Virus record (IMG/VR): IMGVR_UViG_3300036407_000003
Coordinates: 1 to 42,759 of that record
Reading direction: 5' to 3' (one strand)
DNA length: 42,759 nucleotides
DNA from: a virus
The notes under the pieces: generated by a model
The model's input: only the letters and a program-made list of their open reading frames with translations
Database searches by the model: none
What the model was told of the DNA's origin: nothing
Made by a program: the position numbers and the translations under genes
In this document: one piece after another, positions 1 through 42,759 of the stretch
How the letters are laid out: each line of letters opens with the position of its first letter
Position numbering within the stretch: the first letter of the stretch is position 1

Positions 1-99
1 GTAGCCTACTGCTTGATAAGCGGATGCGATGGCGCAATCGTTCCTAATAAGCCTCTTGGGTGCGCATGGCGCATCGTTATTTTGGCTTCGGGCAGCCCA

Positions 100-246
100 A
101 TGGTTGACGGGAGCGACAAGGCCAACCTCGACCTTTGCTTCGAGCAGCTTGACGCCATTGGCTATGCGACGATGCGCTCGCAGGCCACCAACCTATATGA
201 GGCAGTTTATGGACAGCCGATCGATCCAGCATGGATTGCCGGCTAG
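100..246 (+). CDS. small hypothetical protein (48 aa)
   Basis: An ATG at 100 opens a 48-residue acidic protein rich in Leu, Asn, Gln and Tyr, ending at the TAG at 244-246. Codon use from 100 onward is GC-rich at third positions. The same frame is open leftward to base 1, but that stretch has poor codon use, so I chose the ATG although no clear ribosome binding site precedes it. It converges on the antirepressor gene, with a 4-bp overlap at the stop codons. No family is recognised. It could instead be the 3' end of a gene that starts outside the window. Confidence 0.45.
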   Translation: MVDGSDKANLDLCFEQLDAIGYATMRSQATNLYEAVYGQPIDPAWIAG

Positions 247-1010
247 GCCATCAACTCGCTTATGTGCTTGAGACGAATCCCAAGGTACGTGTGAACCCGA
301 CCTCTGCTCTTCTCGACACCGAGCGCATCTAGGCACATCGCAAGCGCTCGCTCAGTCATTGCGGGCGCTTCGTTTTCTCTTGCCCATTCAGCATAGCGCT
401 GATGGAGCATTCGCGCCTGCACATGGCCGTTGCCATCCTCGACAGTGCAGTCGGCGAGAAACTGCTGTACGAAATCGACGCCCTGTGTTGCAGGCGTACG
501 ATCGACAGCTTGTAGACCTGCGATCGGCAGCCCGATCTCGGCCCAGATTGCGGCTGCAGCCTTTCGACCGAGGGTGAGCCGCGTTTCTTTGACCACCTGG
601 AGCTTAAGGCCGATCTGCTCCCAGTCCCAATTGTTTGCGTCGTCGGTTTGACGGTAGCTGCCGGTTTTACGGATCTGCGGCAGCAACTCGCCCGTCACCC
701 ATCTACGAAACCGGTGCGCTGTCGAGCCCGGCGTGGTCGCTTGCCGTGAACGCAGGATCAGAGTGTAAAGACCGCCTTCTGAAACAATCAGTGTATCGCG
801 GCCCTGCTCGACGCCGTTCGAGCTGGTATATGTTAAACATACAGCAGCCTTTTCGTCGTCGTCCAAGGCTTCGGTCGCTTGCGAGACGTTCGTGATCTCA
901 AGAACTGCGCAAATGTCCTTTGCGACAAACCAGGGATCATCCCGGCGGAGCACAACCCGCAGCCCATGAGGCTGGTCATCGTCAAAGATGAAATTCTGCA
1001 CAGCGCTCAT
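243..1010 (-). CDS. Bro-N domain phage antirepressor
   Basis: This 255-residue protein begins with a Bro-N fold over roughly residues 1-110. It has the pattern of a short beta strand, then WFVAKDICAVLEI, then LIVSEGGLYTLILRSR, then FRRWVTGELLPQIRKTG, which is diagnostic of phage antirepressors. The C-terminal half is helical, looks like a second DNA- or protein-binding module, and contains a Leu- and Met-rich helix near the end. Proteins of this family bind DNA or a CI-type repressor and can promote induction. Here the likely target is the S24 repressor at 31147, which is inference. Its start overlaps the stop of the upstream signal-peptide gene as ATGA, so the two are probably co-translated. 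Confidence 0.85.
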   Translation of the reverse strand: MSAVQNFIFDDDQPHGLRVVLRRDDPWFVAKDICAVLEITNVSQATEALDDDEKAAVCLTYTSSNGVEQGRDTLIVSEGGLYTLILRSRQATTPGSTAHRFRRWVTGELLPQIRKTGSYRQTDDANNWDWEQIGLKLQVVKETRLTLGRKAAAAIWAEIGLPIAGLQAVDRTPATQGVDFVQQFLADCTVEDGNGHVQARMLHQRYAEWARENEAPAMTERALAMCLDALGVEKSRGRVHTYLGIRLKHISELMA

Positions 1011-1261
1011 ACTAGCGACTTCGCTTGGATGACCATCAGGTGAGACATCAGGCCCGTTTCGTCGTCTATGTCTTTGCAGAATTCGACCCTGCTCGGCGAC
1101 AAATCGCGGATTGCCTGTTTCAGCCCTTCAAGGTGGTGCTTGTATCGAGCCTGAGCATCGTCAGCTATTGCTGGCGCTACCGCGAGCGGTATAGCGGCGA
1201 GTGGCATTGCGGCAAGGCCTGACAGAACGGCACGCCGCGTGGTATGAAGCTTTTCAGCCAT
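1007..1261 (-). CDS. small exported protein with Tat/Sec-like signal peptide
   Basis: The protein is 84 residues from the ATG at 1261, chosen because GAGG lies six bases upstream; an in-frame ATG twelve bases earlier has no ribosome binding site. The N-terminus carries a twin-arginine (TRRAVLSGLA), a hydrophobic Ala/Leu/Pro core and a likely AIA-DD cleavage site near residue 34. The mature part is about 50 residues, charged, with one Cys. Small signal-peptide proteins next to antirepressors recur in rhizobial prophages, to my knowledge, but their role is unknown to me. It leads a two-gene minus-strand unit with the antirepressor and is divergent from the RHH gene. Confidence 0.6.
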   Translation of the reverse strand: MAEKLHTTRRAVLSGLAAMPLAAIPLAVAPAIADDAQARYKHHLEGLKQAIRDLSPSRVEFCKDIDDETGLMSHLMVIQAKSLV

Positions 1262-1334
1262 ATCGATCCTCACATGATCGGTTTCGGTTAGCGCCGACGT
1301 GAAGTTTCCAGCTTCCCGTCGGCGCGATGTTTTG

Positions 1335-1386
1335 ATATCAGGCTATCAAAGTACATGTCAATATTTTTATATCAGGATAGCAAAGT
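1335..1386 (+). promoter_or_regulatory. tandem operator repeats upstream of the RHH gene
   Basis: Two copies of an 18-bp sequence (ATATCAGGCTATCAAAGT at 1335-1352 and ATATCAGGATAGCAAAGT at 1369-1386) differ at two positions and start 34 bp apart. The first copy sits in a perfect 7-bp inverted repeat, TTTGATA at 1331-1337 and TATCAAA at 1344-1350. The second copy runs into the GTG start of the RHH gene. The region also serves the divergent 1261 gene. Short repeated sites straddling the start of an RHH gene are the usual autoregulation layout, so I infer an operator for that protein. Confidence 0.6.
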
Positions 1387-1531
1387 GTCAGAAGAGAAGT
1401 CGACGCCCGTTATGGTCCGATTATCGCCAGAGCAACTGAAAGCAGTCGACGAATGGCGGCGGCGAGCAGATGACTTGCCCGGTCGACCTGAAGCCATCCG
1501 GCGCCTAGTCGAACAGGCACTCAAAAAATAA
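1385..1531 (+). CDS. ribbon-helix-helix (CopG/Arc-like) regulator, 48 aa
   Basis: A GTG at 1385 opens a 48-residue protein. A short strand (STPVMVRLSPEQL) is followed by a helix (KAVDEWRRRADDLPG) and then RPEAIRRLVEQALKK. This is the ribbon-helix-helix pattern in which the strand enters the DNA major groove, and RPEAIRRLVE is the typical second helix. The TAA at 1529-1531 overlaps the ATG of the WYL-like gene (TAATG), so translation is coupled. The direct repeats at 1335 and 1369 are the probable binding sites. RHH proteins often act as antitoxins or autorepressors; which applies here cannot be told from the sequence. Confidence 0.75.
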   Translation: MSEEKSTPVMVRLSPEQLKAVDEWRRRADDLPGRPEAIRRLVEQALKK

Positions 1532-2025
1532 TGGCCGCGTTCCGCCGACGCCTATCCGTTCTGATCAACTCGATCGCGTTTCTAATTTTCATCTTCGGTG
1601 CTTTTGACCCTCGGCTGGATCTAGGTGCCAAGATCATGCTTGGCCTGGTGCTAGGGCCGCCGGCATGGGGCCTGACCAAACTGCTCGTGCCCTCAGATAA
1701 GCCAAAGGTGCAGCAAACTGCGCAGCCCAGCCAGGCGAGCCGCTCAACACCCGAGCCTGCGTCTTACCCGATCCGCAACCCCGCGAGCCCAAGAGGCGCC
1801 TTCCGCGAATACCGGATTGAGTATTCTGATCGGCATAGTGAAATTACCGATCGAGATATCTATGTTCTGGCCTTGGATGAAGATGATCCCGACTTGATCA
1901 AGGCCTGGTGCTATGCGGTAAACGACACGCGCAGCTTCCGCTCTAGCCGGATCCTGAAGGCTATGCACCTCCCGACCGGTGCAAAGGTCGACAACGTCGC
2001 CAGACACCACGCCCGGACCTCTTGA
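1531..2025 (+). CDS. membrane-anchored protein with WYL-like C-terminal domain
   Basis: The protein has 164 residues. The first 55 contain two hydrophobic segments (about 8-25 and 33-52) behind an arginine-rich N-terminus, so the rest should be cytoplasmic. A Pro/Gln/Ser linker (about 58-85) leads to a C-terminal module with FREYRIEYSDRHSEITDRDI, then IKAWCYAVNDTRSFRSSRI. It matches the WYL-domain pattern of IxYxDxxGExTxR, then xAxCxxRxxxRxFRxxRI. WYL domains bind nucleic acids or nucleotide ligands and usually sit in soluble regulators. A membrane-tethered WYL coupled to an RHH regulator is unusual. The domain call is by eye and the TM call is good. A terminator hairpin follows directly. Confidence 0.65.
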   Translation: MAAFRRRLSVLINSIAFLIFIFGAFDPRLDLGAKIMLGLVLGPPAWGLTKLLVPSDKPKVQQTAQPSQASRSTPEPASYPIRNPASPRGAFREYRIEYSDRHSEITDRDIYVLALDEDDPDLIKAWCYAVNDTRSFRSSRILKAMHLPTGAKVDNVARHHARTS

Positions 2026-2031
2026 GGGATG

Positions 2032-2058
2032 AAGGGTGTCAGTTGAACTGACACCCTT
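2032..2058. terminator. bidirectional terminator hairpin
   Basis: A perfect 12-bp stem (AAGGGTGTCAGT / ACTGACACCCTT) with the 3-nt loop TGA lies 7 bp after the plus-strand WYL gene and 10 bp after the end of the minus-strand tail tube gene. The symmetry suits termination of both converging transcripts. Neither side has a long U-tract, so efficiency is uncertain. Confidence 0.65.
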
Positions 2059-2067
2059 AGCCAGACG

Positions 2068-2586
2068 CTACGCCCCTAGCGCCCGACGCTCTTCCTCGAA
2101 CATGTCCACGCCGTTGACGCGCAGCACACGCTCGAAAAAGTCGACATAGAACAGCTCTTTGTCGCCCAGGTGGAACTCATAATGCGTCACATCGGTGAAG
2201 CTATGGTTGCACCCCTGAAACTCGGCCGGATCGCTTTCATCGGGCTCCCAGACCGAGACGGCACCTTCGATGATGGCACGGGCGCCAACCGTTGAGCCAC
2301 CGCCTGGGCGCTTTTCACGATAGGCGCCGGCAAAGACCCAGCGATCCTGCTGCCCCAGGCCACGGAAGATATCGAGATCGAGCCCCTTGGCCTCGAACTT
2401 CGGCTCGATCACCTCGAGTCTCGGCTGGCTGAACTTGACGGCCAGGACGCCACCGCCAGGCGAATGCTCGGCGCCGGCAAAGGTGAGCCCAGGCAAGGTA
2501 AGCTTGGTGATGATAGTAGCACGCGAGGTGCCGGCTTCCTCGGCCCGGCGCACATCGACGGCAGTCAGCTGATAAAGCGGCTGCAT
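2068..2586 (-). CDS. FII: P2 FII-like major tail tube protein
   Basis: The 172 residues match the P2 FII tube family. The N-terminus reads MQPLYQLTAVDVRRAEE, the middle has VKFSQPRLEVIEPKFEAKGLD, and the C-terminal part has beta-rich segments ending in HYEFHLGDKELFYVDFFERVLRVNG, the family's typical end. FII monomers form hexameric rings that stack into the inner tube of contractile tails. An AGGA sequence stands before the ATG at 2586. It follows the sheath gene across a 72-bp gap with a hairpin, as FI-FII pairs usually do. In P2 gpE would come next; here the late operon ends and the accessory patch begins. Confidence 0.93.
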   Translation of the reverse strand: MQPLYQLTAVDVRRAEEAGTSRATIITKLTLPGLTFAGAEHSPGGGVLAVKFSQPRLEVIEPKFEAKGLDLDIFRGLGQQDRWVFAGAYREKRPGGGSTVGARAIIEGAVSVWEPDESDPAEFQGCNHSFTDVTHYEFHLGDKELFYVDFFERVLRVNGVDMFEEERRALGA

Positions 2587-2615
2587 TTCAGATCCTTATG
2601 TCTTGAGCAAATTCG

Positions 2616-2641
2616 GCTGGCCAGTAGATCCGCTGGCCAGC
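2616..2641 (-). other. intercistronic hairpin between sheath and tube genes
   Basis: GCTGGCCAG (2616-2624) and CTGGCCAGC (2633-2641) form a 9-bp stem with an 8-nt loop in the 72-bp gap between FI and FII. Each arm is nearly self-palindromic. There is no U-tract on the minus strand, so it more likely stabilises or processes the mRNA, or sets the sheath-to-tube ratio, than terminates transcription. Confidence 0.5.
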
Positions 2642-2658
2642 AATGACGCGTCGCGCGA

Positions 2659-3891
2659 TTAAGCCGCGACCGAGTTGAGGCGGGCGATGATATCGCCGAC
2701 CAGAGCGTCGAGGGCAGGGCGGTAGCGCTCCACTTCATGGTTGGCGACCTTGAAGGCTGGCACCGGCTCAATCCCAAGATTGACTGTCAGGTGGCCCAGC
2801 CGAATGTTTTCCGGGCTGTTCTTGTCGGCGCGGAACTTGAGGTCATAGCCCAAGATATCGTCGTCGATCTTATGGTCGCGCAGCATGAACTTGAGCGAAT
2901 TCAGCCAGGCCTCAACACCGTCCGCATAGATCTTCCGGCCGAGAAACTGCCGGGTAATCTCCATCAGTTTGACGGTGATGTAATCAGCGCCGCGCACCTG
3001 GTGGATTTGCTTCCACAGCTCGCCGGTCGTGGTGTTATCGGTGCCGATGAAAACAAAGCCGCCATCGGCCACTGCGCCGTCGACACCGGTTTCACCCTGC
3101 ACCACGATTGCTACTTCGCTTTCAAGCATCTGCTGCCCTTCGGTCGAGCCGTCGAGTAGCGAGAACGGGATCTTGCGCGAAACGCCCGACAGCCCCAGCA
3201 CCGGCCGGTTGGCGAACGGGTTGAAAGGCTTGCCTTCGAACAGATTATCGACCCGGATGATCAGACCGAGGATGCGTGGACCCATAGCGCGGGTGACTAG
3301 TGCAACGCCTTCGAACACGCGGGCTGCCACGCCGATCGGCAGGATCCGTTCGGAGTTGAAGGCCTCACGTTGCGTGATGGCCTTTGCCTGATCGGTCGGG
3401 TCGACGTCAACCACGGCAATGGCCAAGAGTTTCTCGCAGGCGATCGGCAGTGCCGCCCAGATCGGATTGGGCGTGTCCGCGTCAGGTTGCCAGCTGGTAC
3501 GGCCAACCCAGATCAGGCGCGGCGTAGCGCCAGTCGCTGAGGCGATTGCCGCGATCGAGGTCGGCGCGAGAGCGGCCACGATATTGGCGACAGTGAGCGC
3601 CACGGTGGCCTCTTCCTTGACGCGCAGCACCGTCACATCGGCGCCGCCGTTGAGGCCGCCGAGCTGCGCTGCGATCGCTTTGACAGCATCGGCTAACAGA
3701 CCAGTGCCGAGGGCCGCGATCTTTGCCGGGTCACTGGTTGAGATCCGCACCGGCGTATTGAGCGGATAGGTGCCGGCATTAGCATCTTCCGAAGTCTCGA
3801 TCACCAGAGCCTTGGAAAAGTCGGCCCCAAGTGCTGGCAACGCCTCGTTTTCGGGGCGCGAAAAAGTCATGCCGAAAACCGGTGCGGTCAT
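2659..3891 (-). CDS. FI: P2 FI-like contractile tail sheath protein
   Basis: At 410 residues this is a normal-sized P2 FI-type sheath. Recognisable parts are the N-terminal strand (VFGMTFSRPENEALPALGADFSKALVIET), the variable outer domain with many Ala/Val repeats, and the C-terminal FIGTDNTTTGELWKQIHQVRGADYI, then HLTVNLGIEPVPAFKVANHEVERYRPALDAL. The C-terminal part carries the interlocking arm that links subunits around the tube. AGGAG stands six bases before the ATG. A strong terminator lies just upstream (3912-3943), so sheath and tube are probably transcribed from their own promoter or by partial read-through. Confidence 0.95.
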   Translation of the reverse strand: MTAPVFGMTFSRPENEALPALGADFSKALVIETSEDANAGTYPLNTPVRISTSDPAKIAALGTGLLADAVKAIAAQLGGLNGGADVTVLRVKEEATVALTVANIVAALAPTSIAAIASATGATPRLIWVGRTSWQPDADTPNPIWAALPIACEKLLAIAVVDVDPTDQAKAITQREAFNSERILPIGVAARVFEGVALVTRAMGPRILGLIIRVDNLFEGKPFNPFANRPVLGLSGVSRKIPFSLLDGSTEGQQMLESEVAIVVQGETGVDGAVADGGFVFIGTDNTTTGELWKQIHQVRGADYITVKLMEITRQFLGRKIYADGVEAWLNSLKFMLRDHKIDDDILGYDLKFRADKNSPENIRLGHLTVNLGIEPVPAFKVANHEVERYRPALDALVGDIIARLNSVAA

Positions 3892-3911
3892 CGGGATCTC
3901 CTTAGTTGAGA

Positions 3912-3943
3912 TGAAAGAAAAAAGCCCGGCGCAAAGGCCGGGC
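3912..3943 (-). terminator. rho-independent terminator upstream of the sheath gene
   Basis: On the minus strand, GCCCGGC - CTTTGC loop - GCCGGGC (3943-3924) is followed by TTTTTTCTTTC (3923-3913). The 7-bp GC stem plus U-tract is a textbook intrinsic terminator. It closes the fibre operon after the DUF1353 gene, about 20 bp before the sheath start codon. Confidence 0.85.
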
Positions 3944-3980
3944 AGTTGGCGGCCTATCCAGAGGCCGATCTATGAATTTG

Positions 3981-4355
3981 TTACCAGTCGTCGATCGCCG
4001 CCACGACAGCGACGGCGATCAGTTTGCGTTTCCCTTGCGGAGCGCCGAGCGCCCGCATGGCCTCATAGAGTTGGCTTGCGGCAAACGGCTGACAGGCGGG
4101 GCCAAACTCGGCCAGGATCCAATCATGTAGGATGAACGCCTTGGCGAGCTGCGGATCCGCTGGGTTAACCGCCCAGCGGCACCACCATGGGATGGAGCCC
4201 AGATCCGAGACAAAGCCCTGCGGCACCGTCAGGTCGAAACCTCGGCCGGCGCCCCGCACCTCCCAAACAAGCGGCTCACCGAGCGCCCACGTCCATGCAT
4301 CGGTGTCGGCAGCACGAAAAGGATAAATCGTGCCGCCTTTGGTGAAGGCGCTCAT
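3981..4355 (-). CDS. DUF1353 family phage protein
   Basis: The start at 4355 (MSAFTKGG) is chosen because it lies two bases after the stop of the DUF4376 gene; an upstream extension in the same frame is Cys/Arg-rich and looks non-coding. The 124 residues contain the DUF1353 signature: VWEVRGAGRGFDLTVPQGFVSDLGSIPWWCRW, then AKAFILHDWILAEF with the conserved HDW, then YEAMRALGAP. DUF1353 proteins sit beside fibres or endolysins in many phages; their fold has been compared to small peptidases, but the activity is not established. It is the last gene before the terminator at 3912. Confidence 0.8.
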   Translation of the reverse strand: MSAFTKGGTIYPFRAADTDAWTWALGEPLVWEVRGAGRGFDLTVPQGFVSDLGSIPWWCRWAVNPADPQLAKAFILHDWILAEFGPACQPFAASQLYEAMRALGAPQGKRKLIAVAVVAAIDDW

Positions 4356-4357
4356 GG

Positions 4358-4972
4358 CTAGACCGGCCAGCCTTGGTCGATCTCGGCCTCGGCTGCATCC
4401 ATGGCAGCGTGTGTGACGGCAGCCTGTATGGCTTCGCTCACAACGCGAGCGCGGCTGAAACACGCTTGCACGTGCCGTCCAACCAGGACACCCAGGCCTT
4501 CGATGGTCGGCGGATCAAGGGTGATCCAAACGCCCGGCTGCGCCTCCCAGTCGATCGCCGCTAGAGTGGGATCATTGTCGAATAGGGCGAGCGCTCCGGT
4601 CAGCTTAGCTTGCCCCACTTCATCGGTACGCACCGGAACGCCCATGGCGACGATGCCTCCCGTTTCTACTTCCCAACGCTTCTGCGCCAAGCGCGGCAAC
4701 AAAGTGCTACGCCTTTCTGAGAGCGTCAGGATAGGTGCACTAACAAGGGCGTGCACAAAGCGAACCGTCCCGTTGACGCGCTTGACACCAATGCCGTTGC
4801 TGACCTTGCCATGCGGAATGGGCTCGGCCTCGGCGGGCAGGTAGAGCTTAAGGTCTACCAGCTCGGTTTCACTGAGTTGTTCGGCACTTTCAGGAGCAAG
4901 AAGCACGCCGCTAGGCAGCCGCTCGCCTTGCCAAGGATCAAAGATCCCCGGCTTCGATTCAACGTAGAGCAT
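4358..4972 (-). CDS. DUF4376 tail fibre-associated protein
   Basis: The protein has 204 residues. The C-terminal half carries the DUF4376 pattern: LAQKRWEVETGGIVAMGVPVRTDEVGQAKLTGALALF, then WITLDPPTIEGLGVLVGRHVQACFSRARVVSEAIQAA. The conserved RW.VE.GG and VRTDE..QAKL stretches are clear. The N-terminal 70 residues resemble short fibre or chaperone leader segments (IFDPWQGERLPSGVLLAPES). Such proteins are encoded next to fibre genes and are thought to be fibre components or assembly factors. It lies 11 bp after the glycine-rich fibre gene and 2 bp before DUF1353. Confidence 0.75.
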   Translation of the reverse strand: MLYVESKPGIFDPWQGERLPSGVLLAPESAEQLSETELVDLKLYLPAEAEPIPHGKVSNGIGVKRVNGTVRFVHALVSAPILTLSERRSTLLPRLAQKRWEVETGGIVAMGVPVRTDEVGQAKLTGALALFDNDPTLAAIDWEAQPGVWITLDPPTIEGLGVLVGRHVQACFSRARVVSEAIQAAVTHAAMDAAEAEIDQGWPV

Positions 4973-4983
4973 AGTTTCTCCTG

Positions 4984-5724
4984 CTAAGCGGGCACCACGG
5001 CGGCATTCGGGAAGCTCAGACCATCACCCCAGACGATGCGCACCGCGCCGACGCCGCCAGGCTGGGTGTTGTAAGACAGACTGTCCGAGCGGCACCCCAT
5101 CCCGCCGCCGCCGTAGGGCATGCCCGGACTAATATTCCCCGTGGTGGGATTGCCTGCTGTGCTGCCATTCAACAAGGCGCCCGGTCCGCTCCTAGAATTG
5201 GTGTTGGCGAGCGGTGTGCCGTTGTAATTTCCCGCTCCGCCGCCCGACAAACCTTCACTTGTGGAACGATTAGCTCCGCCGTTGCCGGTACTGCCACCGT
5301 CAAAAGTGCCCGAGCGAGCCCCGCCACTGCCCCCAAAAGCCGAGACAGATGCAGACTGACCAGCGCTGCCTCCGCCAGCCTGGGTCAAAACACCACCAAC
5401 AGTAACAGATGAGTTTCCGCCGGCAGTGCCACTGCCGTTCGACTTAGCGCCATTGTTGCCTGCTGCACCAACCACGACCGCAATCGATTGACCCGGCGTG
5501 ACTGCCACATTGTTGCGATAGGCAAGGGCGCCACCGCCGGCGCCATTGCCTGAGTTCGAACCAGAGCCGCCACCGCCACCCCCGCCGGCGCCGACAACCA
5601 CGAATGAAATGCTATAAACGCCGTCGGGTACGATGAAATTGTACGACCCTGCGGTTGTATAGCTTTGCTCGCCTTTAGGAATGACAAGTCGGCCGAGCAG
5701 CATGCCGTTGGCTAGGACTGGCAC
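4984..5724 (-). CDS. glycine-rich tail fibre tip protein
   Basis: A GTG start at 5724, preceded by AAGGTG, encodes 246 residues. An initial strand (EQSYTTAGSYNFIVPDGVYSISFVVVGAGGG) leads into a long Gly/Ser/Asn-rich region with repeated GGSAG, GGGAGN and GNGG motifs. It ends with GGGGMGCR and PGGVGAVRIVWGDGLSFP, the usual end of these proteins (a Gly-rich sheet followed by G.VRIVWG). Polyglycine-sandwich fibre adhesins such as the T-even gp38 type bind host receptors through such loops, so receptor recognition is the likely role. It follows the 279-aa fibre gene by two bases. Confidence 0.75.
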   Translation of the reverse strand: MPVLANGMLLGRLVIPKGEQSYTTAGSYNFIVPDGVYSISFVVVGAGGGGGGGSGSNSGNGAGGGALAYRNNVAVTPGQSIAVVVGAAGNNGAKSNGSGTAGGNSSVTVGGVLTQAGGGSAGQSASVSAFGGSGGARSGTFDGGSTGNGGANRSTSEGLSGGGAGNYNGTPLANTNSRSGPGALLNGSTAGNPTTGNISPGMPYGGGGMGCRSDSLSYNTQPGGVGAVRIVWGDGLSFPNAAVVPA

Positions 5725-5726
5725 TG

Positions 5727-6566
5727 CTACACCTTTGCCATTGAGAAGTGGGTCCGGTTCGCTGCCACGATATGATAGTCGATCCGGAATTCGGCGTTAG
5801 CGGCAGTCGGTGCCGCCGGCGCAGTGCCCCCGCCGATCACCGCCCATGTGGATTGGAAGCCAAGGGTGCGCCCGCCGGTCGCATCCTGCTTGCAGTAGAC
5901 CGACCCTTTCTGACCAACTGCACCCGCAATGTTCGCGAAGTTGCCAAGCACCGCGTTGTGAGACAGCACCAGCGAGAAGTCATTTGCCGCATCTGCGTCG
6001 ATTACGATAGCCGCCGCACTGACTAGGGGCACCATAGGAGACCGTTGCGGCTTGCTCCATTGCTGCACTTGGTTCAGCTTGGCTGTGTACTGATCGAATG
6101 CTTGGACCGAAACGCCAACGGCGCCGGTAGTTAGCACGTTTTCGAAAAGCCCGCCGATGCCTTCAACAAGTTCGTCATAGTCAGCCCGCAGCTGCCCAAT
6201 CTCAGCTTTTTGCGCGGGCGTCACGAAAACTCGTGTTCCTGTTTCCGTGACCGACGCCGCCGAAACAGCGCCTTGCTGAAGCTCCAACAGGGCATCCTCG
6301 GCGAGAGCGATCTGCTGCAGCAGCGTTTGTAGCCCATCAACGACCGGTTGCAGTTGCGGCTGGATGCCAGCCTGAATGGCATTGATGGCAGCGGCTGTGC
6401 CCTCGACGATCAATGCCTGGAAGCTAGCCTCAAGCGTCTCTCGATCAAGCAAACGCTCATGAATATCGCCGAACACGGCATTAAGCGTTGCTTGATCCAG
6501 ATAGTTGTCGGAATTGACCAGGTAACCGTTAGACCGGCTCGGCAGAGGTGACGGCATCAGCCCCAT
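5727..6566 (-). CDS. tail fibre-like structural protein
   Basis: The protein has 279 residues. Residues about 15-140 are helical, with heptad-like Leu/Ile and Gln-rich stretches (LQPVVDGLQTLLQQIALAEDALLELQ), suggesting a trimeric coiled-coil shaft. The C-terminal 120 residues are beta-rich (VLGNFANIAGAVGQKGSVYCKQDATGGRTLGF), like a fibre head. I assign it to the tail fibre from architecture and from its position between the 763-aa baseplate/fibre protein and the Gly-rich tip; no specific family is recognised. Its start overlaps the end of the 61-aa gene by 38 bp. Confidence 0.6.
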   Translation of the reverse strand: MGLMPSPLPSRSNGYLVNSDNYLDQATLNAVFGDIHERLLDRETLEASFQALIVEGTAAAINAIQAGIQPQLQPVVDGLQTLLQQIALAEDALLELQQGAVSAASVTETGTRVFVTPAQKAEIGQLRADYDELVEGIGGLFENVLTTGAVGVSVQAFDQYTAKLNQVQQWSKPQRSPMVPLVSAAAIVIDADAANDFSLVLSHNAVLGNFANIAGAVGQKGSVYCKQDATGGRTLGFQSTWAVIGGGTAPAAPTAANAEFRIDYHIVAANRTHFSMAKV

Positions 6567-6714
6567 TCTCCTCGATCAACAGGTTGAGGTGCTGCCCGGT
6601 GAGGCGGGGCCTTTCCCTGGGCAGGTACTTGAATGGCCCTACCTTCACCGGCCGGGCAAGCTGCACCAGGTAGATCGTTTCCGGCTCATAGGGAGCCGAT
6701 GCCTGTTCGCTCAT
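6529..6714 (-). CDS. small phage protein (61 aa), fibre region
   Basis: The ATG at 6714 has AGGAGG eight bases upstream, a very strong ribosome binding site, and encodes 61 residues (MSEQASAPYEPETIYLVQLARPVKVGPF...). The middle (YLVQLARPVKVGPFKYLPRERPRLTG) looks like a small beta domain. It lies 11 bp after the 763-aa gene and overlaps the fibre gene by 38 bp. Small proteins of this form precede fibre genes in related prophages. I see no motif that gives a function. Confidence 0.65.
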   Translation of the reverse strand: MSEQASAPYEPETIYLVQLARPVKVGPFKYLPRERPRLTGQHLNLLIEENGADAVTSAEPV

Positions 6715-6725
6715 GGTGTTGCCTC

Positions 6726-9017
6726 CTAGAAGCCGTTCAACTGGATATCTTGGACGAACGGGACGTTGATCACGTCGTCAGTTTCGACGTTGACACGCAC
6801 CACGGCCGAGGTGGCCGAGGCAAACGTGTAGTTGCAAACGAACTTGACCCGGCCCGGCTTTGCCGGGTCAGGCGTCGGCGTGATGCTGGCGGCGTTGACC
6901 AATCCACCATTGACCACCAGCTTGGCGTCGATCGAGTGCTGCACCGGATCGAAGTTATCCATGTTGATGACCAGCGAAGCCGCCGTGGTGGCGAAGCCAA
7001 AATCAATCTGCTCGGTCAAAGCCCTCATGTCAGGCCGAAGCCGGCCGGAGATTACGCGGGCATAGGTGTCCAGATTGATGGCGGGCTGCACGTCCTCTGT
7101 GCCGAGGAATGTAGCGCGCAGCCGCACCTGGTTCGGCAAGCCAGCAAGAGGGTTAGGATCCCGATCATCCAGAGGGAACCAAACGTCCATTCCAACGGGC
7201 GACACTTCCCACACCAGGCGGGTCGCAGCTGGTTCCCACGCCTGATAGATCATGTCGATCTCGCTCATTCCACCTTCCAGCGTAATGGAGTCGAACTCCA
7301 CTACTGTGCGCGACGCCGAGAACTTGGCGGCGTTGACCCGGAAGGCGAAATCTTCCGTTGTTGAGCCCTGCGCCCAGGCACCGTCAGTCGAGACGAACCG
7401 CGAGCCACCCGAATAGGCATTGCCACTATTCATTGCGATCTGGTGGTTGCCGGTTGTCACCGTAAACCAGGCGTGCCTGCCTTGATCAAGCAAGGTTGGC
7501 TCATAGGAGAACTTGACCCAGCCTAGGGACAAATCCGACGGTGCCAGCGTGACCTTGGTCAACACGGCCTCGAAGTCCGGAGCGCCTGCGGCATTGATCT
7601 CGCAAAGCACCAAGGTTACATCGCCGACCGTTCCAACACGTGTGAAGAACAAGTCGATCGAGGTCGATACCATCAGTTGCGACGTTAGGAACGTCTGCCC
7701 GAAAATGGCGCCAGAGAGCCCCACTTGCTCGGTGTTATAGTCGACATAGGTCGTGGTGTACGTGTCTTTGATGACCCGCCGCACGGCTACTTCCTTGTGA
7801 CCGCCCTCGCTGCGCGGATCGTTATTCCAAGGATTGTTGGTGACGCCGACCTTCACATACGAGACCCCATTGACCTTGAAGGTTTCGCCGGCGCGACGAT
7901 CCTTGAGATTTGCGCTCTCCCAACCCGCCCGATTTTCACAGACGGTGATTGTCTCACCATATCGGATCCGCTGATGGGTCACCTTACGCTCAATTGCGGT
8001 GACCGTCGTGTGCACGGTGTTGGCCAGATCCTGCCGCCCCGCCCCTTCCGGTGAGGTGATGCGAGGCACTTCTGTCCAAGCCGGCAAAGCCAGCCGGTTT
8101 GAAAAGAGCTTCATGGCTGGATTGTTGTTGTCCAGCAATCGCAACTGCGCGTCGCGCTTCGTTGCAAACCCAAACCGCACACCTTCGTCGATCCGGAAAA
8201 AGGCGGCCGGATTGTCCGTGTCCCATTCGTCGGGCACGAGTGCCCAGTCGAACCAATAGTTGCGTGCCTCTTCCGGCATGTTGAGCGCCTGGTTGTGGCG
8301 CGCGGTGTCGCGCACGACCTGGGCGATCAAAGCAGGCTTCGGCACGTTGCCAAGCTGTGCAGCGATGTTGGTGAGATCCGTGCGGATCGTCGCGATGCTC
8401 TCGATAATTGTTTCGATCAGCAGCTCGACAGCCGTGAGCCGCCCATCGATCTCGAACACGGTTTTAACGCGGCCCGCTTCGTTGGCGACGATCTCGACGA
8501 CACCAGTGGTTTTGAGCCGCACAAAGGCGATGCAACAGTCGTTTTCGTTGATTGCAGGTCGCAAGGCCGGCGCGGGTTGCACCGTGCCTTGCTGCACAAT
8601 CACCGACATGATGCGGCTGACGCGCTTAGGGCGTGACATAACTACTGGCACCGAAGAGTTGAGTGGCTCTTCGCTGGTTTCCACCGAGACGTTGGCAGCC
8701 ACGGTTTGCTCGGTGCCGCGCAGGATCAAGGCAATCCAATGTTCGTCGCTGACCAGGATTGGCTTGTAGATCTGCAGGTTGACGTCGATAGGATCGCTCG
8801 ACGCGAAGATCTTTGGACCGGCATGGTATTCACCTGCCGAGATCCGCACAACGTCGGGTGTGGCAGTCGCGGCAACAGTGATCCGCGCCCAATGGGCGGG
8901 CCAGGCAATCGCGCCACCGACGACAGCATCGGTCGCGCCCTGGGCAAATTCGCCCACCTGAGTGAAATGCTCCGGATCCGCGATCTCGGAATCGGTGAAA
9001 ACTAGACGGTTGCTCAT
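6726..9017 (-). CDS. large tail/fibre-adaptor protein (763 aa)
   Basis: This long protein starts at 9017, six bases after gpI, in the position where P2 carries its fibre gene H. Residues 1-180 look like an attachment domain (FTDSEIADPEHFTQVGEFAQGATDAVVGGAIAW). About 180-260 is helical (AVELLIETIIESIATIRTDLTNIAAQLG), perhaps a trimerisation stem. The rest is beta-rich, with a carbohydrate-binding-like middle and a C-terminal domain repeating hydrophobic strands. It does not resemble P2 gpH by sequence. Because several distinct fibre proteins follow, I infer it links the baseplate to the fibres; the family is not identified. Confidence 0.65.
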   Translation of the reverse strand: MSNRLVFTDSEIADPEHFTQVGEFAQGATDAVVGGAIAWPAHWARITVAATATPDVVRISAGEYHAGPKIFASSDPIDVNLQIYKPILVSDEHWIALILRGTEQTVAANVSVETSEEPLNSSVPVVMSRPKRVSRIMSVIVQQGTVQPAPALRPAINENDCCIAFVRLKTTGVVEIVANEAGRVKTVFEIDGRLTAVELLIETIIESIATIRTDLTNIAAQLGNVPKPALIAQVVRDTARHNQALNMPEEARNYWFDWALVPDEWDTDNPAAFFRIDEGVRFGFATKRDAQLRLLDNNNPAMKLFSNRLALPAWTEVPRITSPEGAGRQDLANTVHTTVTAIERKVTHQRIRYGETITVCENRAGWESANLKDRRAGETFKVNGVSYVKVGVTNNPWNNDPRSEGGHKEVAVRRVIKDTYTTTYVDYNTEQVGLSGAIFGQTFLTSQLMVSTSIDLFFTRVGTVGDVTLVLCEINAAGAPDFEAVLTKVTLAPSDLSLGWVKFSYEPTLLDQGRHAWFTVTTGNHQIAMNSGNAYSGGSRFVSTDGAWAQGSTTEDFAFRVNAAKFSASRTVVEFDSITLEGGMSEIDMIYQAWEPAATRLVWEVSPVGMDVWFPLDDRDPNPLAGLPNQVRLRATFLGTEDVQPAINLDTYARVISGRLRPDMRALTEQIDFGFATTAASLVINMDNFDPVQHSIDAKLVVNGGLVNAASITPTPDPAKPGRVKFVCNYTFASATSAVVRVNVETDDVINVPFVQDIQLNGF

Positions 9018-9023
9018 TGGCTC

Positions 9024-9656
9024 TCACAATCGTTCGCGGTTATCGAAGCCGCCGACTTTGTAGGATCCGTCGGCCGCGATGCTGTCGCCGACGGTTATGG
9101 GGCGCCGCCACGCAAAGGTGACGACGTATTCGGCTTCCGGTGCACGGGCGACCTGCAGCGCCAGCTTGGCGCGCCGGATCGGTTCGAGATCGACCGGGCG
9201 CAGACTGGCTTGCCCAAGCGCCGATCGACCGAAGATCAGCGAATTAGCTCGCCGATCTAAAGTGACGCGAACCAAGTACCGGGCCTTGAAGGGCGGATGA
9301 TCAATGGGCGTGACGCCGATCGCTGACTGGCCGAACACAAAGCGTGCAGGGTAGGAGATCGTGTCCAGCACTTCAGCGTCGACAAAACCGAGGAAGCGAA
9401 CAGCACCCTGGTGGGTGCCGATCAGCTCGGCAAGTTGTGGCGCCTGCTCGACCATGTCTCGCTTGCGTTGCTCGGCCCAGTCCGTGAACCAGAGCTTTAC
9501 AGATCGGTGTGCCGCCAGAAACGGCAGGAAAGCAGCCGGCGTTACCTGCGGATCCATGATCTGCCGGATCGGCACGGGCAGTTCATCGCCGATACCTGCA
9601 GCGATAGCGCTTTCCCAAATGCCGGAGTTGCCGGGCAGGAGATTGCTCGCGTCCAT
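9024..9656 (-). CDS. I: P2 gpI-like baseplate/tail protein I
   Basis: The 210 residues match phage tail protein I: an N-terminal segment with IWESAIAAGIGDELPVPIRQIMDPQVTPAAFLPFLAAHRSVKLWFTDW and then KRDMVEQAPQLAELIGTHQGAVRFLGF. The motif LPFLAAHRSV.LW.tdW is characteristic. gpI together with gpJ forms the wedge of the P2 baseplate. The start codon overlaps the stop of gpJ as TGATG, showing translational coupling, and gene order V-W-J-I is that of P2. Confidence 0.9.
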   Translation of the reverse strand: MDASNLLPGNSGIWESAIAAGIGDELPVPIRQIMDPQVTPAAFLPFLAAHRSVKLWFTDWAEQRKRDMVEQAPQLAELIGTHQGAVRFLGFVDAEVLDTISYPARFVFGQSAIGVTPIDHPPFKARYLVRVTLDRRANSLIFGRSALGQASLRPVDLEPIRRAKLALQVARAPEAEYVVTFAWRRPITVGDSIAADGSYKVGGFDNRERL

Positions 9657-10606
9657 CAGCGCACCTCAATCGCAATGTTGATCCCATTAAGGATCGGCAC
9701 TGTGTACGGGTCGGGCTCGATTACGACTGGCGCCAGATCTCGCACCTTGATCACAGACGTTCCGTAAGCGGCGCCCGCAATAAGGCCTTCGGGCACCTCG
9801 CCCCCGACAATCATGCGAGCGTGACCCGTTTTGCGGACCCGATCAGCAGCCTCCGCACGAACCAGATCCGGGTCAGGGCCGCTGGGAAGTTCCAGCACCA
9901 GCTGAGCCGAGTAGAACCGCTGGGTTGCGGCGCGCACCGCAACAGAGACGGCTTCGGGTTTCACATGAGGCGCGCTAACCACACCTTGGATCGCCGCGCG
10001 CTCGCCTTCAGTCGGCAGGCGACCGCCTGGGCCGATGATCACCACATCAGTGTCGCCTCGGCGGCCGTGGACGGCATGTCCGTTCACCCGCGCATCGAGC
10101 AGCCCGTGCAGCTTGTCATCGCTTTGCGGCCAAACCGTCCAAGCTTCCAGCAAGTACCGGTCGCGGGTTCCTGCAGCTGGCTTGGCAAAGCTCAAAAGGT
10201 AGCGGCGCAACAGCGCTGCATCGCCTTCGAGTATCGCCGGCGCCCCTGTTTGAGGATTAGCCGGCACCACCACCAGGCGCTCGATATTTCGACCGGCAGC
10301 GATGTTGTCGAGATCGGTGCCTGCCGAGAGTGGCGCCAGGACGGCGCGCACCGCGTCGTTCACGCGAGATCGGTCAAGCGTTCGCAGGTAGGCGAAAGCC
10401 TGCCCCACGATCATAGCCGGATCGGTTTCCAGTGAGCCAACGTCGTATGCCGGCAGGGTAGGGTCCGATACTCTCGCGCTTTCCCAATACTGCAGGAACC
10501 GGGTTTTAAAGCCGTCGAGCAGCTGATCATACGACAGCAGCTCGATAGCTGCCGGCAGCGGAATGCGCGAGAGGTCAATGGTGGATGTTTCATCCCACTG
10601 GTACAT
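9656..10606 (-). CDS. J: P2 gpJ-like baseplate assembly protein
   Basis: The 316 residues match the Baseplate_J family: near the N-terminus IDLSRIPLPAAIELLSYDQLLDGFKTRFLQ, then a helical part with AFAYLRTLDRSRVNDAVRAVLAPLSAGTDLDNIAAGRNIERLV, and a later VLVIGPGG-like strand around VVIIGPGGRLPTEGERAAI. gpJ forms the baseplate wedge that rearranges when the tail contracts. It is 16 bp after gpW and coupled to gpI. Confidence 0.93.
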   Translation of the reverse strand: MYQWDETSTIDLSRIPLPAAIELLSYDQLLDGFKTRFLQYWESARVSDPTLPAYDVGSLETDPAMIVGQAFAYLRTLDRSRVNDAVRAVLAPLSAGTDLDNIAAGRNIERLVVVPANPQTGAPAILEGDAALLRRYLLSFAKPAAGTRDRYLLEAWTVWPQSDDKLHGLLDARVNGHAVHGRRGDTDVVIIGPGGRLPTEGERAAIQGVVSAPHVKPEAVSVAVRAATQRFYSAQLVLELPSGPDPDLVRAEAADRVRKTGHARMIVGGEVPEGLIAGAAYGTSVIKVRDLAPVVIEPDPYTVPILNGINIAIEVR

Positions 10607-10622
10607 GCTTGAGCTGCCCCGA

Positions 10623-11015
10623 TTAGGTCACCACGGCACGGCTGCCGATCGACGTGATACGAATGCGTCTTTGCCCCTCGACGGTGAAGTCGCCGAGATG
10701 CGCGCGAGGTCGCCAATCAACCTCGACTTCAATGCCGGCATGGCCCAGCCGAATGGCGTCTGCCGTGGCGTTGACACGAACCCAGCGAACCCGGAAGCGG
10801 GGTTCCCAAAGGTCAATGCCCACGGCAATCAACAGCTTCCAAGCTTCGAACAGGCGCAGCGTCGTTGCCCGCCCGAGAAGCTCAATCAATCCAGCACCGA
10901 AGTGGCGGCGCATGACGCGCTCGCCGATCCGGGTAGTGAAGATGACTTCCACCGATTGCAGGGCCGACGAATAGTTGTCGATCGGCCGGCCGGTGCGGCG
11001 ATCAATTCCGCCCAT
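10623..11015 (-). CDS. W: P2 gpW-like (T4 gp25-like) baseplate wedge protein
   Basis: The 130 residues have the GPW/gp25 pattern: MGGIDRRTGRPIDNYSSALQSVEVIFTTRIGERVMRRHFGAGLIELLGR, with the conserved QSI..IL.T..G.R.mRr.FG core, then VNATADAIRLGHAGIEVEVDWRPRAHLGDF. gp25-like proteins nucleate sheath assembly on the baseplate. It overlaps the preceding 58-aa gene by 14 bp and is followed by J. Confidence 0.92.
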   Translation of the reverse strand: MGGIDRRTGRPIDNYSSALQSVEVIFTTRIGERVMRRHFGAGLIELLGRATTLRLFEAWKLLIAVGIDLWEPRFRVRWVRVNATADAIRLGHAGIEVEVDWRPRAHLGDFTVEGQRRIRITSIGSRAVVT

Positions 11016-11178
11016 CGCTTTTCACCTTCCGTGATTTTCGTGTCGGCGCCAGCGACAGTCGACCATGGGCGAGGTCGAAAAGCGCCTCTGCCTTCGTCAG
11101 CGACATGCGGCGACTTCTCGGCACGTCGACGCCGTTTATTTTCTCGACGCCAGCGGCCACCAAGTAGATCTGTTTCAT
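11002..11178 (-). CDS. small conserved baseplate-region protein (58 aa)
   Basis: Translating 11178 to 11002 gives 58 residues starting MKQIYLVAAGVEKINGVDVP and ending in a Lys/Arg-rich tail. An AAGAAGG sequence precedes the ATG. It fits exactly between gpV (12-bp gap) and gpW (14-bp overlap). Position and size resemble the small DUF2635-type tail genes of other contractile phages, but the sequence match is not convincing, so I leave it unnamed. Confidence 0.6.
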   Translation of the reverse strand: MKQIYLVAAGVEKINGVDVPRSRRMSLTKAEALFDLAHGRLSLAPTRKSRKVKSDGRN

Positions 11179-11190
11179 CAGCCTTCTTCC

Positions 11191-11724
11191 TCAGAGTGGC
11201 AGCGGCACGCCAGTGGTGCCTGGGCCAGGCATGACGTCCCGGTGGCGATGATCCTTGCCGACGTTCATACCGTCATGGCTTTTGCTGCCGCCGATCTGCT
11301 CTTCGCCGTCACCACTGAGCGTCCAAGTCACATCGCCGATCGCGATGATCAGCTGACCGCTTCGCACCGTGATGGTGACGCCATTGAAGCTATAGACGTT
11401 CTCTTCGAGGCTCTGACTCGGTGGGGGGTTTTCATCCGAGAACCCACCCCGCAGAAGCACCCCTCGGCGAGCATCGCCGCCCGGATTGATGATCCCAACA
11501 ATCTGCCCCTTGCTCAAAGGCGCCCAGGTCGAGGTCGCTCCACCTGACTCCGGATGCGGATAGAAGGGCGAAAGATACGGCTTTCCCCCTTGGCCCTCGC
11601 CCAGCTTGATGCGGAAACCTCTTTCCGCATCGACTACTTCTACCGGCCCCACCTTCAGCGATCGCCCGAACAGTGTTTTGAGCTGCTCGATATCTGCGCG
11701 CTGCGCAATGATTTCCGAGATCAT
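11191..11724 (-). CDS. V: P2 gpV-like baseplate spike protein
   Basis: The 177-residue protein starts with MISEIIAQRADIEQLKTLFGRSLKVGPVEVVDAERGFRI and has an OB-fold-like body (APLSKGQIVGIINPGGDARRGVLLRG). A beta-helical C-terminus ends in DHRHRDVMPGPGTTGVP. The H-x-H at about residues 159 and 161 corresponds to the iron-binding apex of the P2 gpV needle, which pierces the outer membrane. The start overlaps the preceding gene by 4 bp (ATGA). Confidence 0.93.
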   Translation of the reverse strand: MISEIIAQRADIEQLKTLFGRSLKVGPVEVVDAERGFRIKLGEGQGGKPYLSPFYPHPESGGATSTWAPLSKGQIVGIINPGGDARRGVLLRGGFSDENPPPSQSLEENVYSFNGVTITVRSGQLIIAIGDVTWTLSGDGEEQIGGSKSHDGMNVGKDHRHRDVMPGPGTTGVPLPL

Positions 11725-12509
11725 GAGGGGCTGACCTCGATTGAGACGGTTTCCAGTGTCGCGGGGTCCTCGCCGTCAGACGTGGCCAACGGTTGACCGC
11801 CGAGCGCAACTGACTGGCTATTCGTCAGCCCCAGCTCTCGCTGCACCAGCTGCCAGTCAGCAGCCGTGCCCGATAGCGCCGTTTCGAAGGTTTGTTTGAC
11901 CTTGACCAGCCGAAGATCAGAATTGCCAGCCAGCATGGCGAGAAACTTGGCAAAGATCGAGCCGGTGAGATCCGCTCCTTTGACGGGATCGGCGAGTAGT
12001 CCGGCAGTGATCCTTACTTCCTGCGCCGCCACCCGCGTGCCGTTTTGTTTTTGGCCGATGCGCGAGCGCTCGACGCTTTTGACGTCGCCCATGATCTCGC
12101 GCGCCAAGTCCGCCCAGTCGCCCTCAGAAACCAGAGCATCAGCAACTTGCCGCATCATCAGGTCGAGTGACATTTCCATGTTGGCATCAGTATCGGGCAG
12201 GCCGATGCCGATTATGTTGGTTGCCCCAGTGTCCGGATCTTGCTCGATCATCGCTGCAGACATGCCTGCCTCGATCACCAGCTCGACGGTTGGATCGTCG
12301 CCGAACAGCGACAGGAAACCATTCCCGGCGCCGATACGTCCCCCATCGGTGTAGACCGAGATAAAAGGCCGATCCTGATCAGTGCGCAGGTTGCCGTCGT
12401 GGTCGAGATCCAGAGCCGTGAACTGGCTGTCCAGTACGTTGTCGCCGGCGAGAGTGGCGCCGCGCAGCGCTTCCTGCACAGCAATGCGCAGCGCAATGCG
12501 TGTCAGCAT
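11721..12509 (-). CDS. conserved hypothetical phage protein, possible tail terminator/connector
   Basis: This 262-residue protein lies between the head-tail joining gene and gpV, where tail completion or tail terminator functions occur in related phages. N-terminal residues LTRIALRIAVQEALRGATLAGDNVLDSQFTALD look like the start of minor tail/connector proteins. There are many acidic Asp residues (ALDLDHDGNLRTDQDR) and a helical middle (MRQVADALVSEGDWADLAREIMG). The DLDHDGN stretch resembles a calcium loop but probably is not functional. No family is confidently recognised; the role is inferred from position. Confidence 0.5.
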   Translation of the reverse strand: MLTRIALRIAVQEALRGATLAGDNVLDSQFTALDLDHDGNLRTDQDRPFISVYTDGGRIGAGNGFLSLFGDDPTVELVIEAGMSAAMIEQDPDTGATNIIGIGLPDTDANMEMSLDLMMRQVADALVSEGDWADLAREIMGDVKSVERSRIGQKQNGTRVAAQEVRITAGLLADPVKGADLTGSIFAKFLAMLAGNSDLRLVKVKQTFETALSGTAADWQLVQRELGLTNSQSVALGGQPLATSDGEDPATLETVSIEVSPS

Positions 12510-12532
12510 GAAAACCTCAATCAGGGTGTGAG

Positions 12533-12922
12533 CTAGAGTGCAGGCCTCGCTTTGGTGGAGAGCGAGATCTGGGCGACGATCTGGCCAGGGCCTTTCGCGT
12601 CGACCGTGAGAATTTCGAACCAGGGCTGACCGTCGCGCGCATCAGCGCGGACCTTGTCACCTTGCCGCAGATCGCCGTCGAAGGCGGCTTTCTGAATGAT
12701 TAGCAGACCGGCGCCGCCCACTAGGTGCGTCGTGAACGATGAATTCCCACGCGCCGGAAGCACGTCGGTTTCGCCAGGCAGATGGACCTGCGCCCGCAGA
12801 TCCACGATCGCCCGCTCTGGATCCGGCTGCCCGCCTTTGAGAAAGGAAAGGCGAACCGGCTCCCCGAACAGTCGGTCGGCCGTTCGGGTCGCCATAGCTG
12901 TCAGTTTGAGCCAGTTCGCCAT
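12533..12922 (-). CDS. putative head-tail joining/attachment protein
   Basis: The 129 residues start MANWLKLTAMATRTADRLFGEPVRLSFLKGGQPDPER and contain a beta-barrel-like middle (VLPARGNSSFTTHLVGGAGLLIIQK) and a strand LRQGDKVRADARDGQPWFEILTVD near the end. The layout (a short helix, then F GEPV.L.fl..G, then a beta-rich half ending in the G.pWFEIl.Vd strand) resembles lambda FII-type attachment proteins. It lies 5 bp after the DUF2190 capsid-decoration gene, a typical place for a connector. I hold the call with moderate confidence. Confidence 0.5.
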   Translation of the reverse strand: MANWLKLTAMATRTADRLFGEPVRLSFLKGGQPDPERAIVDLRAQVHLPGETDVLPARGNSSFTTHLVGGAGLLIIQKAAFDGDLRQGDKVRADARDGQPWFEILTVDAKGPGQIVAQISLSTKARPAL

Positions 12923-12927
12923 GGCGG

Positions 12928-13251
12928 TTAGTTCGACAGGCGCACAACGCCGACAGCATCGGCGTTAACCGCAGCTTCGGTCGCATGACCAATCGCCTTG
13001 AGGGCACCGGCAGCAGTGGTGCAAACTCCAGCGGCATCGTCCCAGTAAAGCTTGACGCCTACCGCCCAGGCCTGCCCAGCAGCCTTGGGCAGCTGATACT
13101 CGCCGATAAGGTGCAGAACCACGGGTTCATTGGTAAGGGCGTCGTGGCCGGCAACGCCGACCAGTTCGCCGGCTGCATAGGGGGTGCCGGACTTCTTGGC
13201 ACCGGCCGAGGTGAGGGTGATCGTCGCACCGCTCGAAAGAAAATTCTTCAT
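12928..13251 (-). CDS. DUF2190 capsid decoration-like protein
   Basis: The start at 13251 (MKNFLSSGATITLTS) is preceded by AAGGGGAT; an upstream extension in frame has no such signal. The 107 residues show the DUF2190 pattern: SGAKKSGTPYAAGELVGVAGHDA..., then VYQLPKAAGQAWAVGVKLYWDDAAGVCTTAAG, then IGHATEAAVNADAVGVVRL. Members are small trimeric decoration or cement proteins on HK97-like capsids. It follows the major capsid gene by 82 bp, with a hairpin between them. Confidence 0.85.
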   Translation of the reverse strand: MKNFLSSGATITLTSAGAKKSGTPYAAGELVGVAGHDALTNEPVVLHLIGEYQLPKAAGQAWAVGVKLYWDDAAGVCTTAAGALKAIGHATEAAVNADAVGVVRLSN

Positions 13252-13288
13252 GTTGATCCCCTTGGATCTTTGATGACGGGAAGGCTCA

Positions 13289-13318
13289 ATCGACCGCGCC
13301 AACAAAGGCGCGGCCGAT
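13289..13318 (-). other. hairpin between the capsid and decoration genes
   Basis: ATCGACCGCGCC (13289-13300) pairs with GGCGCGGCCGAT (13307-13318) except for one A-C mismatch, leaving a 6-nt loop. It lies 15 bp after the end of the capsid gene. No U-tract follows on the minus strand, so it probably protects or processes the capsid mRNA or attenuates partially. Confidence 0.55.
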
Positions 13319-13333
13319 CGTCAGGCGTACGAG

Positions 13334-14986
13334 TTACGCGGCGCCCGGATTCTTGTAGGCAAAGCGCGAGTCGACGGCGCCGGCGCCGAAGTCATGCTCC
13401 ACCGACATGCCAAAGCCCTGAGTACCGAAGGGCTCTTCCATACGAACGCGGGGCGCCTCGTAGCCTTCGAGATAGCCCCAGCGCCAGTTGCTCCCCATTT
13501 CCGGTGCGCCGATAAGGTGCCAGGCGTTGCCGGCAATCTGGCTGCTCTCGATCGGCACAAGCTTGCCCGAGAATGGGTTCACCGAAGCGGCATTCGCAGG
13601 CGCTACCGTAGCCAAAAGCTTTTCGGCTTCGGTAGCCTTGTCAGGACCGGTCAGCAGGAAGCGTGGCGAGTTGGCGAGCAGCGGATTGCCATCGAGCGAC
13701 TTTTGCTTGGCCATGCCAGCACGAGCCTTGCCAACGTTGTCTACGTCGATCGCCGTTCCGGCGCCTGCCAGGTTCGCATGATCAGCATGGAACACTTCTT
13801 TGCCGTCGGCCAATTTGCCGTTGAAGGCGGTCGCGTAAAACGTGACTTCCTCAAACAGCGCCACGGTCGCACCGTAGCTGGCGAGCAAATCGGCGATTGC
13901 ACCCAGATCGTCATTGATCAGCATCTGGCGCGAGATGTGGATGCGGCGTGCATAGCTGAAGGCCTGCACCGACTCCTTGCCTTCTCCGAAGGTGCCGGCC
14001 TTGATCTCGCCGGTTTCAAGCACCTTGAGCAACATCGGGAAGTCGCCGACGCTAACCGACTTGTGCGGACGGAAATCCTTAAAGTTCCGCTGGCGTGCGA
14101 ACTGCTTGAAAGTCGGCTGCGCCAGAGCGTAACGACCCTCAAGAGAGCGGTTCAACGCGTTCTCAAAGATCGCGGGGAAGTCCGAGGTCGAGTGCGAAGC
14201 ACGGGTCAGGATCTCATCGATCTGACGGGCGTTCAAAACACGGCCACCCCGATAGTTGATGCTTTCAGCAGCAAGGTCGATCAGGCCACGACCGACATAC
14301 TGGCGAGCGGCTTCGCTTGGGCCGGCTTCAGGCATCCGAACGCCAAGGCCATAAGACAGAGCCTCAGTCATGGCAGCGCGGGTCGTTTCCGTTGCGTCGG
14401 TGCCGATCTGGGTACGAGCAGTGCCATTGACCGGTGCTTGGTTGCCGACCAGCTGGTCGAACAGCTGCGCACGGAAATTCTCTACACTGACGTTGCCGTC
14501 AATTGCGGCACGGGTCAGCTCGGTCCGGCCGGCGCGTGCTGCCAAATCCATGATTGCAGTCACACGCGCAGTTTCAGCAGCGCGAGTAGCTTCAGGGTTC
14601 GGCGGCGTCTGTTGCGTGGGGGCAGGGTCCGTATCCGTTTCGCCCGCCGCTTCGCGCTGCTTGATCTCCATCGCTAACGCGCGGATCTGGCCGAGCAGCG
14701 TTTCATGCTCGCCTTCGATCGCCCGAACCTTGTCGGCGTCCAAGCCGTCCGTCAGCTCGCCGATCTTGGTAGTGGCCTTGTTCTGCAGCTCGGTCAGGTT
14801 GGTGCGCAGAACGGCAAGCGGTGTAAATGCCAAGGCGTGGGGCGCATTGGTGAACATGTCGGTGAGCAGTTGACCGCCTGCGGCCAGATGCTGGGTTGCA
14901 TTGAGAGCGTCGGGCAGGAAAGAGATCGTCGCAGCGAAGGCAGCGGCCAGCATCAGGCCTACCGCCAGAAAAAGGGGGCGTTTCAT
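13334..14986 (-). CDS. major capsid protein precursor (HK97 fold)
   Basis: The ATG at 14986 follows GGAG by six bases, giving 550 residues. The N-terminal 40 are hydrophobic and signal-peptide-like (MKRPLFLAVGLMLAAAFAA). Residues about 40-140 form a helical delta/scaffold-like region (LRTNLTELQNKATTKIGEL...LLGQIRALAMEIKQREA). The C-terminal 300 hold the HK97/Mu gpT-type coat fold, with NFKDFRPHKSVSVGDF, SYARRIHISRQMLINDDLGAI, FYATAFNGKLADGKEVFHADHANLAG and WRWGYLEGYEAPRVRMEEPF. The scaffold-like part is presumably cut off by the protease gene just upstream. The hydrophobic leader on a coat protein is odd; see findings. Confidence 0.9.
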   Translation of the reverse strand: MKRPLFLAVGLMLAAAFAATISFLPDALNATQHLAAGGQLLTDMFTNAPHALAFTPLAVLRTNLTELQNKATTKIGELTDGLDADKVRAIEGEHETLLGQIRALAMEIKQREAAGETDTDPAPTQQTPPNPEATRAAETARVTAIMDLAARAGRTELTRAAIDGNVSVENFRAQLFDQLVGNQAPVNGTARTQIGTDATETTRAAMTEALSYGLGVRMPEAGPSEAARQYVGRGLIDLAAESINYRGGRVLNARQIDEILTRASHSTSDFPAIFENALNRSLEGRYALAQPTFKQFARQRNFKDFRPHKSVSVGDFPMLLKVLETGEIKAGTFGEGKESVQAFSYARRIHISRQMLINDDLGAIADLLASYGATVALFEEVTFYATAFNGKLADGKEVFHADHANLAGAGTAIDVDNVGKARAGMAKQKSLDGNPLLANSPRFLLTGPDKATEAEKLLATVAPANAASVNPFSGKLVPIESSQIAGNAWHLIGAPEMGSNWRWGYLEGYEAPRVRMEEPFGTQGFGMSVEHDFGAGAVDSRFAYKNPGAA

Positions 14987-15063
14987 AGCCAACTCCAGTT
15001 TGAGATTTCGGGGCTTGTGACCGTCTCCCTGCTGCCCCGAGGCGCAGGCGGTAGCTAATGGCG

Positions 15064-15690
15064 TCAGGCCGCGAATTGGGCCTGACGCATCCGCATGCGG
15101 GCCGCAGCGACCGCAGCGTGGTTGGTGTCCAGCTCGACATTGAAGAGCTGCTTGCCATCGTCGGCCCGCACGCCCGAGGCGTGGTCGGCCGGCACGGTGA
15201 CGAACGAAATTTCGAATGGTGTCCAGCGTTGCGCGATGACTTTCTGCACCTCGCCCCGCTTTTCGGCCTCAACGATTTTGATTTTCTGCAGGGTGTAGCC
15301 GGCCGACACATTCCGCACGATGCCGTCGGAGATCAGGGCGAACAGCCGGTCAGCATCGAGGTCAATGCCGACGGTGGGAAAACGGAGCAAAGCGCGCGCC
15401 TCGCTGCCGTCAATCCAAGCCTTTTCAACCACGGCACGCTGGCTGCTGGTCGAGAACCGTGAATGGCTATCGAGAACAGGCGCGCCAGCGTTGAGCCGGG
15501 TGAAGTCGATTGCCGCTCGGCTCACCGTTAGGATCTCATCGAAATCGACGATCTTTTCCCAGCCTTCATAGCGGCGCCGGCGAACCGGAGTTTCAGTGGC
15601 GAAAACCACCTCGACCGTCCGCTTGTCGGCATCCACAAGATTGGTGCTGGCGAACGCGCGCACCTGCATAGGCAGCGAAGTCAGCGTCAT
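15064..15690 (-). CDS. HK97/U35-type prohead protease
   Basis: The 208 residues match prohead proteases: TVEVVFATETPVRRRRYEGWEKIVDF near the N-terminus, LDSHSRFS with the probable catalytic His at residue 76, IVRNVSAGYTL with the probable Ser at 129, and RWTPFEISFVTVPADHASGVR toward the end. It matures the capsid by cutting coat and scaffold segments inside the prohead. Its start overlaps the portal stop by 4 bp (ATGA). In related phages it is often fused to the coat protein; here a 77-bp gap and a frame change separate them. Confidence 0.92.
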   Translation of the reverse strand: MTLTSLPMQVRAFASTNLVDADKRTVEVVFATETPVRRRRYEGWEKIVDFDEILTVSRAAIDFTRLNAGAPVLDSHSRFSTSSQRAVVEKAWIDGSEARALLRFPTVGIDLDADRLFALISDGIVRNVSAGYTLQKIKIVEAEKRGEVQKVIAQRWTPFEISFVTVPADHASGVRADDGKQLFNVELDTNHAAVAAARMRMRQAQFAA

Positions 15691-17180
15691 TCCTCGTTTT
15701 CCTTTGAGTTGTCGACCGGCGCCGAAGGCGGCTTTTGCAACTGCCCTGCTTGCGACATGGTCCGAGGGTCGACGTCCAGCACCAGGCCCAGATCGTCAAA
15801 CCGTTTGTTGTCCTTAGCGAGCTGTTGAGCAGTCGCTTCCGGATCCTCGCCCCGCTCGGCCACGGCGGCCGACCAGGACTTGAAGCCGGCGCGTACTTCC
15901 GCCTTTTGAGCGTTGAGATCGCGCATCGGGTCAGCCGAATAGAACCGGGGCGGAACCCAGTCATACTCGACGTCGGGCTTGTCGATCGCACCGGCGAGCC
16001 AGGCCGCGTCAAGGAACCAGCCGATCATCGGCTCACACAGCATCGGGATGATCGACAGCCACTGCAGTTGCGAGATCTCGCGCTTGAAAACCTCGATCCC
16101 GACCTTGCTCGACGAATAGTTCACCTTGTCGAGGCGACCCGTCAGGATGAAATGCGGCGTCCGAAAGCCTGCGGCGATCGCATGCTCTTCCGACTCCACA
16201 TAGCTGGGATAGTCACCTGTCGCGGCCGGCTGCGTGAACTTCACGTCCCTGCCGCCGATTGCGTTATAGAACATTCCGGGCGCGAACTTTTCTACCCGTT
16301 GGCCGTGCACATCATAAATGCCAGGCTGCTGCCCCTGCGCTGTCGGAAGGCCGATCGCATCGTCGGCCTCGCCTCCAGTCATCACGCCGACCAGGCAGGC
16401 CTCAAGCCGTTTCCGCATCCGTTCGGCGGCACGATACTCTTCGAGGTCATGCAGGTGCGCGATCGCCGGCGCACCCCACGGAACCCCGCGCACCTGAGTG
16501 CGCTGTTTTTCGAACACGTGCGCGATTTCGCTCGCAGAAACCGCCGTCGACAACAGCGCGCCCATGCCTCCTAGCAGCTTGCTGCCGGGGTGATCCTTGA
16601 ACAGCCAATAGGACTTCGGTCGGCCGCCTTCAATTTCGATCCCTTGGATCGCGTTCTGGCTCGCGCCCCCGAAGCTTGCATCCTTGCGGCTGTCGATCTG
16701 ATCGGCTTCAAGCACCTGCAGCTGCAGGGGCACCTCGGCGGATCCGAGCGGTAGCCATTCCCGGCGCACCAGGCCCTCGCCGGCCTCGATCATTTCGCGA
16801 ACCGCGAGGGCCTGCACGCCGTAGAAGTTTACCCGCTTGGCCCAGCGATCAAACACCGCCTTGACCTTGGGATCCTTAAACACTGGCACGATGCCGTCGC
16901 CGATAGCATGGGTGACCAGCAAGGCCACGGCATTGGCGGCAAGTGGATTGTTACGGACCAGGTCGCGCATGCGATCCCGCAGCAGCTGGCCAGCCGCCGC
17001 GATCTCAGTGTCGGCCGAAGTCGCGCGTGTCTGCCAGCCGCCGCGAAACCGGCCACGGTCGGCGCCGGCATATCCCCGCTGCAGTTCGGTCATCATTGCC
17101 CGTCGAGCAACGCGTTTCACGGCTCTCGCCGGGTCGAGATACCCGATGGCGCGGTCGAGCATGTTGAGTTTGAAAGCCAT
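15687..17180 (-). CDS. lambda gpB-family portal protein
   Basis: The 497 residues match lambda-type portals: AGADRGRFRGGWQTRATSADTEIAAAGQLLRDRMRDLVRNNPLAANAVALLVTHAIGDGI, then WLPLGSAEVPLQLQVLEADQID, and PKSYWLFKDHPG. The portal is a dodecamer at one capsid vertex, through which the terminase pumps DNA. The start overlaps the upstream head-tail joining gene by one base (TGATG) and the stop overlaps the protease start. The C-terminal DNSKENEE tail is acidic. Confidence 0.95.
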   Translation of the reverse strand: MAFKLNMLDRAIGYLDPARAVKRVARRAMMTELQRGYAGADRGRFRGGWQTRATSADTEIAAAGQLLRDRMRDLVRNNPLAANAVALLVTHAIGDGIVPVFKDPKVKAVFDRWAKRVNFYGVQALAVREMIEAGEGLVRREWLPLGSAEVPLQLQVLEADQIDSRKDASFGGASQNAIQGIEIEGGRPKSYWLFKDHPGSKLLGGMGALLSTAVSASEIAHVFEKQRTQVRGVPWGAPAIAHLHDLEEYRAAERMRKRLEACLVGVMTGGEADDAIGLPTAQGQQPGIYDVHGQRVEKFAPGMFYNAIGGRDVKFTQPAATGDYPSYVESEEHAIAAGFRTPHFILTGRLDKVNYSSSKVGIEVFKREISQLQWLSIIPMLCEPMIGWFLDAAWLAGAIDKPDVEYDWVPPRFYSADPMRDLNAQKAEVRAGFKSWSAAVAERGEDPEATAQQLAKDNKRFDDLGLVLDVDPRTMSQAGQLQKPPSAPVDNSKENEE

Positions 17181-17368
17181 CAGAACCCCGCCAGGATGGT
17201 GCGCGGCCCCTTGTTCTGCTGCGCCTTGAGCTTCGCCAGTGCCCGTTCCATCTGGTCGGTCGACTGGTATTCGATTTCGGTGCGGACGCCGTTCGACTGG
17301 GTCACCACCTTGCGCACGCCGCTGGCGATCGCTTCCTCAAGGGCAGCGATCCTTTCCTCGATCGTCAT
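17180..17368 (-). CDS. lambda gpW-like head-tail joining protein
   Basis: Starting at 17368, the 62 residues read MTIEERIAALEEAIASGVRK and continue with VTQSNGVRTEIEYQSTDQMERALAKL. This is the pattern of lambda gpW: a helix, two strands with an R-T-E-I-E-Y-x-S segment, and a second helix. In lambda gpW closes the filled head after packaging. It sits between terminase and portal in the lambda order and overlaps the portal start by one base. A longer in-frame upstream extension lies inside the terminase gene and was rejected. Confidence 0.88.
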   Translation of the reverse strand: MTIEERIAALEEAIASGVRKVVTQSNGVRTEIEYQSTDQMERALAKLKAQQNKGPRTILAGF

Positions 17369-17381
17369 GGTCCGAAATCCT

Positions 17382-19481
17382 TTAGAGCCACTCGCTCTTG
17401 GCGATGGCCGGCTTTGTCGTTGTTGCTTCGACCGGCTTCGGCTCGAATGGGCTGCTGCCACTGTCGAACAGATCCGGCGTCTGCTGCTGGCCATGAACGG
17501 CGAGCAACAGTTCGGCCCAGCGTTGCTCATCGAGCTTCATCCGGGCCTGCAGGTGCCAGGCGAGCGCCTTTGCGTACACGGCAACGTCGAGCCAGTCGTT
17601 TTGCCGTCCGACGATCTTTTTCCACTCGCGCGGAGCGTGCGGATTGATCAGCTTGCGCGCCCGGCGCGACACCGAGTTGCGGGCCTCTTCATCAGGATCC
17701 ACCAGCCTTTCGGCCGTTAGTTCCTTGATGAAGTTTTCGTCGGCCAGTTCGGGCGACAGGTGCAGCGTGTTTCGCGGCCACTGGCCAACGTTGCTCGGCC
17801 CAGCGACCAAGTTGGCGAGGCCGGCCATGACCGCCGACTTGATGTCGTGGCCATAGACTGGGTAAACCAGAGCCTTGGCGATCGCCCGGCCGCGCTGATC
17901 CTTGACCGTCTGCTTGGTCGGGCTGCCCAACCAGGCGGCACCGGCTTTGCGTGGCCGCCCGTCGAGGGCGAAAACGTTCGGTCTTGCCCGCGTGAACAGA
18001 TAGACCCGGTTTGTCGCATAGCCCGAGTCCACACCTGACAGGTCTATGCCACGCTCGCCGCTACCAGCTCGATAGGTTCGCCCGAGCGCATCCGCCAGGG
18101 CAATCCAAGGTTTGTCTGTCTGGTCGGGCGCACCTTCGAACACTTCCCGGTCGAGCAGATACATCTGGTCGCGCGGGCCGATCGCCCATGCCGCCCATTT
18201 GATCCCGTAGCTTTGCACGTCGGCTGTCGACACGATTAGGCCAGCATCAGCCGGCACCGAGTTTCGAACGTAGTGCACCGACCGCGAGGCCTCGGCGATC
18301 TTTTCCCAGTCGACGGCTTCGCCACCAGGATCATAGGGCAGAGCCAGATCCTGCTGCGAAAAGGTGCGCATCTTGGTGGTATCACCCTGCGCCTTCTCCC
18401 AGCGATCCCAGATCTCTGACCAGCGTTCACGCGGGGCATATGCTGCCCAGAGGTGATAGCTCGGCTGCCAATCACGGCAACGCCCCTCGCATGGGTCGCA
18501 GCGCCATTGATCGAGGTCGGTCGGCTTGATCACCGTCGGCACCTTTTCGCCGGCGTCGTCGGCTACCCGCAGCGGGATCCAAACGCCATCGGCAAGCATA
18601 TCGGCCTTGTGGCCGTCTAGTAGAACCCCATCACAGCTAAGGCAGCGCATATGCACCGGCAGGCCAAGGGCGTCATCGGCGGGGCGCATCTGCTCGAACC
18701 GCAGTGGATGATAGTCGCCGCAGTGCGGGCAGGGCACGAAATACTCGCGCTGATCGCCCGCCTCGTAATCCTCGGTGATCGCACATTCGCCGACTTCGCC
18801 GGGCGTTGAGCCTTCCCATTCCTTGGCGAGATCGCCGTACATTTTCTGACGGGCGCGCGCCTGATCGCGCGGGCTACCGCGACCGTCGACGTCGCGCGGA
18901 TAGCCCGTCACTTCGTCCATGGCCAGATACTTGATCGAGACCATCTGCAGGCCCTTGGAAGAGCCGGCATTCACGATCTGACAGAAGCCACCAGCGAAGC
19001 GCTTGAAAGCCGTCGTCGATCCCTGTTCGTCGCGGCTGCTGACCGGGCGCACCTTGTGCTGGATCTGCTTTGAGACGTCGATCGTCGGCTGCAGCTTCAC
19101 GCGGTTGAACTTGGTCGCCTCTTCCAAGGTTGGCAGCACAACCATCATTGAACCGGGCGCCTGGTCGACGACGTACACAAACCAGTTCTCTATCGCCGTT
19201 GACTTGCCGAGTTGGGCGGCCCAGCGGGCCGTCACGCGCCGAGCCGGATGGTCGGGGTGCAAGCAATCCTGCGGCTCGCGCAAATAGGGCACGCGGCTGA
19301 TCTTAAAATCACCGGGCCAGGGCGAACCTGATTCCGGAGACACTTTGCGATGCCGCTCGGCATGCTCGGTGATCGTGAGGTTCTCGATCGGCTTGCTGGC
19401 CTTCGCCAGGGCGGCAAACAGCACCTGCTCGCCGCGAGGCATAGCGGGAAACTGCTCGCGCAGCGAAAAGTGCAAGCTCAT
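17382..19481 (-). CDS. terminase large subunit, lambda GpA family
   Basis: This 699-residue packaging ATPase/nuclease has the GpA family layout. Residues 60-95 read ISRVPYLREPQDCL...VTARWAAQLGKSTAIENW, with the family-typical P-loop QLGKST at 90-95. A Walker B strand (VSIKYLAMDE) lies near residue 190. Paired Cys motifs (CPHCGDYH, then CLSCDG) lie near 250-285. The nuclease half has DLSGVDSGYATNRVYLF and NDWLDVAVYAKALAWHLQ near the end. It cuts concatemers at cos and drives DNA into the head. ATGA overlap with the small subunit. Confidence 0.95.
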   Translation of the reverse strand: MSLHFSLREQFPAMPRGEQVLFAALAKASKPIENLTITEHAERHRKVSPESGSPWPGDFKISRVPYLREPQDCLHPDHPARRVTARWAAQLGKSTAIENWFVYVVDQAPGSMMVVLPTLEEATKFNRVKLQPTIDVSKQIQHKVRPVSSRDEQGSTTAFKRFAGGFCQIVNAGSSKGLQMVSIKYLAMDEVTGYPRDVDGRGSPRDQARARQKMYGDLAKEWEGSTPGEVGECAITEDYEAGDQREYFVPCPHCGDYHPLRFEQMRPADDALGLPVHMRCLSCDGVLLDGHKADMLADGVWIPLRVADDAGEKVPTVIKPTDLDQWRCDPCEGRCRDWQPSYHLWAAYAPRERWSEIWDRWEKAQGDTTKMRTFSQQDLALPYDPGGEAVDWEKIAEASRSVHYVRNSVPADAGLIVSTADVQSYGIKWAAWAIGPRDQMYLLDREVFEGAPDQTDKPWIALADALGRTYRAGSGERGIDLSGVDSGYATNRVYLFTRARPNVFALDGRPRKAGAAWLGSPTKQTVKDQRGRAIAKALVYPVYGHDIKSAVMAGLANLVAGPSNVGQWPRNTLHLSPELADENFIKELTAERLVDPDEEARNSVSRRARKLINPHAPREWKKIVGRQNDWLDVAVYAKALAWHLQARMKLDEQRWAELLLAVHGQQQTPDLFDSGSSPFEPKPVEATTTKPAIAKSEWL

Positions 19482-20083
19482 TGGAGAACCGCTGTTTCTT
19501 CCTGATACGGCTCGCCGGCATCTTCCGCGCGCTGCAGCGCGTCGAGCCGACCGAGCATTTCTCGGTGAAAGACTTCAAGCCCAGCCTGGGCGAAGGTCTT
19601 GAGGGCGAGGCGAACCTTGCGTTCATCCCAGCCATGTTTGAGCGCCAGCGATCCCGCCTCGCCCTCGACAGCACGTTCGAAGGCGCCGCGCATTCGGACG
19701 ATTGCAGTCTGGGCCGCGTCCGCAACTTCGCGAACGCTGGTGATCTGGCGCAGCTCGCGCGCAAGCTCTAGCTCGCGCAGCGCAGCCGAAGCCTCTTTAT
19801 CACGCGCCGCCGCACTGATTTGCGTCGGCAGACGCGGCCCAGCATCCGGCGCTGCAGCGGGCGCAACCTCAACAGGGCGCCGCGACTGCTGCAGCCGGAT
19901 ATTCTCGGCCCGGTGCTGGGCCAAGGATCCAAACTCGATCAAGTTCGATTTGCCTTCGCGCTTCGTTGGCAGAGCCTCGGCGTGTTGGCTGACATAGCGC
20001 GACAAGGTCGAGCGATCGACCACGTCACCGGCAGCGGTCAACCGCTTCGCCGCATCCGTGATGGAGATCCAAACTTCCGACAT
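19478..20083 (-). CDS. terminase small subunit, Nu1-like
   Basis: The start at 20083 is chosen because GGAAGG lies six bases upstream. The 201 residues begin with a winged-helix-like DNA-binding segment (VWISITDAAKRLTAAGDVVDRSTLSRYVSQHAEALPTK) comparable to lambda Nu1. An Ala/Pro linker and a long helical region (EASAALRELELARELRQITSVREVADAAQTAIVRMR) with charged repeats follow. The C-terminal end would contact the large subunit. Nu1-type proteins bind repeated R sites near cos; matching repeats are seen in the 139-bp gap directly upstream. Confidence 0.88.
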   Translation of the reverse strand: MSEVWISITDAAKRLTAAGDVVDRSTLSRYVSQHAEALPTKREGKSNLIEFGSLAQHRAENIRLQQSRRPVEVAPAAAPDAGPRLPTQISAAARDKEASAALRELELARELRQITSVREVADAAQTAIVRMRGAFERAVEGEAGSLALKHGWDERKVRLALKTFAQAGLEVFHREMLGRLDALQRAEDAGEPYQEETAVLQ

Positions 20084-20222
20084 GTGTCGCCTTCCGTGCA
20101 AGCACACGTGCAACACGTGTGATGCGTGTACCTCTTGCAAAGTCGCGCACTAGAGAAATCCCGCAAGTCCGCCGACCCGCCTGACCAAAAAGGCCAGAAA
20201 GGACCCACCGAGGGGGGGGTGG
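20084..20222. other. candidate cos region with cosB-like repeats
   Basis: This 139-bp gap between gpZ and the small terminase holds no gene. On the right is an imperfect inverted repeat around GACCCACC - GGTGGTC (20201-20224) spanning a run of seven G (20212-20218). On the left is a perfect inverted repeat ACACGTG-CAA-CACGTGT (20104-20120) next to related CACGTG/GCGTGT motifs (20105-20130), resembling R-type binding sites. Its place immediately upstream of a Nu1/GpA terminase is that of cos in lambda. The nicking position cannot be fixed by eye. Confidence 0.5.
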
Positions 20223-20795
20223 TCAGCGTCCAAACCGCTTGATCAGCATGGCCTCGACCCGCTCCCGCAGGAGCGGCGCGGCGGTGCGTTCGAACGCCGC
20301 CTTGGTTGCACCCACGGTCATCTCGTGCGGGATGCGCACCGTCGATCGTACCTGGGTGAGCCTGCGCCCGGCTGTGTCCAGCCGCTGCATGACATGACCG
20401 CCGAACTTCGACACAGCCACACGGCGGGGGAATGCGCCGCCCTTCATGAACGCCCCAGCGAACAGCGTTGGCTGCCCGAACGGTCGCGCCACCACGCCCG
20501 GCCGCGTCTCGCGAGGCCGCAGATACTTCAGGCGTATGAAGCCGCCCTTGGTGGTCATGGTATAGGACAATCGCCCGTTGGCCCTTGCCGTCTCAGGATT
20601 GCCGACGGCCGCGACGATAGTCTTGCGCGGCAGCCCAGTCTGGGCTGTCAGCGTCCGGATGACGATTGTCTTGGCCCGGTTGCCGACCTGATTGACGATG
20701 CGCGGCAGGATCACAGGATTTTCCTGTGCAACCTTTTCCAGCTGTCGAGCGTAGATCTGCAGATAATCGTCAGCCCACCGGGTTGTGACCGACAT
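20223..20795 (-). CDS. gpZ-like minor tail protein
   Basis: The start at 20795 has GGAGG four bases upstream. The 190 residues match prophage minor tail protein Z: IVNQVGNRAKTIVIRTLTAQTGLPRKTIVAAVG near the N-terminus, then SYTMTTKGGFIRLKYLRPRETRPGVVARPFGQ and FPRRVAVSKFGGHVMQRLDTAGR, with a basic C-terminus. In lambda gpZ acts at the last step of tail assembly to position DNA at the head end. Here the gene is at the head of the late operon, right before cos, as in other alphaproteobacterial prophages. Confidence 0.75.
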   Translation of the reverse strand: MSVTTRWADDYLQIYARQLEKVAQENPVILPRIVNQVGNRAKTIVIRTLTAQTGLPRKTIVAAVGNPETARANGRLSYTMTTKGGFIRLKYLRPRETRPGVVARPFGQPTLFAGAFMKGGAFPRRVAVSKFGGHVMQRLDTAGRRLTQVRSTVRIPHEMTVGATKAAFERTAAPLLRERVEAMLIKRFGR

Positions 20796-20859
20796 GGTGC
20801 CTCCGAAATGGTTCGCGCGGGAACTGTTCGCTGGCACTTTGGCCAGAGCGAAAAGGCAA

Positions 20860-20890
20860 CAAAAAAGGCGGGCCGCTGTGCGACTCGCCT
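20860..20890 (-). terminator. rho-independent terminator upstream of gpZ
   Basis: On the minus strand AGGCG-A-GTCGC (20890-20880), loop ACA and GCGGC-C-CGCCT (20876-20866) form a 10-bp stem with one mismatch, followed by a run of six or seven T (20866-20860). It should stop leftward transcription from the 201-aa gene before the late operon, and implies a late promoter in the short gap before gpZ. Confidence 0.75.
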
Positions 20891-20938
20891 CTAAACCTGT
20901 TTCGTTGTGGTGAAGCTACGTCAAATTTCTTCTCCACG

Positions 20939-21544
20939 TCAACCAGCCTCTAAATGCGCTCCCACAGGATCGTACCACGGCTCTGGTGAAGCGGCCGGCC
21001 AGCGAGCGCGGAATGACACCAGCTCGCGATTGACGATCCCTACAAGCTCGCAAAGCGCAGTGTGCCAGAGGCGGTAAACAGCGCGGGATTCCTCGACAAA
21101 GGCTGGATCGACACCAACCAGTTCCGGCGGCGCCTCGCCGATCGGGTCGCGCCGTCGCACCGGGTCGCGATAAAGCATCTTTGGTCGACCAGTCTTGTCG
21201 CGCGGCGTCTCCCATCGGCCTGCGCCTTCCGGATACCAGAATGGTCGCAGGTTCGATCGAGCGCACTTGATCACCTCGACCCAAGCCTCTGGCGGTAGTG
21301 CCATTACCGCCTCATAAATCGTTAGTGCGTCATCATGGCACCGAGCGCCGACCCAAACGGCGCCTGCCGAGCTGCTGTCGACCCGCGTGCCTAGCAACAG
21401 CAGCTGCGCCAGGGTGTCGGTGCTGGATCTAGGCGAGGGCGCCGGACCAAAGGCGCCGCCCCGGAGCGTCGCCACAAACCGCTCAACCTGCTGCTCGCGA
21501 AAAGCCCACGCCAAAAGCTCTTCAATGTCCCTGTATTCAGCCAT
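20939..21544 (-). CDS. conserved phage protein of unknown function (201 aa)
   Basis: The start at 21544 (MAEYRDIEELLAWAFREQ) has AGGGA nearby; an upstream extension in frame is unlike protein. The body has a helical N-terminus, then VWVGARCHDDALTIYEAVMALPPEAWVEVIKCARSNLRPFWYPEGAGRWETPRDKTGRPKMLYRDPV, and a helical C-terminus with AVYRLWHTALCELVGIVNREL. The layout and position between the replication block and the late operon recall phage late-gene regulators, but I see no helix-turn-helix that I trust. CGAGGGTTGC repeats lie directly in front of it and could be its promoter region. Unknown. Confidence 0.65.
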   Translation of the reverse strand: MAEYRDIEELLAWAFREQQVERFVATLRGGAFGPAPSPRSSTDTLAQLLLLGTRVDSSSAGAVWVGARCHDDALTIYEAVMALPPEAWVEVIKCARSNLRPFWYPEGAGRWETPRDKTGRPKMLYRDPVRRRDPIGEAPPELVGVDPAFVEESRAVYRLWHTALCELVGIVNRELVSFRARWPAASPEPWYDPVGAHLEAG

Positions 21545-21580
21545 GTCCCTGCTCTTTCGAGGTTTAGCGATAGTTGATCT

Positions 21581-21958
21581 CAACCCTCGCAAATAGAAAA
21601 CGTAGTTAGAACAATGAGGTAGCGAGTGTGGAGACAGTAGCGAGGGTTGCCCCATACGCAGTGAGTCAAAACAAGCTTCATTCATGCTCAGGAAGAGGCA
21701 CCCCGGCCCCCTCTTGTACGATATAGGCGAGATCAAACCCCGCAAAGGTCGCAAAAAGACGATAAGCCCATGAAAAGGCTATTGTTTTCGTCCGCGAGAT
21801 TTCGGATTGCACCCTCGCTTAACTCTCGCAACCCTCGTATGGCCCGCGTCAGCGGGGCGAGGGTTGCGACTTCCGCTTTCTCTGCCCCTTGAGGGGGTGG
21901 GGGGCGCGGCGCTAGGCGAGTTTGACCTAGAATCAGGTTGCCGATCGCGAGGGTTGCG
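21581..21958. repeat. CGAGGGTTGC repeat cluster, candidate replication origin (iterons)
   Basis: Within the 447-bp non-coding interval 21545-21991 a motif close to GCGAGGGTTGCG occurs in both orientations. Plus-strand copies are at 21640-21650, 21857-21868 and 21947-21958. Minus-strand copies are at 21581-21591 and 21826-21838, plus a degenerate one at 21809-21818. An AT-rich stretch lies at 21569-21610. Nothing else in the interval looks coding. The adjacent operon encodes a P4-type helicase and a Toprim primase, and P4-family proteins bind repeated sites at their origin, so these may be iterons. Regulatory sites are the alternative. Confidence 0.6.
21826..21869. other. nested hairpin formed by two inverted repeat copies
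   Basis: TCGCAACCCTCG (21826-21837) and CGAGGGTTGCGA (21858-21869) are perfect 12-bp inverted copies. Inside the 20-nt loop, CCCGC (21843-21847) and GCGGG (21852-21856) pair around GTCA. The result is a strong two-stage cruciform or hairpin, a form seen at single-strand initiation sites and some operators. Confidence 0.6.
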
Positions 21959-21991
21959 GCGGGCACGGTGGCCCAATTGGGGGTGCGGGGT

Positions 21992-22228
21992 CTAGGGCGC
22001 GGGTGATTGTTGCACGAGATCTTGGATAAGCTCGGCTTCTCGATCGAGCGCGGCTTCGTTCTGCCGCACCAGGTGAAACTCGTATGAGAGTAAGAGCTGC
22101 AGCAGCCGATCGCGCTGCTGAGTGGTCAGTGTCAACTCGTTAAAGTTCTCTCGCACCTCTCGGCCGCTCAACTTGAAAAGCATCCACGTCTTGTTCGCAA
22201 CGCGGCGCGCGTCATTGATCATCACCAT
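21992..22228 (-). CDS. small hypothetical protein (78 aa)
   Basis: The start at 22228 is chosen because GGGGT stands a few bases upstream and the upstream gene's stop is two bases before it. The protein begins MVMINDARRVANKTWMLFKLSGREVRENFNELTLTTQQRDRLLQLLL and continues as amphipathic helices rich in Leu, Gln and Glu. It is the last gene of the leftward replication operon, next to the repeat cluster. The helical, charged nature suggests a small DNA- or protein-binding factor, but no family is recognised. Confidence 0.6.
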   Translation of the reverse strand: MVMINDARRVANKTWMLFKLSGREVRENFNELTLTTQQRDRLLQLLLSYEFHLVRQNEAALDREAELIQDLVQQSPAP

Positions 22229-22229
22229 T

Positions 22230-22436
22230 TCACCCCAGATACATGTCGCCACGCTTGACCCATGCTGGCAGCGTAGCCGGCACCTCGGCGCACTTGTGCA
22301 GCTTTACGCGATCGGCAATTGGCTGCGCCTCGATCCGTTCTGGTTTGACGCCGGCGTTCTCAATCCAGGCGGCCCAATCGTCGGGTGCCTGGTCGAGGTT
22401 GATAAACAGATCTTGGCGATCGATGCCGTCGTACAT
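22230..22436 (-). CDS. small hypothetical protein (68 aa)
   Basis: The ATG at 22436 lies two bases after the helicase stop codon (TAG-CT-ATG). The 68 residues read MYDGIDRQDLFINLDQAPDDWAAWIENAGVKPERIEAQPIADRVKLHKCAEVP and end in WVKRGDMYLG. A longer upstream reading of the frame lies inside the helicase gene and was rejected. It ends four codon positions before the next start. It looks like a small mixed alpha/beta protein, with no recognised family. Confidence 0.6.
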   Translation of the reverse strand: MYDGIDRQDLFINLDQAPDDWAAWIENAGVKPERIEAQPIADRVKLHKCAEVPATLPAWVKRGDMYLG

Positions 22437-22438
22437 AG

Positions 22439-24280
22439 CTAGGCCTCTGCTTTGCGCGCCTCGCGCGGCACTTCCCTGTCGATCGTCATCCGCCAGGACG
22501 TGTCGACCACGATATCCTGATAGATATACGTCCGGCCGGTGATCTTTTTGAAGCCCAGCTCGCCAAGGCGATCGCCGAACGAACGCTGCTTCGCCGCCGT
22601 GACGCCGTTGAGGGCGCACCATTCCTCATAAAGTTTGAAGAGCGGTCCGGCTTGCATGGTCTTGCCTTCCTCGCGCGTAATGCATTGGTCGGCAAACACC
22701 CCGACATTGTCGCGATCGTTCCGATATTCCTTTGTGAAGTCGGTCACCTCTTCCGGAATGAAGCCCGTCAGCCCTGCGCCGAGGTAGGTCACCAGGCCAT
22801 CGAGCAGCCAGTTGAGGATTCCGGATCGCTCGCTGTCGAGTTTTTCAGCCAGGCGCGAGGGCGTCATGCGCTCGCCCTCTGGAATGGTGACGCCCCAAAG
22901 GACAATCAGCACACGCCGCCAGATCCCGTAGTCACTGCCCGAGATCGACGGTTTGAAATTGCCCGTCAAGATCGGCGTGAAGATCGGCTCGAATTCGAAG
23001 ATCTCCTTTTGCAGAAATCGCGCTGTCATTTTTGTGCCGCCCGAAAGCGCCTTGATCAGTTCCTCTTTCAGCGGCGCGTTGCGCGGCAATTCCTCGATCG
23101 TGGCCAAACGGGCATTGTGCAGGCGGGCAATGTCAGGGCTGGCCTGCTGGCCAGCGCGCTGCCCGTCTCCGGTGATTGTTTCCGGAGCCACGACGGTACG
23201 ATAGGTGCCGGCCATTCGTCCGAGAACCTCGACGAAAGCCGACTTGCCGTTTGCGCCGGTGCCGTAGTGATAAACCACCTTCTGTTCATCATTGCCGCCG
23301 ATCAGCAGGGCATAGGCGTGGAACACCTGCAGAAACACCTGCATGCGCCGATCGGGCTGAAGTTTGGCTAGGAACTCTGTTTCGAAAAAAGGGCACTTGG
23401 CATCGGGATCATAGTCGACGTCGGCCATCTTGGTGATCATGTCGCCACGCTGATGTGGCACGAATTCGTAATGACCAACTAGACGGTCGCTGTCGAAGCC
23501 TTCGGCCGGCGCGTCTGGATCCGGCACTCTTGAGAAAACCAGTGTCCCATTTCGCACATTGAAGCGCATGCGGTCACAGTCAAGGCGATCGGCCTCAAGC
23601 GAACGATGACTTGCCGCCTGCTGCAGCATGGCGGCCGTCTTTCCGGCATTGCCCGAGCTGATCGCGTGTTTCACCCGCTGCGCCCGTTTCGTGGCGCGTT
23701 GCTTGATCGCCTGATCGGCATTGATGATCAGCTCTTTGTCGGCTTGGCTGCGCTCTTCCGGTGTGATCTTGCGCTTGGGCTTGGCCGCTTCGAGCAGCCG
23801 TTCCTGCGCCGGCGTATAATCGATGAACTCCTTTTCGAGCTTGATCAGGTCGACCAGATTCTGCGCCATCAAACGGGCTGCCAGCTCGCCGTCGTCGCGC
23901 TGCCAGAACTTGCCTTCCCAAACCAGCCAGCCCATGCCCTGCACATAGGCAAGGTTGCCGCCGTAGTGTAGCACCAGGCGCCGGCCATTGTCGCGATCGT
24001 TAGGATCAAGCGCGGCGCACTCGCGCAGCGTCTCGATCAACATCGGATCGAGACCATCGGGCAAGCCTTCGTCGTCATCGTCGAGCGTGAGATCGTCCTG
24101 CAGATCCGGACCCGGATCATCAGGATCCGACGGCGGCGGGCCGCTCTCTTCCGCAGCTTCGGTAGCCAAGCCGCCCTCGGCTTCCTCAATTTCGCTCGCC
24201 TCGACCTTGCGCGTCCGCTTCATGGCGCGCTTGACCGAGCCGGATCCACCGGCCTCTGCTGTTTTGTCTGTCTGCCCCAT
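22439..24280 (-). CDS. P4/D5-type primase-helicase (SF3 helicase)
   Basis: The protein has 613 residues. The first 75 form an acidic, disordered tail. Residues about 80-300 form a D5_N-type domain. The C-terminal part is an SF3 helicase: Walker A YGTGANGKSAF (339-349), Walker B RLATIEELP (391-399), and a sensor/C-motif strand FTPILTGNFKPSI near 435 followed by GIWRRVLIVLW. These enzymes assemble as rings at the phage origin and unwind DNA. The primase half is a separate gene upstream (24578). Ribosome binding site AGGGG lies before the ATG. Repeats that could be its binding sites lie 0.5 kb downstream. Confidence 0.93.
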   Translation of the reverse strand: MGQTDKTAEAGGSGSVKRAMKRTRKVEASEIEEAEGGLATEAAEESGPPPSDPDDPGPDLQDDLTLDDDDEGLPDGLDPMLIETLRECAALDPNDRDNGRRLVLHYGGNLAYVQGMGWLVWEGKFWQRDDGELAARLMAQNLVDLIKLEKEFIDYTPAQERLLEAAKPKRKITPEERSQADKELIINADQAIKQRATKRAQRVKHAISSGNAGKTAAMLQQAASHRSLEADRLDCDRMRFNVRNGTLVFSRVPDPDAPAEGFDSDRLVGHYEFVPHQRGDMITKMADVDYDPDAKCPFFETEFLAKLQPDRRMQVFLQVFHAYALLIGGNDEQKVVYHYGTGANGKSAFVEVLGRMAGTYRTVVAPETITGDGQRAGQQASPDIARLHNARLATIEELPRNAPLKEELIKALSGGTKMTARFLQKEIFEFEPIFTPILTGNFKPSISGSDYGIWRRVLIVLWGVTIPEGERMTPSRLAEKLDSERSGILNWLLDGLVTYLGAGLTGFIPEEVTDFTKEYRNDRDNVGVFADQCITREEGKTMQAGPLFKLYEEWCALNGVTAAKQRSFGDRLGELGFKKITGRTYIYQDIVVDTSWRMTIDREVPREARKAEA

Positions 24281-24305
24281 TTGCCCCTTGGTCCCCTAGT
24301 CTGAA

Positions 24306-24581
24306 TTATTCGCCGTCGTGTTCGATGAATTGCTGGTGTGGATTGTCATCCGGGCCGTCCAGATACATCCAATAATGAGCCTCGACGGCCTGCCTGACTT
24401 GAGCATCGTCAAGGTTGAAAACCTCACCGACCTTGCGCACCGAGTGGCGGTAAGGCGGGTTGAACATCGTCCAGATCTGGATTGCCAAGGCGACGGAATT
24501 GATATCCGGGTGGCCTTCGTCCTGGTCCCATTCGTCCGGGAACACCACGCCGGCATACGGCCGGGAATTCAGTTCGCTCAT
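24306..24581 (-). CDS. small hypothetical protein between primase and helicase (91 aa)
   Basis: The ATG at 24581 overlaps the primase stop (ATGA). The 91 residues contain a helix-turn-helix-like stretch: NPPYRHSVRKVGEVFNLDDAQVRQAVEAHYWM, in which a turn between EVFNLDD and AQVRQAVEAHY could form an HTH-type contact. The end is acidic (DGPDDNPHQQFIEHDGE). Small proteins in this slot recur in related prophages; the role is unknown, perhaps a helicase loader or accessory DNA-binding factor. Confidence 0.65.
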   Translation of the reverse strand: MSELNSRPYAGVVFPDEWDQDEGHPDINSVALAIQIWTMFNPPYRHSVRKVGEVFNLDDAQVRQAVEAHYWMYLDGPDDNPHQQFIEHDGE

Positions 24582-25756
24582 TCTCTTACCCTCACAAGAT
24601 CATTGAGATCGCCCCCGCCTTCGGGCGGTTCGACAAAAGCCGTCTCAAGCTTGGGGAGATCTGGATTGGTTTCTCGCGCACGCCGGCGCAGGATCTGGGC
24701 GCGCAACAGTCCCCGGATCAGCTTTTCGTTGGTGTTGCGCTCGGCCTTTTCGGTTTCGCCGAGATAGATCAGCTCGGCGCACCAGTCGGGCGGCTGCCAG
24801 CAGTCGAGATCGTCGAGATCGGGCAGATCCTGCCGCAGTTTGCCGTCATCATCGCGCCGCGCCCGGCCGACCATGTTGCCGACGTCGACACCGGCCCAAT
24901 AGGCAGTTTCGGGTTCGAAGTTGTGCGCTAGGGCGGTGAGCGTGGTTTCGATGCCCTCACCCATGACGATGCGACCCGCATCTGCCGGCGTAAAGAGCCG
25001 GATGGCGCCACCCTGCTTGATCCCCCAAGCCTTCTTGGTTTCGAGATCTTTGCCGGTGTCGGGATGCTTGAGCTGCAGCCGGCCCTTTGGGCTTTCAAGA
25101 TCCAACCAGGTGCGATGCACGGCGCCGAAGCGGCCGTCAGCCATCTGGATCGGCGCGAGCATCGCCGGCACTTTTGCGAGCTGCACCCATGGCCCGGTCG
25201 TGGTGCGATCCATATAAGGCAGGGCATCATGCTGACCGAGGCGGATCTGGTTGAAAACCAGCATTAGATCCGAGGTTAGAACGCCGCGGATCCGCAGATA
25301 TTCCAGCACGAGCAGGCGGGCCGGATCTTTCGATCGCGCCTGCCAGATCTCGTAACCTTCTTTGCGGGCCTTCTGTCGATAGCGCTCGGCCTCGGCCGCA
25401 CGCTGCGCCTCGGCCGCTTCGTTTTCGCGCCGGATCTCCGCCGCCCGTTCGGGGTCGAACGGCGCGTCGGCCTTGCGGCCGGTGATGATCTCGCATGCCG
25501 GCGTGAAGTCGACGCCTTGCGTCAGCATGACCAGCTTGATCACGCCCTCGCCGGCGATATCGCATTGCCGACAGCGGAACAGGTTTTTCTTGGTATGGAT
25601 GGAGAACCTGTCGGTGCCACCACAGCCCGGCATCGGGCATGGCCCGGCGCGATCGAGACCGGGCGAGAGTTTCCACCCTTGCCGCTTGGCCCAGCTCTCG
25701 CACGACGTCTGCAGCGCTTCATCCCGCAGGGCGACCAGGTGATCGGGGAGGGTCAT
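24578..25756 (-). CDS. Toprim-domain DNA primase with zinc finger
   Basis: This 392-residue protein has an N-terminal CHC2-like zinc finger with Cys at 40, 45, 62 and 65 (PCPMPGCGGTDR...FRCRQC). A helical charged linker (EIRRENEAAEAQRAAEAERYRQKARKEGYEIW) follows. The C-terminal Toprim domain shows RIVMGEGIETTLTAL near residue 265 and YWAGVDVGN. The catalytic Glu in MGEGIET is visible. It would prime DNA synthesis for the helicase encoded downstream, the two being separate pieces of a P4-alpha-like activity. ATGA overlaps join it to the methyltransferase upstream and the 91-aa gene downstream. Confidence 0.92.
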   Translation of the reverse strand: MTLPDHLVALRDEALQTSCESWAKRQGWKLSPGLDRAGPCPMPGCGGTDRFSIHTKKNLFRCRQCDIAGEGVIKLVMLTQGVDFTPACEIITGRKADAPFDPERAAEIRRENEAAEAQRAAEAERYRQKARKEGYEIWQARSKDPARLLVLEYLRIRGVLTSDLMLVFNQIRLGQHDALPYMDRTTTGPWVQLAKVPAMLAPIQMADGRFGAVHRTWLDLESPKGRLQLKHPDTGKDLETKKAWGIKQGGAIRLFTPADAGRIVMGEGIETTLTALAHNFEPETAYWAGVDVGNMVGRARRDDDGKLRQDLPDLDDLDCWQPPDWCAELIYLGETEKAERNTNEKLIRGLLRAQILRRRARETNPDLPKLETAFVEPPEGGGDLNDLVRVRE

Positions 25757-26622
25757 GCTACACCTTCCAACAGCGTGAGCTGCGAGCGTTCAGCTTTGAG
25801 GCGCGAGGCGCAGTGCGGGTTGATCCAGATAACCTCGATGCGGTCCAACGCCCCATCAGCGTGAGCAGCGATTTCGAACCGGTCCCAGCCTATCAAGCGC
25901 CGGTCGTATGTGTCGCTTGGGTAGCCGGATAGGACCACTGAGGCCTTGCAGTCGGCGATGCGATCAAGCAGCTCAGCATGCTGCTCGCCCGTCAGTTCGT
26001 GGGCGTAGGCGTGAAAGGATTTGCCACCTCGCCGCTTCTGCGACCGAGTTTCGGTGACATAAGGCGGATCAAGGTAGATCAAGGCGTCAGCCTCGTCGTA
26101 TCGATCTATGACCTGAAGCGCCGGCCGGTTCTCAATCAAGACACCCTGCAAGCGCTCAGTGACCGCAGCGAGAGCCCCCGGCAACGTCGGCCAATCGCCG
26201 GCCGGCAGAGCGCCCCCACGATTGACTAAGCTGGCGCGAAAGCCGGTGCTTTTTTGGCTGATCGCCGAACTGGATCCGTGACCCATATAGGAACGCACAA
26301 CTAGCCGCCGCGCGCGCTCGACCGACCCGTCAGCCGTCACGAATGCGGCATCATATTCCTCACGTGAAAAGGGCGTGAGGCTAACCAAGCGCTGAAGTTC
26401 GGCAGCACTGACAGGATCTCGCAGCACGCGGAACAGGTTTACCACCTCACCGTCGAGATCGTTATAGCACTCACCAACCGCCCGGCGCTTGCGCAGCAAC
26501 ACCGAGGCGGCCCCGCCGAAAGGCTCGACGTAAAGACGGTGAGCGGGAAAGTGGCTGATTATCCAGGGAGCAAGGCGCCACTTACCGCCGAGGTAACGCA
26601 GAACTGGGCGAGTCACATTCAT
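25753..26622 (-). CDS. D12-class DNA adenine methyltransferase (Dam-like)
   Basis: The 289 residues show D12 motifs: X/I region LRYLGGKWRLAPWI (8-21) and YVEPFGGAASVLL (31-43), motif IV DPPY at 185-188 inside LIYLDPPYVT, and a central NDLDGEVVNLFRVLRD. It transfers a methyl group from S-adenosylmethionine to the N6 of adenine. In a phage it may protect DNA from restriction or control replication and transcription timing; GATC is the usual but unproved site. ATGA overlap to both neighbours places it in the replication operon. Confidence 0.93.
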   Translation of the reverse strand: MNVTRPVLRYLGGKWRLAPWIISHFPAHRLYVEPFGGAASVLLRKRRAVGECYNDLDGEVVNLFRVLRDPVSAAELQRLVSLTPFSREEYDAAFVTADGSVERARRLVVRSYMGHGSSSAISQKSTGFRASLVNRGGALPAGDWPTLPGALAAVTERLQGVLIENRPALQVIDRYDEADALIYLDPPYVTETRSQKRRGGKSFHAYAHELTGEQHAELLDRIADCKASVVLSGYPSDTYDRRLIGWDRFEIAAHADGALDRIEVIWINPHCASRLKAERSQLTLLEGVA

Positions 26623-27101
26623 GTCGCGATCGCCTCTCTGAAAAACCCATCTTCCTGCAGCTGCCGTAGCAGGCGCCGGGCTTGCTTCTGCGCCGAGCTG
26701 TCAATCGCGTCGGTGCCGGCGATCTCGACGATTGAGCCCTCCTCGCTGTAGATCGCGCGCTGCGCCTGGTCGAAAGCCGAGCTAGGCTCGAAAAGGTAGA
26801 TCTCCTGCGCTTCAAGCTCGGCGAGCAGGTAAAAGACAATCAGCCCGAACTTGGCGCAGGCCGTTTCGCTGTCGAGGTATGGCTTAATTGCCCGGTCATA
26901 GGCCGACCAAGAGCGCCGGGCGATCTTTACCCGCTCCCGATCGGCGCGGCCGTCGAGCAGATCCAGCTCGGCCGCCTTGAGCCAAGCTAGCACCTGCTGC
27001 GCTTCCGGATCCTGCCGATCCACGGCGCCGAAGTGCACAACCGACGATAGCATCCGAACCGGCAGCAGCGCCTCGGTAATCTGGCGATCGCTGCGATACA
27101 T
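26619..27101 (-). CDS. hypothetical helical phage protein (160 aa)
   Basis: The start at 27101 overlaps the stop codon of the TSCPD remnant (TGATG), so it was coupled to that gene. The 160 residues, MYRSDRQITEALLPVRMLSSVVHFGAV..., are mostly helical with DLLDGRADRERVKIARRSWSAYDRAIKPYLDSETACAKFGLIVFYLLAELEAQEIYLFEP. Because the frame runs open through the damaged upstream region, a gene finder may call one 400-aa protein from 27821; that would be wrong. No family recognised. Confidence 0.65.
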   Translation of the reverse strand: MYRSDRQITEALLPVRMLSSVVHFGAVDRQDPEAQQVLAWLKAAELDLLDGRADRERVKIARRSWSAYDRAIKPYLDSETACAKFGLIVFYLLAELEAQEIYLFEPSSAFDQAQRAIYSEEGSIVEIAGTDAIDSSAQKQARRLLRQLQEDGFFREAIAT

Positions 27102-27358
27102 CAGAGGGCGCCTTCCACAAGGGCTTGCGCCTCGATATCGACCAGAGCATCGAGCAGCGTCCCGGCAGGCGATTGGGCAACCTCGACGATCCGACCGAGG
27201 TGGTTGATTTCGCCGCGCGACATGGCGCTGCTCAATTCGGTCAGCGTGGCGCCTCGCTGCAGCGCTATCGAGACAATGATGCCGATATCGTGCCAGAGGC
27301 CGATCGAGCGCTCGCTGCGCCGGTTCTCGCAGTTGACGAACACTTCGCCGATCCGCCA
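27101..27358 (-). pseudogene. C-terminal fragment of a TSCPD-domain protein
   Basis: The frame ending at 27101 reads WRIGEVFVNCENRRSERSIGLWHDIGIIVSIALQRGATLTELSSAM..., then GRIVEVAQSPAGTLLDALVDIEAQ. The R.GEVFVN...SE....HD.....S.ALQ.G..L..L...M pattern is the C-terminal half of the TSCPD-type proteins common in rhizobial prophages (related to a ribonucleotide reductase accessory domain). The N-terminal half (about 40 residues with its start codon) is missing; sequence before 27358 belongs to something else. It could still be translated from the GTG at 27343, but as a truncated protein. Confidence 0.6.
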
Positions 27359-27372
27359 TGCTGGGCAGCCGA

Positions 27373-27540
27373 CAGGTGCGGCACCACCAACCCATGCGCA
27401 TCACGCGCAGCGGTGATCGTGTTGAACGGTGTGTCGAGCCCTTGCCCACGGAACCAGTCGCCGCCATGGTTGCAAGTGACGACGAAAGGCTTGGCCGCGC
27501 GCATGACATAGCGCTCGATTCCGCGCTCCAAAGTATACCC
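27373..27540 (-). pseudogene. internal fragment of a C5-cytosine DNA methyltransferase
   Basis: In one frame, 27540 to 27373 reads TLERGIERYVMRAAKPFVVT and then CNHGGDWFRGQGLDTPFNTITAARDAHGLVVP. This closely follows the region of Dcm-type phage methyltransferases just before the target-recognition part (a run such as IxRYVxxAxxPFxV.cNHGG...R....P..T.TAARDAHGLV). There is no start codon, catalytic PCQ motif, N-terminus or C-terminus nearby. About 55 residues of what should be 350 or more remain, so a methyltransferase gene has been deleted at both ends. Confidence 0.6.
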
Positions 27541-27554
27541 AGCGGCCCCTCGCT

Positions 27555-27821
27555 TTCACTGCTCACCACGATGTCGAGATAGATCACCGCATCAGCCAAT
27601 TCGTCGGCGAGATCGGCGAGCAGTTGATCGCGGCTTCGGGTGTTGCCAAGCTGGCCGTCGCGATCGCGGTTGAGCTTTTTGACAACGTTGAGGGCCTCGC
27701 CGACTTCGCCACCAGTGGCGATAACCCAGTCGGCCAGGCTCCACTCATTGAGCCCGGTTTTATGCCAGCGCAGGCACCTGGTTGAATTCACGGCACGCAA
27801 CGCCTCAAACGTCAGCTTCAT
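27555..27821 (-). pseudogene. N-terminal fragment of MazG-like pyrophosphohydrolase
   Basis: From the ATG at 27821, MKLTFEALRAVNSTRCLRWHKTGLNEWSLADWVIATGGEVGEALNVVKKLNR... ELADAVIYLDIVV follows the MazG-like pattern: W.....WS..DW..A..GE.GE..N..KK, then L..ELAD...YLD. These are the metal- and nucleotide-binding parts. Full-length homologues continue for about 30 residues with a GIDL..A...KFN..SE.mGF-type helix, which is absent here; the frame instead runs into the methyltransferase fragment. MazG-type enzymes hydrolyse nucleoside triphosphates. It overlaps the 80-aa gene by ATGA. Confidence 0.65.
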
Positions 27822-28060
27822 CTGCCCACCTCGATTGGAACCACGCGCCGGTTGTAGAAATCCGGCCCGCCATCGGCGCGCGTGGTCAGGGCTCGGAATT
27901 GTTCAATTGCAGCCTCAAGAGCTGGCAGCGTGGCCGCGTCATAAACGGCGATCATCAGGCCGCCCGTAGTGGCGACTTCCAACTGATGCGAACCGTTAGG
28001 ATCCAGCACACAGCGGGCGACAATCTCACCAGGGCGATAGCGCGGAGGCGGGCGGGTCAT
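27818..28060 (-). CDS. small hypothetical protein (80 aa)
   Basis: MTRPPPRYRPGEIVARCVLDPNGSHQLEVATTGGLMIAVYDAATLPALEAAIEQFRALTTRADGG is a compact alpha/beta protein of 80 residues. It is coupled to the methyltransferase upstream (ATGA at 28057-28060) and to the MazG fragment downstream (ATGA). No family is recognised. Its place inside the early operon suggests a nucleotide- or DNA-metabolism accessory role, which is a guess. Confidence 0.6.
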   Translation of the reverse strand: MTRPPPRYRPGEIVARCVLDPNGSHQLEVATTGGLMIAVYDAATLPALEAAIEQFRALTTRADGGPDFYNRRVVPIEVGR

Positions 28061-29454
28061 TTGGCAGCCCGCCGACGATTGGCCTCGGCCACGGCCTCGC
28101 GCTGCCGATCGCGGCTGGCGATGCCCAGTTTCTTGCGGCGCTTCTTTACCTGGTCGCGGGTCAGTCCGGTGCGTTGCATCTGGTTGGCGAGCGAAGCTTT
28201 CTCGGCATCGCAGGCGCGCAGAATGTCGTCGATCTGGTCAGGGGTGAGGGGCGCAGGCTCACTGATTGGCGCCGCACCATCTTCATCTTCCCAGTCGAGC
28301 GGATCGCGAAATTGCGCATCACTGGTGACCTGGTGGATGGGGGCGACGTTTTCAGTCACTGCGGTTAACCTGCGGCCGTCGCTGGCCTGATCTTGCTCCG
28401 GAGCCTCATAACCCCAGCGAACCCAGCCCGGCCGCGCCACGCGAGCATTCAGCTCGATCTTGGGCAGCGTCGGGAAATAGGCCTCGATAATCTCATAGAA
28501 TTTTTCGGGCTTGGCCGAGTGTACGCCCACGGGCGCCTCGATCGAGCTGTCGAACTGCTCACCCATTGCTGGCGCCGGGATCTTGCCGCGCGTGCCGATC
28601 AGCAGGTGTTCATGGCGATTGCGGTTCCAGTAGCCGGTGCCGATCTGGTCTTTCCGCCAGTCAAAGTTCGACTTGTACGCAAAGCCCCACGCAGCCATCA
28701 CCTCCAGAGCTTGCGGCAGCATGGGCACCGTGGCCCAAAGAAACAGCACGCAATCGTCGGCGGCGAGCGAGCCGACGTCGCGGCTCTTGATCGCCTCCAG
28801 CGCCGAGGTCGGATAGTGATTGTCGGCCGCCCGATCCATGCCGGTTTCGTCCGAATAGGCCTCGAACTTCCATTCCGGATCCGCGTAGATGACGCCGAAC
28901 CGCGCTTCCGGCAGCGCCATCTGCTTGGCGCCCAGCTCGATCTCGCGCGCTCGGCGCCGCGATTTCTTCTCTGCGGTCGACAGATCCTTGAGCGGGTTCA
29001 CCACCACGGCGCCACCTGCTAGGATTTTTTCGCGCGCCGAGAGCAGCGCCGCCTCGAAAGCCGTCTCGGCCACGGCCGCGAACTTCTGCGATCGGGTCGA
29101 GAGCTTTTTGCTAATGCCGGCTTCCTTGAGTGTCACCCGTTGCGGTCGCACCACCTCGACGGTTTCGGCTTCCTCTTCCGGCGCCTCTTCCCCTTCGTCG
29201 AGGTTCGAGCGGGTTGGCCGGCCTATGCCGAGCTGCCCGGTTTCGTGTGCACTGCGCAGCAGCTCGCCCAGCCGGCGTTCGGCGCGCATGATGATCTCGG
29301 TGGCGTCGGCGATGATCGTGCGATCGTTAGCCTGCTGCCCATAGAGGCGGATCCGCTCGGCATGATCACGAACGTCTTTGACTTCGTCGACCTTGACCGC
29401 CTCGGCGAGCGCCTCTTTGGCAACAGAGAAAAGCGCCAGCTCGGTGCTGCTCAT
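28057..29454 (-). CDS. MT-A70 family adenine methyltransferase with N-terminal extension
   Basis: The start at 29454 overlaps the CII-like gene (ATGA). The 465 residues contain a helical N-terminal region (about 1-180) with an acidic low-complexity stretch at 84-103 and a basic KKSRRRAR. The MT-A70 catalytic domain then begins around 185: FGVIYADPEWKFEAYS, in which the usual DPPW is DPEW (192-195), followed by DCVLFLWATVPMLPQALEVMAAWGF and HEHLLIGTRGKIPAP. A C-terminal helix-turn-helix-like tail (LTRDQVKKRRKKLGI) follows. It probably methylates phage or host DNA adenine. Confidence 0.87.
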   Translation of the reverse strand: MSSTELALFSVAKEALAEAVKVDEVKDVRDHAERIRLYGQQANDRTIIADATEIIMRAERRLGELLRSAHETGQLGIGRPTRSNLDEGEEAPEEEAETVEVVRPQRVTLKEAGISKKLSTRSQKFAAVAETAFEAALLSAREKILAGGAVVVNPLKDLSTAEKKSRRRAREIELGAKQMALPEARFGVIYADPEWKFEAYSDETGMDRAADNHYPTSALEAIKSRDVGSLAADDCVLFLWATVPMLPQALEVMAAWGFAYKSNFDWRKDQIGTGYWNRNRHEHLLIGTRGKIPAPAMGEQFDSSIEAPVGVHSAKPEKFYEIIEAYFPTLPKIELNARVARPGWVRWGYEAPEQDQASDGRRLTAVTENVAPIHQVTSDAQFRDPLDWEDEDGAAPISEPAPLTPDQIDDILRACDAEKASLANQMQRTGLTRDQVKKRRKKLGIASRDRQREAVAEANRRRAAK

Positions 29455-29936
29455 ACCTCTGCCTCCGCTTCGATCTGCACCTGCAGCTTGAGGGCGGCGA
29501 GCTTCGCCAGCGCTTCGTCGATTTCGCGCCCGATATGCGTGGCGTCGTCGGCACACAGCTTCCCATCGCCGAGCCGGTCGGCAAGGGCGACGAAAACTTC
29601 GCTGGTTTCCTTGAGGGCGCCGGCCGTGACCATGCCAAGTGCAGTGCCCGAGCGGACAACATGCGGCACCGGCACCAGGAGGTGCCCAGAAAGCCGGGCC
29701 AACTCTTTGGTTAGAACCGGCTGTTCGCATTCGCTTTCGAGGTCAGCCAGCACATCAACCGGCATGAACCTGTCGGAATGGTCAGCATGGGCCGAGCCAT
29801 AGCGGCTGATGCTCTGATGATCGCCGCGCGTGACCGCAGCAGCCGCAACGGGACCGCCTGCAGCATTCACCAGCTGGCGGGTTGCGGCTTTTAGAGCCTG
29901 ATAGTCACGGTCGGGAAGCTGCCGGCCTTTACCCAT
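29451..29936 (-). CDS. phage CII-like regulatory protein
   Basis: The start at 29936 (MGKGRQLPDRDYQALKAATRQLVNAAGG) is better than earlier in-frame starts because AAAGGTG is near. The 161 residues contain a helix-turn-helix-like part: LKAATRQLVNAAGGPVAAAAVTRGDHQSISRYGS..., then FMPVDVLADLESECEQPVLTKELARLSG. This is the pattern of the phage regulatory CII family in proteobacterial prophages. A C-terminal helix with LGDGKLCADDATHIGREIDEALAKLAALK follows. It likely balances lysis and lysogeny by activating transcription. Coupled to the MT-A70 gene. Confidence 0.7.
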   Translation of the reverse strand: MGKGRQLPDRDYQALKAATRQLVNAAGGPVAAAAVTRGDHQSISRYGSAHADHSDRFMPVDVLADLESECEQPVLTKELARLSGHLLVPVPHVVRSGTALGMVTAGALKETSEVFVALADRLGDGKLCADDATHIGREIDEALAKLAALKLQVQIEAEAEV

Positions 29937-30204
29937 GGCGCAGCACCTTTCGTTCTGCGCCATGACAGCCACACAAAGGCCATGACACAACACCGGCATG
30001 AACAGATTTTCGGACTATCGACCCAGCCGAGCGATGATCGAGGCCCTGCGCGACGTTCGGGCGGCGAGAGAAAGGCTGGCGCGCGAAGAGGGACACGCGC
30101 GCCAGCCAGTTGCCCGCACCGAGGGAGGAGTTGCCGAGCCCGAGGGAGGTCAGGACGAACACGGCGTTTGCAGGTGCGGGAGTGGGGGAAATTGAAAGGG
30201 TCAA
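29929..30204 (-). CDS. weak ORF filling the gap between CII-like and 75-aa genes
   Basis: A TTG at 30204 overlaps the stop of the 75-aa gene (TTGA), and the frame ends at 29929, overlapping the CII-like start by 8 bp. This tight fit is the main support. The 91 residues are rich in Ser/Leu/Pro/Arg without recognisable domain structure, and a 66-codon plus-strand frame (29998-30195) is about equally credible. Both run across a 12-bp hairpin and two 10-bp direct repeats, so the 264-bp gap may instead be regulatory. I list it at low confidence. Confidence 0.25.
   Translation of the reverse strand: MTLSISPTPAPANAVFVLTSLGLGNSSLGAGNWLARVSLFARQPFSRRPNVAQGLDHRSAGSIVRKSVHAGVVSWPLCGCHGAERKVLRHG
30074..30149. 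repeat. 12-bp inverted repeat and 21-bp-spaced direct repeats
   Basis: GGCTGGCGCGCG (30074-30085) and CGCGCGCCAGCC (30096-30107) form a perfect 12-bp stem with a 10-nt loop. Right beside it CCGAGGGAGG occurs twice, at 30119-30128 and 30140-30149, exactly 21 bp (two helical turns) apart, with a related GCCGAG between them. This looks like a regulatory site in the immunity region, for example for the CII-like protein just downstream, or an attenuator. Confidence 0.5.
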
Positions 30205-30428
30205 AGCGACACCTCTTGAGCAATCAGGGCGTCGATCTCGCGCTCGGCGCGGCTCTGACGCTTGGGCCAGTGCGCAGTGCGGCGCAGCTCGCGCGTAAAC
30301 TGGGCGCGCTTTTTCGCCAGCAGATCCGCTATTGCTGCGTCCTCGATGGCCACACGGTTGAGCGCATCTTCACGACGCTTGCGGGCAGCTTCGATCTTGA
30401 TCGTGAGCAGGTCGCGAGCGCCGTTCAT
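30201..30428 (-). CDS. small coiled-coil-like protein (75 aa)
   Basis: The ATG at 30428 overlaps the stop of the 146-aa gene (ATGA). The 75 residues, MNGARDLLTIKIEAARKRREDALNRVAIEDAAIADLLAKKRAQFTREL and onward, form an almost continuous charged helix with a heptad-like pattern and a basic middle. It is probably a dimeric coiled coil or DNA-associated protein. It is part of the leftward early operon behind cro. No family recognised. Confidence 0.65.
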   Translation of the reverse strand: MNGARDLLTIKIEAARKRREDALNRVAIEDAAIADLLAKKRAQFTRELRRTAHWPKRQSRAEREIDALIAQEVSL

Positions 30429-30865
30429 TCGACAGCGCCCTGGAAAAGCGCTTTAACGCGGGCCGCGACGTCATGGAGATAACGATGGACGAAACGGCCG
30501 AAACTCAGTTGGTCGCCGAACTGGCCTTGAGCAGCACCCTGATGCGCTTGGCGATCAATCTTGCGGCCGAGCTGGTCGTTCGCGACGGCGGCAATATGAG
30601 CCATCTGCGCGCCGTGCTCTCCAACGCCCTGCCAGGCGAGCGGCTTGGCCCGGAGATCCCCGGCATCATACCAGCCGCAGGGCAGGGATATGATGCGACG
30701 TCGGCCATCGATCTCGCCAATGACAAGGCAGCCAAGGGGATGCAGTTCATCGCCGAGCAGGCGGCGGCCGCCGTAGTAAAACAGGGCATTGCCCTGCGCC
30801 GGCAGTGACAATGCGCGGCCGCGTTCAAGATCAGCAGCGTCGAGGCGTGCAATCGAGGCGATCAT
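30425..30865 (-). CDS. early-operon hypothetical protein (146 aa)
   Basis: Starts and stops overlap both neighbours as ATGA (cro at 30862-30865; 75-aa gene at 30425-30428), which argues for a real gene. The N-terminal half, ALFYYGGRRLLGDELHPLGCLVIGEIDGRRRIISLPCGWYDAGDL, reads as a plausible small beta-rich domain. The C-terminal half is Gln/His-rich and looks like a shadow of the plus-strand frame described next. Codon use is good on both strands, so I cannot say which is real; operon logic favours this one. Confidence 0.5.
   Translation of the reverse strand: MIASIARLDAADLERGRALSLPAQGNALFYYGGRRLLGDELHPLGCLVIGEIDGRRRIISLPCGWYDAGDLRAKPLAWQGVGEHGAQMAHIAAVANDQLGRKIDRQAHQGAAQGQFGDQLSFGRFVHRYLHDVAARVKALFQGAVE
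30485..30808 (+). CDS. antisense ORF with strong ribosome binding site (107 aa)
   Basis: On the plus strand GGAG (30475-30478) lies six bases before the ATG at 30485. The frame codes for 107 residues of ordinary composition: MDETAETQLVAELALSSTLMRLAINLAAELVVRDGGNMSHLRAVLSNALPG..., then YDATSAIDLANDKAAKGMQFIAEQAAAAVVKQGIALRRQ. It lies entirely opposite the 146-aa minus-strand gene. The helical N-terminal half looks more protein-like than its mirror. Either one of the two is real or this is a true antiparallel overlap. No promoter is visible. Confidence 0.4.
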   Translation: MDETAETQLVAELALSSTLMRLAINLAAELVVRDGGNMSHLRAVLSNALPGERLGPEIPGIIPAAGQGYDATSAIDLANDKAAKGMQFIAEQAAAAVVKQGIALRRQ

Positions 30866-31071
30866 TGAGAGCCCCCAGCAGGCACGAAGAAATCCGGCCG
30901 AAGTTCATGGCGCGGCACGCCCGAAATCCGCTCTACGTCTGGGACGCGCTTGATTGGAACTTCGTCCCACTGCAGGACGGCGGCCGGGGTGATGCCGAGA
31001 CGGCGGGCCAGCTCGCTGGCACTGCCGACATTGGCGATGACTTTTTCCAGAGGCGAAGCATGTGCGTTCAT
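30862..31071 (-). CDS. Cro-like/YdaS-type repressor (69 aa)
   Basis: The start at 31071 gives 69 residues: MNAHASPLEKVIANVGSASELARRLGITPAAVLQWDEVPIKRVPDVERISGVPRHELRPDFF. The SASELARRLGITPAAVLQWDEVPIKR stretch is a classical Cro/YdaS helix-turn-helix. It is the first gene of the leftward early operon and divergent from CI, with a 75-bp operator region between. The leader is short (a few bases before the ATG), and a -10-like TATATC lies just upstream. It should repress ci transcription and favour lysis. Confidence 0.85.
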   Translation of the reverse strand: MNAHASPLEKVIANVGSASELARRLGITPAAVLQWDEVPIKRVPDVERISGVPRHELRPDFFVPAGGSQ

Positions 31072-31076
31072 GTCGC

Positions 31077-31110
31077 CGATATAAGCTAAACTGTAAAAAG
31101 AATGCAAGCC
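31077..31110 (-). promoter_or_regulatory. cro promoter, copy of the 32211 promoter
   Basis: On the minus strand GGCTTGCAT - 9 nt - AGTTTAGCTTATATCG (31110 down to 31077) contains a TTGCAT -35-like and a TATATC -10-like hexamer 18 bp apart. Exactly the same 9-bp and 16-bp blocks at the same spacing occur on the plus strand at 32211-32244. The identity across blocks and spacing suggests that one repressor and polymerase see both. Confidence 0.7.
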
Positions 31111-31141
31111 ACTCTTACATGGACGCAAGCCGATGCAAGGA
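31091..31141. promoter_or_regulatory. CI/Cro operator region
   Basis: ATGCAAGCC (31102-31110), ACGCAAGCC (31123-31131) and ATGCAAGGA (31133-31141) are near-copies, the first two 21 bp apart. TGTAA (31092-31096) and TTACA (31115-31119) form inverted half-sites flanking them. The cluster sits between the divergent cro and ci starts, as operators for these repressors would. Confidence 0.55.
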
Positions 31142-31146
31142 TATCA

Positions 31147-31857
31147 ATGCGCACCATGGAAAAGAGCGATCGCGCAGTACTGGTGGGGCGCGCTATCCGT
31201 CAGGCACGGAAGCAACGCGGCAAGGTTATGCGTGAGGTTGCCGAGTTTCTCGGCGTCAATGTTGCTGCTGAAGGCAATTGGGAAGGCGGGCAAAACCTGC
31301 CGTCGCATGACAACCTAGTCAGGACTGCAGAGTACCTTGGAATTGATGCCGTAGCTTTAGGGCGTGGGGACGTCGTGTTTGCTGATAGCAGCGACCAGGA
31401 TCCACCAAGCGATGCCGAATTTGTCACGCAAGGCGGACGTCCAAACCTTGGGCCAATGGACGTCGAGCTGATGGGCATCACTGTCGGCGGCGATGATGGT
31501 GACTTTTCGTTCAATGGCGAAGTCGCCGGCTTGGTGCGGCGGCCGCCCGGAATAGCTCATCTTAGAAACGTGTTCGCGCTGCATATTTTAAGCGACAGCA
31601 TGGTGCCGCGCTATGATCCCGGCGAACTGATCTATGTCGGCGGACGAGAGCCAGTGCCGGGTGACCATGTAGTGATCGAGATGTTTCCGCCAGAGGGCGC
31701 AAAGGTTGGGAAGTCGTTCGTCAAGAAACTGCTGCGCCGCACGGAAAAAGAAATCATTGTCAGCCAGTACAATCCTGCAAAGGAATTCAGCTATGACCGC
31801 TACGCGGTCAAGCGCGTCTGGCGCGTGATACCGACCCGTGAGTTGCTTGGATTTTAA
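31147..31857 (+). CDS. CI-type repressor, LexA/S24 family
   Basis: The start at 31147 has AGGA five bases upstream. The 236 residues have an N-terminal helix-turn-helix (about 10-65: VGRAIRQARKQRGKVMREVAEFLGVNVAAEGNWEGG) and a linker with the autocleavage site Ala-Gly at about 127-128 (EVAGLVRRPP). A C-terminal S24 peptidase has Ser151 in LSDSMVPRYDPGELI and Lys193 in KSFVKKLL. It keeps the prophage silent and is cleaved after RecA activation. It is the target expected for the antirepressor at 243-1010. The 3' end overlaps the zinc-ribbon gene by 50 bp. Confidence 0.93.
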   Translation: MRTMEKSDRAVLVGRAIRQARKQRGKVMREVAEFLGVNVAAEGNWEGGQNLPSHDNLVRTAEYLGIDAVALGRGDVVFADSSDQDPPSDAEFVTQGGRPNLGPMDVELMGITVGGDDGDFSFNGEVAGLVRRPPGIAHLRNVFALHILSDSMVPRYDPGELIYVGGREPVPGDHVVIEMFPPEGAKVGKSFVKKLLRRTEKEIIVSQYNPAKEFSYDRYAVKRVWRVIPTRELLGF

Positions 31858-32119
31858 TAGCTCGCCAGCGTTCTGCTCGTGCCTTTGCGCTTTCGTTTGC
31901 AAAGGCTGCTTGCACCGAAATGCTCTTGCCCGGCAACCCGTCTGCCCTGCAGTAGGAACACGAAAGCCGCTCTGATAGCCGCGTAAGCGGCGTGGAGCCA
32001 CCGACCCCGAAAGCGCTCAACTGCTGTGGCCTCAACCATCGCGTATGACCGCAGTCGGTGCATTCCACCTCGATAGAGATCGTGTCTCCAACTGTAGGTT
32101 CTATTGATGGAAGCGCCAT
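31808..32119 (-). CDS. small zinc-ribbon protein (103 aa)
   Basis: The 103 residues start MALPSIEPTVGDTISIEVECTDCGHTRWLRPQQL and have two CxxC pairs (ECTDCGH about 19-25; LSCSYCRADG about 52-61), a zinc-ribbon form. The C-terminal half is basic (AKARAERWRAIKIQATHGSVSRARRA). Proteins of this kind occur as orphans in rhizobial prophages and chromosomes. It converges with ci and overlaps its last 50 bp, so the two transcripts could interfere. Confidence 0.6.
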   Translation of the reverse strand: MALPSIEPTVGDTISIEVECTDCGHTRWLRPQQLSAFGVGGSTPLTRLSERLSCSYCRADGLPGKSISVQAAFANESAKARAERWRAIKIQATHGSVSRARRA

Positions 32120-32210
32120 TCCAGTCTCTCGATGTTCTCTTAACGTTCTATTGTTGATTCCTTTTCGCCGGGAGTCGAGTCAGTTTTATCAGCGCAGTTG
32201 ATATAAGTTC

Positions 32211-32244
32211 GGCTTGCATCAATTTTCTAGTTTAGCTTATATCG
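32211..32244 (+). promoter_or_regulatory. rightward promoter, duplicate of the cro promoter
   Basis: GGCTTGCAT (32211-32219), a 9-nt spacer and AGTTTAGCTTATATCG (32229-32244) repeat the cro promoter at identical spacing. A GATATAAG at 32200-32207 mirrors the CTTATATC at 32236-32243. The ATG of the next gene is 27 bp downstream with GGAGGG before it. I infer joint control of this operon and cro by CI. Confidence 0.65.
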
Positions 32245-32270
32245 CCTTCTAGTAATCACTGGAGGGCACA

Positions 32271-32687
32271 ATGCTCACTTCAAACCAACCATCGCAGCCA
32301 CGATTGCCGACCCGGCGCACCGGCGACGTTACCAAGAGAATTCACATCCTGGCTGCAGATCTCGTTGATCTCAATGCTGAAGGGGATGCGCGTCGTCAGC
32401 GCTTGCTCGAACTGGGCTGGCCTGCTGCATTCCTGGACACCTACGAAGCCGAGGCGCGCCAAGCCGCCAACCTCTTGTTTGTTCGCGACGTCAACGACGA
32501 TCGCTCTCTTTCCCCGCGACAGGCAGAAGATCGGATGGTCGAGATCATCGGCCAGATGTTTCCTTCCACACAATACTTGGTCGCCGAGCTGCAGGCGCGC
32601 GGCGTATCGGTTAGCGCCATCAACCTTCACCTTCGCAAGGCTAAGGCTCGGGCCGCTCTGTCTTTTATCCACCAAGGCGTGCACTGA
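32271..32687 (+). CDS. first gene of the co-regulated rightward operon, unknown (138 aa)
   Basis: GGAGGG lies four bases before the ATG. The 138 residues contain a basic N-terminal tail (TSNQPSQPRLPTRRTGDVTKR), a helical region with YEAEARQAANLLFVRDVNDDRSLSPRQAEDRMVEIIGQMF, and a C-terminal VAELQARGVSVSAINLHLRKAKARAAL. This last segment has the spacing of a short helix-turn-helix. I do not recognise a family. It is followed at once by a 24-codon membrane mini-gene and an HD hydrolase. Confidence 0.65.
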   Translation: MLTSNQPSQPRLPTRRTGDVTKRIHILAADLVDLNAEGDARRQRLLELGWPAAFLDTYEAEARQAANLLFVRDVNDDRSLSPRQAEDRMVEIIGQMFPSTQYLVAELQARGVSVSAINLHLRKAKARAALSFIHQGVH

Positions 32688-32762
32688 ATGAGCGTGGCAT
32701 TGGCATATCTGATTGGGTTCGCCTTCGTAGCCGCAGTCTATCTGGCAGCGGAGACGCTCTGA
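32688..32762 (+). CDS. 24-aa membrane mini-protein
   Basis: The ATG at 32688 opens MSVALAYLIGFAFVAAVYLA and then AETL, a single hydrophobic helix. It begins one base after the stop codon of the 138-aa gene (TGAATG). Its TGA overlaps the ATG of the HD gene (TGATG). The tight couplings on both sides and the clear TM character argue that it is translated. Too short for family recognition. Confidence 0.55.
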   Translation: MSVALAYLIGFAFVAAVYLAAETL

Positions 32763-33322
32763 TGCCTTTTTTCATGACGTTGGCAAGCGGCCGCGACTTC
32801 TATTTCTCTCGGCCAGCCCCGGAAATGGTGAGCTTGCGTGACATTGCTCATCATCTGTCACGGCTTAATCGCTGGCGCGAGAACATCGAATGGCCAAGCT
32901 ATTCCGTGGCTCAACACTCAATGCTTGTCGCACAGACGTGTCGCCTGCCGCAGTCTCGCCCCTACGCGCTGTTGCACGATGCTCCGGAAATGATCACGGG
33001 CGACAACATCACGCCGTGGAAAGGCTTTCTGCTCTCGCTTGGGACGGACCTGGTTGCCTATGAACATCGCGTTCTCAAAGAGGCGATCTATCCCGCCTTT
33101 GGGCTCCCTCCACCGACTCCTGAAATCAACGCCGATGTTCACAATGCCGATCAGGCGGCCCTCGCTACCGAGTTTCGCGACGTCGTGGCCGGCCGGGGCA
33201 GCTTCCAGCCCAAGGCGAAGCCGCTTTCGACTCGCATTAGGTTTATGACACAGCCGATGGTGGAAGAGAGATTCCGCCTAGCACTAGAGGGCGCCCTGCG
33301 CCCGTTCGGCAAGGTGGCCTAG
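32762..33322 (+). CDS. HD-domain phosphohydrolase (YfbR-like)
   Basis: The 186 residues carry the metal-binding quartet of HD hydrolases: His52 in SVAQHSMLVA, His72-Asp73 in ALLHDAPE, and Asp130 in VHNADQAALATEF. Length and motif order match the 5'-deoxynucleotidase (YfbR) type. It could hydrolyse nucleoside monophosphates, or another small phosphate such as a signalling nucleotide. It is coupled to the mini-gene upstream by TGATG. An unusual piece is the early, repressor-linked control. Confidence 0.85.
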   Translation: MPFFMTLASGRDFYFSRPAPEMVSLRDIAHHLSRLNRWRENIEWPSYSVAQHSMLVAQTCRLPQSRPYALLHDAPEMITGDNITPWKGFLLSLGTDLVAYEHRVLKEAIYPAFGLPPPTPEINADVHNADQAALATEFRDVVAGRGSFQPKAKPLSTRIRFMTQPMVEERFRLALEGALRPFGKVA

Positions 33323-33326
33323 AAGC

Positions 33327-33557
33327 ATGGCCGTCCGCCAAGCTCCTGTTACCGTCGAGCGCATCGAGCGCGCCATGGATGAAGTGGCGCTTGCCATCGA
33401 CATGGCCGGCGACAGGGGCGTTGTCTATCTGCCGATCTATGAGCGCTTAGAGCGCGAGCTGCAGGAATGTCGGGCTAAGCGAACCACGCTCTCATCGGTT
33501 AGGGCGCGTTTAGATAGGCTAGGTTCCAAGCAGGTAAACCTTGCATCCGGTTCGTGA
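33327..33557 (+). CDS. small helical protein (76 aa)
   Basis: The ATG at 33327 lies four bases after the stop of the HD gene. MAVRQAPVTVERIERAMDEVALAIDMAGDRGVVYLPIYERLERELQECRAKRTTLSSVRARLDRLG is mostly one amphipathic helix, then a short strand, then another helix. Fourth gene of the 32271 operon. No family recognised. Confidence 0.55.
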   Translation: MAVRQAPVTVERIERAMDEVALAIDMAGDRGVVYLPIYERLERELQECRAKRTTLSSVRARLDRLGSKQVNLASGS

Positions 33558-33677
33558 AGCACAATCATCGTTGATCCGTCCTGGTAACGCCTAGCAAGCT
33601 TTCTTTATGTCGGTCTTGACCTAGAAGCGGGGCCATCATCATTTTGCTCCCGGTGTAGCAAATGCCGAGGACTAAGA

Positions 33678-34079
33678 ATGTTCGAGATTGTGCAGGATGT
33701 GGTTAACTTCATTGGCCGTGAGCAGGTTTGGGGGCCTTATCTGCTCGGACTGGTGACCGCACCTGCGTTACAGTTCATTCGTTGGATCTGGGGTAAGTTG
33801 ACAGCTCCAAGTCCTTACGCGGGTCCAACGTTTTGGAGCTTAGGCCGCAAATACAAGATCTCGGCTGTTTGCCCTCAGTATCCTGATGACACTACCGGCA
33901 CGGGATGGCGTCAAGAACAGTATGGGCGCCCAGACCAATGGAGCAAGTTTTTCGAGGTCAAGTCACAGTTGGGCATTCGACATACAATCGTTCCCAAAGA
34001 TCCAATGCAGCGCATGTTCATCCAGATAAGCCGCAACGGCAAGGAACCCGAGAAGACTGTTCGGTTCGCGTGGTCATGA
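33678..34079 (+). CDS. hypothetical protein with N-terminal amphipathic/membrane segment (133 aa)
   Basis: The 133 residues begin MFEIVQDVVNFIGREQVWGPYLLGLVTAPALQFIRWIWGKLTAP, which includes a probable membrane-associated stretch (about 19-38). The rest is beta-rich: YKISAVCPQYPDDTTGTGWRQEQYGRPDQWSKFFEVKSQLGIRH. A 120-bp gap precedes it, with a possible weak promoter (TTGACC at 33616, TCATTT at 33639). It converges with integrase, overlapping by 6 bp. No family recognised. Confidence 0.55.
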   Translation: MFEIVQDVVNFIGREQVWGPYLLGLVTAPALQFIRWIWGKLTAPSPYAGPTFWSLGRKYKISAVCPQYPDDTTGTGWRQEQYGRPDQWSKFFEVKSQLGIRHTIVPKDPMQRMFIQISRNGKEPEKTVRFAWS

Positions 34080-35450
34080 AAGGCCTTTAAGAACCTCTGG
34101 CACAAACGGCAGGGCGACCTTGAGTAGCTCCTGCCTTCTCCACTCCAGAGAGCCACCAGTGCCATATTCCTCTCGATCAATCCGGTGCCCTAAAAGAATA
34201 CGCCGCAGATCGTCGCCGATGCCGGCTTCTTTCATCCGATCTTCCATTGAGTGCCGCAGTCCATAGAGGGTGTGGCGAGGCGTCGGAGCTAGCCCATTGT
34301 TTCGCAGATACTTATTGACCAGCTGCGACAGCGATTCCTCGCGCTCGCGATATCTAGGGAAACCGTTGGGGAAGCGGCGAAACACCTCAAGCGCAACCCC
34401 GACCAGTGGAACCACGCGGATCGAGGCCGCCGACTTGAGTTCGCGCGGATCGTCAGGATCGTCGCGCTCTTCAAAAGCTAGGTGGGGAACGGGTGCGCCA
34501 ATGCGGATCTGCTCGCTGGTGAGATTGCAAGTTTCACTCGGCCGAGCGCCCAGCTCGATCGTTGCTAGGACGATGGCGCGTGCCTCATCGTTGAGCCGAT
34601 CGAGGGCGCCGGGCTGCAAGATCTTGGTGCGGATCCAGTCGGTGGGGAAGGGAGGGCGCAGTTTCTTTTGCTTGGCTTTCTCGGTGAAGGACAAGCCGGC
34701 GAATGGATTGACCCGATCCATTTGACCAATGTGGGCAAAATACTCGCCATAGATCGTGCGCAGCGAACCCAATTCCCGATTGCCAGAAGAGGGCGTGTGT
34801 GTCGATCGACCCTCTTTAGGCGCGATCCGCTGCTGCCAATAGCGCCAAAACTTTAGCGCATGCTCGCGCGACAGCTTGTTCATGTCGACATCGCCGACCA
34901 CTTCGACGAACCGATCGACGGCTCGTTTTTTGACGTTGACCCACTTGCGCCGCTGTTGCGCGCTCTTGGTCCGCAGCTCGGCCGTGGCAATTTCGTCGAC
35001 ATAGATCTGATATACTGACGTTAACACCAGCGGCGGCGGCGCCTCGCCACCCAGTAGGGCGGATTGCTGCTCTACTGTTCTGCCGGCGTCGGCGATCGTC
35101 TCAGTACGGGCCAGCAGATCCTCGATCGGCAACTCGGCCACTTCTGCAGCTGGGCGATAGGTAAAGCCCATTGCTTCTGCGCGCCGCACAGCCGCCTCAT
35201 AAATCTTGCGGGCGCGCACCTGGTCATCGCCGGCGAGCATTGACCCCCAAAGCTGATTGTCGGCAGCTTCATATGCATCGCGGCGCGGCCGAGCCTCGCC
35301 GATATTCCTAGTTTCAAGGGAAACACGCACTAACGGGGCACGACCGTCAACGTCGCGAAGGGCCTTCGGCACCTTGCGGTGATAATACCAGATCCCCCGC
35401 TTTTGCTGCAGGAAGCGATCGGCGTCAGTACTATCTTTTCGGCCGCCCAA
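34074..35450 (-). CDS. int: tyrosine-type site-specific integrase
   Basis: The 458 residues contain an N-terminal arm-binding part (GIWYYHRKVPKALRDVDGRAP), a SAM-like core-binding domain (about 140-250) and the catalytic domain. Arg303 lies in GARPSETCNLTSEQ, Lys339 may be the active-site lysine, His393 and Arg399 lie in RHTLYGLRHSMED, His422 in LLGHRID, and Tyr429 in EEYGTG is the nucleophile. It integrates the phage at the host attachment site. Its start is next to repeated AGGTATCCCCG sites, possible arm sites. Confidence 0.95.
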   Translation of the reverse strand: MGGRKDSTDADRFLQQKRGIWYYHRKVPKALRDVDGRAPLVRVSLETRNIGEARPRRDAYEAADNQLWGSMLAGDDQVRARKIYEAAVRRAEAMGFTYRPAAEVAELPIEDLLARTETIADAGRTVEQQSALLGGEAPPPLVLTSVYQIYVDEIATAELRTKSAQQRRKWVNVKKRAVDRFVEVVGDVDMNKLSREHALKFWRYWQQRIAPKEGRSTHTPSSGNRELGSLRTIYGEYFAHIGQMDRVNPFAGLSFTEKAKQKKLRPPFPTDWIRTKILQPGALDRLNDEARAIVLATIELGARPSETCNLTSEQIRIGAPVPHLAFEERDDPDDPRELKSAASIRVVPLVGVALEVFRRFPNGFPRYREREESLSQLVNKYLRNNGLAPTPRHTLYGLRHSMEDRMKEAGIGDDLRRILLGHRIDREEYGTGGSLEWRRQELLKVALPFVPEVLKGLS

Positions 35451-35686
35451 AGTTGTCAGGTATCCCCGTAAGTCTCCCCACAGGGAACACCACAGCGGCT
35501 CCGGCTGTCAAGCGTAGCTTATAGGCGGGCCAAAAAGCCCAACTAAATGAACTAGTTAAGGGAGCTAAGTAAGGGAGATTTCTGGAGCGGGTGAAGGGCT
35601 CGAAACCTACTCACCTGACTACTGAAATTAATGTATTATGTGGGTTCGGAGCAGATGAGGTATCCCCGCAGGGATCCCCGCAGGTA
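35451..35686. other. non-coding int-proximal region, presumed attP with arm sites
   Basis: No gene fits these 236 bp. AGGTATCCCCG occurs at 35458-35468 and again at 35658-35668, exactly 200 bp apart, with a third AGGTATCACC at 35682. TAAGGGAG is repeated at 35557 and 35570. Between them lies an AT-rich 35530-35640 stretch suitable for a core. Spaced short repeats around an AT-rich core next to int is the usual layout of attP; the core sequence cannot be fixed without the host attB. Confidence 0.5.
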
Positions 35687-36205
35687 TCACCATGATTGGG
35701 GTCGATTTTCTGGCTTCGACAACGCGTGCACGTTCTTTTGAAACTTCGCAAAACGTCGCTTCTGCAGGGTCCAATCGTCCACGACATTACCGAGCTTGTA
35801 GATCCAGGAAGGCTTGGTGAGACGGTCGACAACTCCGTGCCAGAGCTCATCTGGAAACTCTCGCTGAGATCCATCAGCGAAATTTAGATTGGCGCCACCA
35901 ACAATGTGCATGCCTTTGGCGGCGTGAGCGAACTGAGTGCCGCTTCCATAAAGAGACACAATCCAAGGATCGATCTCGCTAGGCGTACCCGCCTTCTCAT
36001 AAGCTTCGAAGAGTAGTTCATAGATCTCATTCGATCCCACTCTTTCAATGAAGCTGGTGACGATCGACAACTCCGGATCAACATTGTTTCCGGTGCCGGC
36101 GATTGTCCACATCATGGTCTCGGTCAAAAACCCCAGCCCATCGAGTGCTGCGAGATAATCCCGCCCCGCTTCCAAGCGGCTTAAACTGACAATGTCATCA
36201 GCCAT
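35687..36205 (-). CDS. unknown partner protein of the HEPN-like gene (172 aa)
   Basis: The ATG at 36205 overlaps the end of the HEPN-like gene by 25 bp, so the two are a two-gene unit. The 172 residues read MADDIVSLSRLEAGRDYLAALDGLGFLTETMMWTIAGTGNN, then a helical middle (LSIVTSFIERVGSNEIYELLFEAYEKAG), then PWIVSLYGSGTQFAHAAKGMHIVGGANLNFADGSQREF and WIYKLGNVVDDWTLQKRRFAKFQ. I recognise no catalytic motif. It could be an antitoxin or a target-recognition partner for the HEPN protein, by analogy only. Confidence 0.6.
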   Translation of the reverse strand: MADDIVSLSRLEAGRDYLAALDGLGFLTETMMWTIAGTGNNVDPELSIVTSFIERVGSNEIYELLFEAYEKAGTPSEIDPWIVSLYGSGTQFAHAAKGMHIVGGANLNFADGSQREFPDELWHGVVDRLTKPSWIYKLGNVVDDWTLQKRRFAKFQKNVHALSKPENRPQSW

Positions 36206-36594
36206 GTGAAAATTCCATCTGCGGGGTCGAAGGCGGCGGTGTGCATATCTTGTGCGACTTTGCGAGGCATTCGATCCCCGACATAGTCATGTGCACGGTT
36301 CCAGTTTAACACAGTTTTGGCATAGGCACGTTGCTGCGAACCTAAGGTAGTTAAGTCTATATTTGCAGCAGCAAATAGACTTTTGAGATCGTGAACGTGC
36401 AAATCAGGGCGGCTGTTGCGGTCGGGCCATTGATTAAAGCGACCATTTTTCATGATGATCGCTTTCAAAGCGAACTCAATGGCAATGCCGGTATTGTACC
36501 AAGCCTCTTTGCAGGCAAAGCGATCGCCGACCATTGCGTCGGCGACTGCCTTTTTTTGCCGCGCGCCTCTTCGCCAATCGTCAACTGAGTCCAT
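36181..36594 (-). CDS. HEPN-like domain protein
   Basis: The start at 36594 has GAGGG upstream. The 137 residues are helical. AWYNTGIAIEFALKAIIMKNG (31-51) resembles the Y..A.e..LKA.i helix of HEPN proteins, HVHDLKSLFAAANID (66-80) is the HdL..L segment, and RKVAQDMH holds an Arg111-x6-His118 match to the R-x4-6-H ribonuclease motif. HEPN proteins are often RNases in toxin-antitoxin and anti-phage systems. The motif identification is by eye. It is translated together with an unknown partner gene downstream. Confidence 0.55.
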   Translation of the reverse strand: MDSVDDWRRGARQKKAVADAMVGDRFACKEAWYNTGIAIEFALKAIIMKNGRFNQWPDRNSRPDLHVHDLKSLFAAANIDLTTLGSQQRAYAKTVLNWNRAHDYVGDRMPRKVAQDMHTAAFDPADGIFTWLMTLSV

Positions 36595-36625
36595 GCCGCC
36601 CTCTGACGGCACCGGTAATACCGAA

Positions 36626-36643
36626 GCTAGGCAATTGTCTAGC
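36626..36643. promoter_or_regulatory. near-perfect 18-bp palindrome upstream of the HEPN pair
   Basis: GCTAGGCAATTGTCTAGC is a palindrome with a single mismatch, 32 bp before the HEPN start and 2 bp from the end of the upstream 53-aa gene. Sites like this are typical operators of autoregulated two-gene cassettes. It overlaps a region that could hold the cassette's promoter. Confidence 0.5.
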
Positions 36644-36644
36644 C

Positions 36645-36806
36645 TCAATGAAGCGGAAGGCGATGGCCTCCAAACAACAGAAGCGCGACGGCGACAGACA
36701 CTGCAATCACGAGACCAAACTTCGCTACAGCTCTCGCACGACGCTTCGCTTCAACGCGCGCCATGCGAGTGACTGCGGCAAGTAACACCGGATTATGCTT
36801 GGCCAT
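36645..36806 (-). CDS. small membrane protein at the end of the lysis cassette (53 aa)
   Basis: Translating 36806 to 36645 gives MAKHNPVLLAAVTRMARVEA..., a basic N-terminus (KRRARAVAK) followed by a single TM helix (FGLVIAVSVAVALLLFGG). The start overlaps the holin-like gene by 14 bp. A one-TM protein with a strongly basic N-terminus next to a holin may be an antiholin, a second holin or a moron protein. Family not recognised. Confidence 0.55.
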   Translation of the reverse strand: MAKHNPVLLAAVTRMARVEAKRRARAVAKFGLVIAVSVAVALLLFGGHRLPLH

Positions 36807-37137
36807 CGGGCGTGCCTCCCTGCTGCTTGAGCAGCCTGCGACGAAGCTGCCATATATCGATCAGGAATCCCGAAACCAGAATTCCACCGATGCCGACCAG
36901 GAAACCACCGAGGCCTTGCATGGCATCGGGGTCAACGCCGGCGAAATCGACCACCGGCCGCAGCAACGGGTGGATGGCCGGGCCGACATAGAGTGCGCAG
37001 ATCGCGCCCACGATGACGCTGATCAAACCATCAAGGGGCGGCTGCTTGAGCGTGAGCCACCGAACCACGCCGCCGAGCGCGCCGGCGATCGCCAGCTTGG
37101 CCATTGGCGAAAACAGCCAGGTGAAGTTGAGATCCAT
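36793..37137 (-). CDS. putative holin
   Basis: The 114 residues show two to three hydrophobic stretches: WLFSPMAKLAIAGALGGVVRWL (about 7-28), GLISVIVGAICALYVGPAIHPLL (about 37-59) and GLGGFLVGIGGILVSGFLIDI (about 75-95). A basic tail (RRRLLKQQGG) follows. Small size, hydrophobic segments, charged C-terminus and place behind endolysin/Rz/Rz1 are as in phage holins, which form membrane lesions that time lysis. A helper role rather than holin cannot be excluded. Confidence 0.7.
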   Translation of the reverse strand: MDLNFTWLFSPMAKLAIAGALGGVVRWLTLKQPPLDGLISVIVGAICALYVGPAIHPLLRPVVDFAGVDPDAMQGLGGFLVGIGGILVSGFLIDIWQLRRRLLKQQGGTPDGQA

Positions 37138-37138
37138 A

Positions 37139-37456
37139 TTAGCGCGCCGCCCCCAGGTCGGACTTAAGTGTGTCGTAATGGTCGGCGCAGCGTTGGATCA
37201 CGCTGTTGGCTCGATCCAGCTGCACCCGCTCGCGCGCCAGCACCACGACAGCGTTTGCCCCCAGCTCGGCCGGCGCGTGCGGCACCGCGTTCCGGCATTC
37301 TCCGGGCAGGGCAGGGAGGTAGATCCCTGCCTTTGCCTTGCCCACTTCACTGGCTGCCAGAGCCAGTCGATTGGGCGGCTTCGCGCACGCCGATAAGCTG
37401 AAGGTCAGCATCGTCGAGAGCGCAAATGCGCCCAGTATCCCGCGCATGTTGCGCAT
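37139..37456 (-). CDS. Rz1-like outer-membrane spanin lipoprotein
   Basis: I take the ATG at 37456 (MRNMRG), with GGAG about ten bases away; a TTG nine bases earlier is also possible. The protein has a signal peptide ending in the lipobox LSAC (LSTMLTFSLSAC). A proline-containing mature domain of about 80 residues follows (KPPNRLALAASEVGKAKAGIYLPALPGEC). It overlaps Rz by about 110 bp in another frame, the classical nested Rz/Rz1 layout. With Rz it joins the two membranes to complete lysis. Confidence 0.75.
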   Translation of the reverse strand: MRNMRGILGAFALSTMLTFSLSACAKPPNRLALAASEVGKAKAGIYLPALPGECRNAVPHAPAELGANAVVVLARERVQLDRANSVIQRCADHYDTLKSDLGAAR

Positions 37457-37763
37457 AACGTTCAAGCTCCAGTTCCAACATGTCCTGCTTGGCTTGGGCG
37501 TCGTCGGCCGCCGCCCGGCTCTCTTGTTCGAAGCGATCCGATGCCGCCTCGCCGATCTTGAACTGGCGCAGCTGCTCGGCAGCCACGGCTTCAGCCGCGC
37601 GGCGTTCGGTCACTTGCTCGCAGATTTCGGCCTGCTGCTTGATCACACGCGGGATCTCGATGCGATCGACAACGACACCGCGCGTTAGCCAACCCGCTGC
37701 GCCAGCCAGCCCGGCAACAACTAGGCCGGCGACAATGGATGACAGGCGAATGTTGCCGATCAT
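37347..37763 (-). CDS. Rz-like inner-membrane spanin
   Basis: The start at 37763 (MIGNIRLSSIVAGL) overlaps the endolysin stop by 4 bp. The 138 residues begin with one TM helix (LSSIVAGLVVAGLAGAAGWLTRG). A long periplasmic coiled coil rich in Glu, Gln and Ala follows (IKQQAEICEQVTERRAAEAVAAEQLRQFKIGEAASDRFEQESRAAADDAQAKQ). This is an Rz-type i-spanin. The next gene, Rz1, is embedded in its 3' part. Confidence 0.8.
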   Translation of the reverse strand: MIGNIRLSSIVAGLVVAGLAGAAGWLTRGVVVDRIEIPRVIKQQAEICEQVTERRAAEAVAAEQLRQFKIGEAASDRFEQESRAAADDAQAKQDMLELELERYAQHARDTGRICALDDADLQLIGVREAAQSTGSGSQ

Positions 37764-38251
37764 CCGATTTTGGCCGCTTGGAAGTGCATGCCGTCGCCAT
37801 TCGACCACAGGCCACCCCAGACCCAGCCTTCGGCTTCAAAGATCTTGACTGCCTGCATAGGCATCATGTTCGGCCGACTGCCATACGTGACTTTGAAGGG
37901 ATTGAGTGCAGGCGCGAGGTCAATCGCACACGCATATGCGTGTGTGGAAAGTGAACTGCCGGCGCGTTTGCGACGAAAGTTGTGCACGCCACCAAACTGG
38001 TCGAGGCCATAGCGCTTGATATCGGCGGTCGGAACTTCCTTGCCAATCCGGGTCAGGATCCGCAGCAGGCTATCAGCAACCAGCTTATGAACGCGGATCT
38101 TTTTGACCGGCTTGCCATCGTAGAACATGGCGTAGGGCGGCGTGATCGTGATCAGGTTTGCCGCTTCCCACTTGGGATCTGCGGATCCGTCAGCAGCGGC
38201 AGGGTTGCCGTAAAAAGCCGCCATCTGGGATTGCTTGGGCCAGGCTTGCAT
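37760..38251 (-). CDS. M15-type endolysin (L-Ala-D-Glu or D-Ala-D-Ala peptidase)
   Basis: The start at 38251 is chosen for GGAG six bases upstream. The 163 residues contain the VanY/M15 zinc peptidase signature: SLSTHAYACAIDL with His104 and Asp111, and DGMHFQ with His156, plus GVHNFRRKRAGSS and IRVHKLVADSLLRIL. It cuts the peptide of peptidoglycan to lyse the cell. No signal peptide is seen, so it needs the holin. A terminator precedes the gene; it has no strong promoter that I can see. Confidence 0.9.
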   Translation of the reverse strand: MQAWPKQSQMAAFYGNPAAADGSADPKWEAANLITITPPYAMFYDGKPVKKIRVHKLVADSLLRILTRIGKEVPTADIKRYGLDQFGGVHNFRRKRAGSSLSTHAYACAIDLAPALNPFKVTYGSRPNMMPMQAVKIFEAEGWVWGGLWSNGDGMHFQAAKIG

Positions 38252-38261
38252 TCGTTGCTCC

Positions 38262-38294
38262 ATGAAAAACAAAAGCCCCGCTGTTGCGGGGCTT
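38262..38294 (-). terminator. rho-independent terminator before the endolysin gene
   Basis: On the minus strand AAGCCCCGC - AACA - GCGGGGCTT (38294-38273) is followed by TTGTTTTTC (38272-38264). It ends transcripts from the tail genes upstream, about 10 bp before the endolysin start, so lysis gene expression probably needs read-through or antitermination. Confidence 0.85.
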
Positions 38295-38341
38295 GGTTGA
38301 GACTTGAAGGCCGATCTTCTCGACCTATCTATTGGCGGCGC

Positions 38342-38412
38342 GGGGCTACTCGTTGGGCACGGCATAGGGTCTGTAAAACCCAAATGTACCGGTTCGATTC
38401 CGGTTAGCTCCG
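38342..38412 (+). tRNA. tRNA-like gene, anticodon GUA (Tyr) with atypical D arm
   Basis: Acceptor arms GGGGCTA (38342-38348) and TAGCTCC (38405-38411) pair with one G-U. The T arm is perfect: ACCGG - TTCGATT - CCGGT (38388-38404). The anticodon arm is AGGGT - CTGTAAA - ACCCA (38366-38382), giving anticodon GUA after a U33 and before an A37. The D arm is short (CGT/ACG) and the variable loop is 5 nt, unlike bacterial tRNA-Tyr, which has a long arm. It lies opposite the flanking phage genes. The CCA end is not encoded. It may be a degenerate phage tRNA or an attachment-related remnant. Confidence 0.6.
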
Positions 38413-38422
38413 CGCAGCTTGA

Positions 38423-39460
38423 TCAGGTCATTGCAGCTTCGCCCACCTTGCGATCGTCGGTGCCAGCACCATTGCCAGGCTGCTTGAGATCCAGTGACGT
38501 TGTAGCACCGCCGCCGCGACTGGCACTGTGTTTGACCGTTTCAATCAAATAGGTGCCATCGACACCGGGCCGCGTGCCGACAAGGCGACACTGCCCCTCG
38601 ACGACGGCGCCGACGGTGAGATCAAGCTGCACCGAACCCGTGCCACCTTCCCGATCACCGTCGCGCTTGCGCGCATCGAGAACCGCTTCCGCTTCACCCT
38701 TGTCGGCCGAGAGCGTTCGAACCAGGTGCAGCGCGTCCAGATCCTGATTTCCGAAATCCAGATCGCTTTCCTTGAACGACGCGCTTGGTCGGTCGAACCA
38801 TCGAGCCTTACCAGAAGAGAACTTCCGGCGCGGATCTTTTGGTGTGATCGACCAGCTGATCAGGTTCTGTCCAAACACCGCCTCAATCACACCGAGCGCG
38901 AGCCCATCGGGCGTTTGCCCGCTGCCTCGCTTGGCAAAGATGGCCTGGTCACCGCGGATCTTGAAAGTGCCGCCGTACTTGCGTGCCAAACGCTCGCCGA
39001 TCGCAATGAAGCTTTCGCCGTCAGCAGCCCAGTAGTCCTGCTGCAGAGCGCCGAGATCAGGATCAACGGTAATCCCCATCCCGGCACCTTCAGCAAGCTT
39101 TCCGAGATAGCCGGCGAGATCGGTATGGTCGAGGTGAAAGGCTTGAGGTTCCTTGGCCTTGCCGCCAGTATCGAAACCCTTCGCCTTCACCTTCAAAAGG
39201 CGTCCGCCGCCTCGTGATCCCGAGCTTTCAACCTTTTCAACGAACCCTCGAAAAGCGCGGGCGCCCTCAAGGGTGACGATGATCGGCATTCTCTTAGCCG
39301 GCATGCGTACCTTGCCGCCGCTATCGTCGATCGTCAGATCGCAGCTGTCGGACGCCTCGCCAGCTTTGTCCGTGATCGAGATATCAATCAGCGTCGGCGC
39401 CCACGCATTGGTGAGATCCTGCCCGGCAAGGGTCACGCCCCATTTAACCTTCCAGGGCAA
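38423..39460 (-). CDS. D: P2 gpD-like tail protein / late control protein D
   Basis: A TTG start at 39460 directly follows the gpX stop, with GGAGGG before it. The 345 residues match the GPD family: VKWGVTLAGQDLTNAWAPTLIDISITDKAGEASDSCDLTIDDSGGKVRMPAKR, then YLGKLAEGAGMGITVDPDLG and IGERLARKYGGTFKIRGDQAIFAKRGSG. In P2 gpD is a baseplate hub component. The 3' end is close to the tRNA-like gene on the other strand. Confidence 0.92.
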   Translation of the reverse strand: MPWKVKWGVTLAGQDLTNAWAPTLIDISITDKAGEASDSCDLTIDDSGGKVRMPAKRMPIIVTLEGARAFRGFVEKVESSGSRGGGRLLKVKAKGFDTGGKAKEPQAFHLDHTDLAGYLGKLAEGAGMGITVDPDLGALQQDYWAADGESFIAIGERLARKYGGTFKIRGDQAIFAKRGSGQTPDGLALGVIEAVFGQNLISWSITPKDPRRKFSSGKARWFDRPSASFKESDLDFGNQDLDALHLVRTLSADKGEAEAVLDARKRDGDREGGTGSVQLDLTVGAVVEGQCRLVGTRPGVDGTYLIETVKHSASRGGGATTSLDLKQPGNGAGTDDRKVGEAAMT

Positions 39461-39688
39461 TCAACCCTCCCCAAACAGATCAACGACTTGAACCTGCTGC
39501 GCGGCCGATCCTGTCGGCAGCTCCGGCAACTTCACCGTCGTGCCGATCGGCAGCTCGGCGCCGAGATCGGCGACACCGGGATTAGCCTGCAGCGTGGCCT
39601 CGAAGAGCGCAGCGCCAGCGATGCCGTGCTGGCGCCACAACAGTAGATCGAGGGTGGTACGCGTGCGTTGCACGGTGATCTCAATCAT
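39461..39688 (-). CDS. X: P2 gpX-like tail protein
   Basis: The 75 residues start MIEITVQRTRTTLDLLLWRQHG and continue with a LysM-like TLQANPGVADLGAELPIGTTVKLPELP, the P2 gpX pattern. gpX has a LysM-like fold and is a small tail assembly component. The start overlaps the gpU stop (TGATG) and the gene abuts gpD. Confidence 0.85.
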   Translation of the reverse strand: MIEITVQRTRTTLDLLLWRQHGIAGAALFEATLQANPGVADLGAELPIGTTVKLPELPTGSAAQQVQVVDLFGEG

Positions 39689-40134
39689 CAGAGGGCCTCG
39701 AACAAATTAAGCAACATGCCGACCAGGCCGCCGGCATTGCTGCTGCCGGCGGCGCCGTCGGTCGGCACCTTCGTCATATTGAGGGTATAGCGCACCACAA
39801 AGCCCACGCCGAACCGCGTCAGATCGGTATGTTTTTCGGTGACTTTGTCGATCGCGTACCAGCCGAACATGCGGCCGTCACCCCGCATAAGCGGCACCTT
39901 TGTGCCCGAAGTGGAAAGGCTATAAGCCAGCTCCAGCTCGGTCATGCCGCCGAGACGCGTCGGCAGGAGCTGCCCCGACAGTGATATGATTTCGTCCGCT
40001 TCGCCCGTGTATTCGGCCGGGCGAAGCGTTCCCATCACGTCCTTTCTTGCCAGGGTAGCTCCGGCCGTGCGGTCGAAACTCTCAGCAGCGAAGGGCAGGG
40101 TATCGAGCGTTAGAGGTCCGATTTGAAACAGCAT
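39688..40134 (-). CDS. U: P2 gpU-like tail protein
   Basis: The 148 residues contain MLFQIGPLTLDTLPFAAESFDRTAGATLARKDVMGTLRPAEYTGEADEIISLSGQLLPTRLGGMTELELAY and then VPLMRGDGRMFGWYAIDKVTEKHTDLTRFGVGFVVRYTLNMTKV, the gpU family core. gpU takes part in P2 tail assembly. It lies 5 bp after the tape measure gene, in P2 order T-U-X-D. Confidence 0.92.
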   Translation of the reverse strand: MLFQIGPLTLDTLPFAAESFDRTAGATLARKDVMGTLRPAEYTGEADEIISLSGQLLPTRLGGMTELELAYSLSTSGTKVPLMRGDGRMFGWYAIDKVTEKHTDLTRFGVGFVVRYTLNMTKVPTDGAAGSSNAGGLVGMLLNLFEAL

Positions 40135-40139
40135 GTCCT

Positions 40140-42386
40140 TTACCCTGCATATTCGATATCAGCGTAGATGCCCCCGAGGGCGTCCCTGAGTTTGGCCGTA
40201 AGCCGATCTTCAAGCTGTTGCAGAACTTGTTCGGGATCCGACACGCCGGTGATGCTGACGCCACCGAGGTGAATAGAGACGTCGCCAATTCCGGAGCGAG
40301 CGCCCATTGCGGCTGAGGACCCAGCAGCAAGGCTGCCGACGTTTCCAGAGTTGATGCCGTCGAGCAGACCGGAATACTGACGGGCCGCATCGGCCGTTAC
40401 GACATACTCACCGTCGGATAGCCAAGCCAGAATGCTGTCACTGGTGCCCGATCCCGGCCCGCTAACCCAGCCGCCGTTGCTGAAGCCTGGTAGTGAGCGA
40501 TCAACCGCCTGCGGCAATGCTGGCCCAGAGGTTCGGATCGGAATGGTTACGCCGGCAGCTGCAGCGGCTCGCATTCGCGCCAACATGGAGCCGAACTCTG
40601 CAGCAACAGTGTTGCTGCTCGCCGCCAGCTCGGCTTCCATCGCCGTAAGCTTCTCGGCGAGACCGGCCCTACGCGCCTCCATGCCCTCTTCAGGCCATTC
40701 TGCGATTTCGGCATCGAGCTGCGCAATCTGCTGCTTGAGCGCGTCGATCTGCCCCTGCGTGGCGCCTGTATAGCCGCCGCCAATGCCGCCTTCGCTGTCG
40801 GGTCGGTGAAAAGCATTGCTGAACGCATCCATGGCGGCGAATGGCTTCACGCCACCAACGTCGAGCCCGAGCAGCCAGTCGTTAATCTGCTTGTCGCGGG
40901 CATTTCGTTCGGCGAACCAGGCTGCCCCGCCATCTTGCTTCACCGCATCACTAAATGACGCCATGTCAGACCCGATGCCAAGGGCGTTGAAGCCCAGCAG
41001 ACCCCAGCCACCAAAGTTCGGCCCAGTCTTTGCGCCGCCAACAGCAGGCCCAGTGCCGCCAGCACCTGGTCGCCCATTACTCCCCCCGCCTAGCCCGCCA
41101 AAGCCGAGGGATGGTTTTTTGCCGCCCAGGCCGAAGAACGCCCCGGCGAACCCAAGCGCCGCCGCTGCAACCCGCAGGGCCACAATAGCAGCGACCATTT
41201 CCAAAATGGCGGCAACCAGCTGGTCATTCGCGTCGACGAACCGAGCAACGCCATCCACCATGGGTGTCACGGCGTTGATGAACTCGGTCAGCTTCGGAAG
41301 CAGGGCTTCACCGACGGTAAGATTGAAATTCTCGATCGACGCTTGGAAGCGGGAAATAGCGCCGCCAGGTGTTTGAAGGCGCGATTCAAAGTCGGCTTGA
41401 ACGACGCCTTCCGCGTCGAGCGCCGACTGCCGGATGCGGCGGTATTCTTCCATGTAGGTAAGCATGGGACGAATAAACTTCTGAACTTCGGAGTCGGCGA
41501 AGAACTGACCGAGCAGTTCCTGCTTCCCGCCATCCGTAAGCTCTCCTAGAATTTCTAAGGATCGTTCCAGCGGCGAGAGGCCTGCTTCCGATGCCGCACG
41601 CATTTCCTTGACGATATCAACGCCGGCTGCCCCAAACTTCTTGATAGCGTCCGGAGCCATGATCTTGTTCATGTAGTTCGCAAGATTAGTCGCGGCTTCA
41701 GCTGGCGACCCGGCGCCTTTTTCTGCAACTTCAAGAGCTGCTAGTAGGTCTGCTAGACCTTCAGTCCCTGCGACACCGATTGCCACCGCGCCAGCCGTTA
41801 TCGCCGGGAACTCTCTCGCCATGTCCTTCAGCTCGAAGTTACCCTCTTGTCCAGCTTGGGCCATCATGTCGTAGGCCCTCTCGACTTCGTTCACCCCGAT
41901 TTTCATGTTGCCAACCAGAGACGCGGTGGCCCGTGCAACGTCAGTCGTATCTGCTTCATAAGCAGTAGCAACCCGTCCAAGCGGACCGGCCACACTAAGT
42001 GCCTGTTGTTCATCGAAAATGCCGGTGCCTAACAACACATCGATTGCGTTCGTTATGCGTGTGGCACCCTGCGCAGTATCGAGGCCGAGCTGCCGAGCCT
42101 CGGTGCCTAGCGCGACAACCGCCTCGCGTGTGAGATCAGCTTTCTGGCGGATGTTCTCAAGTTGACGCTCGAAATCGACAGCAGCTTCGGTGGGTGCTGA
42201 AAACGCCTCATAGGCTGCCCAGCCAACCGCCACAGCATCCAGCATGCGGCCGCGCGCATCCGCCATCGCGCGCGATTGCGCCTCGGCAGCAGCTTCCATT
42301 TCCTTGACTGCGCCGGCAACGCGCCTCGCCTCGGCCGACACCTGGTCATCCAGTGTGACGCGCAGTTTGGATTCGATGACGGCCAT
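40140..42386 (-). CDS. T: tail tape measure protein (P2 gpT-like)
   Basis: The 748 residues have a helical N-terminal half with the gpT/TP901 pattern (DFERQLENIRQKADLTREAVVALGTEARQLG, TRITNAIDVLLGTGIFDEQQALSVAGPLGRVATAYEADTTDVARATASLVGNMKIGVNEVERAYDMMAQAGQEG). A hydrophobic segment follows at about 388-405 (LVAAILEMVAAIVALRVAAAALGFAGAFFG), then Gly-rich linkers and helical repeats. It sets tail length and travels with the tube. At about 750 residues the tail should be of ordinary length. The ATG is 4 bp after the E' stop. Confidence 0.93.
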   Translation of the reverse strand: MAVIESKLRVTLDDQVSAEARRVAGAVKEMEAAAEAQSRAMADARGRMLDAVAVGWAAYEAFSAPTEAAVDFERQLENIRQKADLTREAVVALGTEARQLGLDTAQGATRITNAIDVLLGTGIFDEQQALSVAGPLGRVATAYEADTTDVARATASLVGNMKIGVNEVERAYDMMAQAGQEGNFELKDMAREFPAITAGAVAIGVAGTEGLADLLAALEVAEKGAGSPAEAATNLANYMNKIMAPDAIKKFGAAGVDIVKEMRAASEAGLSPLERSLEILGELTDGGKQELLGQFFADSEVQKFIRPMLTYMEEYRRIRQSALDAEGVVQADFESRLQTPGGAISRFQASIENFNLTVGEALLPKLTEFINAVTPMVDGVARFVDANDQLVAAILEMVAAIVALRVAAAALGFAGAFFGLGGKKPSLGFGGLGGGSNGRPGAGGTGPAVGGAKTGPNFGGWGLLGFNALGIGSDMASFSDAVKQDGGAAWFAERNARDKQINDWLLGLDVGGVKPFAAMDAFSNAFHRPDSEGGIGGGYTGATQGQIDALKQQIAQLDAEIAEWPEEGMEARRAGLAEKLTAMEAELAASSNTVAAEFGSMLARMRAAAAAGVTIPIRTSGPALPQAVDRSLPGFSNGGWVSGPGSGTSDSILAWLSDGEYVVTADAARQYSGLLDGINSGNVGSLAAGSSAAMGARSGIGDVSIHLGGVSITGVSDPEQVLQQLEDRLTAKLRDALGGIYADIEYAG

Positions 42387-42390
42387 GTTT

Positions 42391-42759
42391 CTAGGCTTTC
42401 CTCTTGGATTTTACGATGCGAGCCGCCACGCCCAGCCAGCGAACGCCTTCGTCCACTGGCAGATCTGCCCACATGATTGGCGGCATGTGCAGAACTGGTG
42501 CAGCGCGGCCGACTAGAGTGTCCCAGCGCTCGGTTTGGCCGCTGCTTCCCCGCTCTCGGCGGGTGAGGGCTTTCCCGAAAGGGCCGCGACCGCCCGCGCG
42601 GCGCCGGCCATGTCAGCATTGGTGATCTGCGCGACGACGTCGAACGGCACACCAGCCATAGAGGCATACAGTGCGCAGGTGCGGCGAGTGCCCCCCACCT
42701 GGTCATCCATGGCGAACATGTCGCGCATCTGCATCTCGCGGGTGAACGTCAGCTCCGTA
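42391..42759 (-). CDS. E: gpE / gpE-E' tail assembly chaperones with programmed -1 frameshift (5' partial)
   Basis: The gene begins beyond the right edge. gpE in frame 0 reads ELTFTREMQMRDMFAMDDQV...SGKPSPAESGEAAAKPSAGTL and stops at 42513. The -1 frame continues past the site S-G-K with RAAPVLHMPPIMWADLPVDE and GVRWLGVAARIVKSKRKA, ending at 42391, 4 bp before the tape measure. The slippery heptamer G-GGA-AAG (42576-42570) is in frame as TCG GGA AAG, the same as in lambda gpG/gpT. The -1 product has no stop between the site and 42391. P2 makes gpE and gpE+E' this way. Confidence 0.85.

What the first reader, a model, noticed from the sequence alone, without database searches (positions are those of the whole stretch)
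21581..21958. CGAGGGTTGC repeats with a nested cruciform: candidate phage replication origin
A 447-bp gene-free interval next to the P4-type helicase carries five clear copies and one degenerate copy of GCGAGGGTTGCG in both orientations. Two perfect 12-bp inverted copies enclose a second GC hairpin. Repeats plus AT-rich DNA beside an SF3 helicase and separate primase match origin logic known for P4 alpha (established for P4, inferred here). Alternatively they are sites for the regulator at 20939.
Basis: partly seen in the sequence, partly recalled or inferred. Interest (0 to 1): 0.7.

Follow-up and report, generated by a model that had tools for sequence, protein, structure and literature searches.

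The report
Mirror-image phage replication origin
Next to this phage's DNA-unwinding enzyme lies a mirror-image array of short repeats that is almost certainly where the phage starts copying its DNA, and comparison with dozens of related phages suggests that the enzyme's tail reads the repeats and that the two change together.

Summary
The repeats are real. GCGAGGGTT occurs 4 times exactly in 450 bp and nowhere else in the 42,759-bp record. About 13 sites, exact and degenerate, form an array at 21557-21955 between a P4/D5-type SF3 helicase gene and a Q-like late-regulator gene. The best reading is a replication origin bound by the helicase's C-terminal winged helix. (1) Arrays of 9-bp iterons lie directly downstream of related helicases in many prophages; in the clean cases they form a dyad of about 12 sites (6+6). 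(2) The iteron sequence differs between phages while the layout stays. The arrays follow the helicase rather than the neighbouring regulator or terminase. (3) Iteron base 2 changes together with one wing residue, Arg583, the best of 162 helicase columns tested. (4) Lactobacillus phage A2 carries an annotated rep_origin at the same place with the same kind of array. In the window the dyad is partly decayed (strict symmetry p = 0.94), although a template built from other phages finds it at 21699. The 'nested cruciform' is one inverted iteron pair. This is a known kind of origin (SaPI/PICI, P4, A2). No experiment was possible.

The parts
21557..21865 (.). Iteron array, candidate origin of replication; dyad centre near 21699
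   Evidence: Template of 12 mirrored sites taken from other phages scores 8 of 12 sites here, next best away from the interval 4; site list
21947..21955 (+). Outlying iteron GCGAGGGTT (9/9), helicase side of the array
   Evidence: in relatives L005, L006, L010 a copy at this place reads GCGAGGGTC
21857..21865 (+). Iteron 9/9; right arm of the 'cruciform' (on the + strand)
21830..21838 (-). Iteron 8/9 (ACGAGGGTT); other arm of the 'cruciform' and first of a tandem triple
21821..21829 (-). Iteron 8/9 (GCGAGAGTT), 9 bp from the last
   Evidence: conserved in L005, L006, L010
21810..21818 (-). Iteron 8/9 (GCGAGGGTG), 11 bp from the last
   Evidence: conserved
21794..21802 (+). Degenerate iteron 7/9 (GCGAGATTT) at the canonical inverted single position
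   Evidence: position matches arrays
21744..21752 (-). Degenerate iteron 6/9 (GCGACCTTT), inner tandem pair
21735..21743 (-). Degenerate iteron 7/9 (GCGGGGTTT), inner tandem pair
21640..21648 (+). Iteron 9/9, inner position of the second half
21622..21630 (+). Degenerate iteron 7/9 (GCGAGTGTG), 18 bp from the last (middle copy of the triple lost)
21582..21590 (-). Iteron 9/9, inverted single of the second half
21567..21575 (+). Degenerate iteron 7/9 (GCGATAGTT)
   Evidence: in L005, L006 and L010 this place reads GCGAGGTTT
21557..21565 (+). Degenerate iteron 7/9 (TCGAGGTTT), next to the 201-aa gene start
21753..21793 (.). A+T-richer gap of the helicase-side half (25 of 41 bases A/T, counted by eye), candidate unwinding element
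   Evidence: sequence; average A+T profile of 18 other arrays peaks in the same gaps
21591..21621 (.). A+T-rich gap of the other half (22 of 31 bases A/T, counted by eye), candidate unwinding element
   Evidence: sequence
22439..24280 (-). P4/D5-type SF3 helicase, 613 aa; proposed initiator
   Evidence: Pfam D5_N 3e-21, Pox_D5 2e-05; PHROG primase/helicase families
22442..22807 (-). C-terminal part of the helicase (residues 492-613) with a winged helix; proposed iteron-binding domain
   Evidence: model pLDDT 86.8; P4 origin-binding domain 1ka8 Z 8.9, RFX1 1dp7 Z 9.9; Pox_D5 9.5e-07
22532..22534 (-). Codon of Arg583, at the wing turn; covaries with iteron base 2
   Evidence: strands at model residues 88-90 and 94-101, R583 is model residue 92
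24578..25756 (-). Separate primase gene (phrog_510 DNA primase; Pfam DUF7146)
20939..21541 (-). 201-aa gene (phrog_9306), candidate Q-like late regulator; not needed for the array

Best explanation
The interval is the phage's origin of replication. The SF3 helicase encoded just upstream binds 9-bp iterons (here GCGAGGGTT) through its C-terminal winged helix, with the wing (Arg583) touching iteron base 2. In the clean relatives the iterons form a dyad of 12: on each side a tandem triple, an inverted single, an A+T-rich gap of about 49 bp and a tandem pair, the two halves being mirror images. The simplest mechanism is that two helicase hexamers assemble facing each other, melt the A+T-rich gaps and start bidirectional replication with the separate phage primase. 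Shown here by computation: the array, its association with the helicase, its dyad layout in relatives, and the covariation with Arg583. Inferred: binding, melting, double-hexamer loading, and one iteron per protomer.
For: Clustering in the record. Same-place repeats in L005, L006 and L010 and altered repeats in L007. Different motifs with the same layout in L017-L024 and L027. Arrays directly downstream of related helicases: the most repeated 8-mer had at least 5 non-overlapping copies in 36 of 71 intervals, against at most 4 in 100 shuffles of each, in the gene body and upstream. Dyad symmetry in 24 of 47 arrays at p<0.05 and 15 at p<0.01. Template scan puts the best centre of the whole record at 21699. 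Arrays present with the helicase but no 201-aa relative found (L059, L065, L069, L071; 14 of 47). 201-aa relatives without an SF3 helicase have no array (L013, L048, L050, L051, L052). Iteron base 2 against Arg583: 25 of 27 with C have Arg, 2 of 20 others; 8 independent pairs, 6.7 the same way, 0 the other way; best of 162 columns, next 3.8. Fold match to the P4 origin-binding domain. Annotated rep_origin at the same place in phage A2 with mirrored iterons. Passages of PMC7581432 and PMC6092414 describe SaPI/PICI origins as iterons directly downstream of the Rep helicase.
Against: By the strict test the window's own array is not significantly symmetric (2 pairs, p = 0.94), because several sites are degenerate. 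No GC-skew switch. Covariation was found for base 2 only; bases 1, 3, 5, 6 and 7 had too few independent changes and showed no coupling to the winged helix. On the 33 rows that also have a Q-like gene, Arg583 leads less clearly (5.0 of 6 pairs, next helicase column 4.3, best Q column 4.1). A 201-aa relative does follow 33 of 47 arrays, so the linkage test rests on the exceptions. The A2 dyad alone is not significant (p = 0.17). Two of 8 examinable named phages with this helicase show no array (RR1-A, L4768), nor do many distant helicases. The 47 motifs were framed by hand, and 24 of the 71 intervals were left out for want of a readable motif.
Confidence: 0.84

Rival explanations
1. The repeats are operators for the 201-aa Q-like regulator (or for another late regulator) around a late promoter in the interval.
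For: The 201-aa gene starts at the edge of the array, and a relative follows 33 of 47 arrays. Its model's top four matches are Q antiterminators, three of them Q21 (Z 5.6-6.6, weak). A conserved CTATAnCGT block lies in the interval.
Against: 5 of 5 loci with a 201-aa relative behind non-SF3 replication genes have no array. 14 of 47 arrays have no detected relative, two of them a NusG-like gene in its place. L049 keeps the window's motif with only 30% identity in the 201-aa protein. No promoter-like site was found by the sigma-70 consensus scan. No Q column tracks the motif as well as helicase Arg583.
Confidence: 0.08
2. The repeats are terminase binding sites of a cos region upstream of the late genes.
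For: The interval lies upstream of the tail-completion, TerS and gpA-type TerL genes. In Rhodobacter phage RcapNL the deposited genome ends fall inside the corresponding array and are annotated as cohesive overhangs.
Against: Phages with the same motif have unrelated late modules: L049 shares GCGAGGGTT but has no match to the window's TerS, TerL or tail-completion protein. The RcapNL 'overhangs' are a 26-bp sequence present at both ends, which may be assembly overlap, and a table in PMC8601537 lists RcapNL as circularly permuted (passage). A cos elsewhere in the same interval is not excluded.
Confidence: 0.05
3. The inverted arms and GC hairpin are a transcription terminator or RNA element of the early operon, and the other repeats are by-products.
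For: Strong hairpin (z -5.1). In L007 both arms changed together.
Against: The arms are iterons of the array, in the iteron frame. No U-tract follows, and the terminator scan did not list it. Arrays such as those of L084 and L085 have no such arm pair.
Confidence: 0.03

Closest known systems
SaPI/PICI Rep-ori replicons (SaPI Rep helicases; SCCmec Cch2)
   Same: D5-type or related helicase initiator; origin of short iterons directly downstream of the helicase gene; C-terminal domain binds the iterons; [quoted passage not shown] two sets of iterons (PMC6092414)
   Different: Here it is the main replicon of a tailed phage with its own late genes. In clean arrays the sites are in mirror-image order, and the A+T-rich stretches lie mainly inside each half rather than only between the two sets. 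[quoted passage not shown]
Lactobacillus phage A2 origin (AJ251789, annotated rep_origin 32208-32717)
   Same: P4/D5-type primase-helicase gene, origin directly downstream, mirrored iterons
   Different: Iteron ACGGGAGGA; 8 sites found; one 770-aa putative primase that carries the helicase region; A+T-rich centre. The paper (Moscoso and Suarez 2000) was seen only as a title in a reference list
Phage P4 alpha protein and its ori1/crr
   Same: SF3 helicase with a C-terminal winged helix that binds origin repeats; fold match to 1ka8; binding of origin repeats by the winged helix is described in a passage of PMC4234260
   Different: In P4 primase, helicase and origin-binding domain are one protein; here the primase is a separate gene. 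P4 repeat layout recalled only
SV40 large T antigen / papillomavirus E1 origins
   Same: SF3 hexamers recognising repeats at a symmetric origin (works like)
   Different: These use an N-terminal DNA-binding domain (PMC7581432 passage); not related by descent at the origin. Details of SV40 layout recalled

Membership tests
SaPI/PICI/A2-type origin: iterons downstream of a D5/SF3 helicase initiator | D5/SF3-type helicase gene | tested here: met
   Pfam D5_N 3e-21 and Pox_D5 2e-05
SaPI/PICI/A2-type origin: iterons downstream of a D5/SF3 helicase initiator | Iterons directly downstream of the helicase gene | tested here: met
   In the window with one 86-aa ORF between; in relatives directly downstream
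[quoted passage not shown]
   Two mirrored sets in relatives and by template in the window; A+T peaks lie in the gaps inside each half and right of the centre
SaPI/PICI/A2-type origin: iterons downstream of a D5/SF3 helicase initiator | Initiator's C-terminal domain binds the iterons | tested here: inconclusive
   Indirect: Arg583 covaries with iteron base 2 and the fold matches the P4 origin-binding domain; no binding assay
SaPI/PICI/A2-type origin: iterons downstream of a D5/SF3 helicase initiator | Helicase gene plus iteron region supports autonomous replication | not testable with these tools
   Needs a plasmid maintenance assay
P4 alpha/ori replicon | Winged-helix origin-binding domain at the helicase C-terminus | tested here: met
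   1ka8 Z 8.9, rmsd 2.4 over 77 residues; sequence match weak, E 0.98
P4 alpha/ori replicon | Primase, helicase and origin binding in one polypeptide | tested here: not met
   Separate primase gene at 24578-25756
P4 alpha/ori replicon | Two cis elements, ori1 and crr | not tested
   Only one array was found in the record; P4 layout recalled
cos / terminase binding sites | Motif follows the terminase | tested here: not met
   L049 keeps the motif with an unrelated late module
cos / terminase binding sites | Virion DNA ends in the interval | not testable with these tools
   No virion end data for this phage
Q-type antiterminator binding element | Sites occur with the regulator gene whatever the replication module | tested here: not met
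   5 of 5 loci with the regulator but without SF3 helicase lack the array

The most novel reading that the evidence does not exclude
In tailed phages with D5-type helicases the origin is a dyad of 12 iterons, six per half, so that each iteron positions one protomer of two facing hexamers. The iteron sequence is a freely evolving address read in the wing mode known from RFX proteins, with Arg583 specifying base 2. Phages switch address and reader together, which would keep co-infecting or superinfecting phages and satellites from using each other's origin.
Probability: 0.35. Interest if true: 0.78.

Novelty: new variant of a known kind. Interest (0 to 1): 0.62.

Why it matters
It turns an unannotated gap in a metagenomic phage into a testable origin and gives a simple rule (iteron array directly downstream of a D5/P4-type helicase) for finding origins in many prophages. 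If the six-per-half layout and the Arg583 rule hold, they make two open questions testable: how self-loading SF3 helicases assemble as a facing pair, and how initiator and origin change specificity together. The A2 title says that the origin itself was used as a defence against the phage, so origin addresses also bear on competition between phages.

Tried and rejected
Sites for the 201-aa regulator, cos sites and a terminator hairpin were considered and ranked as rivals. GC skew gave no switch at the interval. Covariation of other iteron positions with the helicase gave nothing clear. A simple mutual-information ranking was confounded by relatedness: for base 2 it put R583 fourth by z-score, behind P436, P474 and L102; the tree-based test replaced it. 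The strict symmetry test failed on the window itself. Fold searches: the Q-like protein had no significant Foldseek match (best E 1.0; 6p18_Q second at E 2.2); Foldseek also gave no match at E <= 0.001 for the helicase C-terminus, and the statement on fold rests on the second look. DNA folding of the corresponding hairpins in L007 and L049 used wrong coordinates and is not used. Weak, partial 201-aa matches (L031-L037, L053-L057) were dropped from the context comparison; of the 22 genomes with a match this leaves those behind L015-L030. L016/L038 (helicase lost, array kept) and L012 (repeats AGAGGTTT-like, antirepressor upstream, no helicase in 3.3 kb) fit neither group cleanly and are told apart. 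L047 has a different, DUF5906/VapE-like helicase and a CATAGGACA array. Of the 20 phage records listed, nine were opened (H1, H4, H6, H7, H9, H11, H13, H17, H20); H7 ends at the helicase stop and cannot be judged. Literature: ten searches returned no description of mirrored 12-iteron origins or of an iteron/wing covariation in phages in the listings seen; subscription journals are mostly absent from that library.

Full report
OBSERVATION. CGAGGGTTGC has four exact copies and one with a single mismatch, all between 21580 and 21957. GCGAGGGTT occurs 4 times in the 450-bp interval and never in the other 42,309 bp; at 8 of 9 or better the counts are 7 against 9. The record G000 is 42,759 bases, so the window is the whole virus record. 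The 12-bp inverted arms and the inner GC hairpin are there.

SURROUNDINGS. All genes near the interval read on the minus strand. On the right are a helicase with D5_N and Pox_D5 domains (22439-24280), a small ORF (24306-24581), a separate primase (24578-25756) and a DNA adenine methylase (25753-26622). Between helicase and interval lies an 86-aa ORF without any family. On the left are the 201-aa gene (phrog_9306, unknown function), a tail-completion gene (phrog_27), TerS (phrog_57) and a gpA-type TerL. The close relatives are L005, L006 (86% helicase identity), L010 in a Devosia ginsengisoli MAG (84%) and L007 (68%), so the host is probably Devosia or kin (inference).

RELATIVES, FIRST LOOK. 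L005, L006 and L010 keep repeats at the same places. In L007 the two arms changed together, from CGCAACCCTCG/CGAGGGTTGCG to CTTGATCCTCT/AGAGGATCAAG. A search for the 201-aa family in the Devosia MAG's family hit 22 of 136 genomes. The loci with an SF3 helicase upstream (L017-L024, L027) all had a repeat array in the gap, but with different repeat sequences: GAGAGGGTT-like, GCGACCGTT, GTGACAGTT, GGGAGGCTA and again GCGAGGGTT.

WHAT THE ARRAY FOLLOWS. 201-aa relatives behind O-like or DnaB-type replication genes (L013, L048, L050, L051, L052) have no intergenic array; L050 and L051 show one 8-mer three times inside coding sequence, and nothing more. Helicase relatives without a 201-aa relative (L059, L065, L069, L071) do have arrays; in L059 and L065 a NusG-like gene sits in the regulator's place. 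Over 47 arrays with a readable motif a 201-aa-family match was found downstream in 33 and none in 14. L049 shares the window's motif but has no match to the window's TerS, TerL or tail-completion protein. L047 has a different helicase (DUF5906/VapE-like) and its own CATAGGACA array. So the array goes with the replication helicase.

SCALE. With a 16-helicase profile, 58 of 397 genomes of the order and 23 of 385 of the class had a match at E <= 1e-40. In 71 intervals of up to 700 bp after the helicase stop, the most repeated 8-mer had 5 or more non-overlapping copies in 36, up to 13. Shuffles (100 per interval), gene-body controls and upstream controls never exceeded 4. The distant helicases (about 30% identity) mostly showed nothing.

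LAYOUT. In the clean arrays the sites follow < 9 < 10/11 < 17 > 49 < 9 < about 90 > 9 > 49 < 17 > 10/11 > 9 >: 12 sites that map onto themselves when turned by 180 degrees. Against shuffled spacings and strands, 24 of 47 arrays were symmetric at p<0.05 and 15 at p<0.01. The window's array is partly decayed: under the strict test it gives 2 pairs, p = 0.94. With a template taken from other phages the best centre in the whole record is 21699 with 8 of 12 sites at 7/9 or better, and the best centre away from the interval has 4. Averaged over 18 symmetric arrays, A+T content peaks in the gaps inside each half (0.55 on one side, 0.63-0.69 on the other), with a further peak right of the centre.

WHO READS THE REPEATS. 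Forty-seven helicases were paired with their iterons (motifs framed by hand; 24 of 71 intervals left out). On a tree built without the C-terminus, iteron base 2 (C in 27, other in 20) changed at least 8 times. Arg583 is present in 25 of 27 with C and in 2 of 20 others. In 8 independent pairs it goes the same way in 6.7 and the other way in none (sign test about 0.016). Arg583 was noticed by eye first, so every helicase column was then scanned: of 162 columns (207 residue tests) it is the best, 6.7 against 3.8 for the next. On the 33 rows that also carry a Q-like gene the lead is smaller: 5.0 of 6 pairs, next helicase column 4.3, best Q column 4.1. Bases 1, 3, 5, 6 and 7 showed no coupling to the winged helix.

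STRUCTURE. The modelled C-terminus (pLDDT 86.8) is a winged helix, and Arg583 is at the turn between the wing strands. The best second-look matches are RFX5 (Z 10.2), RFX1 with DNA (1dp7, Z 9.9), the D5-type PrimPol C-terminus (Z 9.4) and the P4 origin-binding domain (1ka8, Z 8.9, 77 residues, rmsd 2.4). From memory, RFX1 reads DNA mainly with its wing, which would fit; this is recalled, not tested. The 201-aa protein model (pLDDT 84) has Q-type antiterminators as its top four second-look matches, all weak (Z 5.6-6.6).

NAMED PHAGES. Of nine phage records opened, eight could be judged. Arrays follow the helicase in RcapNL, Pthi1, AmM-1, Pan4, Sc-Yong805-1 and A2, but not in RR1-A or L4768. Symmetry: Pan4 and Sc-Yong805-1 0 of 500 shuffles, Pthi1 p 0.014, AmM-1 0.06, A2 0.17; RcapNL was not tested. 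In A2 the interval is annotated rep_origin by the depositors. [quoted passage not shown]

PRIOR KNOWLEDGE. [quoted passage not shown] Passages of PMC4234260 describe a stem-loop origin downstream of the pRN1 helicase gene and the P4 comparison. So the kind is known; a tailed-phage family with mirrored arrays and covarying address and reader was not found in the listings of ten searches of that library.

VERDICT. A replication origin read by the helicase, 0.84. The mechanism of two facing hexamers is an inference from the dyad layout and from what is reported for SaPI Rep. I call it a new variant of a known kind.

Noticed in passing
window 20939-21541 (-): The 201-aa family (phrog_9306, unknown function) sits between replication and late genes; its model's best second-look matches are Q-type antiterminators (weak), and in two relatives a NusG-like gene takes its place. 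Candidate new Q-like late regulator.
   Followed up: partly
window 20872-20884 (-): Terminator-like stem with a T-run directly after the 201-aa gene and before the late genes, as expected of a late-regulator/terminator arrangement.
   Followed up: no
L005:8413-9141, L006, L012:1905-2747: Antirepressors (Bro-N in L005, P22_AR_N in L012) sit just before the array; the C-terminus of the L005 one matches the C-terminal part of a phage primase family (phrog_1156, 3e-07), so such antirepressors may bind the origin repeats.
   Followed up: partly
L038 (G076), also L016: Decayed prophage that kept a window-like array and 201-aa gene while the helicase is gone and a KAP-like ATPase ORF and an integrase-like ORF (named by eye from the translations) lie upstream.
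   Followed up: partly
L047: A different helicase family (DUF5906/VapE-like) is followed by a 9-bp array of its own (CATAGGACA), suggesting convergence or exchange of the origin design.
   Followed up: no
window 21700-21728 and 21891-21905; relatives in alignment A1: Conserved CTATAnCGT block and C-rich CCCCGCACCCC / G-rich GGGGTG stretches flank the array in many relatives, some in inverted orientation; function unknown (promoter, priming site or quadruplex are guesses).
   Followed up: no
Rhodobacter phage RcapNL (L130, L135): The deposited genome ends are the same 26-bp sequence at both ends, annotated as cohesive overhangs, and fall inside the iteron array; a published table lists the genome as circularly permuted.
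   Followed up: partly

Follow-up and report, generated by a model that had tools for sequence, protein, structure and literature searches.

The viral record IMGVR_UViG_3300036407_000003 (42,759 nt, analysed whole and hereafter called the window; all positions are on its numbering) carries two copies of a two-block motif that very likely represent the two operator-promoters, OR/PR and OL/PL, in the immunity cassette of a temperate phage, with one repressor acting over both. The motif, GGCTTGCAT-N9-AGTTTAGCTTATATCG, stands before cro at 31077-31110 (minus strand) and again at 32211-32244 (plus strand), the copies being identical at 25 of 25 fixed bases and equally spaced, just where an earlier note on this DNA had placed them. 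A search of the whole 42,759-base record for a third copy, which that note had suggested as a check, returned none at ≤3 mismatches, with none expected from 100 shuffles. The two copies point outward and enclose cI (plus strand) and the minus-strand open reading frame zr, and the similarity reaches beyond the blocks, to an inverted pair of 44 nt with 80% complementarity. Between the copies the 9-nt spacer differs and both flanking blocks are identical, a pattern that speaks for constraint on the blocks and against their having been duplicated recently. The region is laid out as follows:

30862-31071, minus: cro-like gene, 69 aa, of the YdaS/P22 Cro type (Pfam YdaS 8.9e-14, P22_Cro 2e-10)
30882-32267: exchangeable immunity cassette (cro, OR, cI, zr, OL), delimited by alignments with loci L009, L010, L031 and L032
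31080-31096, minus: candidate OR site B, TTACAGTTTAGCTTATA, overlapping the -10 of PR
31103-31119, minus: candidate OR site A, TGTAAGAGTGGCTTGCA, overlapping the -35 of PR
31147-31857, plus: cI repressor, HTH and S24 domains, 236 aa, start codon at 31147 or 31156 (Pfam HTH_19 3.6e-6, Peptidase_S24 0.0034; PHROG transcriptional repressor 2.4e-15)
31808-32119, minus: zr, four-Cys zinc-ribbon-like protein, 103 aa, convergent with cI
32134-32148: LexA (SOS) box GTTCTCTTAACGTTC, where the zr transcription unit begins
32149-32178, minus: putative zr promoter, its -10-like element AATCAACAATA abutting the LexA box and its -35-like TCGAC at 32174-32178
32202-32218, plus: candidate OL site A, TATAAGTTCGGCTTGCA, overlapping the -35 of PL
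32225-32241, plus: candidate OL site B, TTCTAGTTTAGCTTATA, overlapping the -10 of PL

Operator and promoter anatomy

Each promoter carries more than one dyad site, namely two, 23 bp apart, with AAG-N5-CTT(G) (site A) at -35 and AAG-N5-CTT (site B) at -10, and the 23-bp distance from site A to site B recurs in every relative whose block can be read. Averaged over the relatives, all four sites match at 3.7-4.1 of the six outer pairs, compared with 1.6-1.8 by shuffle, a score partly inflated because the AAG/CTT core had been used to set the frame; the dyad of the window's own site B is imperfect (3 of 6). Rhizobial-type promoters have the form CTTG...TTATAT, which the PR and PL hexamers fit, and a scan for the E. 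coli sigma-70 consensus found no matches in the region, these hexamers included. The cro ATG lies 7 nt past a -10-like hexamer in the window (31071-31084) and 6-8 nt past it in all 30 of the loci listed, and the cro mRNA is therefore probably leaderless; several right-hand genes, that of the window among them, have a leader and a GGAG-type ribosome site. In some operator groups a candidate third site lies near the cI start. A third operator as a general feature of the phage genome was also considered and rejected, there being no match at ≤3 mismatches and only chance-level matches to site A alone.

Since the blocks coincide with -35 and -10, and CTTG and CTTA-type boxes are common to all promoters of the family, the twins might be a shared strong promoter type, read by RNA polymerase or a phage factor with no common repressor involved. 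We consider this improbable: no other promoter in the record has the blocks, which are moreover dyad-symmetric, and the relatives described below speak against it in two further ways.

Conservation of the pair among relatives

Relatives of CI were compared at 22 loci from viral contigs and 61 from bacterial genomes, mostly Rhizobiales. Downstream of cI, a second copy of the locus's own cro operator, accepted where it scored above the best of 30 shuffles for that locus, was found in 72 of the 74 loci with enough sequence; L049 and L076, with no detectable twin operator, are the only exceptions. In phage loci the twin lies ~1.0-1.07 kb past the cI start, in Mesorhizobium loci at 1.1-1.8 kb, so that the distance across which any DNA loop between OL and OR would form is not strictly fixed. 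Scoring windows must reach 1.8 kb in Mesorhizobium, narrower ones missing several twins.

The operator sequence varies by group (it is TTAAAGCTGTGCTTTTA in the Agrobacterium group and TTCAAGTGATGCTTGAA in L028), yet alters at both places together. Over 20 operator groups, scores of cro blocks paired with their own twins sum to 547, compared with 471.2 (sd 10.5) when pairs are permuted (P ≤ 1e-5), and the excess appears likewise with 15 groups, even if a locus's own block is not always its best match (L105, which ranks 13th of 20, is a clear exception, and L012 and L035 rank 4th). Half-sites that vary from one phage group to another, and do so jointly at the two places, are not what a shared promoter type lacking a common repressor would predict. 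The operator pair is kept across lineages with CI identities of 53-79%, and also in the 25% relative L030, whose operator, GGTAGGTA...CTTACC, has GGTA...TACC half-sites. The operator pair of this distant locus (L030:5870-5960 and L030:7045-7095) still sits at ~1.05 kb. DNA-level searches among isolated phages found no relatives of the window.

Exchange of the immunity cassette

The strongest evidence for a common repressor comes from natural exchange of the cassette. L009 and L010 align to the window solely over 30882-32267. Two further loci, L031 and L032, found through the first right-hand gene (138 aa; their relatives of it are 70-72% identical), share the window's backbone instead: their longest left blocks, at 81.5% and 77.5% DNA identity, end at 30563 and 30765, respectively, and similarity is back in both at 32259, just before that gene. 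From there L031 aligns, with gaps, up to the integrase (81.5% identical), and the L032 contig stops after the 138-aa gene. Across the intervening 30.6/30.8-32.26 kb neither has similarity to the window; both carry another HTH repressor, another cro and no zinc-ribbon gene, together with a palindrome, TAGCCN5GGCTA, at two places, one copy separating cro from cI and the other immediately upstream of the 138-aa gene, which in these loci stands behind a different operator.

L031:5202-5276 and L031:5921-5969, also in L032: different immunity cassette on the backbone of the window

Both operators travel with cI, from which we infer a shared repressor for the two promoters, one that very probably silences the operons behind both. 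The arrival of TAGCCN5GGCTA at both places along with a new repressor is the second observation that tells against a promoter type without a common repressor. The cassette recombines as a unit, with the twin at its right edge, and the second copy could accordingly be a recent trace of duplication or recombination, for example of cassette exchange, with no regulatory role of its own. This we judge highly improbable, given the diverged spacer between identical blocks and the retention of the pair across the CI identities given above, including L030, where the operators are quite different.

The right end of the cassette, at ~32267, falls four bases short of the first right-hand gene. The earlier note had gone beyond its claim that a second, divergent operon shares the operator of cro, which gains support from the co-variation over 20 groups, the joint cassette swap and the OL/OR annotation of phage 16-3 (see below), and had counted the genes at 32271-33557 as parts of the switch. 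That extension is not supported: these genes remain in place through the cassette swap, which marks them as targets, and they are very probably early genes regulated by the repressor.

The right-hand operon and its flank

The genes to the right of the candidate PL are these:

32271-32687, plus: first PL gene, 138 aa, mostly helical, with GGAGG just upstream
32688-32762, plus: 24-aa hydrophobic open reading frame MSVALAYLIGFAFVAAVYLAAETL, read from the sequence, its stop overlapping the next start codon
32762-33322, plus: 5'-deoxynucleotidase-like (YfbR/HD) protein (PHROG 318, 3.4e-36)
33327-33557, plus: 76-aa protein, the last of the operon genes named in the earlier note
34074-35450, minus: tyrosine integrase (PHROG integrase 1.6e-20), convergent with the PL operon

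The 138-aa protein had no match in Pfam, PHROG or NCBIfam, and its structural model is poor (pLDDT 65). Translations of the right operon in relatives include what look like other early genes, SSB and a DnaN-like protein. In L009 and L012 the integrase stands at the end of the operon and in the same direction, whereas that of the window faces the operon; on the left side of lambda, too, the integrase runs in the direction of the operon, and in this the window differs. A tRNA-Tyr gene (38342-38413) lies between the tail genes and the right-hand minus-strand genes.

The binding protein

Either CI or Cro might bind the twin sites, and divergence does not separate them: correlation with operator divergence is 0.53 for the N-terminal and 0.67 for the C-terminal domain of CI, 0.56 for Cro and 0.66 for zr. 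Mesorhizobium islands have retained both operators even though cro is missing from them, an observation in favour of CI as the principal binder. The HTH domain of CI has P22 C2 as its nearest match among phage repressors of solved structure (1adr, 7e-7; 2r1j, 3.4e-6). The P22 C2 operator has AAG...CTT half-sites with a central spacing of 4 bp; the half-sites of the window are alike, but their centre is 5 bp, and the C-terminal domains of the two repressors belong to different families.

An SOS-box gene between the operators

Between the operators, zr is present in nearly all CI relatives compared, and its 3' end overlaps that of cI by ~50 bp in all loci compared. Four cysteines (C20, C23, C54 and C57, two C-x2-C pairs) are invariant. 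A search based on zr returned 38 viral loci, every one of which had a convergent cI (38/38) and a perfect LexA box (38/38). Viewed from CI, the box, GTTCN7GTTC, stands upstream of zr at a fixed distance from OL and is perfect in 67 of 72 loci and matches at 7 of 8 positions in the other five; shuffles of the box region gave a perfect match in 0.3%. The same motif is that of Caulobacter LexA (PMC12700426). The elements of the putative zr promoter are conserved in sequence and spacing over 24 aligned loci. A conserved GTCGA upstream of OL had been considered as part of PL, but its spacing to the LexA box fits the zr promoter better.

The zr protein had no Pfam or PHROG match below 0.01, no NCBIfam match and no match at E 1e-3 in the isolated phages of INPHARED. 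Its AlphaFold model (pLDDT 80) gave weak zinc-ribbon matches (best Foldseek E 0.35; VIA Z ≤4.3, to the zinc ribbons of HypA and MCM), which suggest, weakly, a zinc ribbon and no finer reading. We infer from the box and from the linkage to cI that zr is under SOS control and acts on CI: the gene is kept, with its four cysteines, beside CI even in the cro-less Mesorhizobium islands, which makes CI its likely partner. On this basis we lean, if only slightly, towards zr being an SOS-induced antirepressor.

The main rival to antirepression, itself compatible with OL and OR as described, is that zr serves as an SOS-timed lytic helper, through RNA-polymerase binding or antitermination, or that its transcript acts against cI by way of the 3' overlap, with CI cleaving itself in the presence of RecA. 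We regard this as quite possible, though short of an even chance. Zinc-ribbon folds are frequent among RNA-polymerase partners, the zr/cI overlap is general, and neither Ser151 nor Lys193, the catalytic pair of CI, varies over 10 aligned C-terminal domains. Furthermore, for the UV- and recA-dependent tailocin rhizoviticin of Allorhizobium vitis, whose LexA-family repressor could not be deleted and possibly belongs to the same family as CI, RecA-driven autocleavage has been proposed (PMC10811719); by gene order, the tailocin locus had no match among the loci checked here. An invariant Gly-Gly stands where an Ala-Gly or Cys-Gly cleavage bond would be expected (~35 residues before the Ser, by sequence spacing) and may tell against self-cleavage, and a helper role for zr is harder to square with its retention, four cysteines included, alongside CI where cro is absent.

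The proposed switch would operate as follows. In the prophage, CI dimers very probably occupy the two dyad sites at each promoter, over -35 and -10, silencing cro and the long leftward lytic operon and, simultaneously, the rightward operon from 32271, and LexA would sit on the zr promoter. DNA damage would release LexA from the box at 32134-32148, zr would be made and CI inactivated, and PR and PL would start together, a sequence of events that we rate as marginally probable; during lytic growth, Cro would probably use the same sites. Every binding event in this scheme, and the action of zr, is proposed on the strength of what was observed, namely the sites, their dyad symmetry, pairing and exchange with cI, the box and its linkage.

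Comparison with known systems

The window has, judging by its layout, the paired operator of the lambda and 16-3 kind, and Rhizobium (Sinorhizobium) phage 16-3 (DQ500118) is the best characterised relative. Its C repressor is S24-related (36.6% identity over 57%, the S24 part), and its record places OR1/OR2 at PR and OL1/OL2 at PL, on either side of c, one of them overlapping the -10, as in the window. The operator sequences differ, however, as does the gene at the cro position (the small p069 in 16-3, a cro-like gene here), and 16-3 has neither the zinc-ribbon gene nor the LexA box that the window holds between repressor gene and OL; its OL is consequently closer to the start of c (~0.8 kb, compared with 1.05 kb in the window type). 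In lambda, multi-site OL and OR surround cI, the early operons diverge and the immunity region is swapped as a cassette, and the window likewise has paired multi-site operators, divergent operons and an exchangeable cassette. Its operators are ~1.1 kb apart, whereas those of lambda are ~2.4 kb apart, no N gene, which lambda has, was recognised in it, an SOS-box gene convergent with cI takes the place of rexAB, and its cro, unlike that of lambda, is probably leaderless.

LexA-controlled antirepressors are known from Gifsy prophages (GfoA and GftA), phage 186 (Tum) and N15 (AntC), the Gifsy genes lying outside, and distant from, the immunity region (PMC3121763). The zr product resembles these in being a small phage protein with a LexA box and a tie to the repressor, but unlike the Gifsy genes its gene lies inside the immunity region, convergent with cI, and it matches no curated family, antirepressors being a diverse group.

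Paired operators are thus already known, and what seems to be new is that they form a conserved unit with a zinc-ribbon gene that has a LexA box and runs towards cI; the open-access papers searched made no mention of a module of cI, zr and LexA box. The lambda-like arrangement also seems previously undescribed for this virus family. The finding yields a defined operator sequence along with a cassette swap that nature has already made, gives an otherwise unannotated early operon a candidate regulator and locates a LexA-box gene at the heart of a phage switch that is spread through Rhizobiales. Were zr an antirepressor, it would represent a new antirepressor family and would explain SOS induction despite the atypical Gly-Gly repressor.

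Islands in Mesorhizobium

Most of L038-L093, which are Mesorhizobium chromosomes or contigs, retain, within an island measuring a few kb, cI and zr along with the LexA box and the operator pair. Host genes (dinB, an ABC transporter, LysR) flank the island, and no phage structural genes were recognised around the loci inspected. To judge from this gene content, the island looks like a switch that has outlived its phage. We are evenly divided over a broader proposal, in which OR-cI and the convergent zr-OL form a widespread and previously undescribed module of Rhizobiales phages, with host LexA in direct control of a zinc-ribbon antirepressor that is nested between the operators, and in which Mesorhizobium keeps the module, phage-less, as an SOS switch for two small operons. 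In place of cro these islands have a small open reading frame at the same leaderless position, and further to the left they carry a GcrA-like gene (PF07750), DUF6456 and sometimes DUF1376.
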